Part shown: positions 1 to 64,000 of the stretch, piece by piece
Position numbering within the stretch: the stretch's first letter is position 1
Layout: every line of letters begins with the position of its first letter
Assembly: GCF_037975245.1 (NCBI RefSeq)
Contig: NC_092572.1
Location: forward strand, 24,771,989 to 24,835,988
From: Apostichopus japonicus
Taxonomy: Eukaryota > Echinodermata > Holothuroidea > Aspidochirotida > Stichopodidae
Length of the DNA: 64,000 nt
Direction: 5' to 3'
Program-made: the position numbers and the translations under genes
The notes under the pieces: model-generated
The model's database searches: none
Told to the model about the DNA's origin: nothing
What the model saw: the letters and a program-made list of their open reading frames with translations, nothing else

Positions 1-3000
1 TAGAAAATAGCATGTTATTGGGATATTACCTCAACCTCTTCGCAATTTGAGGATCTTCGTCTTCTTATTTTTCTTCTTTTGCGGACTAGAATAAAATAAA
101 TAGTAATATATGGTAATATATCAACAACGAAACAATTATGTAAAAGATCTGCACAATGTCATTTTCATATTAGTGACAAGATTCCTATAGGTACAACATT
201 TTTTTTTCTAATCTTAATCTTAATCGTGAGAATTTAGAGCCAAGTACATACTTCTCTGAATGAATTTTTCACAATGTCGATAAATAAAATATTCATTCTC
301 TCAAGACGATAAAGTCTACAAGCACACAATGTGGTTGTCGTACATCACGATTTAAATGCCATTCTGTACACATGAGTGATAAAAAGGTATTATTTTAACC
401 ATCTGAAACCACAGACTTCTTAAAGTTTCATCTATAAAATTGATAGTGGAAAATATTTGGTTTTAGAATCTTTACATTAAATGAAATGTGGGAAAAGTTG
501 CATACTTTTGTGATAATATATGAAAATTATGTCACATGTTACTATCTTACCAACATTACCTTTTGTGAAAATAATAACAACGGAGATCGCCGCAATGACA
601 ACGAAAGCAAACGAAGCTAACATAACAACCGTGAGATGATTAACATCTTTCAGTTTACTTCCAAATACTGCATCGTTTGGCTCATTTATTGGAGGATCTG
701 TTGAGAAAGGATATTAATAACATTAAAATAATAATCAGAATTTTATTTTACGACATTTAAGCGACCACAATAATTGGAGAAACCCGCAAAGGCTTATGGC
801 TTACACGTCGAATGGCTTCCAATTCAACAATTTAACTCAAATTTGGAATCTTTCAATTTAGTAAGTCCTTTCAGATGGGAAAACGTTAATTTTTCTTGGA
901 TAAGAAACCCACCTTAATATGACCCGGTTAATATAGATTGTTCTACATAGTTTGCAGCGTATTGTTAATTACAAATTTACAAATTACCTTACTAATAAAC
1001 CATATCACATCGACTAACATGTTGCTCTATTGATATAGTATCTTTTTCTGCCATATTTTAATCCTACTGTTTTACTAACAACTCTTACATATTTTACTTT
1101 TATTTTCCTTGGCATATCTTTAAATTAATGAAACTCTGTTACTAAATAGCAACATATGGTTGCCAGTTTGTGTAAAACCATTTACAAAAGACGGGGTACC
1201 GTACCACAATTTCGGGAATTACATCTTCAGCCTTCATTGTGACATTCAAAACCGACATCTTTGTACTTGAGTCAAGCTTGGCTTACAAAGAATGACTCGT
1301 TGCTTTTCCTTCACAGTGAAACATAATCCATGCTACCTTTTGTCTTAAAAGCTTCAGTGGTGCAATTTAAACAGGATTTGATAAAATATTGAATAATGGT
1401 TACCAACTTACCATCTATGAAAATGGCCTGAAACTTCCTTGACGCTTCAAATAAGTGAGCGTGGGATCCAGCCACTGCACACTCTAACACCAGTGGCTCT
1501 TTTGTAAGTGCTTTATGTTTATACGTGGAAGTGAGCGTGATGTCAAATGTCACACCATCAGTTGAAACTTGTTTCTTCTCTTCGAAAAAGTGTATCATCG
1601 AGGATTGAGTACCGTGAGACGTTTTCCAAGTGAGATCCACTTCTGGACGTACACCGAAGAGTGAACAAGTTAGGTTACCTGTGACGCCCACTTCAATTGC
1701 ACAATATATACCTGGTTTACACCCTTTAATATCGATGTAAAAAGGCTCCGGAATTACTAGTAAGAAATAAAAATACAAAAAGAATACGTGTAAAACTAAC
1801 CGTACGTAATTTCAAGGATGTTCCTTTTGTTTTAGTCCAATCGATATATAAAAATGTATCCTTAAGGCAAAAATAAAAACAAATGTTCCTTCGAAATGCA
1901 GAAAAAAAGTATTACAAGATAACTACAAATGTTGAGGGTAGTATAGGTTTACTGGTAATGCATGTACTGCATACCTGACTAACATATACATCTGTATAGC
2001 AATATTGCAACTAGAAATGAATATTCTAGATTCAGATCACGAAACTTACCATAAACAAACAGCTGGTACTTGTTGACACTGTCTGTGAATCCATCATGAA
2101 ATATGCATGCATATGTGCCTTCATCTTCCACCTGTACTGCTTCTGTCGTTAGGACCCCATTCCCTTCCAATCGAAAATCTGTCGATAATTCGGTGATGGC
2201 TTTCTCTCCTATAAATGTTAATACCACCAGATCGACAACTTGGTTTTTCGAATACTTTTTCCACACTACGTAACTAATTGTTCTATTTGAACAGACCATT
2301 TCCATTCGGTTGTCTTGTTTGACCCAAAGTTTGATGGGATCTGTGGCAATTTCTCGCCACTTTTTAGAGAGCAGGATAATGGAAGAGCGATTATTTTGAA
2401 GTAGTTCAGACGGACAAGTAGATTTGCAGCTAAACAGCATCAGTAAATTCGAATCAAAATCATTAATTTCGATTGATGAATTTGAGTCATAAGTACCCCC
2501 TTCTTTTGGAGCAGATGTTTCTAGTGATGTGATGTTTATCTCTCCTTGTGAGGTTATGTGAGTCCAGTGAAGTAAGACGGACGGTTTAGCTCCTTCAACA
2601 GAACAGACGATGCGAGCAGATCCTGGGTCCTCTAATAAACAAAGCCTGCTCTCGCTACCGCATTTGTCAATGACAGGAAAGTCCACAGAAGGTTTTACTA
2701 GAAAAAGATAACACAAGTATTTATATTTTACAATGCATGTTTTGACAAAGTGACACTTTAAATAAAGAATACACAACCTGTTTAACATGTTTTTCATCTG
2801 TTGCAAAACCTAATGTTGCTCATTAATATGCTAGAGAGCCGTTACGTTTCGATCCTAGCCGGATTTTCTTCAAAGGTAAACTGATACAAACAAACAAAAG
2901 ACAGAGATAACACAAAGAACAGCTTAACATAAGACAAGACCAAGTTTACAGTGCTAATCCCAACTGATTGGGTCATGAAAGATATCAACATACACTACTT

Positions 3001-5084
3001 TCACTATGCCTTTGGTTGCCTCCACACCACTTTAAACACCAATTCCTACGTCTTCGTCACATTTGCTCTAATAGGCTCAATTTCCTTCAATTTGCATAGA
3101 CAAAGATCCTCGTCTCTAAAGGACAAAAAGCCAAAAAATTATTCTTAGTCCTGGACGAGACACCCATGAGAACTGATAACAAAAATGTCACCCCTCTTGT
3201 AATTTTCCACCACATTCAACTTCTCTTTCACCAAATTCCTGACAACTGTAATCACATTCGCCATACATAATATCATTACAAAGCTCTCTAAGAAATATAT
3301 CATTGCCTACATACACCGTTTGTGAAATGTAATGTGTGCTTGCCAAAACTGCTGCTTCATTAATGTTCAGAACGTTACTTGCAAATGATTGCTTCTTCAT
3401 GTTGTATTCTTTGCAGGTTCCAGATTTCAGAATATACTTCTTTCAGTTGTCACAGAAACCAGGATGCGTATAAGTCAAAAGGTTACAACACTTGAATATT
3501 ATAATCTCTAAGATATTTTATATTATGTCTAAATAAGGTCCTTAGTATACAATTTTCTGCTGGAACCAAAGCAAAGACAAGTCGCTCGTAAGAGACGTTT
3601 CTATGGCTACTGGTTCAGAGTCGTCACAGCATATAGACTGAAAAATTAATGGAATTTCAATTGCAGTTTAAATGATGTACACAAGAAATTTGTCAGCGAA
3701 TAAACTGGAATCAAATAAACGTGATTCTGTTATTTAAAGGACTCCTTGCTTCCCAGAAATGTTTGAAACCTTAATTACTGTCTATCAAAAGAGTACCCAA
3801 CTTACTAATCTCACTCTGTTGCTTGTTTCAAAAGGATGTTTCAACACAAATGTCATGAAATTGTTATCCTTCAGTCTACTTACCGATGGTGATTACTCTA
3901 ACAATGTGATTTGTTGGAATTTCTGACTGTATCTTGAAGAATACTACTGTGAAATGTTGTTCGTGTCTAATATTGACTTGGTTTATAATCAAAGAACCAT
4001 TCGGATAAATATCATATTCTCCTGAAAGGTAGCCCACACCAGATTTTTCGTTCTCTTTGAAGTTCAGAATCGGTCGATCGTTCACCAGGTCTGTAGAGTT
4101 ATACCAAAAGACGCCGTGGAATCCTGCACTAAATGAGCAATTCAACATGCCGGTTTTATGAAGTTCCAAGTACTGTGTAGGTTCACATGCAGTAGTAAGG
4201 GCTCCATCTGAAATGATAGATATTTGATATACAACAGTTGTTAAGGTTTGATCACATTTAATAACGTGGTGGCCAATTGGCTAAGGATTCGGACTTGTGA
4301 TCCAATGATTGCTGATTCGATTCTTGCACAGTTAATTACGGTGTGTCATTAGGCAAAGATCTTAAATACCTCTATCCATACAGGGGTGAAATGGGTATCT
4401 GTGAAGTAACTTGTCACTGGGAGCAGTATATAACTGCATCTGCCTGGAGGTATTGTCTCTAGGACAGGTTATCATTGGCCAGGGGTATTATAACGTTTGT
4501 AAAGTTCTTTGAAGCAACATACATCTATTATATTTATTTTATATTTATGATATTTTTATTATTAGGGGGTATAAGACACATCAAGGGCGATGGGCACCGT
4601 AGTGTGAACGCTGGCGAATTAACAGTAACTACGAGCAGACTCCATAATCGTGATCTACATTCCGGGAGGATATTTATATCCCGTAAGGCCTATAACGTAT
4701 ATCAAATGAAGTATATCAATCTTTTCTGCTCTTGTTACAGCTTGTAATTTGGTAGTGATGGCTTTGTAATGTTAGTGTGTTCGTCCCTTATTTAAACTGT
4801 CTCCCATCCTTTTCTTTACAGTGGTTACTTTCAAATGTCGATTAATGACGACCATATATAAGGCAGTGTAAAACCCATAGACATGATACACACGCCATCC
4901 CTGATGATTCCCTGAACTGCTGAGCACAAACGGAAACAAAGTCGATTAACTGAAAAATGTGGGGAACAAACTAGGTTTCTTTAGAGTTGAAGCAAGAAAT
5001 ATGTAATAACGATATATTATAATTACCTGTATAGTGAAGCAATGTAATTGCAAGAATTCCCACAAGCAAGTACATCGTGTCCAT
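1..5084 (-). CDS. Ig-domain transmembrane receptor, paralogue of the Ig-TM-NACHT gene at the right end (partial; runs off the left edge)
   Basis: A predicted type I membrane receptor. Exons in coding order are 5084-5027 (signal peptide, MDTMYLLVGILAITLLHYTG), 4207-3884 (Ig-like 1), 2697-2050 (Ig-like 2 and 3), 1756-1412 (Ig-like 4), 697-560 (membrane helix) and 85-30 (basic tail, VRKRRKIRRRR). Every internal join is phase 1 up to the last exon, which ends in phase 0. The Ig exons show paired Cys with a central Trp or Tyr core, for example CSFSAGFHGVFWY and CSLFGVRPEVDLTW, and many N-glycosylation sequons. Exon order, sizes (324 and 345 nt) and sequence match the gene at 54483-63835, where the equivalent tail exon is followed by a NACHT domain. 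The cytoplasmic effector of this copy lies beyond base 1. Start, signal peptide and splice sites are seen directly. Function as an immune receptor is inference. Confidence 0.8.
560..697 (-). CDS. Transmembrane exon of the left-edge Ig receptor
   Basis: This 46-codon exon joins in phase 1 on both sides. It encodes a short polar stalk (DPPINEPNDAVFGSKLKD) and then a roughly 23-residue hydrophobic helix around MLASFAFVVIAAISVVIIF that ends at a Lys. The next exon at 85-30 is strongly basic, the usual positive-inside stop-transfer signal, so the C-terminus is predicted to be cytoplasmic. Confidence 0.8.
741..930 (-). repeat. SINE-like interspersed repeat (3' body), intron of the left receptor
   Basis: On the minus strand this stretch repeats the body of the tRNA-like SINE at 15040-15310. 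The shared order is GGGTCATA, then a GGTGG and TTATCCAAGA block, TTTTCCCATCTGAAA, ACTAAATTGAAA, TTGTTGAATTGGAAGCCA and a C-rich end. The tRNA-like head is not clear in this copy. It lies between the transmembrane exon and the fourth Ig exon. Confidence 0.6.
2050..2697 (-). CDS. Exon encoding the second and third Ig-like domains of the left receptor
   Basis: A single 216-codon exon, phase 1 at both ends, holds two Ig-like units. The first runs from VKPSVDFPVIDKCG through IVCSVEGAKPSVLLHW to LLMLFSCKS. The second runs through MEMVCSNRTISYVVWKK to DEGTYACIFHDG, which is the classic D-x-G-x-Y-x-C strand-F motif. The same two-in-one exon occurs at 62158-62799. Two Ig domains sharing one exon is a family trait here. 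Confidence 0.82.
2770..3000 (-). mobile_element. Degenerate Penelope-like terminal fragment with decayed hammerhead-like motif (2838-2876)
   Basis: On the minus strand 2838-2876 reads as a damaged version of the motif seen intact at 40418-40457: GAAGA, a GATCC-like hairpin arm, GGCTAGGATCGAAACGT. The flank TAGAGAGCC next to it also flanks the copy at 40637-40676. It sits in the intron between the first and second Ig exons. The rest of the element body is not recognisable. Confidence 0.5.
4266..4520 (+). mobile_element. tRNA-derived SINE
   Basis: The head resembles a tRNA gene: GGTGGCCAATTGGCTAAGG matches an A box, and GATTCGATTC near 4314 matches a B box (GGTTCGATTCC type). A non-tRNA body and an AT-rich tail near 4520-4550 follow. 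The insertion lies in the first intron of the left receptor gene, in opposite orientation. It is not a functional tRNA, because acceptor and anticodon stems do not close. Confidence 0.65.
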
Positions 5085-5690
5085 TTGAGTGAGTATTTTT
5101 CTTTCTATAGGAATCAATTGTATATAATTAACCATCGTAGAAGTACCATACAAAGGTTCCTACTTACAAATGCAAGCCATTAGTTAACAGCTTAACAGAA
5201 TTACCCACAACCAATTACAGTATTTACTGCTGTTATCAATTATATCCGTAAGCAAAGCATAATCTTTACTTATATTGTAATATTAAAATATTTCACTGCT
5301 CACATTTGGAGCTCTCTAAAGTTTGTTGTTCATAACATCATGGTCGTGGGTCCACAACAACAGAGAATACGAACTTCGGGCAATTTGGAACGTGATGGGA
5401 CAGCTTAAAGAACACCGCTCTCACCTTTACCCTACTCGACACTAAGCCTCCTTGGCCACCACAAGATTCAGCAAAGACATTCAATACAATTACAATGTAG
5501 GCCTACCCTTCCAAGGCACAGACATTGGTCAAGCTAGTCGGGATCGTTAAGGCTCGTAATTAAGTCAAAATTGGACTCACATTTTTTTTGTACTGCTGAT
5601 ATGTTAATAAAATAGTGCGACTGGATGTAAAACGTAATAATAGCAAACACAACTTACATATTCTCAAAGATTCCAGCAACCCTGTTCTAG
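5085..5690. other. Upstream flank of the left receptor gene; no feature recognised
   Basis: I see no coding exon, known repeat or clear core promoter between the signal-peptide exon and the duplicated block that starts near 5692. Confidence 0.4.
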
Positions 5691-5691
5691 T

Positions 5692-6324
5692 AATTCAGAA
5701 ATAGTTTGAACATCTCAGTTACTGGATATGCCGAGTCAGACCTATATGCAGGTTGGTTGCTGTTACTTGTAAAGGAAACGACCAAGATGGCGTACTCCTG
5801 TAATGCAGTATCATACTGTCTTGCGCGTGGTATGATAAGCAATGTCAATAGAATCATTTCAAAAACCGTTAAAGCAAACACAGACGCGTACGATGAACTA
5901 TAACAGCCACATGCGAAAGACAACAGTTTGTTGACTTTCTGGAAAACTCAATCATTTTATCTAAAGTGTTTATCCGTGATTGAAGTTCAATGTCCAAATC
6001 AGGATAAACTAAGAATTCAGAAATACTTTCGAACATCTCAGTTACTGTATATGAAGAGTCAGACCTATATGCAGGTTGTTTGCTATTTCTTGTAAAGGAA
6101 ACGACAAAGTTGGCGTACTCCTGTAATGCAGTATGATACTGTCTTGCGCGTGGTATGATAAGCAATGTCAATAAAATCATTTACAAACCGTTAAAGCAAA
6201 TACAGACGTGTACGATGAACTATAACAGCCACATGCGAAAGATAACAGTGTGTTGACTTTCTGGAAAACTCAACCATTTTATCTAAAGTGTTTATCCGTG
6301 ATTGAAGTTCAATGTCCAAATCAC
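5692..6324. repeat. Two-copy tandem duplication, period about 322 bp
   Basis: The segment starting AATTCAGAAATA at 5692 recurs at 6014 and stays alignable to about 6324 with scattered substitutions and small indels. On the minus strand both copies carry related open frames. One gives EMILLTLLIIPRARQY. The other gives DLDIELQSRINTLDK, which looks coiled-coil-like. A 2-base indel after the CACATGCGAAAG segment puts these frames out of register, so neither copy is an intact gene. This could be a decayed duplicated exon or a non-coding repeat. Confidence 0.7.
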
Positions 6325-7109
6325 GCTGTAACTCAAACATATCACGGAGGTCAATTAGTGTCAGGTAGAAAAAAATTGAAGGCATTATGGAGAATTATTT
6401 GGTTAAAACAATTACTGTATGCCAGTCAGTTTATGTCTCTTTAGTACACTCCTACTTACCCTTGAATGTTAGCCGTCGGTTTGTAGATATTCATCCATAG
6501 GGAAAACTATAAAAACCTTGGATATGATGACATTTCGTCTAAATTTCCCTTCAGATTTAACTGTCTGTAGATGTGATTTAATAAAGACGTTGGGGTAATA
6601 ATCTAATAAAATGATTTAAATTAAATACTAGTAACCACTAACCTTACAAACACAGTTGCAATTTAATTATATCCATAATCGCCAAGGTGATAGTTTAATT
6701 AGGTACCATCTCTTATTGGCTAAGGAATTTAGTAAACTTCTTTTCTCGGATTACACCAGTACCTTTACTCCCATATACATTTTTTTTTGTATAAGGTGAG
6801 TGTTATACACAGTATTTCATTGATTAAATGATTGTTAAATACGATATAGTGTTCTTGAAATCGGGGTGCGAGTGCGCACATCTGAAAATTCAATTATTAT
6901 ATGGAAGAAAACAAATCTGTATCAATTGGCTTAATTAGTAAAATATAATTTATTTCATTTTTCGAATTTGCTTGATCAACCTCGATCAAATTACAGTCAA
7001 TATATCAAATGAATATAATATACTATAATACAAAGCAAACTTGACGTCGAGTCTTCATTTTTCTCTTAAATCTCAGAAGGCGAGCCTAATAATATTTCTT
7101 GCTGAGAGA

Positions 7110-7800
7110 TTAAGAGTAAGAGTAAGAATAACTTTATTCATCCTTCAATTGAACCTACAGTTCGGGAGAGACAATAAAACATGAAAAGCAGAAAGCAGTT
7201 AATAAAAGGCAAGAAAGACAACCAAACGTTTAAAATTAATATTATGAGTATTAATAGCCCGAGAAAGAAAGATACAGAAGACTACTACTGCGCGGGATTA
7301 CTTGTCTCATAAGTTGGACATGAAGGGGGTGCTACGTACAAGGCAGTGATAAACAAAGTCCACCTCCTCTTGTACTTCACCAATCACCCGTAGTTTTTAT
7401 ACGTTTATTAATACATAATTGTACCATTGCCGCCTCAGAAAATTATAGGAAATAACGCCAAACCCCACACAAAACAGAGTTATAGAAAATTTGTAATAAC
7501 TTGACCTCTACATTGAAATAATCAAATTTCCTCTAGCAGTACAATCTAGAGTTTAATTTGTCAACTATACGCTATTGACATGAACAGACCAATCCAGTTT
7601 GTGGTCGATATAAGCACATAAATACTTGGAAATATCCACACGATCGACTCTACAGTTATTATTTATGACAGAGTCCGGTGAGGGTCTATGACGACGAAAG
7701 TATACCAACATCTCCTTGGTTTCATCTACATTCGCTCTAGCATTACTTAACAAACTTACCAAGTTGAGTATTACCTTAAAACTAACAAAGTGCATTTCCC
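7110..7800 (-). mobile_element. 5'-truncated non-LTR (LINE) retrotransposon fragment with reverse transcriptase remnant
   Basis: The minus-strand frame 7795-7565 matches the end of the palm/thumb region of LINE reverse transcriptases: NVDETKEMLVYFRRH, then VDRVDISKYLCAYIDHKLDW. These fit the family pattern K-T-K-E-M, then the F-K-Y-L-G-x-x-I-D block. The palm motif F-A-D-D is absent, so the copy is 5'-truncated. The low-complexity 7118-7170 region could be its 3' end. CR1/Jockey-like affiliation is a guess. Confidence 0.6.
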
Positions 7801-8862
7801 GTTCAATCTGAATTCATTTCAATGATTTTCAGAATCGATATTAATCAAGCAAAAAAGCAACATGTGAATCATTCAAACGGACTAATCAAGATGAAACCAA
7901 AATATTATAAATTTGTACAGTATGTAATGGTCACTGCTAACCAGTGCAAAATATCAGTTTCAGGCAAAATACTATCTGAAGGATTTATTTTTCAAACGTG
8001 ACACTTATAAGAAAAAGTCATCACTATATCAAACCGATATAGTTCGTCACTTCAAACTTGACGTATCAAATAATAAGTTGTTAACAGAACTATATAAAGA
8101 TACGGTGAAAAGCTGGATTTAAAAAAAAAAAAAAAACAGCCTAAAGCATCCGGAAAACCTCGTGTGGAACCCAAACTGAAAACTGTTTACATTCAACATG
8201 AATACTGTAAGCATTTTAATGAACAACGGATATTAAATATGCAGGATGTGTTCAATGTAAGCAACAAAACAATAAATAAAACCAATATAATTTATCGAAA
8301 CTTCATTCATCTCTTAGATATTAGTGTTCATATATGTGTTTGCTTTGAGAAAGTTAAGGACTATCTAACATACAGGGGGAATTAACTAACATAATTATCA
8401 AACAGTCAAAGCTATACTCTGGGCGGACTTGTAACGTAGGTTTACAAGCAGGACATTCAGGAAATCTGAAAAATACATGTGAGCGACAATGCACAGTTCT
8501 TTTGAACAAAATATCCTCTGATTGATAGACTGAAGAATAGTAAGCTTTGTCCTATCACATCCCATCCTTCCCTCCAACCGAGTAGTCTTCTCTGCATTCG
8601 TAACATGAATTTTCATGACTGTAGTTTCAGCTTTCAAGCACCTGTAGGTACGAAAATAGAAATATGCAGAAAGTAAGATACTCTGGCCAGGCATTACCAA
8701 CGAGCGGCTCATTCTTCTTATAAGTTCTGAATGATAAATGTTTCCCACCAAGTGAGGTAACATAACATACCCTGAGCTATCGCCCCACGGGACGGCTTAC
8801 CGTAACGCATCAAAAATGACATACATATATTTTCATTGTTTAAAAATGAAAGTGTGACATTT
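7801..8862. other. Intergenic stretch without a supported gene
   Basis: This holds an A-run near 8120-8136 and two open frames (8164-8385 plus, 8398-8763 minus). Neither has a recognisable domain or convincing splice context. The minus frame overlaps the 3' flank of the propeller-ZU5 gene and might be part of its long 3' UTR or an alternative last exon, but I cannot show either. Confidence 0.35.
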
Positions 8863-8868
8863 TATTTT
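8863..8868 (-). promoter_or_regulatory. Polyadenylation signal AATAAA
   Basis: TTTATT on the plus strand gives AATAAA on the minus strand about 120 nt downstream of the stop codon at 8987-8989. It supports that stop as the real end of the gene. Confidence 0.5.
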
Positions 8869-8986
8869 CATTAATGTAAGAATATTCTGTAATATGCAAA
8901 TCCTCACTCTATCAGAAAACCTCTTCGTAATGATATTTGCACATTTAACTGTTGATATGAAAGTTATTAAAGGAATTGGTATGACA

Positions 8987-9448
8987 TCAAACAGCAATCA
9001 TGCAAACCTTTGGACTAGCAGTTAACTGCATAAGCTTGTCCTGTTGTCCCACGAGAAATATACACGTCGGGATATCACGATGACGGCCCTTCCTCTCCAG
9101 GACAAAGTTACAAGATTTCTCCTCTGAGTTTGAAACGACTTTAAATGATACTTCCTGGAAATGAACGGAATTGTTGACACAATATTAAATCAAAGACAAT
9201 ACAAAAATGTTACTTATTCGTATCATTCTGCCTAAAATATTGACCGTTACTGTTAGCAACTGTGTCATATAAGATTAACAAACTAAATATAGTCAAGTCC
9301 TTACCTTGGGGTTTTCCCTTGGAGTGATGTATTTCCAATTCTTCGAAACAATACGATGGAGAAAGATGTATAGATGTTTCCGTCCTTCCTTTAAGAATAG
9401 GTATTGCTTGTGCTGTTCTAAAAGACTGTCATCCTTCAGATGTAGTTG
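8987..9448 (-). CDS. Last two exons of the first ZU5-UPA gene (UPA domain)
   Basis: Exons 9448-9305 and 9154-8987 encode the C-terminal half of UPA (HLYIFLHRIVSKNWKYI, then EEKSCNFVLERKGRHRD). They align with 39620-39480 and 38943-38791 in the paralogue (KPLTIFFQKLTPSKWHN, SSEEKSCAYHIRTKSS). The paralogue splices on at a GTTTG donor. Here the matching GTTTGC is read through and a stop follows six codons later. So the protein either lost its last exon or uses this donor alternatively. Confidence 0.75.
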
Positions 9449-12400
9449 CTAGTTATCAAAAAGAGGATATAAATATCATTAAGTAGGTTGTATTTAATTA
9501 AAAATAACCAAATATCTAAGAATTTAGCGTTCTTGAGTTAAATGTGTGAACGAGATCGACTTAATACCATAATTTAAAGAAAAAGGAAAAAATATAATAA
9601 AAATGTTACTCCCATGTAGGTTATGTAGTGATATCACTTATACCATTGATGTGATATTCTCCCAGTTAATTTCATGTTATAAACTTGCCAAAGCCTCGTC
9701 CTATGCAATTGTATGAGTTCACCCTTCGTTAGTGTTTGACTAGTACTAATTGAACATATTGTTTTATTCCATACAATCCGTCAGCTATTCCATGTAACTA
9801 AGGTGAAGCTTCCTGTTACAGAGTATAACACACATCTCTCGAGTTGCCACGTACCACATGACCTTCGAGAATGTAACATCTCGATAAATTTACGTTTACC
9901 TGACTGTATCCTGGAAGATCTGGATAATAGCCAACTTCTAAATTGACAATTCTGTCCCTGAGATTCATCGGTTTTCCAGCAGTATAAACTCTGATTCGCT
10001 TGCCTACAACAATGTTGTCATCAACTCTGTAAGTCACCCAGCAGAAACTACGCAAGAATATAACACAATGATCTGCCTTGAGTTGGAATGCAACGTTGGG
10101 CATTTCTTCCCAACTCGGTTGGTATCCTGTATAAAAATAATGACAAACCGAGAGCGTTGTGTTTCAGATGACATCATCAATTTCTCGTAAAGAGAAAACT
10201 ATGTTCAATAAATTTACAATAACATAACATGCAACTATTAACTAAGTAGAGCATCTTTCCTTTCCAAATCAACATTACTGAAAAGGATTTATTTAATTGG
10301 ACCATCAATCCGACGCATCTAAAACGATAATATACCTGACTGAATTGAATTAAAAAGGCTAACAATTTAGTGACATTTTCTGAAAACCGATCAAAGTAGA
10401 TCAAAAGTCAGTCAAAAATTGATAGATAAACACGTTTTACCTTCCTTGTGATGACTGACGTAAACTTTTACAAGCTCTTGATTAAAGTCTTGCTTTAACT
10501 TCAAGCAGTGTGGTAGAAAAAGTTGAACAGGACGTCTGAACTGAAGTTTGTTTGGGAGAAGTTCCACAGTCAGAGAGGAATTATCCGTGAATGATTTCGG
10601 ATGTGCCTCAAACCTGGCATCGGATACAATGTTCATCTCGATGGGATACGACTCTGTCAGAGCGTTGGGAGGAATTTCCAACTTCACATTTGTTCCGTGT
10701 ATCCGCATATTTTCTCCATCTACGGACACTAAAGACTGTGTACTCAGAGGAGAAGAGGCGACTGAAACAGAAAATATTGAATGATAAATTTTAGGAAATG
10801 ATAGTAGTTATGAGAGTTGAAAAAATGTAAGATAATATATAATAGTGTAAAGGGAAGTAAATTTTGGTAACAAGTAATCAATGTGCTATGCATAATGTAA
10901 ATATTGATACGCAGAGAGCATATCGATTAATAAACTTATTGATTCATAGTTCGTCATATGTGGTATAGACTATGCACAATGAAATTGATCAATCATAGTC
11001 TAAGGAATAATTGTCCAGAGAACAGTAAGGAATAAACGACGCCACATCAACAACCATTATCAAAACATCCATTCTGCACATTTCACATTAACTTAAAATG
11101 GGAAAAATAAGGTAAAACGATAATTCAGGAAGGAATGAACTAATATATCAACCAACGATAAATTAATCAATTTACCTGAGCCCCTCGACACCGGTGAATA
11201 ACGGGCATATGCAGCTGCCTCGGATTCAATCATTGGATCAGATGTTGGAGGGTTGAAATAATGTTGTCTTAATTTAGTCATTCCCAAATCAGAAATCTTC
11301 AATAGAACAATGAAAAAAAAAACATGAGTGAACTTTATCACATTTACTGCAAGTTTTATGTTAAACAGAACAAAACATACATATGAATTAAACACAATGA
11401 AATGTTTTGTATCAATAAGGCGGATAATAGGTACAGAATGACCGTAGTAACAGTTATGGTTTATGGAATTACTCGATCGCCTAAGGATATCAGTAACAAA
11501 ATCATAAACGATGCGAATAGCTTATCAAAGTTACCTCTAAATTTGAAAGATGTTGTTGAGCTTGTTCTCTCTCAAAGACGACATCTCTGTCTTGATCTTC
11601 ATCTACGAAACATGAGAAAATGATGAAAACAAGTACTACAATATCACAATGTAATGCTATATAACTCGAAAGATTTGAAAACATGGTTAGTGATTAAGAG
11701 CATGAATTAGATTATAGTTCGTTCTGTCGATATTTGAATACAGACGTCTCACTAGATACATTCATTGCCAAGATTATTCTTTCACATTCATGAAATAATA
11801 TGTCAATTATTTTAACTGTTGTTTGTTGAAAAGCAAAAAAAAAATAGTTCGTGCGATTATGACTGATCATACTCCTGTCATTTCTTACCTCCTGACGAGT
11901 AAGGGTTCCTAGGATGAATTTCACTCGTTGTGCTATAGTACTAAAAAATGGAAACAAACATATATCGATAAAGGTATTCCTAACAGGCTTCTTCATTGAC
12001 ATCGTAAATGACATAAAATAAACAGAAAGTATGTTTATGATAGTATTTAAAAGTTAGAAAGTCTATCCTTTTGATCCTAAATGTATCTTGTTAAGAGGAT
12101 GTAGCTGAAACGAAAGCAGACCAAAGAACGACAAATAGAGCAGACTTAGATAGGATGGTGAAGAGAACTGCTGACGGAAGTTTGCAAGCGTTAACATCAC
12201 TACAAACTAGCAAGATAACAGTCACGGGTGACAAGATATCGTATTTTTTAACTGAAGTCATAGCTGACATGTAAATGTTTCTATTAGAAAGTATAGAAAC
12301 TTACTGTGGACTGATCAAATGACTAAAGGATCACGTTGAATCATGTATGACAAATGTTAAACAAAACAATATGCACGTAACATTCGGAAAGGTGCACTAT

Positions 12401-15400
12401 CCTTGTTTATTGAATGTATTAAGACAATCGGGCTTCCATAAAGAACCCTTTTCAGAATATTTACTAACATCTCTTTTAGCTAATTAGCCAGCTGGACTAG
12501 CCAATCAATATTTAGAATAAACAAGTAAAATCCGAGGATTATAGGTTTTAATCAATGAGTCAAACCACGTCAAAGCAATTACATCAATGGAGTTTTATAG
12601 ATCGAATAGTCAAGTACAACAACAATATAAAAACAAAACGTACAAAAGAAAACAGAGTGATAAAATTGAAGTGTGACAACTTTATGTGGTAAATACCACC
12701 ACGACTCTGTGTCTGGACGATAAATTAGTGTGGAACCGAGTTAATTGCAATCAATTAATATTTACGTTATTAAGACAATTTCAATCTGCATTTGAGTAAT
12801 TCTCTTTAGATTTGGTAACATTTTAGAACAATAGTAACATGGTGCATTAAAGGCAGGAGTCTAGCTTATTTGGAAAAGTATATTCATCCAATACATATAT
12901 TGTCTTTTTGACATACCTCGGATACCTCTGATTCCCCGGAGGAATCAGTTTCCGCATCGGATTCTGACTCATCTGAAGGGTTATATTGCTCTACCTTGCC
13001 TGAATGTTTTGATAAACAAAATAATGAACGCATTTAAAACTGATGGAAGAATTCATTTTCCATGACTAATATTATGTAAGACGCTTAATGCTCTTAAAAC
13101 GAATATTATACCTCACTACATTGATACTTTATATTAACTACAAATATTACATTGATGAAACGTAATTATTTAAGCTGATTTATAAGATACGATATGTTCA
13201 GGAAACAGTCAGCTTTCGTAGTGGGGAGGAGGAAAATTCAACCTTCGTTCTCATTTTTACGATTGAACAAATTTAAGTTTAATGTGGTGTTGTTCACAAG
13301 ATTTAAAAATAGAGATATGTATATGTATGTGTGAGGGTGGGGTAAGGAATGTGGGGTTTGGGCATACTAATTCCATAGTACGGTCATGATAGAGAGTGCC
13401 ATCCAACCGATCTAGGATTTCATAAATTCTAGGAGATTTTTAGGACGTCTGATAAAAACTAGGCGCCATATGGTGTATTCTGAGATATATTTATTGTTAT
13501 GTTTCCTCTCCCATTTTTGTCTTCTCCGTTTCATCCCTGACACTTTCAATTTGCTCACCCCCTGTGCCTCCCCGCTCTACTGGTTCCCAAATAGTTACCT
13601 TTTTCGTTTGCCCTTTGACGTTGCGAGAACCCGCTTGCTGATGTAATGGATGATGGCAGCTGCGGATGGGAATACCATAATAATAATAACCACATCTGGG
13701 AAATCTTTAGACAAAATAAACAGTCTCCAGCTTTTTTAAACTTAAAAATATGGTTTTAACAGAAATGAAGTAAAGTTAATGACTACAGTTTTTAATATGG
13801 TTCATTTGTTCATTCAAATGTTATTGGATTGTGTGTTCGAAATATGAGGATAGTTCCAATAAAAGTTTAGTTTACCCCGGAATCAGAAGAAGCTTCTGAT
13901 CGTGAGGATGATCGTTTTGATGAATCTTGATACAAAACACTCGGTGCAGACTTCCGTGTTTGACGAGTTTCAACCGAACTTGCTAAATAATTGTGAAAAT
14001 TGAGAACATTATTGCAAATTCATGGAACATTCTCAACACATCTGTTTACCGTAGTTTATATCACACGTGCTTATACATCAGAAACATATCGATGACTTGA
14101 TAGCTTAAATTCCTAGACATTTTCTATTGTTTGATACTTTTGTAATTTTATGTTTCAAAAGAATTACTTTATCAAAAGAAATACATTATGCAATTAGGAA
14201 TTACATATATTGGTCATTTTAGTAAGGTTGTTAGCCATTTACATACCTATGAAAGAGTAACTGGTTATTGTCACTATTGAGCAGAACCTTGTTTTGTAGA
14301 GGTTCAAATTACAATCAACATTTCGGAATGTGCGACATAATATACTTTACTAGTACGTGATCGTATAAAGAGTTACCAGTCAGAGCTGTGTTTTATTGGT
14401 ATCGCAATGTAAATATTTTTATCAATTTCTACGTTTAGTTAATTGAACCACGTAGGCCTATCTCTTTTTTTATGCATGCACAATGCTTAAAAAAATTGTG
14501 AAAGTGAAAATTAATAACAACGAAAACATATATGAAATGTAACGGAAGAGAAACTTAGAATGACCATTACCTGAATGCGCACTCGTCTTTTTCTTGCTCT
14601 GAAGATGAATATAAACAGTGAAATGTCTCATACCATGAAAAGACAAAGTAACACGCTTGCGATTTGAAACTAAATAGTACGATTTATTATATACACTAGT
14701 CAGTTTCACTTGTATATCGAATTTTTCATATTTCCCATTTTTTCAAGATGTCTTTAGACTATATTCATCTTTAATGGATTTCCTGTTGCATATTGATCAC
14801 TTTAGAATGTTGTACTCACTGATTAATTTTTTACAGATTGTATTTTGTGACTTGATCATATTACACTCACCTTGTCTGATGCGTCACTAACACGTCGGGT
14901 GATTTGTAACTGGTTCTGAAAGAACTTGATGGTCTTCTTTTGAGATTTTACCTCCTTTTTCAGATCTGTAAGGAGTTGTTTCTCCTGCAAAAATGCAATT
15001 GTACATTGGTTCATTTATCATAAAGTCGACTAATAAACCTGCGCTGTGGCAGAGTGGATTGAGGCGGTGGCATTTCAACCAATGAGGCTTAGCAAACAGG
15101 AGTTTTGGGGTTCCATCCCCGGCCGGGTCATAGAAAGGTGGATTTTTTATCCAAGAGAAATCTACACTTTTCCCATCTGAAATGACTTTCTAAATTGAAA
15201 AGATTCCGAATTTTAGTTTAAATGTTGAATTGGAAGCCACCCGACAGTTCTAATTCATAATCCCCAAACGGGCTTCTCCCACATTCATCGTATAAATAAC
15301 TGCCTGATTATTATTCCACACTGAAATAAGAATAAGTTAGCGACCAATGAAGAAGAGTGAAGTGGCCTTTTAAGGAAGAGTAAGACAGTTTAAATGTCCA

Positions 15401-18400
15401 CAAATTAAGCATCTCGCAGTTACCAAGTTTGAAAATAATCACAGGCAGCTAATTCTAAGATAATGCGGGTGATTTATTGCTCGGGGAAAATAAACTAGCT
15501 ACCAGCTACTACGGGAACCTTTCATGGAAACTCAAACGGTAATGCCATGAAATTTGAATTTCCTAACTGACTGTACATAATTTTTGTCTACCACATTTTT
15601 AATATTTTTCTTCGAGCGAGGAAACCAAAACTGATTTCATTTTAAGAGAAGTTATTTTATGCAATTTCCAGTGTTGGGAAGGTACTGCCTGTAATCACAT
15701 TGCTTCATATGCCTAACCTAATCGATTCTACGTACCTTTTTCCTTTCTTCCTCAATCGCTTGGTTTCTTAGCTGTTGTTGGTTGAATTGTAATAGGAACG
15801 AATCGTCTGTTAATAGATAAAAACGAATTTACGGTTGCATTCAAACGGTAAATTTCAACCTTTACTTCACTGAAGCAATAAGACTTTTCTCATCCAAACC
15901 TATATAAAGTTGCTATGACGTTATTTGTCTCTATTCATTCGACCGAACACGAGTGAAGCTAAATTTTGTTTAATAGACTAGAAAGCCATCAATTTATAGT
16001 AGAGATGCAGACCATTCTTATTGGCTTTACATAAGACCAAAAGAAAAATTTGCAAAGGTTAGCGCACATATTGTCAATCTCACGCTAGCCAATACAAAGC
16101 ATATCCTATTATGACAATTACTTTGGTAATAACTCATTATCTTTCTATGACACAGCATTGTAATTTCATTCAGACTAGTATTGACATTCAATATTTCATG
16201 ATACCTCATCGGCTCTTAGATGCTCACACATATGGACAAGTAATTGAAATCAAAAGAGAGAGTAAGGTTAACTCTCGAATCGAAAGTGCTAACAAACTTT
16301 GATACATTTAATTGTATTATTACGTCGAACGGAGTAGGATTGATTAAATATCAACACTAAACTATAAGACCATTGGTAATTCAACTTACATTCCAATAGA
16401 ATGTCCTCGTGCATTTCAAAGAGAGTTTTCAATCGCTCTTTTGTAGTCATCGCTGTATCTCCGCGTTTTGATGCTTCACTTAATGACCTTTCCACCGGGA
16501 GTTCACTGATGACGAATGCTTTACGTTCTCTTGTTCTAAGTGACGTAAGGAGCACTTTCTGAAATGTAACCAGTTTGATGATCCGATCCTGAGGATTATA
16601 ATTAGAACAGGGTAAAAACGCAGAATTGTTATAAATCATCATTGTCTTTCGACAATGATGTCATGATGTGGGAAGTTTGTATTCTACAGTCGACTGACGT
16701 TAGCAAACATATGTCAAACCTCTTTCTCTGCGAAAGTATATGATGCATCATTTGTAGGACGTCATCTCTACTCATCTTCTACTCTCATTTTGAAATCGGC
16801 TTCTATGCATCACAAAATCACAAAAACACAAAAAGTTCTTCACGAAAAAAAAAACAGGTTTTCGGATGTCGATTTAAAGTATTCTCTTTCCCTGTAAGTA
16901 ATAACTATTTGGTGAACTGTTTTGTTTTTAGTAGCAGTACGTCCCACATTATATGAACTTTCGGAGAAGCATGTAATCATGTCGTAGACATGAACAACTG
17001 TTGCAACTTGCTGCAACTGAAGACGATCTGGTTAACTTAGGGGGATTGTTTGCCCTGGAAGATTCGATATATCAGCATTTCTAGAGTACGATAACGTAAA
17101 CAGCATTATTATGTGCGCAATACCCCAACTTAGCCCCGCTACAGTATAAATACTTACGTTTTATAACAATATTTTTATTTTTACATCGATAACTTAGTCA
17201 TTACATATTCATTTCGATGACTTTTGGTTTACACTGAACTTGATGAATTAGCTACTTACCATATCAAATAATGATACAACATTTCTTTTGTTGTCGGCAG
17301 CGATGAGTATGTGATCTGGTGTGATCCTGATTTTCCATGATTGTAGGAATGTCACTGCGTGTAAACAGCAACCGTCCACATTTGAATAGATTTGAAGTTG
17401 CGTTTTGTCCCATAAAACGAATACTAAATTAAGTACAGAATGAACTGTTATGCTGTTAGCCATGGTGACAACACTCAGAGAATTCTCGAATGTGAGCACC
17501 TTTCTGCCTCTTGTAATATCGAGTGACATAGCTTGACCGGATACAGCCAACGTGACGAACATCTTATCCGTGACAACTACCATGTCCGATATGGATTCCT
17601 TGGCATCTACGTCTCTTAGTAATATCTCTCCTTTTTTACGAAAATCAAGACCCAAAATAATGACTTTGTTGGACGAAGCTGCAGACAAGAATATCTCATC
17701 ATCTCTAACAAAAACATTAGAAGGTTGTATTTCCAATCTGACAGATTGCTGTAAACTATTAGTATTCAAATCATAACTTTCAATTTGATTCTTGAATACG
17801 ACAACAACTTCAGATTTAGTCTTTGACTTGATAAGTGAAACTAAATAGCGACCAGTTTCTTGCCGATGAGGAGTTATCGATATTCTATCGCCACGACCGG
17901 CCCTCCCTTTAACACTACCATAGACGAATATCGACGTTTTCATTAAATCTTTATAGTATGCCGATAGTACCACTGTCCCTGACGAAGATGGTTCGGTATT
18001 GATATCGTTGATCTGCCATTTGTCTCGGTTGGAATCGTCCGAAATGGATGTTAAACTGTAAACAACAAGATATTTAAAAAAAAGGAAATTTAACATAGCC
18101 ATGTGCATCATTACTTACATTTCTATCGATATTTAGGTATGCATATTGTGACAAGAAAACCAAAATTTTAACGTTGCAGAAAGAATGTTGGTCTCTTTTG
18201 ACGAACAGAATATATGTCTCAAAGTGTAACATGCGCTATAAATCAAGTTAATTTTCCATATGTTTGGTCTGTACTCATCATATGTGATATTTTACACCAA
18301 GGTTCTCTTAATGTAAAAGTTTTTCAAAGGATCCAGTCAAATAATCCCGCCACGCCATTAATATTCTTCCTAAATAAATAGAGAGCCTGGGTTGGTGACA

Positions 18401-18567
18401 GCGATGGGACGAGTGTTGTTCAATAGCGTACTTCTTACATATCGTGTTCAACAGTAGGGGAATATATTTCCTTGCCATTCAGCTACACCTTATTTGTTTG
18501 AGCTTAATGATAAAATTATAAAACATGTTAAAACTTACCGTGTAGGAGTAAGACGTTCTTCTGCCAT
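8987..18567 (-). CDS. Beta-propeller / Ser-acidic linker / ZU5 / UPA protein (about 830 aa, 15 exons)
   Basis: Exons: 18567-18539, 18055-17260, 16558-16390, 15806-15736, 14984-14871, 14598-14571, 13982-13876, 12994-12917, 11940-11889, 11602-11535, 11296-11176, 10761-10441, 10126-9900, 9448-9305, 9154-8987. All phases agree and the sum is 2493 nt. Residues 1-275 form WD40/NHL-like propeller repeats (ISDMVVVTDKMFVTL, NLVFVLWDKTQLQIYS). Residues 276-393 are charged, helical and partly coiled-coil. Residues 394-544 are a Ser/acidic linker (DESESDAETDSSGESEVSE). A ZU5 domain follows (VKLEIPPNALTESYPIEM), then UPA. There is no signal peptide or membrane helix, so it is probably cytosolic. ZU5-UPA occurs in UNC5, ankyrins, PIDD and FIIND proteins. 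No Death or CARD domain follows here. The paralogue at 38619-51778 shares exon plan and sequence. Role in signalling is inference. Confidence 0.85.
9900..10126 (-). CDS. ZU5-UPA junction exon of the first propeller gene
   Basis: A 227-nt exon, exactly the size of its counterpart at 40054-40280. It carries the segment VIFLRSFCWVTYRVDD and then VYTAGKP and LEVGYYPDLPG. The F-C-W position lines up by eye with the autoproteolytic F-S bond region of PIDD and FIIND proteins, with Cys in place of the nucleophilic Ser and no preceding His. Whether it cleaves is unknown. Confidence 0.78.
10441..10761 (-). CDS. ZU5 domain exon of the first propeller gene
   Basis: A 107-codon exon in phase 1-1. It shows the ZU5 hallmarks: a Gly-rich start (VDGENMRIHGTNVKLEIPP), the conserved I-P-P-N-A-L block, SSLTVELLPNKLQF, and P-V-x-L-x-L-P-H-C near the end. 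The paralogous exon 41350-41021 gives DISLDVPQDALSEDCQIH and VELSPNNLQFNTAVKLTLPH. Confidence 0.85.
15040..15310 (+). mobile_element. tRNA-derived SINE
   Basis: The head has an A-box-like GTGGCAGAGTGGATTGAGG and a B-box-like GGGTTCCATCCC, followed by GGCCGGGTCATAG. The body (TTATCCAAGAGAAATCTACA, TTTTCCCATCTGAAA, GAATTGGAAGCCACCC) is shared with the reverse-oriented copy at 741-930. It lies in an intron of the propeller-ZU5 gene, antisense to it. Confidence 0.65.
17260..18055 (-). CDS. Propeller exon of the first propeller-ZU5 gene
   Basis: A 796-nt exon, from phase 2 to phase 0, encoding about 265 residues of irregular beta-propeller blades. Recurring units have a hydrophobic-strand, turn, hydrophobic-strand pattern (EVVVVFKNQIESYDLN, DEIFLSAASSNKVIILGLD, HILIAADNKRNVVSLFD). 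It aligns with 50566-51355 (790 nt) and 22912-23743. The blades are too diverged for me to say WD40 rather than NHL. Confidence 0.75.
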
Positions 18568-18829
18568 TTTCTTGTAAAAGTCTAGCGTCTGACATTCAGT
18601 GGATGTAAACACTTGGATACATCAAATAATGTCTTCTTTTTGGCAATCAGAGAATCTTTCAAAAAGAAGTACATAAAAAATCATAGAAGTTATAAAGATT
18701 TATCATTAATATCGATAACATAAATGGTAAAGATACCATTATAACATACCTGAATTATATACTTGGGTGTCAAAATAAAGCAAAAACTATTAGCAAACTG
18801 ACTATTCACTAAAGAGCCATTTGTAAGAG

Positions 18830-19525
18830 AATATGTAAAAGTAAGTAGGCCTGACGTTTCGGTCCTAGCAGGATCTGCTTCAGAGGCTAAATGACAAGTT
18901 ACAGAAACTCCGAGGGACAAATAATCACACAGAACACAGATAGGTTAATGAGCAGGGTAGACACAAAAGAGACTGATGTCAGAAGATTATTAGACAAACC
19001 AGGGAGAGGAGAAAGAACCAAAAAAAGTGAAGAGAAGAGGTAGGAACCAAAGGTAGCTTGTCGTTGCAATCTCTTCCCTTTTTGACCTTGACTGCCAATG
19101 TAGATGATCTGGACAGAGAGCGGAGTCTCTGCATGGCTTCAGTCTCCCTTTTGGCACTATGGCCCCTGGCAATACAGTTTTTTTTAAAGCATCTGTATAG
19201 CGAACGAAAGAGGAATTGTTAGAGCAAATACAACGAAGGCGAAGCGATTGACTGTAGGCAATTCCAGACTTGCAGTGGCGGGGATGGCAGCTATAACAAT
19301 ATAGATACTGGTGTATGTGTGTCTGTGGGCTTGTTGTATAAGTCAGTGGAGCCAAATCGTGTTCCTTGCGAACAGTCACATCGAGGAAGTTAACCCGCTG
19401 GTGAGAGTAATCAGAGGTGAAATTAATGGTGCTATGGAAGGAATTGATTTGATGGATGAAGGTAAGCAGTACTTCGAGATGCATCGTCTGCAGCCACCAC
19501 ACTGTTGAATCCAATTCCATCACCA
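18830..19525 (-). mobile_element. Penelope-like element fragment (reverse transcriptase C-terminal remnant)
   Basis: The minus frame carries the signature found just after the reverse transcriptase core of Penelope-like elements (HPRHCKSGIAYSQSLRLR, then CICSNNSSFVRY). Upstream is a VNFLDVTVRKEHDLAPLTY block, matching the NFLDV motif of that family. Downstream, at 18848-18887, is the hammerhead-like terminal motif. The GIY-YIG endonuclease region was not found, so the copy is incomplete. Confidence 0.75.
18848..18887 (-). ncRNA. Hammerhead-like ribozyme motif in Penelope terminal repeat
   Basis: The minus strand reads GCCT, CTGAAGCA, a hairpin GATCC-TGCTA-GGACC, GAAAC, GTC, AGGC. GCCT/AGGC can form stem I and the GATCC-type hairpin stem II. 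GAA plus the minimal A-C/G-U and GTC fit a type I minimal hammerhead. There is one extra base before stem II, a stem II mismatch, and C where the core A is expected, so activity is doubtful. Confidence 0.5.
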
Positions 19526-20089
19526 GTCACAGCACCCAACTCACACACAATACCAAGGGTCACATCACTTGTACAACTTTTAATGTCATCTATCTTATAT
19601 CTTGTAGAGTTTGCTGCATCCAGCATCTTGGTTAAACCAAAACCACACTCAAAAGCGGTTCTATGGTTACAGATCCACAGTCAATACCATGAAGACTGAG
19701 AGAACACTCTAACCTTCCCAAGGGTACAATTATCGACATTTCCCTACATAATCCTAAGGTAGTCCTCCTGACCTCAGTAGTACGACTCAGCAGTCATAGA
19801 CTGTGGATGCAACACCTTCGCACCATTCAACTTCACGGGTTTAACATTCAGGAAGGACATGACTTACCTATCTTCTGCTCCCCCTCCCTCAGTTTCCCAT
19901 TGTTCCCCTCTTCTACCCCTACTCCTAGCTCTCTTCCTTTCTGCCTGTGGCCTTTATTCCATACCTTCCCCTTCGATCATCTGTGTCCCTCTACAATGTA
20001 TATCCTACATATATTCTTCCCCCTGTTGGTTTCTTGCTTCTCTCCATTCCTTGTCTACTTATCCTCTCAAATCAATCTCGTTTGTGTTC
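19526..20089. mobile_element. Composite repeat region between inverted Penelope-like ends
   Basis: This holds pyrimidine-rich DNA (19880-20080) and no gene. It lies between two inverted copies of the same terminal sequence, so it is probably the remains of one or more Penelope-like insertions. Open frames here are low-complexity Ser/Pro/Leu translations. Confidence 0.45.
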
Positions 20090-20230
20090 ATCCTGCTCAT
20101 TAACCTATCTGTGTTCGTTCTGTGCTTGTATTTGTCCCTCGTAGTTTATGTTACTTGTCATTTAGCCTCTGAAGCAGATACTGCTAGGATCGAAACGTCA
20201 GGCTCACTTACTTTTACACATTTATTGTTA
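20090..20230 (+). mobile_element. Penelope-like terminal repeat, plus orientation, with hammerhead-like motif (20165-20203)
   Basis: This is an inverted copy of 18841-18965 (shared GCTCATTAACCTATCTGTGT, then TTGTCATTTAGCCTCTGAAG). The motif at 20165-20203 keeps GCCT/AGGC and GAAACGTC but stem II is damaged (GATAC against GGATC). With the minus copy it forms an inverted repeat of about 125 bp with an internal spacing of about 1.1 kb. Confidence 0.6.
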
Positions 20231-22806
20231 ATTAGTATGAGGCTTACATTAAATATACTGCTTATTGCTACTGTAGGCTCAAAGTTTATATCAGAACTAT
20301 TGCGATGATGAATTTGCGTGTTAAAGATATTACATACCAATTGGACGAATGATCTCTCTAAAAAAAACCTTCTAATACTGCTATAATATACATAATATTT
20401 TTTAAGATAAGTAAACATATGAGAGGTGAACATTAAAATGCACTCACGTGTGTTTCTTCGAATAAATTCATATGCTGCCCTGCAACAGTGTATACCATAT
20501 ACCTTATAGCGGCTAATGTTTGCTACAGTTTAACCATTCATAGGTGTATATAAGCCGTATACCCTAATAACATTTTAAGTCGGTATGGTGCAAAGAGAAG
20601 TCATTGTCACACTTGTGTAAATTTATTTAAAGTTCAAAGTATCTGCACTTAAGATAACATATTTAACAATGTCAATAGTGTGAATCGCTATGCAACAAAG
20701 GGATGATGAATATTCAATAACTCATAAGACATTGGCATTAACATATGTACTTGGGCCAAAGTTGAAAAGTGTTTAGCTGACTGAGGATTGCCCATTACCC
20801 ACTGCATTTATATTTGGGGAACGTGTGTTTATTTATATAATGGTCGTACCGCATGTAAGGGTAATTGCCTATTTTAGTTCATACGTGCGGGGGGGGGGGG
20901 GGGTTGTTACAGAAAGTTATCGGTACGTGTCATACATTGCAAACCATAGTTTAAATCACAGAATAGTTGTTTAATTTGGCAAAAAAAGTAGGAAAATGAT
21001 TGCAAAATAACCAAAGTCAAACACAGTAATTCAGGGACTCACAATTCGGTAAAAGTTGTTGAAAAATTCGGGCAGCATCCGGGCAGTTACTTTTGGCTGT
21101 TATCTTTCTTCGAACAACATTGTGCACAGACCCACCAGAATAGCCCTGTTTAAATATACTTAGCTAGTGTCCTTCGTAGTAACATAATTCTATCTCAATT
21201 ATTGCATTATAGCACTATTGACTGCAGCCATGCAGAGGTGGGCCTTTTAGTAATTAGACAAGGAAATTTCGGATATTATTATTCGAATGTAGAACACCTT
21301 TACAAACAGTTGCATACTAAGCTGGAGTAGGAGGGCGGTCCGACCGGGCACCAGTAAGGGATATGACGTTATGCCACGGCCCAAAATATAAAGAGAAAAA
21401 TAGAAAATAAATATAAATGAGAATTCCTAACCATTCTATAAGTTCAAAGCTTTGCCATCAATTTTGCACCGTTTTGCATCTAAACCAACTAACTTTAACT
21501 TAAATTCTCAAAGGGGAAGAGGAAACCCTTCCCTTAGACCCCTGCCTCATGACGGTATGCCCAGCAAGTGGTGACAAAGGAAAAATACGTCCCGGGTGCT
21601 AACTATTAAATGTGTGCTACTGCTTACAAATGCCACTTTCTATAATATCATCCCCATAACCGATATCAGCGTGTTTCATGCGGCTCACGTATTAAGTTTC
21701 GAAATTTCGGAGAAGGTTTCAAACTTCGGCCAAAAACTTTCTGCCTCAACCACCCTCCCTAAATTGGGACTATTTCGTACGCCTATGGTACCAAAAAGAT
21801 ATAACAAAGTCGTGTTCCTTGCCTCTACTTTTTGAGCCCCGTAAGTGTGTCGTCGTTTTTGACACCATTTTTCAACTTTTACAAATAACATATATACTGA
21901 GTGTTATAGATGTACAAGTGTCACCTGAACTTACAAATGTTACATCCCATTCAATTCAAATACTCATGCAAGACATTTAATATGAGTAATGATTTTTAAC
22001 ACATGGATGACTGTGACTTGACTTTTTGCCATATTTAATAGTGGAAACCAGATTTGGTAAGATTTGGTCCAGGCGTCACAGCCTTGTATTCTTTTCTAAA
22101 ATCGATCATTACAATTCAAAAATAAATGGCACGGGGGAGACACTATACAAACGCAGAATAATTTGCAATTGGCATCATAAATTCGAAAGAGTGTAAATTA
22201 CACAAAAAAACATGTTTCCGTGCTCTGACTTTATTTCTTGAATGTCTTACGTTCGAGGAAACGAGAGAAAGTTATGGAGCTAAAATAATAATGTTTAACA
22301 ATTTTCTCTTATTATTTCATTAAACAAGAATTGTGATTTTCAATAATATTCCGTCAGTTAGACAAGTAGCCATCATGTGTTAATAACTCACGTGAAATTA
22401 CGAAGTATAACGACCAATGATGTACGGTACATTGTAACTGTATTATTTTGAGTATAGTTTTACATGTTTGACGACAGCTAGTTGTCTGTAACCTTATGTG
22501 GGAAAGTGATTCAAAGAGAAGATGACAAGTTAATGTCTTTCCTAGGTAAGAACACACTTAGAAATACTAAACAAATGTCCCCTGACGCTAACTGTGAGCA
22601 GGAACGCCCAAAAAGTTAGCTCAGAATCACCTTATATGTACAGCAATATGTTTTTTTTCTTTTAATGAAAGGCTAATTTGTTTTAGCACATAATACTCTT
22701 ATAAGAACGTCGTGTGTATCTTGAAAGTGCATGGATTAATATTCATCCCTTATTTTGTATGTTGTTTGTTCAAATAGAGCCTTGCAGCCCTTTCTGATTA
22801 AATTTC
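20231..22806. other. Intergenic region, no gene recognised
   Basis: About 2.5 kb of AT-rich sequence. Only a G-run at 20889-20903 and a GC-richer island at 21340-21840 stand out. The island may be another interspersed repeat. Its open frames show no known domain. Confidence 0.4.
20889..20903 (+). repeat. Homopolymer G run (15 G)
   Basis: Fifteen consecutive G residues in otherwise AT-rich DNA. Such tracts are prone to slippage and may form quadruplex structures. Confidence 0.85.
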
Positions 22807-22812
22807 TTTATT
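22807..22812 (-). promoter_or_regulatory. Polyadenylation signal AATAAA
   Basis: TTTATT on the plus strand, 100 nt beyond the stop codon of the small propeller gene. It supports that gene ending independently without ZU5-UPA exons. Confidence 0.45.
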
Positions 22813-22911
22813 ATTTTTACACAAATGTAAATATTCATTCAGGAATATCTCAAAGAGAACGATAGCAGTAAGTTAGCATAGATCATGTTATCAGAAATTA
22901 GCTACATCAGT

Positions 22912-24301
22912 TCAACAAGAGATAGTTTTATCACTCTTTGACTTTCTTCTAATTGCCTTTGCGCTATTTGGGTTGTAAAAGTTTATATCGCCATCCATTC
23001 TGCCGATTGTGAGTAACATAGACTCTAGATTTATTTTTATTCTGTGCGAATTATCTACATAGAAAGAGAACAATAACCGATTGTTTCCCAGTGAGTGTAC
23101 CAGGATGTGTTCTTTACCCCACAAAATAAATAGTTGATCTAGTTGCTTACTAACAGTTATACTCATCGGTGCCAACTCTGGCCTAGTCAAATTGTTATAT
23201 TTACATCGCAGGAATCCATGATCGTTATACTGAAGGGCTTTATTTTTCAAAGTGGTGCACACAAAAATTTTATTAGGATCAACGATGGCTGTTATTTCGA
23301 AGGGCCAGTCGCCATCCATGCCCTCCAAAAATATTGTCTTTATGTTCTTTAACTTTAAGTCAAAAACGTCTACCTTCCTGGACTGAAAAAATGCAATCAA
23401 AATATGTTCTTCCCTTGACGCCATACAAGTTACCTCTCCATTGAGTGCTGCAGCGTCAAGTGGCATTTTCATTTCGTATTTATACAGTTGTAATGTACGA
23501 TCTGAGCAAGTAGCTATCAACTGAGCTTTTTCCAAAAAGCAGAGGAATCTTGGCCACATTATTCGGTCAGTCGGTTCGTATATTTCTTTGCTTGCTAATG
23601 GTTCCAATCCTGAAAACAGATCAATAAATGTTACATTCATCCTGTCGTTGTATCCACATACGGCTATTTTATCGGACGCGTCCAGCATGAAATGAGACGT
23701 ACGCCATCCATGAATTTCTGGTCGATATCTCCCAACCTTTATCCTGCATGGAGAAAATGTCTAGACTGATTGAACTATTGGTTTGTGATTCAGTACTCAT
23801 GTTTGGTTACTCCATTTCCTTACCAGTCACACACATGTAACAACGTTTAGAGTCACTTAAACACAACAAAGTATGTACTGACACGAGAAACCCAGTGTTG
23901 AAAAACAAATTGTTGAACGGTATACAACGTTGGCTGCAACTAGTGTAATCTACTTGAAAGAAGGGAATGGTCATATAGGCTAGGTGTTGAACTTTGCTTT
24001 AAGAGACAAAGGACTTTATTGTTTTTTATGTATCCAAATGACACAAATGCAAAGTTCGTTTGTTCACGGATACATGATTTGCTAAATCAACTTATGTAAC
24101 ATTTTAAGGTCTTAATAATTCATACATTGAACTTATACGTTAGATATGATTTCACAGTCTTGCTCCCGTTCGAACTTTGAAGATTCTTTACGTTGACCGA
24201 TATTAAGCATCGACTAGTGTAAGACAAATAATACAAATTTTCGCCCGTGCTACCCGAAAAAGTACTTACTTATTCACTGGCTTAAGTTTCTTTGTAGTCA
24301 T
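22912..24301 (-). CDS. Stand-alone propeller protein, paralogue of the N-termini of the two ZU5-UPA proteins (about 287 aa)
   Basis: Two exons: 24301-24270 (MTTKKLKPVNK) and 23743-22912, joined in phase 2. The total of 864 nt includes the stop. The short first exon followed by one large propeller exon is the same plan as 18567/18055 and 51778/51355. Matching blocks include MSITVSKQLDQLFILWGKEH, against SITVHSVLNLVFVLWDKTQ in the larger paralogue. Where the paralogues splice to linker exons, this one reads on (INFYNPNSAKAIRRKSKSD) to a stop. It ends in a basic tail with no coiled coil, ZU5 or UPA. It could be a truncated duplicate that stayed open, or a soluble competitor. No function is assigned. 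Confidence 0.72.
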
Positions 24302-27300
24302 AATGCTTGGAAGTGTTTCACAACTCCAGATCTGAAATGAATATTATCAAAGAATATGAAACCAGAGAATTAACATTTTTCGGTTGAAAGAACGGATATT
24401 TCTTTATCCAAGGAAAGTCAACATTGACCTTTTTATAACGTAGTACTGAACACAATTAGGTTTTTATTGAATCTTTAAAACTCGGCCTCATTCCTGATTT
24501 CAAATTTCATAATTCATAGATCGCCGTTTTTCACATGGTTAACACTTTTTCCTATCTTCTTTGATTAATTATGTAACATGGTACTTCTATGAAACATGCA
24601 TACTTTGTTTAAAATATAGAGCTTAAAATGTGCTATGCCAACTCTTCAATGACGTGTTATCTAAATGACTACAATCGTCATTGAATTATAAAAAGTTCTA
24701 ATTAAATTTATTCAAATACCTTAAAAATATTTCATATTAAAACTCTGCACAAAGTTTCAAGCTGTTTTTATATACACATGGCAATGAGTCATCTTTCTTG
24801 CATCATCCAAAACATTGATTGCACATGTAGTGAAAAGACCAAAGCAACATGATGTATGCAGCGTTGATAGAATGTCTTATTTCTTCGCTCTACTGTACTC
24901 ATGCCACTCTGTCGCTAGAACATCGTACATTTATACTGTAAATGTAGTTGATAATTGAATGTTGTGGGATTAATGCACTAGCTTCACTCTGCTTAACGCT
25001 TAGTCTAACGAATTTCGTCATCAAATGTCAATCTAATTATAGTGTTATTGCAAAATTTACAAGTTCCACGGATCTATAGTGCACATGTTTTACTATGTAA
25101 TGCTACAATTTACATTATGTAAATACGTTAACCTAATAGTTATATTATACTTAACCTTAAAGTACTAAACTACAACATTTCTTAAATGAACATTCGGAAG
25201 AACTCACTACATTAATGTAATCGATGAATATTACCATCGGCTAACTTCACTGGTACAAAGAAGGTATCAATAATTTAAAGTAACAATACGTATCTAGAAA
25301 TCACTCACATGTACAGTGCTTACCTTACGCTGTCTGCTCACTGTCATACGTGTATTGAATCATGGAGTCTTCATTACTTATGGTTGATGAAATATATATG
25401 CCAAAGTTCGATCTGATAAATGCATCTTAATATTGGGTTATCCTAGTTCATATTGGGAATGTTAACAAGGGTCAATGTTTACTCGTAACTATAATTAAGT
25501 CACATATTTATACGTTGTATCTGTATTAATAGCGAACGCTGTAAATGGAATTGCAAATGCACATTGTTTCGCAGTGACTCTTAGCAGGTGAACAAGTTTA
25601 CTAGTATGTCGGTGGTGTCAAAACTACTACCTCAACGTCACTAGTGCAATGACAAATCCTTCCTTATATCTTAAAGTATGTCGATATATTCCAGTATCAC
25701 CAGAATTTGCCTCATATTACTGGGGTCAATATGTATGACCTTTCACTTCTTATTTTTAATGATACGGAAAATTGTGAGGTCGCTGCTATCTCGCTCTATA
25801 TATATAAAAAAAAGTTTAATAGTGCGAAGCCATGTAACAGAAAAGCGCAGGATAACGAATTTCGTCTATACGCCCAAGTATGAATGGAATCTACAGGTGA
25901 ACGAGTCGCAGTGTTACCTTCGGTCAATATTGCTAAAGGGAGTCAAACTTCAGCTGATCTCTTATGTATTCATCATACTACTTTAGTCTGACTATCCGGA
26001 CTCAAAGCTTAGTTTTTTGTAGCTCCGTGCAGACGTTACACCATCCACAATCCAAACAGACTTTGATACTACGAAACGAAAGTAAACAATCTTATCTGAT
26101 CTACTAATTGGTTGACCTTGCATAGCATATGTTAAACCAGGTACGTAATGCGATCGTGATCAACAATACTCACTGCCATTTAAATATATCAAGTACAGAA
26201 CCAAACTGAATGATGATACTGATAACGGAGAATTGGAAATATGACAGTTAGGGATTCTATGTCATCCAGAATTGATAGCTTAAGGATCTACGATATTGGG
26301 TTGCTTAGCAATCGCCGCGTGCCTAGGTTGAGTGTTATAACAACGGTACAACGTAGCAGTAACATATTCAATCGTATATTATGGTAAAATAAAATAGAAA
26401 TCTGTCCTGTATAGTTTAACATCGTAGAGAGTAAATTTTGTTCTGTTTTGCAGATTATTGCTTATGCCGTTAAAATTGTATCACACATGCCGTGATAAAA
26501 TCATTCATGGTTATGAATTTACCGCTATGCACACTAGACAGCGCTGACATTTTCATGCACTCGATGACATGATTAAGAAATGAAGGAAATGTAAACAATA
26601 AACAGTAAATTAATAATATAAAGCAACAAACAGTCAGGCAAGCTATTTAGTCTTCTTTTGTGTCCGTTCTTCTGTAAATTAAATTAACGCCCACCTTGTG
26701 ATGCCCGATGGCATGCGTGAAGGAATGATAAAGTAAGGTATATGTTTTATTCACTGTTGTCAAAAATGGTTGCGAGTATTTCTATCAATGCATGAAGGGA
26801 TATTGAAAATATTATCTTAAACAAAAGACAAAATAAATCAAAGTTAAACCGGCTATAGTTTAGCGGGCAGTTACTTCCATCAACAAAATAATGTTTTTCG
26901 ATTTTATGATTAATACTTTACATTTTGACCCAAAATTATGTGAACCAATTCCGAAGGTCACTCTTACTGGCTTTGAAGTATTAGCATTCATCATGTACAT
27001 TTCTGTTGGGATGATGCCATGTACATATTAAGTGTACACGAACGTGTAAAGCGGTGTTGTTGTAGATAATGTGTTCCTTTTATTGCACACGATGTCAAGT
27101 ATTTTCTTAACTGTGGGGAAAGTGAAAGTCATTGGCTACTTCTTGAACTTGTATGAACGCTCCATTGTTAGATTACGGGGTAAATTATCACTGTTATGCT
27201 ATTAATAAAGAATTGTTCGCCTCAAGTGAGATAAACTGATGCATAAAATCACCAAACTATGAAGTAATGGGCATAGTATCATTGTAACGAAAGTGTAACC

Positions 27301-27651
27301 AAGCAAAGCATTAATAAAGGTTGCTTAATTATTAACTCCGTAAAATCAAGTAACTGTCATTCTTAATATTGCTTACAAAATGCAATCACTTTCGTTTTAA
27401 GCTAAGAAAGAAATATTACGACTTCATTATAGCAGATTGAAGTATGACAATCGTTGTAGTGAAAGGATGGCGAAATCCATCGATAATCAATATTGAACAA
27501 ATAACATACTGCTATCTGTGTCTTTGCGAATACTGGAAGTTTAAGTTCTGGAATGTTTGAAATGTATATTTTATATTTGCGAAAACCACTTTTGACGAAG
27601 AGTTAAAAGTTGTATTAAGGATTACAATTTTTTGGGTATAAAGATTTCACA
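24302..27651. other. Intergenic region between divergent genes
   Basis: About 3.3 kb separate the start of the small minus-strand propeller gene from the start of the plus-strand receptor. This is the only divergent promoter interval in the window. I see no coding exon. The open frame 25678-25986 has no domain or splice support. No clear TATA element could be tied to either start. Confidence 0.4.
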
Positions 27652-38098
<10,447 letters not shown>

Positions 38099-38125
38099 AC
38101 TGTTTTTATAATGCGTCCATGCAAG

Positions 38126-38131
38126 ATTAAA
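38126..38131 (+). promoter_or_regulatory. Polyadenylation signal variant ATTAAA
   Basis: It lies 28 nt after the stop codon of the pseudokinase receptor. ATTAAA is the common second-best signal. The distance implies a short 3' UTR. Confidence 0.4.
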
Positions 38132-38240
38132 GAGTAAGACATACATTATAACTGTTGAATTTGAATTTGAGGGACGGTTTCATAGGCATATGAAATCTTT
38201 TAATGTAAATATGATAATAGAACATGAATTTCATGACTGT

Positions 38241-38262
38241 GTATATATATATATATATATAT

Positions 38263-38307
<45 letters not shown>

Positions 38308-38313
38308 CATATA
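38241..38313. repeat. (TA)n microsatellite between convergent gene ends
   Basis: A TA tract of about 70 bp between the 3' ends of the plus-strand receptor (38098) and the minus-strand ZU5 gene (38619). Confidence 0.9.
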
Positions 38314-38618
38314 TATGATATTGAACGACAATTCTTTTCTTGAACGATCTGAAGTAGAAAAGCTCAAGAAAAATGATATAATGTAACACATTGACTCATA
38401 ATAGTTAATCCGAGTAATATATTACTATATCTCTTTATGAAATGTTTGAAAGTAGTAAGAAGAATTAGAAATATCAAGAGGGTGCCTTTAATTATGTATT
38501 TGTTCCAAAATTTGAATAGTCATATCGATTTAACCCCGAAGAAATTAAAAGTTTTGTCAAATCTTCGTTAATAGAGCCCTTACGGCGTATTTCAGATTGC
38601 AGAAGTAATTGCACGTCA

Positions 38619-39620
38619 TCAAAGGTATGTGTCATAATGCGTAGGTTCTCCTTCATCTTCGTCTGAGGTGCTCTCCTTCATGAACTATAATATAAATATA
38701 AGGAAAAGGATCCATCAAAATCGCCATTGTTATAAATTATAATTATAAATTACAAGAGAATGGCTGACAAGGAGGATATTCATCACAAACCTGGAAACGG
38801 TACGACATATTGATGCTTTCAAGATGTTGATAAACACGAAACTGACAAAAAGGCAATCCAGATTTTCCAGCACTTGATTTGGTCCGTATATGATATGCAC
38901 AAGACTTCTCCTCCGAAGATTCAATGCTCTCAAAAGTTATATTCTAAAGACGAGAAAGAAACTAAGAAGATGTATACCACAGACCTGAGATTTTTGGCCG
39001 AAGTTGAGTGTGGAGGGGGAGAGGAGTGGGAGCAGGATGTGGGACTGAATAGCTATAATATAATTCATATTAAATAAAGTTATATAAATAAATAAGTAGT
39101 AAACCGTTTGTCTTACGTTAATTTGTCCTTACGCATCTCGAAAAACATGTTTTTGTTGTTGAATATTTCTACAGAACTTGATTTCCTGCTTCTTTTTTTT
39201 TTTAAATTTCAATATTAAGGTACAGACTTTGGTCAACCCTTTCCCCTAAAACCAACAATTTTTCTCCCATCAGGTAACAGACTGGTAAATGAACAGAAAA
39301 TAATTAGGTTGAAGAAAATTAAAATATTAAACAATTAAGTAAATATCCATTGTAATAAAGTGATGGCTGAAAAAGAGTTTCAGGCTATTTGATAAATAGA
39401 CACAAATGCAGTAGATTATTTTTACATTTCAAATTCAAATTCATGGAAAATACAATACATTAAATCCTGACCTGCATACCTGATATCCCAGCGTAATTTC
39501 ATTATGCCATTTACTTGGAGTTAATTTTTGGAAAAATATCGTCAACGGCTTCTTTTCGTCCTTTCTGAATAGAAATGGCTGCCGTTGATGTACAATTTTG
39601 TTCGTGTCATTTAAATATTT
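38619..39620 (-). CDS. UPA exons and acidic C-terminus of the second propeller-ZU5 gene
   Basis: Exons 39620-39480 (PLTIFFQKLTPSKWHNEIT), 38943-38791 (SSEEKSCAYHIRTKSSAG) and 38684-38619 (MKESTSDEDEGEPTHYDTYL, stop). The donor after 38791 is GTTTGT, weak but conserved in position with the paralogue. No Death, CARD or other effector domain follows UPA. Confidence 0.7.
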
Positions 39621-42600
39621 CTGAAAAATAGAAAAAAATAACAGTAATCACTTGCTTTTTCCGAGTGTAAAAATTGATGAACAGGTTTTAATAACATTCT
39701 AAGCAAAACTAAATGACCACAAACAGAATAAAGTTTGTGTTATGGGCTTTAAAATACACCGACGTTATCATTAAAATTTAGATGAACTCCTAACAAGTTA
39801 CTGAAACTGTAGGCTAACAGCAAATAATACAAAGATATCCTTGAACCCTATTTTAATTTTATATAGGGAAATAAAATGTAGGCCTAACTATATTGAATCA
39901 TACGTTACGATTTATCCTAAGGCGTTGCGAGTGTAACATATTTCGATGGTACACTAAACTACATATAAATAATTCGATAGCACCAACAGCATAAAACGGG
40001 ATTCGATGAATATACAGACAGCCATTAGTAAAGGTGATAGTATATATACTAACATTTCCTTTTCCTGGTAGATCCAAATAATAACCAACTTCAACTGTTC
40101 CCTCACAGTCAGTTTCCACAAGCGGTTTGCCGGCAGTGAATATTTGTAGCTTTTTGCCTTCAACGACTTCGTTATCCACCTTGTATGTTACCCAACAGAA
40201 TTTTTTCAAGAAAACGATGCATGTGTCATCTCTTAGTTCAAAGTGAGCGTCTTTTTCTACTTCCCAGTGAGGTACACCTTCTGCTAAAAGAGGGAAAATG
40301 CTCAAAAAGAACACACAGTAAGGGAGAACGAATAACTTTCACATCAAAACCTTATGCCATTAAGTTCATTAAGTTATCATTTCGTTGAATTCAATTAATT
40401 ATGTGTAAAAGTAAGTTGGCCTGACGTTTCGATCCTAGCAGGATCTTCTTCAGAGGCTAAATGACAAGTACAATAACAGAAGGGATACAAGTACAAATAC
40501 AAAGTACAAAGTAGATAAGGAGGATCACCCGAAGGGATACAGTAACAGAGCAGCTGGAAATCAAAATAAAATAAAACTGTTAGCAAACTGCTTATCAACT
40601 AGAGAGCCTGTGTAATAAAATGTGTAAAAGTAAGTTGGCCTGACGTTTCCATCCTAGCAGGATCTTCTTCAGAGGCAATAATTTATTGCAATAATTCAAT
40701 AAATTATTGCAGCGTTCTGATAGTAACTTGGAAAATAGGTATACTATTTCCATATCTATAGCTCATTAATATATTTTCACGCCACAGACGTTCACTACTA
40801 GTTGGTTATTTGAATATAACATTAATGTCTGTGTCAGCTTGTCACTCTTTTTGACTCCTGTATGTGAAATTTCTTTATCTACCAAATTAAATGAAAGATT
40901 GATGATAACATCTTTTTAAAAGAAACTTTGGATCGACATATCCTTCATGGTGGTAAATTCGATCATTCCGAAAGCATGCTAACGTTGAAAATCTCGAAAA
41001 CGACATTAGTGAATACTTACGTACGTGGTGACTTGTTAAAATCTTTACCGAGTGTTTCTGGTTTCCAGGCTTTAATTTTAGACAGTGTGGTAAAGTGAGT
41101 TTAACGGCGGTATTGAACTGCAAGTTGTTTGGAGATAATTCAACAATGACAGCTGAATTACTAGAAAACGTAACCTCGTGGTCTGATTCCAAGGTGCGAT
41201 TTATTAGCACCAAGTGGATTTGACAGTCTTCTGAGAGGGCATCTTGTGGAACATCGAGAGAAATGTCGGTGCCGATGATTTCCAATGTGCCACCTTCCTT
41301 CGTAATTGTTTTTGAGGCTTCTAAATTGAACTTTTTCGATCTGGCGTTTTCTGTTATTAGAGAGAAATAAGTTGGCTACAATAAACAATAATCATATCAT
41401 CGTGCAATCAATAATGTGCCCTTGAAACTAACGCTTATGCTTTAGGAAAAAGTCAATTAATTATGTATTACAGAAGGTATTAAAAGCACTACAATTGTTA
41501 TTCAAAGTCGGAAGTAATCTGTTGTGGAACGGGCACGGATACGTTTACGTTTGCTACCGCATTATTTGATGTACATGTAAGCCCTATGCCGACTTAAAAG
41601 TGCAGAGCCAGTAATGAAGCGATATTAAATAAATTCTGAACAATCATTCATATAAAAACACATTTCGTATTCTATAGAATTTCTCATTTTCAAACTAACA
41701 GTGGACCTAACAGGTCACGTTTGACATATAATGGAAGTCAGTACATCTTAGACTACAGTAGCTGTGGCAATTAACTTATCACAAATAACTTACCCGTGCT
41801 TTTCGTCACTCAAAAATAGTTCTGTATTTGCCAAAACATTTAATTTATCTCTCAATTACATTTCGACTAGGAATCAAACATTCTATATACATCATAAGCT
41901 GTTGTGTCTCACGAAGGGTTTATGCAAACAAGTGTAACCTACAAAAACTGCAAATATAAACATTTGTCGGGAATGGTCACGAAACGTCCTATCAGATAAT
42001 TTGAACGAAACGAAAAGCAATTTGTAGAAGCATAAAATAAAAGTAGTGGTCAAGTTCCGGAAAACTGTCTTTCGTTTTATAACTTTTAAAACGATATTTC
42101 AGGTTATTTTGTCAAAGATACCATATATTAAGAAAGTGTGCATTGTTGGCAATATATCCTAAAGTAACATCATCAAACATTAAAACTGTCTTCATTTGCA
42201 TATACAGGGGTTAATCAATATTAAAAGAAATGTCTGGTAGACCTTAGGAGATACCTTAAAAAAACGATAACTAATTTTCAAACATATTTTAAAAATATGA
42301 GAACGCTAATGTTGCGATTAACTGAGAAACGATGGATATTTCAAATATACTTTGAACAATACAGAACGTGACGTCACCTTCGCAAATACAGATTGCGACA
42401 TAACCCACGCTCCATACAGTTCCTACAGTAATCACAAAATACACCGCGTTTGAATACAGATTAATTTTTTCCTTTATTTTTGGTGAAATTTCTTATAAAT
42501 TATATATGTTTTAAAACAAAACCGTTAAGCCGTCATACATATAGTGCATCTTGGATTTCCTGATTTTTGTGTTACACAAGATAAGTTTGATCAGCACACT

Positions 42601-45600
42601 CTTCGTTGTTTATACATCGCGCTGTCCAGCTACAACGCGAAGAATGTTCGCATGTAGGCTACCTCTAACGTTTACAATCGGACAGTTCTGCGCTAAGTCT
42701 AAGCTTCTCTGTACTACATTCTGCTCTGACATCGTTTACGCCAAGATTAATCTTTCGGTGTTCCAATACTTTTCAAGTTTCCTTTTACTGTAAAGTTGAT
42801 CCGTGAATTTTATTTCAGCGATTTCGAAGAACAGTTTATGAACTGTAGTTTGAATGTGAGAGTGTATTATGTGCAACGCTTTGTACGTGTACCAACTGGG
42901 CATGGTAGGATGTATACGTTCGCAATATGTAATATATAATATGCAATCACCTGTGCGTGTACACGCGAGAATGTGTTTGCTGCGGAAATGGAAGTGCTAA
43001 CTTCAAGTCATTCGTTTTGCCTATTTGCCTGCACTACGTCAATCACCAAATTGATGCATTCGAAAAAACGGTGCTTTTAGTGAGAAACTGGTGAATTTGA
43101 AAACCAGATTTCTACAAGAAGGACACGTCAAATGGGGAAAATTTTCACATGGTTATAAAGTGAAGAATAAGAATGTATCAAAATCTTCCACCAGACAATT
43201 CCTTTAAAGAAACAATGTTTCCAGGTTTCTTTTATTAAATACGCGGTCTTTTTTTTTAATTGGTATGGTAATTTTAGTAAAAAAATAGTAAAGCAAACAA
43301 GACAAATACCTAGAGTTTGATGTTTACGATGCGCTTCTTCGATAGCGTAAGCATGATCGGGTCCGGTCTCGCTACCTCTCTGTAAGTAAAATGTTAAGAG
43401 TAATATTAAGCTGTAGAAAGTAAAGAAGACATTGAACGTCTCTGAACTGAAGTTCCATCAACACAAAACAAAATAATGAAGAAGTACATTTCGACCTGCA
43501 AATATCAGCCAATTTCGTTAAAAAATTAAACTTGTTCTCCTTGTTTTTGTTTGTTTTATCTTTGGATAAATGACTTAACTTTTGTGGCAAACAACGAAAA
43601 CTTTGCAATCTCAACTGAGTTGCAACTTGGTGATTTGTTTTTAACTTGAGTGTTTATCAGAATATTAAAAAAAAATTTTCAACGAGACAAAGAGAACGAC
43701 TGTTGATCCAGCGATGCAGAAAAAAAAATCCACCGAGGATGTTAAGGAAGCATATTAACTCGCCGGAATTTTTTTAATGTTTTAATTAAAACAATCTTAA
43801 AATAATACTACAACTGAAAATCAACTGCCATATTTATATATGCAATTTGTTCGTAAAAAAGAACAAACAATGTTCATCATTTTGCTACCTTCAGTCCGCC
43901 ATGTTATTCCCTGCAATACGGCGCAATATCATCCCAATTCTTTAGCTGTCGGTAGGATGATATTGTTATATCGAAGAAAATGACCAGGTTAGTCATTTGG
44001 TAAATTTTGTACTTACACGACCTATTTGCTCACCCATTCACTTTTTTTTATGAATAGCAAGATATGTTTGGTAACAAACTGAGGTTCAGTTTAGTTTACT
44101 TACCCCTGAATCTACAGACGTTAAAGTCTCAGACCTATTAAACTTCGATTCTGCAGGAAAAATAGCGAAATTAAAAATGATTTATTAGTGAAGTGTATAG
44201 CTATACAATATATATCCAACGCATCAAGCACATAACGCATACATTTCAACGAGCTATATGTCACCACAAAATATAAGTTTTATTGCCAAGTTGTAAGGTT
44301 TACACCTTTCACACACTAAAGATGTTTCAGAACTATCTAATATTGTTTTTAGTACACTGCAATAGAACAGAAAGGTCACATCATACCTGCTTTTTTGTCT
44401 AACTTATGTTTCTGAGCCGACTGAAGAGCGGTCTGTGAAAGTAGTGATATGTTAGAAACATTAACAATGAAATAATTTACAAATATGATTTCGCTTTATC
44501 TCATGTGACTGAATATACATTAAGTAACAACCAGTACTCATCTCCAAAAAATTCATTCATTCTTAAGTAACATGACTACATAACTCATGCGACCTGTTAA
44601 CTCAGTGATTTTAATCATTTGTTTAGTTTATTTCAAAACAATTTACAACTAACGATCATCAGTCTTAACAACGTGCTTAGTGATTCAATATAACGGCTAG
44701 ATCAATGTACGATTTACTGTATAGTTTGTCGATTTGTTTACAACAAAAACTAGCAGCCGTTTGCGATAACTTACTTTGTAAACACTCTCTTTTCTTGGTT
44801 CGCTTTGTGGTTGGTAGTTCTGGATCATTTGTGCAAACTCACTGCCCAGACTTTCAAGATTACCGCTGAGAGTTTTTAGATCAGACAACTGAGGTGACAT
44901 AACGCTCTCTATTTCTGAGCTTATTTGCTTAAAATAGAAGCAATAATGGATTAAAAAGATATAAATTGAAGGAGCATACGATTGAACTATAAACACAGAA
45001 CATTTATCAAATTTACCTAGTACACATAGTATTCCTAACTGATACTATATAAATAATCTTAGATATGTTCATTTATTGCTTATTGATAGGGACTGAATAT
45101 ACCACTAGTGTAAGGCTTTCCATATACATTCTCAAGTCAAAGTGTGGTGTCTTACCGACTGGATATATAGAAACATTACCAAGTAGCACACTTATCAAAA
45201 GCAATGCTATGCCTACAGTTTATTTTAAATGTATGTAACATATGATACTTGTTCCTATTCTATAATCAAATACAAAAGTTCTTGATAGTGCGAGGTGCCT
45301 CACTCGTACCCGACACAAAGTATCTGGTTTGACAAATTGAAATAATACCGGCATTAATGTTAAACACCGCTGACATAAATCATTTTTAAAATTAAAAATA
45401 TTAATCACAGAGAAGGAAAATGAAATATTACCAAAGTTTGTTTTTGCATCACGATTTATACCGCTGAGCTTAGAAAATTGTCTTACTAGTATAACTTTAT
45501 AACATTTATTTGTCTGCAAACGATAATCGTAAATGTGACCAAACACAGGTACATATACCAATGTATTTTGTGTTGTAAGTATATATTATATCCACATATT

Positions 45601-48600
45601 TGTGAACATGAAATGTAATAATTTGCTGTATTATTGTAACAAAATTATGCATGTACTCTTAAAATGGACATACTATAGTCAATGTTCAATCCAAGAGTAG
45701 CTCCGTACCTAATGCGAGCACAATTCGATTACAGATTTAACTTGTTTTTCATTGGTATCTACGAGTCGCATCTGAACTTAAAAACACCTGCTATTAATTC
45801 GTTTGTAATTCAAACATGACTTTTCTCATGCAGGGTCCCAGCACACTCACACGTTAACGTCAGTGTATTTGAATAAATACCTTCATAGCTGCAAATTACC
45901 AAAATTACTAAATTTATAATTTATCGATTAATACCGACAAACATTTCAAAGATGTGATGCGATTTATATGCAAACTTACGGCTTATGGGAAGATCAATGA
46001 ACACAACACCTCCCATACGGAGTTAAATTCTTTTCATTTGAGATTAGATGATTATCTGTTTGCATCGCGATTACTTAATTCAATAAAAAAAAATTCTAAT
46101 TTTCTTTCCTATAATCTGTATTTCTTTAGTATGTTCATGTGAGCTTCGTGCTCATATTAGGACTATGATGCTTGGAATATATCTCGATACTTGTCGGTTA
46201 TATTACACCACGTCAGAACAAAGAAATATTGGATATTGAATATCTCCATTAAACTAAACAATAAGTTTTACTGTTTAAGCCGAGCTTGACCTCGGATAAA
46301 ATGTCTAAAATTGTGTGTTATGTAAACAGACATGTTGCTGAATTGTCACGGTAAATAACATATTTTTACTATGGAGAAATTGTAAACAAGAAGATATCGT
46401 CAGGTAATGAAAATGTATTGAAACGGTTATAAATATTTGCTTACCTTCATTATAAAGTCACTTAGTTCCTTGAGATTGTTTTGGGCATCTGCTGTCCTTA
46501 ACATTTGAGTTTCGCTTGCCTCTCGCAAATCCACAATAGACTTTTTCACCTGTGATTACGGTAATTATTATCACTCAGTGGTGTTTTACATTATTGGAAG
46601 TTGTTATTATATCAGGTATATCAACAGGCAAAACAATCTCCCGTGATTCCCTCTAACCATTGCACACTACAAACAAAACAAAGTGAGGATAAAGCTAATC
46701 CTTGACCATGTTATAAATGTTTTGAGTTTCTGCTATGTGATATCTATTACACAAAAATAAGTTGGTTACCTCTATTTTTAACTGTTTAATATATTTAATA
46801 CATTTTTAACGAAAATACCGATTGAACAATACATTACGGTTAACATGTGATTCTGAAGTATAATTGATACATTTGCTTCAACAGATGCTTAAAAGTAATC
46901 AAAGAAATATCTCAAAGAACACGCTGGTTTATCCATCCACCTTTTTGCATATCGCTTACTTCATTAAGATCTGTTTGGAGGAGAACGAACATGTTATTCG
47001 CGTCCTCTGTCTTCAGTTGTTGACGTTGGAATGTCTCTTTCTCTTTTTGGAGGTTCTCTTGAAGTTTTATGTGTTTAGAGGTCAGCTGAAATGCAGATTA
47101 CAGAGAACGTTTATATATTACGTGTTTACATTTCAGGTACATATTGCTTTCAAAGTTAATCTGACCATGGGACAAGTTATAAAATCACCATGAAAATATT
47201 TTCTCTGTTTCTTAGTTTTAAAGGATGACTTAACGCACAATGTTGTGTAAGTCCACGAAGAAAATCCAACTTATAACAGCTGGTAACGCTCCATAGCTGT
47301 TCTTGCTCTCCTAATACTTTACTTGAAGTTATAATGTATCTCTGGAATGCTCTTTACAGGTGAAATTGATGATAACGTCGGCCCCTCGCTTTAGCATTAA
47401 ATGTTTACTGTTAGTACATTGTTTTGTAAATTGTCATAAGCCAACCAACTATGTTTGTTTAGTTCATGTAAACATCAGAGGATCTTATGAGTGATTATTC
47501 AACACTAATTCTTCTTGCTAAATTTGAAACACATTTCACACAAATCAGTTATGATGATGTTATTCTTATGTTGCCATTTTTAGTTTTATGTTGCATCTGA
47601 AGAACTGATCTAATGTTCTCTATATAGTCCAGTAACTTTAATTGATGAAAGACTGCTGTAACATGGATAATTTCTCACAAATTAAAAAGGGTTATACCAA
47701 TGCAGCTGATAGCATTTCTTCCTTAAGTTCTACAAAATAAGGCAGTTAATGTTGTTCCTGAACTCATCCTTAGGCTATTGTTACATAACATAGATTGCAT
47801 CACACATAGGCTAAATTCTGTCAACATAATGAATTTAAGTTATTTGTATCTTGAGTCCATTTTACTTAAATATAAATTAAAGCAGCATTAACATTTGAAA
47901 AAGGAATGTACTATGACACCCTTCAACTCTGTCTTGGATGTTATCTATTTGACGTCGACGATCTGTTTCCATTGCTGCATCTTTCTTTGATTGTAAATAT
48001 TTTAGATTTTCAAAACGAATGGAGAATTCGATCGAAGAAAATTTGACTTTTCCTCAACATATTATAATTTTTCTTGTTATCGATGACTTATAGATAAATA
48101 AAAAGGACCTTACGTACGTTTTGCAACTTCGCTTCTGAGGCGGATGAAATCTGCTGTAAGTCTTTAATTTGATTCACTTGGCTTTCTATCAATCTCATGT
48201 CTTCGATCTTACTCTTTTCAAGTTCTTCAATAGTGGACTTTAACTAAAGTTAAACGAACGAGTAAGAAAGTTAATTTCATATATTGTCTAAATTGCAATA
48301 TTTTTTTTATGAACGATTGATATATTTTATTGATAATTTAAAAATGTGCGAGCATAAGTAATCAGAACAAAAATTACTTAAGTGGTACGGTATCGTTCTT
48401 TCGTTTACGAAGCTTGTGCTTAGTTTCGAAAGAGTGTTTGTCATGTTCTCAGTGACATATTAACTATACACTTACAATAGAAAAACATAAAACGATGTTG
48501 CTTATAGTCTATACTGCAAGATAAATACACTTTAATAACCCATCGATGTTAACCTGTCGTCTCTGAAAAGTACTAAGCTGAAAATTCCCCTCTGCTTGTA

Positions 48601-51600
48601 TTCTCCAAAGAACGTGACATTAGCTTTATTGCTACTTTTTTTCGCATTAAGTGTAATTGCCTTACTTACCTCGTCGGTCTCTTGCGTTCCATTGTCAGTT
48701 TCCTCTTTTTGTGATTTCAAGTTCGATATAATTTGTTCATCTGTGAAACGATTGGTAAACAATGACAAGTCAATTTCTGTAGTACTTTCCCCACGAGTAC
48801 AATTAGACTATCAAATACCACCTCCTACCTAGTTAAGTTAACTTTTTAACATAGATGTTTGTGATAAATGTTAGAGGTATCGTGATTGACATACTAAGCA
48901 GTTACTAGGCAGGCAATACAAACCTGGCAAATCACCTAGGCTACTAGGCTACTGATGGGGCTGGCATATGGGAAAGGGGTGAGGGTGTGCTGATAAGTAC
49001 CAAGAAAAGGGTAACTACACATCCTCTAAAGCGGACGTAAGCTTATTACTTATTGCAGACATCTGGATGAGTCAATTGAAAGAATATAGCGTGTTGGCGA
49101 CCAGTCCAGTCCAGTAACGCACGTCATCTCATGCTGGCTACAGTTTGAGGGACATTGGACTTATCAAACGGTGCCCTCGACCGGAAGCGTGGCCAACTTT
49201 TACATGTATTGCAGGAATATCATTATGTGTGAACTTAGTAAAACTTACTAGTTAGTACTTCTGACTTTCATTACATATAAATACAAACTACACCTTAAGT
49301 AAAGGTCACAAATATTTTGGAAAGTCATAACAATTTCTTTCTACATGATTCACTTGTTATTTAAGAGTTCCTTATTAGGACGCCTGTCTCTGGTTAAAAT
49401 TAACAATTTCTCAAACCATGGTTATGTTTGTGTGAATGTAGACACTGTTTTGGAGGTATATTGCTGCATGTGGCCCGATTGCTTATTGCTACGCTACTGT
49501 AAATCACCAGGAAAATACTTAGGTTACCTAAACGTTCATTTTAATTGCAATGATTGGGTCGCTGAACAGAAATAATTTACTCACACTTTAAAAATATATC
49601 TTCAATCATTACTGCCAGCTTTCGCCGAGCCCTTAGTCTGCTGTCTGTCGTGTTCGTAGTTTCTGCTCTGCCTAAAAGTGGTATCGTACCAACCATTGTC
49701 TTTCTCCTGATAGGAGGAGATGGTGGAATGTTATCTAATGTCTCATCTTCTTGATGGAATAACTCTCTTTGATTCTTTTCTGTGGTTGTTGACAGGAGTT
49801 GTTTCTTAAGCATTGCTAGGTCGATTATGGTTTCCTAAAGGAAGAAGATCTCTAGATATAATATTCACCGTATATTGGTGATGATGATATATGGTGGACT
49901 ATCATAATGTTCATCGTTTAATGAACATATAATCGAATTTAAACGTTACTCTACAAACAAACGCAAACCTGTGTGAAAAATAATACAGTTGGGTTACAGC
50001 AGAGATGTCGCCATGATAGCACTATGCACATATGAACACATTGAGGAGGTTGGAAACTTCGCATGGAGCACAGTGATTGTGTCTATGGAAATCACATCTT
50101 AACATACTACATCTCAGTAATATCAGCAATATCGCCAAGTCCATAATACATTTCAGTAATATCAGCAATATCTCCAATTTCAAATTAAATGAGTTACAAT
50201 AAAAGACTCGCTCTGAACATGTTCTTTCAACAGTTTTGGTATTTCTGATTAGGTCTGCAGTTGGGAGTATGGAACCTCCGTATCGTTCACCATATGATGG
50301 AGGTGATGTAATGCAATGTTAACGACAATAAGGATGTCAATGCCAATGCAAAAGCTGCTTATGACGATTTAAGGATTATTTTCCTAGTAGTATATGCATC
50401 ATTCGTAAGAATTATACATTGTAAAGAGCGAAATACAGTTTGATATTGTTTCATCTTTTCTTGAAATATTCGAACATTTGAACAGGAGTTTAAACGTAGT
50501 TTCAATCATTCATGACACAGCCAAAGATTACAGAAGAACATGTCCAAGTTTGGCTAGATACTTACCACATCGTAGATCAGTATTTCGTCCTTGTATTGGT
50601 TTATGGAAAACATGATATTGCCATCAGTTATTCTCAGTTTATTTGAATAGGAAATTTCAGTACAATGAATATTGTCACTTGATGTATCTGAATAAATGCA
50701 AATGTTCACATTATCCCAAAGAATGAAGACCAATTTCTTCTCCTTGTGAACCGTAATGCTATTTGCCCTGCTGGACCGTGTCACTCCATTCTTGAATGAA
50801 GTCACTTTGGACGTATCCGATGAACTAAGACAGTACGAAAAAGCATGGCCACTCAAGGTCGAGCATAAGTATAATGTGTTCTCTACCACAGTCATATCCG
50901 AAGGGTAATCTCCTTGCTGAAGGTTGCTTAATGGAAAATCCCTTTGTAATCGCCCTTTGATGTCATAAACTTTTACTGTGCATGCATACATAATTGAGAC
51001 AAAAATGTCTTTATCTTCTGTACAAATACAAGATGATCCGTTTTCTAAAGTTATGGAATTGTAGAGAATACCTCTGTTAACTTCATAAAATTGGAGGTTC
51101 TTTCCAAAACTAACTACAAATGCTTTTTTGTCTTCAAGAAAACATAAACATTGTGTGAAACGGTCTTTCATAGATTTGTTTATTGAGTGCTGTTGGATTT
51201 GTTGAATTGTTTTACCCTTAATAATACAGATGGAAATAAATGTTCTACTCGTAACGCCGTCAAATTGAGAGGAAGCCATTATGTCAGATGCTCCAGTGGT
51301 AATATCATTGATTTGCCATTTATGATCTTCTGTTTCGTTATGCAAACGTTGAAGTCTGCAGGAATAGAAAATATGAAAAGGAGGATCAATCTGTTATCGT
51401 ACAGGGATGATTTTAACGGTGAATAGATAAGACATGCGCATCAAAACAAATAATTACTTTCAGCCTAACTTGGGGAAACGAAAAAGCGTTTCTTGCAATA
51501 CCGAGACAGCTTCAATTACGCGGACATCTTCCATCTGTGCAAATATGCCCACCGTTAAACGTAAACCATATTCACTTATATGTGCACTTATATATGAGTA

Positions 51601-51778
51601 ATTATAATACAATTATGTTATGTTTCCAAACGCTTTCTTAGATGAAATATTAAATAAATGCATTCCATTCAAACTAAATCTTATTTGATTTATGAACAGC
51701 AGCTTCCTGAATCTAGATTTGTTAATTCATATTAGAGTAGTGTACTTACAACGTCGGCGTAAGGTGATTCGCAGCCAT
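38619..51778 (-). CDS. Beta-propeller / coiled-coil / ZU5 / UPA protein (about 909 aa, 17 exons)
   Basis: Exons: 51778-51750, 51355-50566, 49834-49585, 48740-48670, 48243-48118, 47085-46960, 46549-46445, 44927-44775, 44432-44387, 44150-44104, 43379-43310, 41350-41021, 40280-40054, 39620-39480, 38943-38791, 38684-38619. An optional 57-nt coiled-coil exon (47984-47928) would add 19 aa. Phases agree throughout, and the sum is 2730 nt without the optional exon. Residues 1-273 are propeller, roughly 357-550 a long coiled coil, then a Ser/Glu linker, ZU5 and UPA, ending EPTHYDTYL. The 29-, 71- and 227-nt exons equal those of the paralogue at 8987-18567. It is probably cytosolic and likely oligomeric through the coiled coil. 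The listed exons number 16, or 17 with the optional one. Confidence 0.85.
40054..40280 (-). CDS. ZU5-UPA junction exon of the second propeller gene
   Basis: A 227-nt exon. It carries FLKKFCWVTYKVDNEV, TAGKPLVE and VEVGYYLDLPG. The F-C-W core is conserved with the paralogue, although the residue before it changes from Ser to Lys. That argues the Cys position is under constraint, whether for cleavage or for folding. The donor is GTTAGT. Confidence 0.78.
40418..40457 (-). ncRNA. Best-preserved hammerhead-like ribozyme motif
   Basis: The minus strand reads GCCT, CTGAAGA, A, then the perfect hairpin GATCC-TGCTA-GGATC, then GAAAC, GTC, AGGC. It fits the core C-U-G-A-N-G-A / G-A-A-A / N-U-H. Stem I is GCCT/AGGC and stem III is minimal, as in the hammerheads reported from Penelope-like elements. 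The one extra A before stem II is the only departure. Confidence 0.6.
40637..40676 (-). ncRNA. Second hammerhead-like motif in tandem
   Basis: Same motif as 40418-40457 with one core change: GGATG-GAAAC replaces GGATC-GAAAC on the minus strand, which breaks the closing pair of stem II. It is probably weaker or inactive. Confidence 0.5.
41021..41350 (-). CDS. ZU5 domain exon of the second propeller gene
   Basis: A 110-codon exon, phase 1-1. It contains ITKEGGTLEIIGTDISLDVP, QDALSEDCQIHLVLIN, SSNSAVIVELSPNNLQF and VKLTLPHCLKLKP. Closest in the window is 10761-10441. Confidence 0.83.
44775..48740 (-). CDS. Coiled-coil exon block of the second propeller gene
   Basis: Exons 48740-48670, 48243-48118, 47085-46960, 46549-46445 and 44927-44775 are all phase 0 after the first. 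They give heptad-rich text: STIEELEKSKIEDMRLIESQ, KLQENLQKEKETFQRQQL, VKKSIVDLREASETQ, SEIESVMSPQLSDLKTLSG. The spacing resembles the long coiled coils of TRIM-type proteins. The paralogue at 8987-18567 has only a short helical stretch here, so the coil was gained or lost by whole phase-0 exons. Confidence 0.78.
50113..50172. repeat. Short tandem duplication, period 40 bp
   Basis: TCAGTAATATCAGCAATATC occurs at 50113 and again at 50153. It lies in the intron after the propeller exon. Confidence 0.7.
50566..51355 (-). CDS. Propeller exon of the second propeller-ZU5 gene
   Basis: 790 nt, from phase 2 to phase 0. It includes DHKWQINDITTGAS (the paralogue has DKWQINDINTEPS), DIFVSIMYACTVKVYDIKG, SDMTVVENTLYLCSTLSG and ANSITVHKEKKLVFILWDN. 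The N-terminal KWQINDI block and the SITV block are signatures shared within this family. Confidence 0.8.
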
Positions 51779-53454
51779 AATTGTTGGTTCCTGAAGATGA
51801 GCTATATCACAAGTTGTCTTTTCGAGCACTGGAAAACAAAATTGACGAAGTGCGATATTAGCGTTAATATCGTTATTCCGGGTGAATATGCACGCGTTTA
51901 AATTCACTACTATTATTATTACCAATTAGTCAATAACGTCTGATTTTTGGTCATGAACGAAGATTTGATTTTGCAAGTATCAGCACTGATAAAATCATAC
52001 ATATTCCGTTCACAGTTCTTCACTCTAACCGCTTGTGATTCTCAGAACGTTACAGTTAGTGTGAAGAGTTGTATTTCGTTATCGGCATTGAACTTTGTAT
52101 TTTAGAGTATTGTTCACCATATTGACCGTGTAAACATTTTGGTTCGTGAGGAAAACAGAACAAACAAGTGCAGCTATTTATCACCATGCATTAATACAAC
52201 TCTGTGTAAATAAGTGCAAACGGGAATTCCTGTCTATATAGCTCCAGCAATTCGACTGTTAACAAATATCATATCCAGCCACGACACCATGGGAAGTGCA
52301 ACGTCATATTTCAAATCTACTCCTCATAAAAGAATCATGTTCTGTCATGACAGCCCTCATTATTTACGTTTTGAATGAAAACTTTTGCGCGATATATTAT
52401 CTTATTACGTTTTCTTTGCAATATTGGGTGTACAGGCTGGATTTCTTACTAGAAATATGTTGTTCACTTTAGGTGTAATATTTCCGTGAGCGTATTTATC
52501 AATGTTTAAGCTTTATCCGTATTAGCTACCTGCGACATATAAGCCCATATCCAGTTGTCAACATAGATCGTGTGGCCAAGTTCTTAGATTTTCGTTTCGT
52601 GTTTGTTTAATTACATAGGTATTAAAATTCTGTAATGTTTGTAAGAATGGCTGTCTCTCAAACTGAACTATCATATGATGTATCTCTTGTAAACTAAAAA
52701 GCAATATATTTCGACACTTACATACACAACAAATATTGCACACGTTCATACGTGCAAAGTGCACATTTAGTGCAAACTTAATCGCAGATTCTATCATACG
52801 GCTAGTTAACCGAGAAGAATGCCGTTGATTTAGCATTGAAAAGTAGTTCCAATCACACATATAAATAATGTCACTGCAACACACGGTAGTGACCTACTGT
52901 TTCATTATCACTGGATATGTGCAAACAACATAGTGACTGGAGAAACATGATCCTAACCACCCTACCCTCTTACGCGAATGGAACCTCCTTATATGAATGA
53001 GTTTATATTGTAGAGTCGTGATGCACGTATTGCACAATGTGTATTGACACAAACGGCCAAACGTTTAAATAACCTGATCTCACAAAACATCGTGTGGCAC
53101 AATATTGTACATGAAGGCTTTGTGCATGTTAAGCACTGAACTAAGTTTATCCTAATCACAGCTTGTTTCTGACAGTGGAGTTGAAGAAGGAGAATGGTCT
53201 TTTCAAGAATGATTTCGTTCCAATGTTTTTCTCAGGGTGCTCTGTGTCTTTTTAATATTATGGCTTTCTTTTGAGAATTCAGATGTTTACAGTTTATAAA
53301 GTAAAATATTACAAAGGAACACGAACATACTGAAAGGAAAAATATACTTACATGATATTTAAAACTATAGTTGCCATTAACAGAAATGTTGTCATACGTA
53401 ATCAATTTGAACAATCCCTATTGAATATAACAATTCATGGTTACTTACCTAGAC

Positions 53455-53511
<57 letters not shown>

Positions 53512-54482
53512 TATATATATATATATATATGGCGATACTCCTTTCATTTGAACCGGTTTCCATGCGGCATAATCATCAATGGGTTTTGGGGGCCTCTAAT
53601 CTTATTGAGAATCTATATTTTTTATTTCATTCCCTCAATATGTCGATGAAGTGCAGACCAAAGTCCACTAATAAACACCATTTTATCAGTGTATCGATTT
53701 AAACTATCAATCGCCCATCCGTTGTCATAAACAAACCGTACTCATAACACGATAGTTAGTGTTCTTTTTATTGGTTCTATATTTTTATGGAATTGCTTTC
53801 TGTACGGGGTCCGTGCTATATAAACAATAACATAAACTCGACTTTTAATTTACTCATTTTAATGTTAGTCGCAATAACATGATATGCTAACGGTATTGTT
53901 ACCAATGGTACATTGATAACACTATAATGACATAGTATATTTCATATCAATCTTTACTAATTGAATAGGTTTGGGGGGAAAAAGGAAAGTGTATATATTT
54001 CTGAGTTCTTGTCTTATATTCAAGATATAACGGAAAACACCGAGGACAATTAATTTGGAGCCAATTTTAAAATTGTAAGTAAAATTATTCAGAACATGAT
54101 TGTTAAGAGTAGATATGCAGATAAGAAAAGTCACATACATCAGGCTGAAATTAGAGTACATTTTGTCGTTGAAGTTAAAGAGTTTATTAGTGATTGGAAC
54201 GTCAGCTAAATTTTGTATCTATTTTAGTAGGAGTGGACGGGTAAAATGCATTTAGGAAAATATGCAAATGTGTTCAAGAAGCGCTTTGTCATAAATCATA
54301 CGGGTCAAGGAGAATGGAATTAGCTCATATGACGTTGATAAAGACAAATGTATACCAATGATACGGTATATGATAATCATACAGCTAAATGTTAATCATA
54401 CATTTAGTGTCATTAACATACCAAAACGGTTACTATTCCAAAACTCCCGTGTTAAAGAACGGTTTGTAATACACATGTACTG
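51779..54482. other. Intergenic region, no gene recognised
   Basis: About 2.7 kb between two head-to-tail minus-strand genes. It contains a TA microsatellite at 53457-53530. The open frames at 52558-52884 and 53922-54161 have no domain or splice support. Confidence 0.4.
53457..53530. repeat. (TA)n microsatellite
   Basis: A TA tract of about 74 bp with a single TG interruption. Confidence 0.95.
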
Positions 54483-56797
54483 TCAAGTATGATGTGTATA
54501 ATACGTTATATGAATAAATATAAAATAAGTTAGATGAATATCACGCACTAAAGGCAACATCTGCTTTAGTTTTGTAATGGCGGTTTTTGCAAGTGCCAAA
54601 TATGACGGATGATATCTCATTGATACAGATGTGCTATACACGATGGTTGGGTTGAGATTAAAGTCTGCAGATGACTGTATGGATATTTCTTGGCAATTAG
54701 CTCTAACATACAACATGCGTTGATCCTACCAAAACAAAAATGTCACGATTCAACATCATGACATTTACTAAAAAATAAGTTGAATAATAAATTATATCTA
54801 ATCATCATATAGCAAATTGTAAGAAGAACATAAGCATGACATTGACATTTTCAACCCAAATCATTTAACATTCAGCTCGTTTAACTTTACGGCGTAATAT
54901 CTCATTCATTTGTCCCATCTAAAGCACAGCCGTGTCATTAATGATTAGTAAGAAGTCACACCACTCATTGAAAACAATGTCTACAGGACGGTATAACCTA
55001 TATTATGATTCAAAGCATACATTTGCAATGCAATTTGACGAAACGATTTCATCTCTAGGCTTCTTTCTGTATAAACTGTTGCAAAATGCTGTCATGCATC
55101 ATTTCAGATCGCTGGAAATGTCGTTCAGTTGTACAAATTTAGATCGTGAATCTGCCAGTAGTTGCCCGCGATGTATTACTGTGTACCTATCCGTGAACGC
55201 TGCCATGGGGTTTCTCTGGAGAATAAAAAAAAGTAGAGCCGATCATGAAATAAGAGACCTGTCTGAGATCCAAAACACAAACTTGTTTGGCAGCGAGTTC
55301 CGATTCTTATGTAACCATAGTGTTTTCAACTTATCCATTTGTTCAAAGTTTCATCTTATGTTTCCTTTCAACACGTATTGGTTGAAACAAAGAAGAGTGT
55401 CAATTTGATATGCATATGGACTATATATGAGGACTTTGAGCAGTCTTAATATTGCTGTAATAGTTATTGAATTATTACTCTTTTATTTAATTCAAGAGAT
55501 TTCTGTTTTGTGAGCAAAATGAGATAACTTTGCAGATTACTTACCGCCATTCATCGCGAAATCTAACAAACTTTATAGGAAGTAAACAGAGAAACAAAGA
55601 TATAACTAGTGGAATATTCAAGTGATGATGAAAGTTCCTAGCGTTAGCAAGACACTACGCTAATAAAACGTACCAAGGCATTACAAACAATCCTTATCAC
55701 ATCATGGTTTTATATAAATTTGTTACTTTCTTTTCAAGTAGTCTTAAAATTAAGTTCATAAAAACTCTGCAAACTTTACCGTTGCTTTTATAAATATATA
55801 ATATAATATATTTATATTACCGTACTTAGGTGTTAAAGAGATTTGTTGCTTATGGCTATGCTTCTCAACGCGACGATTTTGCCTTCGGAGATACCTATAC
55901 AGGCAGCCATTTTCTTTCTATGTCCCAATTTTGCAAAATTGCTGAAATAATAACTAAAGTTTTAGATATATTTGTGAATTTAATATTATTTACCTCTGCC
56001 TGGTATTGTTCATCGGTTACCATATCACCACCACGTTTTTGCTTTAGTGAAGAAAGTGAAACGAGGAAAATCACCATGATTGTTGTTATTGTCTGAATCG
56101 ATCACGTTAAGAATTTCATATAACAAATTATATGTTGCATTTATAGCTTAAAATGACAAATGACATGATAAATGACGATATTTTCATTAAAACACTTCCG
56201 ACACTCAAGCAGTTTAGTAGAAATCATTGCTCACCTTCCATTTTCCGGTTGAATCGAGACGGTACCAAAATGAAATAGGTATCCACAATACTGTTGATGG
56301 AAACATAATTGAAATATTATTTTATGTGGATTCGTTCTGACTAAGTGTTTAATGCATAAAGGCTTCTACATAAATGTATCTTAAAAACAACAACAACGTT
56401 CAGATCTACTCACACACGGGAATATCTAAATTATTCATTCTTACTGACCGCTGTATAACAACTTTGCTAACTATAATTGTTAATTGTTAATGTTCTTTTT
56501 TTTTTATAATTTATCTAGAGTTTGTAACAGTAGAGCATGCACTGACGTACATTAAATATTATATACACATACGAGGAATTATTAGCTTGCATTTACTTCT
56601 AATCGTATTGTGTATTTTCTCTCGTAGTTCAGTTTGGTCTTAATTTTCCTCTTTTTTAATTGTTTTTGGTGATACTAAAACACAAGATAAGGATAACAAA
56701 GAGAAAATGCCCTGTACCACGAATGTTCTTCTGTTGAAGTTGAGTCAAAATGTAAGTATCTTCGAATCCATCTTCTGGTAGCCAGCAACATTCAAAC
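54483..56797 (-). CDS. Tentative 3' exons of the Ig-NACHT gene
   Basis: Candidate exons 56797-56718 (FECCWLPEDGFEDTYILTQL, LRR-like and in phase with 57022), 56290-56235, 56041-55994 (QKRGGDMVTDEQYQAE) and 54725-54483 (YLALAKTAITKLKQMLPL, ending in a stop). Phases fit end to end, but the small exons have no domain support and some could be chance. Confidence 0.4.
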
Positions 56798-59700
56798 CTG
56801 GAAGAAAATGCAGTTTTGTAAAACATGGATGGTTAAAAAGCGTATGATAGAAAGAACATAAGGGCAGTACCTGTGTATTTCTTACGAGAGCAAACGATAT
56901 CAAGTTCAAAATGGTAGTGATTGCGACCTTTGCAATTCTAAAGATTACCGTCAGACCTTTACTTATAGCGTAGAAATTCAAACGGGTCTGCCTATAATGA
57001 TGAGTTGCGAACTTAACTTACTCCACTTTTTTTAGGTCTCTGCAGCAAAGTATGTACTTCAACATGTTCCGCGTTTCTTCAGTAGAGAACTCTCGTCCAA
57101 TTTCCGTTATTTTAAGGCATTTAATGTAAGTCAATTTGCTAACTTGTAGACCCGACGTTAAATGAATTATTCCTCCTGTCGTGTCCGCGTGATGTAGACA
57201 ATCTTCAAGATGTAAGCATTTAGTTTGAATCTACGCAGTAAATAAACGTTAACAGTTATGTGAAATTGGTGTTACAGGGTGATATAAAGTTTAATTCACT
57301 CACACACTCATTCTGATTTGATTCAAAAGAGGATACAATAAGAAAAAAAGCATGTCCATTACAAGATCAGACGTATTAAAAGTAAATGAATGGCTAATTT
57401 ATTTATTGCTCAAATCGAAGAATCTTTCGAAATAATTGTGTATGCTTAATGAATGAATAAAATCTAGTCTAATGTACTTACCTCAAGTTTACGCGCGATG
57501 TCAATTAACTGTAATGTAGATCTCTGAAGAAGCTTGCTGCTGTCCTTACTTAAGAGAACTGTCTCTAAGCAAAGTTCTTGAACATTTTCTTTAATCTTTT
57601 CAATTTCATCTGTTGTTTCAAGCAAGCAAAGAATTGCAAATTTGTCACCATCTTTAAGGCTTTGCAGGTATTTAATAATCCTGGGAGCCACTTCTGGATT
57701 AAGCCCACATGCAAATCGATAAACATATTGGAGATTAAACGGGTCTAACCGACCCATCACTTGAGCTAATTCAAAATCTGATATTTGCACTATATATTTG
57801 GAAAGGAAAGTCGCAGCATACCATTCACAAAACAGTTTGTGATGGAATCTTACTTCAGTAGTTTCTTGAATATGCTCGGAATCTGAAATACCAGGCTTAT
57901 CTATGATATTGGTTACATCTTCAGCCACCAAAATACCAATTCTTATAAAGTTTGAATAAACTTCCTCTTCTACTACCGCTAACATTTCTTGTTTGTTCCA
58001 AGTTATCTTTTCTTCTACTGCAGACAGCCCATTAAACGCCAGTTCATCCATACTTACATGCGATTTTCCAAATGCACGAATCTTGTCAGTATTATTATTA
58101 TTATCTTTGTTGTCTTCATGGCCATAAAAGCACGATACAATATACCGGAAGAAGGCAGTAACGGAGTGAAACGTTACTTGGTCATCCCGTTTATAAATTA
58201 TATGAGCATACATTGAGAAAAACAAAGGTACTACCATAAATTCACCAATAATTGGACTTTCCTCCATACGCTGTTTTATTCGTTCTGCGACATTTGGATC
58301 ATCTTTAACCGCCTTACGAATATATTCATTCCTCGCGTTCGCATCGAAGCCTAACAATCTAGCAAAGGATGTATTTGGCGCTAGTTCCTTAGGAAGAACA
58401 TTTGACCTTGTTGTTAATATGACTAAAGAATTTTGAAACATAGATCTTTTTATGATATTACATATATCGGTTTCTTCATTCCGATTAGGAAACTCATCAT
58501 AACCATCGAAAAAGAAGACGACAGATGGGCTCTTTTGAAGAATCCATTTTACGTCATTGTCGTCTAGGGCGGTGTCCGTCGGAAGCAAAATGTGTTTTAT
58601 TGCGTGGAATATGGATTTTACACCTTTAAGTCGTCTGAGGCGAAGAAAAATTAGTATGTCTACGTGTTTGAGGGGTGATTTTGAGTTTCCTGTACACCAC
58701 TCATACACCAACTGAAGAGCAAGAGTTGATTTTCCCTGTCCAGGATCACCTTCTACAACTCGTAAGAATGACGTTATTGGAGATTTTTTCACGACTAGAC
58801 ACTGATAAGATTCAAGAACATTCCAGTTAGGCTGTCCTCTTACTCCAGTCAAAGTCTGAAGCTCCATACAGCCTTCTACAAAAATATCGCCTATGCCAAA
58901 TATTCCGTCTCGAATGAAAGGAACTGGTCGTATAGTGCTGTACTGGTTTTCGTAAGTTGTTTTCATTTGTTGAATAAACATTGCAATTTTCTCTGAGGGA
59001 AGCAACAGAAGAAAATTTGTATTACTTTACCAGCCACCAACGTTTGGTGATGATATCTTAATTACTGTAATGTTGGCTAACTAAATGTTTGTTTGAATGG
59101 CATCACAGGATTGCTTAATACTAATAAAGTCAGCAAATGATTTGCTAATTCGGTTATAAATTGAACCAATCTCCTTGGTCGATTGTAAAGCGTGTTTGTA
59201 ATCGTCTGGAAACAGTTCAGTCTTGTAAGTTTCACAAGATGGTCATTTTGTTTTGTCAAGTGCATGCACTACTGCAACTAAGGACTGTAAACTATAACAT
59301 TTCCTGAATATGCTAAAAGGGAAACATCACGTGAGTTAAATTGTTAAATAATAATAATTACCAAAGAAAAACAATCATGAATTATTTCCGTTTTTTGTTA
59401 AGCTTTTTATCTGTGTCAAAACATTATAATATAAGCAGATGGGTTATTTTGAAACGTGACTGGTATTGTGTCATCGGAATTCATCATCAACGTATAACAT
59501 TTTCCAATAAAGGAACGGGATTTGTGTTGTTGTACATGCAAAAATCTGCTATAGAATCAAATTGAAGGCAGCTGGAAGAAAAATACATGATGAAATTAAT
59601 AATACCTGAGACGCCGTTTGTATTGCCGGGCAGCATTGTGTTAAGCTAAAGTTGTAAATATAAAAAAGAAATATTCTTAGAAAAACACTTGGTTTTATTA

Positions 59701-62700
59701 TTATTGCTTTTTCTTGGCTTAAATGTTTATTGATATTAAAGAAAATCGTATAACATACGAATAAATTTAGATGCGATTGTTCCTGAACGGAAAAACATTT
59801 AAAAAAAGTTAAAGTATTGAACTTGATTCTTCAAAACCAAAAGCCACATATATTCCTGCAACTTCTCAACCGTTTTAGTACACACGATGGCGCTACAAAC
59901 AGCGGTTACTACTGACTACTAACATACACGAAATGTTAGCTAATATAATGTTGAAGAGTTCAAGACGTGTCTAGACAAAACATTACTAAATAAGACCAAC
60001 TTTCGTCCGCTACAATTATCAACGAGATCAATTTAAGTAATAATTCTCAGTGTTTGTTTACTTACTTCAGTTTTTTCGGGGTCTTCTATGCTTGTCCTAC
60101 TTTTCCTGAAGTAAACTACGTGAGAAAGAAACAAATGAAAGAAAATAAGAACCAAGTTACGAACGATGATGTTATAGTTGTCGACACCAATTGTCATACA
60201 ATGCAATTTAATCCTGAACAAAATGTAATTCCAATGTTATTGTTAGGTTGCAAGAACACATTTCATGTTTAGCATATCATGAGTGTAAAGTAGTGTTGTA
60301 ATATAACAATACACTACACATACAAGTCCTGTACATTACCTCTGAATATTACAGCAGCAATAATCAAAATGATAATTACAACTGCAGTAGGAACCAAAAT
60401 AATCGGTAACAAATGTCCCGGCTTTCCAACCGTTTCAACTGTGGACGGTTGTTGGCTGTGGCGTAGACTGGATGTTGTAGAGATTACAGGGTCTGCATGA
60501 ATAAAAAAGTAACCAAGTCATTTCTTATAGTAATGCATAAACAGTTTAAGTATGCACAAATTTTTGAGACTTTCTCAATCCTTTTAAGATATGAAAAAAT
60601 TAATCTAAAAAAAATTCAAAGACTTATGACAATAATGACGACAATGGCGATTACGATATTCATAACGATGGCGATGATCATGTCCAAGACCAGAACCGTT
60701 ACCATGAAGACAATGAAGACAGTGACGGCGATGAAGGGGGTTATGGATGACATGATTTACAAGAAGGTAATTAACTTATTGTATATCATATAATACAACC
60801 TACTTCCGAGGATAAGTAAGTCAAATTCCGTCGACCACTGTGGTATTTCACTGGTTGATCCATCTGTATCACAAACCAACGTCAATCTGGATACATCGTT
60901 TGTAATAATCTTGAAAGTAGAAGTTAGCACAACGTCAAATGTGTTGCCTTTCGATACAACTTCTACTTCTTTTTTGGAAAAGGATATGGCAGTTGAATGT
61001 TTTGCGTAAAGCGTTCTCCAGCTAAGCGTAACCTTTGGTCGTATTCCATGCAAAGAACATGTTAATATTCCTTCTTGATGAACTTTTAAGACACAATATT
61101 GGTCAGCTCTGCAACCATTAATGACAGGATACGCAGGAATTGGATTAACTACAAAGAGAAGAAAAAACAACCCTCTGTCACGAACGCTGGCATGACGTAC
61201 ATTTGGGGTCGTGGACCGGGGGTGGGGTGGGGGGGGGGGGAGGTCGGAGTTACACACAGTGAAATCACAAGTTAATCTCAATTTGAAGCATAGTCGGTCT
61301 GGAACTATCACCATGCTCTGACACCCATGAACGTAACAGTAATACAAACAAAGCAAAAACGTGTCTTCCTGTTCCCCACTAAAGGAATTCGGCTCCAATT
61401 TTTTTAAATCGGCATTGGTTTGTGACCGACGTATACTTATCACTACATCTACATTTCTAAGATGAAGGTAATGTTCGTCCAGCGAAATGGAATAGCATCG
61501 GGGCTTTCTCCCCTTTACCTCGAACGGGGCCTTAAGCTGTAGCTTTCGATGGATTTTACCCTTGGCCCCCACTCGTTACTCTTATACATTCCAGAGATAT
61601 GTTTCTCTCTGACAACGGATTTAGTGGTTTAAAGTCGCTTGAGACAACACGAAATATTTTCAAATGCTATGCATTCGGGAGAAAGTAATATCCACTCTCA
61701 CCCATGTATTTTTTTTGTGCTTTAAACTTGCTTGGAATTAACACGACATAATAAAATACTTTCGCTACCAGGAAATTCCCCTCCTAGAAACCTCACTACG
61801 ACTTGCGATTTATAGTAATTCCTCTTTCTTACATCAAATGCAGCTTCCAGAAAGTTGCCTCCACTACATCCCCCTTCACTCCCCCCCCCCACACTTTTCA
61901 ACCTCTCCCACCTGTGCTTCTAGTCAATGACAGTGTTCGTTGTAAAATGTGGAAACACTTAGTTGGTTATTCCGATAAGTTGCTCGGCCAGTCATTACAG
62001 TCAATCCCAAAGATCTAGTCGGTGTCGAAATTGGTTTACACCTATTGCAAAATGGTGAATGTATACCACTGGATGTGGATAATCTTTCACGCTATTGCTT
62101 ATAGAAATAAATGTCAAGAAATGAAATTGAAATAGCTGTCAATAACAGCTTACTTACTGTACACATACAGGTGGTACAAAGCAATGTGATCTGTTATACC
62201 GTCACTGTAAATACAAGCGTATAGGCCTTCGTGTTGTGTTTGCACGTGTTGTGTAGTTAAAGCACCATTTCCATCAAGCTCAAAGTAGTCCGTGGTAGCA
62301 TTCTCAAAGTACTTATTGATAAAAATTGCATAACCGAGATTCTCAAATCTGTTGTCATAAAGTCTTCTCCAGATTAGGAAAGATTTCTGCTCTTCAGTAC
62401 ATGTTATTGTCACCACTGCATTTTCCTCAGCAGCGATCTCATTGGTAGTTGTTGTTGTATAGTCCATGCTTCCATGCAATAGTAAAATCGAAGACTCGTT
62501 ACAATAAAGAAAATGTGATGAATCGTTTGCTTTGCAAACCAAAAGCGACAATGAAGCTGCATCAAAATGATCGTCCATCATCAGTGAAGAAGAGATAAAT
62601 GTCACATTATCCTTTATAACCGATTTAGCTTGTGTTGTCATGTATTTGTCCCCTGCTTCACTGCGTTTCGTCCAGTAGGGGTCGACTTTTGGTCGTGAAT

Positions 62701-63835
62701 GTATAGAACATTTGACTTCACTTTCACGTTTTATTTCTTGTGTGCACACTTGCTTGTCTTCCCCGCATAAGTTAATGACTGGACATCCGGAAGGTTTGAC
62801 TGTTAAATATTAGTATATATTGTATTAATATTAGAAAATATAGTGCAAGATATGCTTGTATATATTCGCTTTTTTGATAGACATCATCCCGAGTATTAAT
62901 GCTATTAGAAATTAACATTATGGTGTTTTATTGAATTCATTCTAAATATAATTTTGGCAATCCGATGATTGTAGCAGAATTTATTGGTCAATTTCTTTAC
63001 TCTATGGCATGATAAGAAAATTTTGATTCTATGATAAGTGCGATGATTCAACTTTATCCATCGAGGGCACTTTATTATGTTCTCAATTAGATCTATTAAA
63101 TAAAAAGTATATATTACGTCATATCAAATTTGCGTAACAAGTCATCTGGTACACAACTTATACTGACGAAGGTTTAAATAATAAAGTTTGTATCAATTAT
63201 TTTCTTATAGGAAACCGACTTAACATATTAACGATACATGTGGTGTGTGGATGTAAAATACAATTAAGCATGTAATAATTGTAAAGTTATTCTCACCTGT
63301 AGTAATGACATCTACATGATATGTTATTGGTTCTTCAAATTCTGAATTAAATATCAATACCGCGAATGTTCTCTCGTGTGCCAAGACAATGTTCTCTATT
63401 AACAGCGAGCCATCAACATCAACTGCATACATACCGTTGTCACAACCACCACTTGACTGCTCGGCACTTATGCAACTTACAATTGGTTTACCTTGTACAG
63501 TGTCCATGGAGTCATACCAATGAATTGCATGGAAACCGATGTCAAATGAGCATTTTATGGTTCCTTTTCGTCCTAATTCAAGATATTGTCTCGGTTCGCA
63601 GTCATTGTTAACATCTGCGTCTGCGTGGATAAATATGAAGCAATTGAAGCAAAATAGATCTTTATAATATAGTAATGAAATGTCAATTATATTCATTTTT
63701 TATGCTTAGTTTATGAGAATACATTCGATTTAAGGCATTCAACGTACTATAAAACAAACAAGATATAAGGAAAAAAAACTCACTAGAAATTACAAGGACA
63801 GCTAGAAGTCCAAGAATACGTAATGTGCTATCCAT
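54483..63835 (-). CDS. Ig - transmembrane - NACHT - LRR receptor (predicted about 1250 aa)
   Basis: Exons: 63835-63784 (signal peptide, MDSTLRILGLLAVLVISS), 63620-63297 (Ig 1), 62799-62158 (Ig 2 and 3), 61148-60804 (Ig 4), 60492-60340 (membrane helix), 60115-60066 (basic tail), 59645-59606 (linker), 58992-57482 (NACHT), 57230-57022 (LRR-like), then tentative 56797-56718, 56290-56235, 56041-55994 and 54725-54483. All phases agree. The Ig half predicts extracellular recognition; the NACHT half (GDPGQGKST, FFDGYDE) predicts a cytoplasmic nucleotide-driven oligomerisation switch. A good splice acceptor directly before the linker exon, in the phase left by the tail exon, links the two halves. They could instead be two adjacent genes, with NACHT translation starting at 59636. 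No Death, CARD or TIR domain is seen. The fusion is inferred from splice logic. Confidence 0.72.
57022..57230 (-). CDS. LRR-like exon following the NACHT exon
   Basis: 209 nt, from phase 0 to phase 2. The text TKCLHLEDCLHHADTTGG, LTYIKCLKITEIGREF and YILCCRDLKKVE has the L-x-x-L-x-L-x-x-C rhythm of animal NLR leucine-rich repeats. It follows NACHT as in canonical NLRs. Confidence 0.65.
57482..58992 (-). CDS. NACHT ATPase exon
   Basis: One 1511-nt exon, from phase 1 to phase 0. Walker A is EGDPGQGKST. Walker B is SVVFFFDGYDE with the extended acidic pair. A sensor-like LVILTTRSN follows. The winged-helix-side motif VRFHHKLFCEWYAATFLSK corresponds to the F-x-H-x-x-F-Q-E-x-x-A-A of animal NLRs. 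All nucleotide-binding residues are present, so it is predicted active. Upstream text (YENQYSTIRPVPFIRDG) resembles the linker before NACHT in many invertebrate NLRs. No Death fold precedes it. Confidence 0.93.
59606..60115 (-). CDS. Two small exons linking the receptor tail to NACHT
   Basis: 60115-60066 (VYFRKSRTSIEDPEKTE) has its acceptor at CGTAG and ends in phase 0 at a GTAAGT donor. 59645-59606 begins after TTTACAACTTTAG in phase 0 (LNTMLPGNTNGVS) and passes phase 1 to the NACHT exon at 58992. The first matches the basic tail exon at 85-30 of the paralogue (VRKRRKIRRRRSSNCEEVE) in place and phase. These two exons decide whether this is one gene or two. Confidence 0.65.
60340..60492 (-). 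CDS. Transmembrane exon of the Ig-NACHT receptor
   Basis: 51 codons, phase 1-1. It has a Ser/Thr/Gln stalk (ISTTSSLRHSQQPSTVE) and then LLPIILVPTAVVIIILIIAA, VIF and Arg. Confidence 0.85.
60620..60745. repeat. Low-complexity GAT/GAC-rich tract in an intron
   Basis: A cryptic trinucleotide repeat (GAC, GAT, GGC) between the transmembrane and fourth Ig exons. The plus translation is Asp-rich, but no coding context exists. Confidence 0.6.
60804..61148 (-). CDS. Fourth Ig-like exon of the Ig-NACHT receptor
   Basis: 345 nt, the same length as 1756-1412 in the paralogue, phase 1-1. It contains PVINGCRADQYCVLK, GILTCSLHGIRPKVTLSWRT and VSRLTLVCDTDG. The donor is A-GTAGGT. The frame stays open through the upstream intron to 61572, see findings. 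Confidence 0.82.
61218..61243. repeat. G-rich tract in an intron
   Basis: GGGGGTGGGGTGG followed by a run of twelve G on the plus strand (C-rich on the sense strand). It sits about 70 bp upstream of the acceptor of the fourth Ig exon, so it forms part of a long C-tract there. Confidence 0.8.
62158..62799 (-). CDS. Exon for the second and third Ig-like domains of the Ig-NACHT receptor
   Basis: 214 codons, phase 1-1. It contains VKPSGCPVINLCGEDKQ, EVKCSIHSRPKVDPYWTK, then AVVTITCTEEQKSFLIWRR and HEGLYACIYSDG. It is the direct counterpart of 2697-2050 (VKPSVDFPVIDKCG; DEGTYACIFHDG). Confidence 0.85.
63297..63620 (-). CDS. First Ig-like exon of the Ig-NACHT receptor
   Basis: 324 nt, identical in length to 4207-3884, phase 1-1. 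It contains CEPRQYLELGRKGTIKCSF, GFHAIHWYDSMD and GMYAVDVDGSLLIENI. The paralogue gives CEPTQYLELHKTGMLNCSF. The paired Cys of the strand-F side is not obvious, so this is a non-canonical Ig-like fold. Confidence 0.82.
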
Positions 63836-64000
63836 TGCTGTTGTTCTCTTTGAGGAAACTTGTGTTGATGCAGTCGCTACTTCGTTAGTAAACTACAGTA
63901 TTCAAAATATTAACAGTCACCTCAAACGCAACAGCGTATTAGGTCTCTAAGTTATCATTCAATAGTTGGAAACCGTTGAACAGACAAGATGGATGTTCTG

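Follow-up and report, generated by a model that had tools for sequence, protein, structure and literature searches.

A candidate immunoglobulin-NACHT membrane receptor gene in the sea cucumber Apostichopus japonicus

The locus studied here raises the question of whether immunoglobulin (Ig) domains, a membrane segment and a NACHT domain are encoded in a single polypeptide, or whether neighbouring genes have been mistaken for one. It lies in a stretch of 64,000 nucleotides of A. japonicus DNA (contig NC_092572.1, positions 24,771,989 to 24,835,988), which we call the window. We consider it quite likely that the locus is a single intact gene for a type I membrane receptor of the AjNLRC4-like Ig-NACHT kind, which would cross the membrane once and act by clustering.

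Exon structure of the window gene

The window gene is one open frame of 1191 codons in 14 exons on the minus strand (63835-55176), with a genomic span of 8,660 bases. All 13 introns are GT/AG with consistent phases, and no stop or frameshift interrupts the 1191 codons. A preliminary description, made from the letters of the window, had placed the Ig/membrane exons and the NACHT exon consecutively on this strand, and they do form one joint frame, the borders 60115-60066, 59645-59606 and 58992 being correct. As also proposed there, the phase is 0 at the end of the tail exon (60115-60066), and the frame continues through exon 59645-59606, which is preceded by an AG acceptor and passes phase 1 on to the NACHT exon (58992-57482). 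The span that it gave, 54483..63835, holds at the start codon (63835) but reaches too far at 54483: the frame closes with a stop codon at 55178-55176, behind short 3' exons that have their matches in P0001, an annotated uncharacterized A. japonicus protein. The exons are as follows, with evidence from P0001 and its predicted structure model, from the relative P0008 and from a second gene copy in the window.

63784..63835, minus strand: exon 1, start codon and hydrophobic, signal-peptide-like leader (hydrophobic core score 3.4)
63297..63620, minus strand: exon 2, Ig-type unit 1, phase 1 to phase 1 (aligns from residue 1 with the second copy; Pfam V-set here in P0008)
62158..62799, minus strand: exon 3, Ig-type units 2 and 3 (unit 3 with its own Pfam V-set, 246-338; unit 2 a C2-set_2 in P0008)
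60804..61148, minus strand: exon 4, Ig-type unit 4 (C2-set_2 over cut-off in the second copy, here just 12.7 bits; Ig fold in the P0001 model)
60340..60492, minus strand: exon 5, stalk and predicted single membrane helix (hydrophobic peak at residue 485; helix 407-427 of the P0001 model)
60066..60115, minus strand: exon 6, basic tail, phase 0 at its end (also in P0001)
59606..59645, minus strand: exon 7, short linker from tail to NACHT exon (junction residues found in P0001)
57482..58992, minus strand: exon 8, NACHT, HD1, winged helix and HD2
57022..57230, minus strand: exon 9, start of the LRR-like C-terminal region (strands and helices alternate in the P0001 model)
56718..56797, minus strand: exon 10, C-terminal region
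56235..56290, minus strand: exon 11, C-terminal region with conserved V-x-W and G-x-W (invariant columns in a 12-row alignment)
55994..56041, minus strand: exon 12, C-terminal region
55545..55570, minus strand: exon 13
55176..55215, minus strand: exon 14 with stop codon

Exons 1 to 6 measure 52, 324, 642, 345, 153 and 50 bases, and exons 2 to 5 each run from phase 1 to phase 1. The gene's own donors score 4-8 of 9, compared with a mean of 4.4 over 509 GTs; these scores are weak alone, and we therefore judged the splice junctions by homology.

At the left end of the window lies a second gene of the family, whose exons and phases match.

30..5084, minus strand: second family gene, cut by the window end, with leader, four Ig-type units, membrane segment and basic tail
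5084-5027, 4207-3884, 2697-2050, 1756-1412, 697-560 and 85-30, minus strand: its exons

These exons measure 58, 324, 648, 345, 138 and 56 bases, with the phases of the window gene's first six, and the tail exon is followed by a GT donor in phase 0 and then by the window end. The two proteins are 36% identical over 464 aligned positions. The second gene has a Pfam V-set (2.9e-9), and its nearest relatives among the proteins compared, P0003 and P0004, are both fusions.

Fused and shorter relatives

The window protein is 94.2% identical to P0001 (1047/1111 positions, 1 gap), and the junction of tail and NACHT exon is also present inside P0001, which by its sequence appears to be an orthologue or an allele-like copy. 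The annotated start of P0001 is 80 residues later and the leader is missing from it; because P0001 begins at window residue 81, the leader and the N-terminal half of Ig unit 1 fall outside this comparison and rest on the window sequence and other homologues.

A protein search with the joined protein gave 134 proteins among 4,447 candidates, and the best 120 of the 134 were all examined. A relative counted as fused when its alignment reached a coverage of at least 60% for the Ig part, 50% for the membrane part and 80% for NACHT. Among the best 120 of 134, 54 proteins align over all three parts, another 51 have NACHT with the Ig part covered to less than 10%, and the remaining 15 are of other kinds. 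Fused relatives come from A. japonicus (16), H. leucospilota (26) and a source labelled 'lgn' (12). The lgn fusions are 1072-1624 residues long, and the longest contigs of their clusters measure 3,802-9,644 bases, 11 of the 12 being shorter than the span of the window gene. We infer that lgn sequences are assembled read sets, and the 12 fusions are best read as spliced transcripts, since their contigs are too short for more than few or no introns. Proteins with both Ig and NACHT parts, which the preliminary description had suggested seeking in relatives, are represented by these 54, of which 42 belong to A. japonicus and H. leucospilota. The open joint frame, the junction in P0001 and the fused relatives strongly support the central claim of that description, namely that Ig domains and NACHT share one polypeptide, a membrane NLR.

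When the Ig half alone (522 residues) was the query, four proteins matched. Two of these, P0122 and P0123, carry a Pfam NACHT; P0124 is without a NACHT hit, yet its sequence continues into the same inner core; the fourth, P0121, is marked as partial and ends near the equivalent of the end of exon 7. This search, which scored the 7,998 candidates sharing most words and missed P0126, gave no complete Ig-membrane protein ending before NACHT. P0126, an lgn protein within the size range of the search, combines several Ig units and a membrane segment with a C-terminal region like that of the family, and Pfam finds no NACHT in it.

P0126 is consistent with the idea that the window gene also yields shorter forms, with the Ig-membrane part only or with the NACHT exon skipped, which would serve as decoys or docking receptors. 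The annotated proteins P0063, P0087 and P0112, in which the alignment covers no more than about a third of NACHT, point the same way. However, annotated short relatives may be gene-prediction errors, and we regard shorter forms of this gene as unlikely.

Predicted fold, topology and relation to AjNLRC4

In the full protein, Pfam detects NACHT at 614-766 (E=1.7e-18) and a V-set at 246-338 (E=1.5e-6). In the window protein, one Ig-type unit of the four, the third, passes the Pfam cut-off; units 3 and 4 pass it in the second copy and units 1 and 2 in P0008. The P0001 model has high-confidence strands across Ig units 2 to 4, and its Ig fold was matched to Ig superfamily structures; units 1, 2 and 4 are thus putative assignments that rest on relatives and on this model. 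No CARD, Death-fold or LRR was matched by Pfam in the full window protein at E up to 1. The model also contains a NACHT-HD1-WHD-HD2 fold that superposes on the soluble proteins NLRC4, NOD2 and NLRP3. The structural match extends to residue 724 of NLRC4 and 903 of NOD2, which we take to be within the LRR parts of both proteins, and suggests a short, LRR-like C-terminal end. The LRR module of the preliminary description is at best partly right, being suggested by this predicted fold and not matched by Pfam.

Compared with a canonical animal NLR, the window protein has the NACHT with HD1-WHD-HD2 (by Pfam and the P0001 model), carries Ig units and a membrane segment in place of an N-terminal Death-fold effector (for which Pfam gave no match), and, given its leader and membrane helix, is predicted not to be cytosolic. 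Vertebrate NLRC4 and NOD2 are cytosolic, with an N-terminal CARD and a long LRR, whereas the window protein has a predicted leader and membrane helix and no CARD. It resembles the Ig superfamily surface receptors CD166 and CD2 in its Ig fold, tandem Ig ectodomain and one membrane helix; to our knowledge, neither of these has a NACHT inside.

To the preliminary description, the order of signal peptide, four Ig, one TM, NACHT and LRR was not known as a described family. The idea that it is undescribed must be withdrawn, because AjNLRC4 of A. japonicus was already published with Ig, membrane segment and NACHT in this order (PLoS Pathog 2021, PMC8699970). The window gene is a further member of a large family, and its kind of receptor is already known from sea cucumbers. 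In the same article, AjNLRC4 is given an Ig-like domain at 31-132, an Ig at 251-353, membrane segments at 483-503 and 776-795 and a NACHT at 600-757, and it was amplified and expressed as a single open reading frame. It is located at the coelomocyte plasma membrane, its Ig part binds microbes including Vibrio, and Vibrio triggers its internalisation and its dimers, which are ascribed to the Ig domains; its inner part binds actin, and it drives phagocytosis, which is lowered by knock-down (PMC8699970). Its Ig part (accession MN607598) is also described, in the accessible portion of another article, as binding a caspase (PMC11932488).

The window V-set, the membrane segment (from about 483-485) and the NACHT lie near the AjNLRC4 positions, two AjNLRC4 primers encode peptides corresponding to the starts of window Ig units 1 and 4, and domain search finds no CARD or LRR in the window protein either. 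As far as the available text goes, AjNLRC4 differs in having two Ig domains, two membrane segments and no LRR, against four Ig-type units, one segment and a short LRR-like end here. We compared AjNLRC4 through its printed oligonucleotides only: after removal of restriction-site ends, each of seven primer and siRNA sequences has 5 or more mismatches wherever it is placed in the window, and a single one of the seven, which aligns with 6 mismatches to the homologous part of exon 4, beats 20 shuffles. This comparison rules out that the window gene is AjNLRC4 itself. AjNLRC4 is reportedly also the subject of a 2020 paper in Dev Comp Immunol.

For the topology, we took a hydrophobicity of 1.9 as the cut-off for a membrane segment and a score of at least 2 for a leader-like core. 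The strongest hydrophobic stretch of the window protein reaches 3.34 at residue 485. A non-leader hydrophobic segment is present in 54 of 55 fused sequences (the 54 relatives and the window protein), P0060 being the exception. From the helix to a P-x-P-[YFH] motif before NACHT there are 44-88 residues (median 58) in 52 fused sequences; left out are P0035 and P0060, with no motif after the helix pick, and P0017, with a wrong pick. In 51 of the 55, K and R are commoner after the helix, on the NACHT side, than before it. A leader-like core was found in 36 of the 54 relatives, and the others may have wrong annotated starts. The window protein has four sequons in its predicted outer part (190, 217, 226 and 292) and two in the inner part (742 and 835).

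A single gene with a different topology, in which the protein would have the two membrane segments published for AjNLRC4 or carry NACHT on the outside, is improbable in our view. An inverse topology with NACHT outside is reported for AjNLR-new, the sister of AjNLRC4, in PMC13133943, and SMART and TMHMM predictions and cell labelling in PMC8699970 and PMC13133943 favour these arrangements. The second AjNLRC4 segment lies 19-38 residues past its NACHT, a place equivalent to about 784-803 in the window protein and 704-723 in P0001, where the family consensus is V-P-L-F-F-V-M-F-A-H. This stretch is fairly hydrophobic, at 1.76 in the window protein and 2.01 in P0030. However, P0030 is the only one of the 55 fused sequences with a second non-leader segment at the cut-off, the P0001 model has two helices here (702-708 and 711-723) within the region that superposes on soluble NLRs, and the positive charge lies mostly on the NACHT side, as described above. 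Placed by its published coordinates, the reported second segment is probably a helix of the soluble NLR fold, and the published AjNLRC4 topology is likely in error. We think that the receptor crosses the membrane once, with NACHT inside.

It is very unlikely that an Ig-membrane gene was wrongly joined to an adjacent gene for a cytosolic NACHT protein. Exon 7 does contain an in-frame ATG, read-through past exon 6 would add a short tail and a stop, the 420-base intron 6 holds two poly(A)-like signals, NACHT proteins without Ig are common (the 51 among the best 120 of 134), and P0126 is an example of the NACHT-less kind. However, poly(A)-like signals occur in 7 of the 13 introns (14 in 5,084 bases), the Ig-half matches (a search that missed P0126) continue into NACHT or the inner core or are partial, and the fused relatives and the single reading frame of AjNLRC4 likewise argue for one gene. 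A decayed, unexpressed copy has hardly any probability, given the uninterrupted codons, the GT/AG introns and an identity to P0001 that is alike in Ig (0.94-0.99) and NACHT (0.94). The window gene is real and intact, beyond chance.

Possible diversification and proposed mechanism

On a NACHT tree that is fast and rough, with long branches (106 rows, after 12 of 118 alignable rows, partial or of mixed type, were dropped), the Ig-membrane label changes 10 times, against a shuffled mean of 35.3. Identity is lower in Ig than in NACHT-HD2 in 1356 of 1361 pairs (medians 0.33 and 0.49), the 1361 being those of 1485 with enough aligned positions, and by this comparison ectodomains appear to differ more than NACHT cores. 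P0014 and P0022 are discordant, at 93% in NACHT and 42-60% in the Ig units, while P0022 and P0035 are at 86-93% in Ig; the reverse is seen in P0024 and P0043, at 83-92% in units 2-4, 72% in HD1-HD2 and 19% in the C-terminal part. Between the window gene and P0001 there is no excess of Ig divergence. Part of the discordance may be gene-prediction error, and ectodomain diversification or exchange is a lead suggested by these alignments.

A profile search for wider distribution, with candidate scoring limited as in the Ig-half search, gave 8 rows and sets no bound on distribution. Of these, P0128 combines Ig, NACHT and LRR_6 without an evident leader, probably as an independent set of domains, and P0127, a mammalian hemicentin-like protein, matches over just 6%. 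By Pfam, there is no Death domain in P0071, one of 11 tree rows whose N-terminus had been labelled 'deathlike' by eye, and we base no conclusion on this label. In the apodid sea cucumber Chiridota heheva, NLRs are reported to carry an Ig V-set, a feature shared with the window protein and unseen in sea urchin NLRs (PMC8913654). Among the titles and abstracts searched, with most subscription journals outside the search, we found no survey of the Ig-NACHT family across sea cucumber genomes, and a paper on ctenophore NACHT proteins added nothing about Ig-NACHT (PMC11797021).

The receptor is predicted to start with a leader and four extracellular Ig-type units, followed by a single membrane helix and a basic linker of about 54 residues, and then by an NLR core of NACHT-HD1-WHD-HD2, with no Death-fold domain, and a short LRR-like end. 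By analogy with the published AjNLRC4 work, the Ig units would bind microbial surfaces on coelomocytes, and binding would cluster the receptor. Clustering would bring NACHT cores together under the membrane, where actin machinery would be recruited, leading to phagocytosis. We further infer that the switch may be nucleotide-driven NACHT oligomerisation, beyond Ig-driven dimerisation alone, so that ligand binding might be coupled directly to NACHT oligomerisation, as the preliminary description had proposed.

A broader scenario is possible, though we hold it tentatively and with some doubt. Sea cucumbers may possess a large repertoire of one-pass Ig-NLR surface receptors, whose variable Ig ectodomains, on symmetric phase-1 exons, would have diversified, and at times been swapped, over a conserved NACHT. 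NACHT-less forms would be their partners, and ligand binding outside would directly cluster NACHT inside.

Receptors of the Ig-NACHT kind form a large family, represented in two or more genera of sea cucumbers. The papers that we found cover this receptor kind through two cloned genes, and the window adds an intact locus with exact exon borders. Whether binding outside the cell directly switches a NACHT engine is made a testable question by this locus.

Alternative acceptor at exon 12

Upstream (5') of exon 12 of the main Ig-NLR gene lies an in-frame alternative acceptor, use of which would insert 17 mostly hydrophobic residues, TITTIMVIFLVSLSSLK, close to the C-terminus. The annotated relative P0001 has the shorter form at this exon, without the 17-residue extension.

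56092-56042, minus: possible extension of exon 12

Other stretches in the window with domain similarity

41375-39901, minus: ZU5-bearing stretch (Pfam, 6.3e-13)
10807-9819, minus: ZU5-bearing stretch (Pfam, 1.3e-10)
51393-50557, 23760-22915 and 18114-17251, all minus: long open stretches whose weak resemblance to beta-propeller or Kelch domains stays below the Pfam cut-offs in every case
27619-36777, plus: Ig-like stretches, then, about 6 kb on, a kinase-like stretch (Pfam PK_Tyr_Ser-Thr, 7.6e-7)

Both ZU5 stretches sit between the window's main and second Ig-NLR genes, and each is followed by a similar-looking exon, the likeness being judged by eye. The three long open stretches are perhaps members of a repeated gene family, and the plus-strand Ig-like and kinase-like stretches possibly belong to a single Ig receptor kinase gene.

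Proteins with other domain combinations

In P0126, a relative from the protein searches encoded on a 6.4 kb contig, several Ig units occur together with a membrane segment and with a C-terminal region that resembles the family's; a Pfam search of this protein returned no NACHT, and it is possible that P0126 represents a NACHT-skipping form. P0128, also from these searches, combines one Ig domain with NACHT and LRR_6, has no evident leader, and is an Ig-NACHT combination of a different kind.
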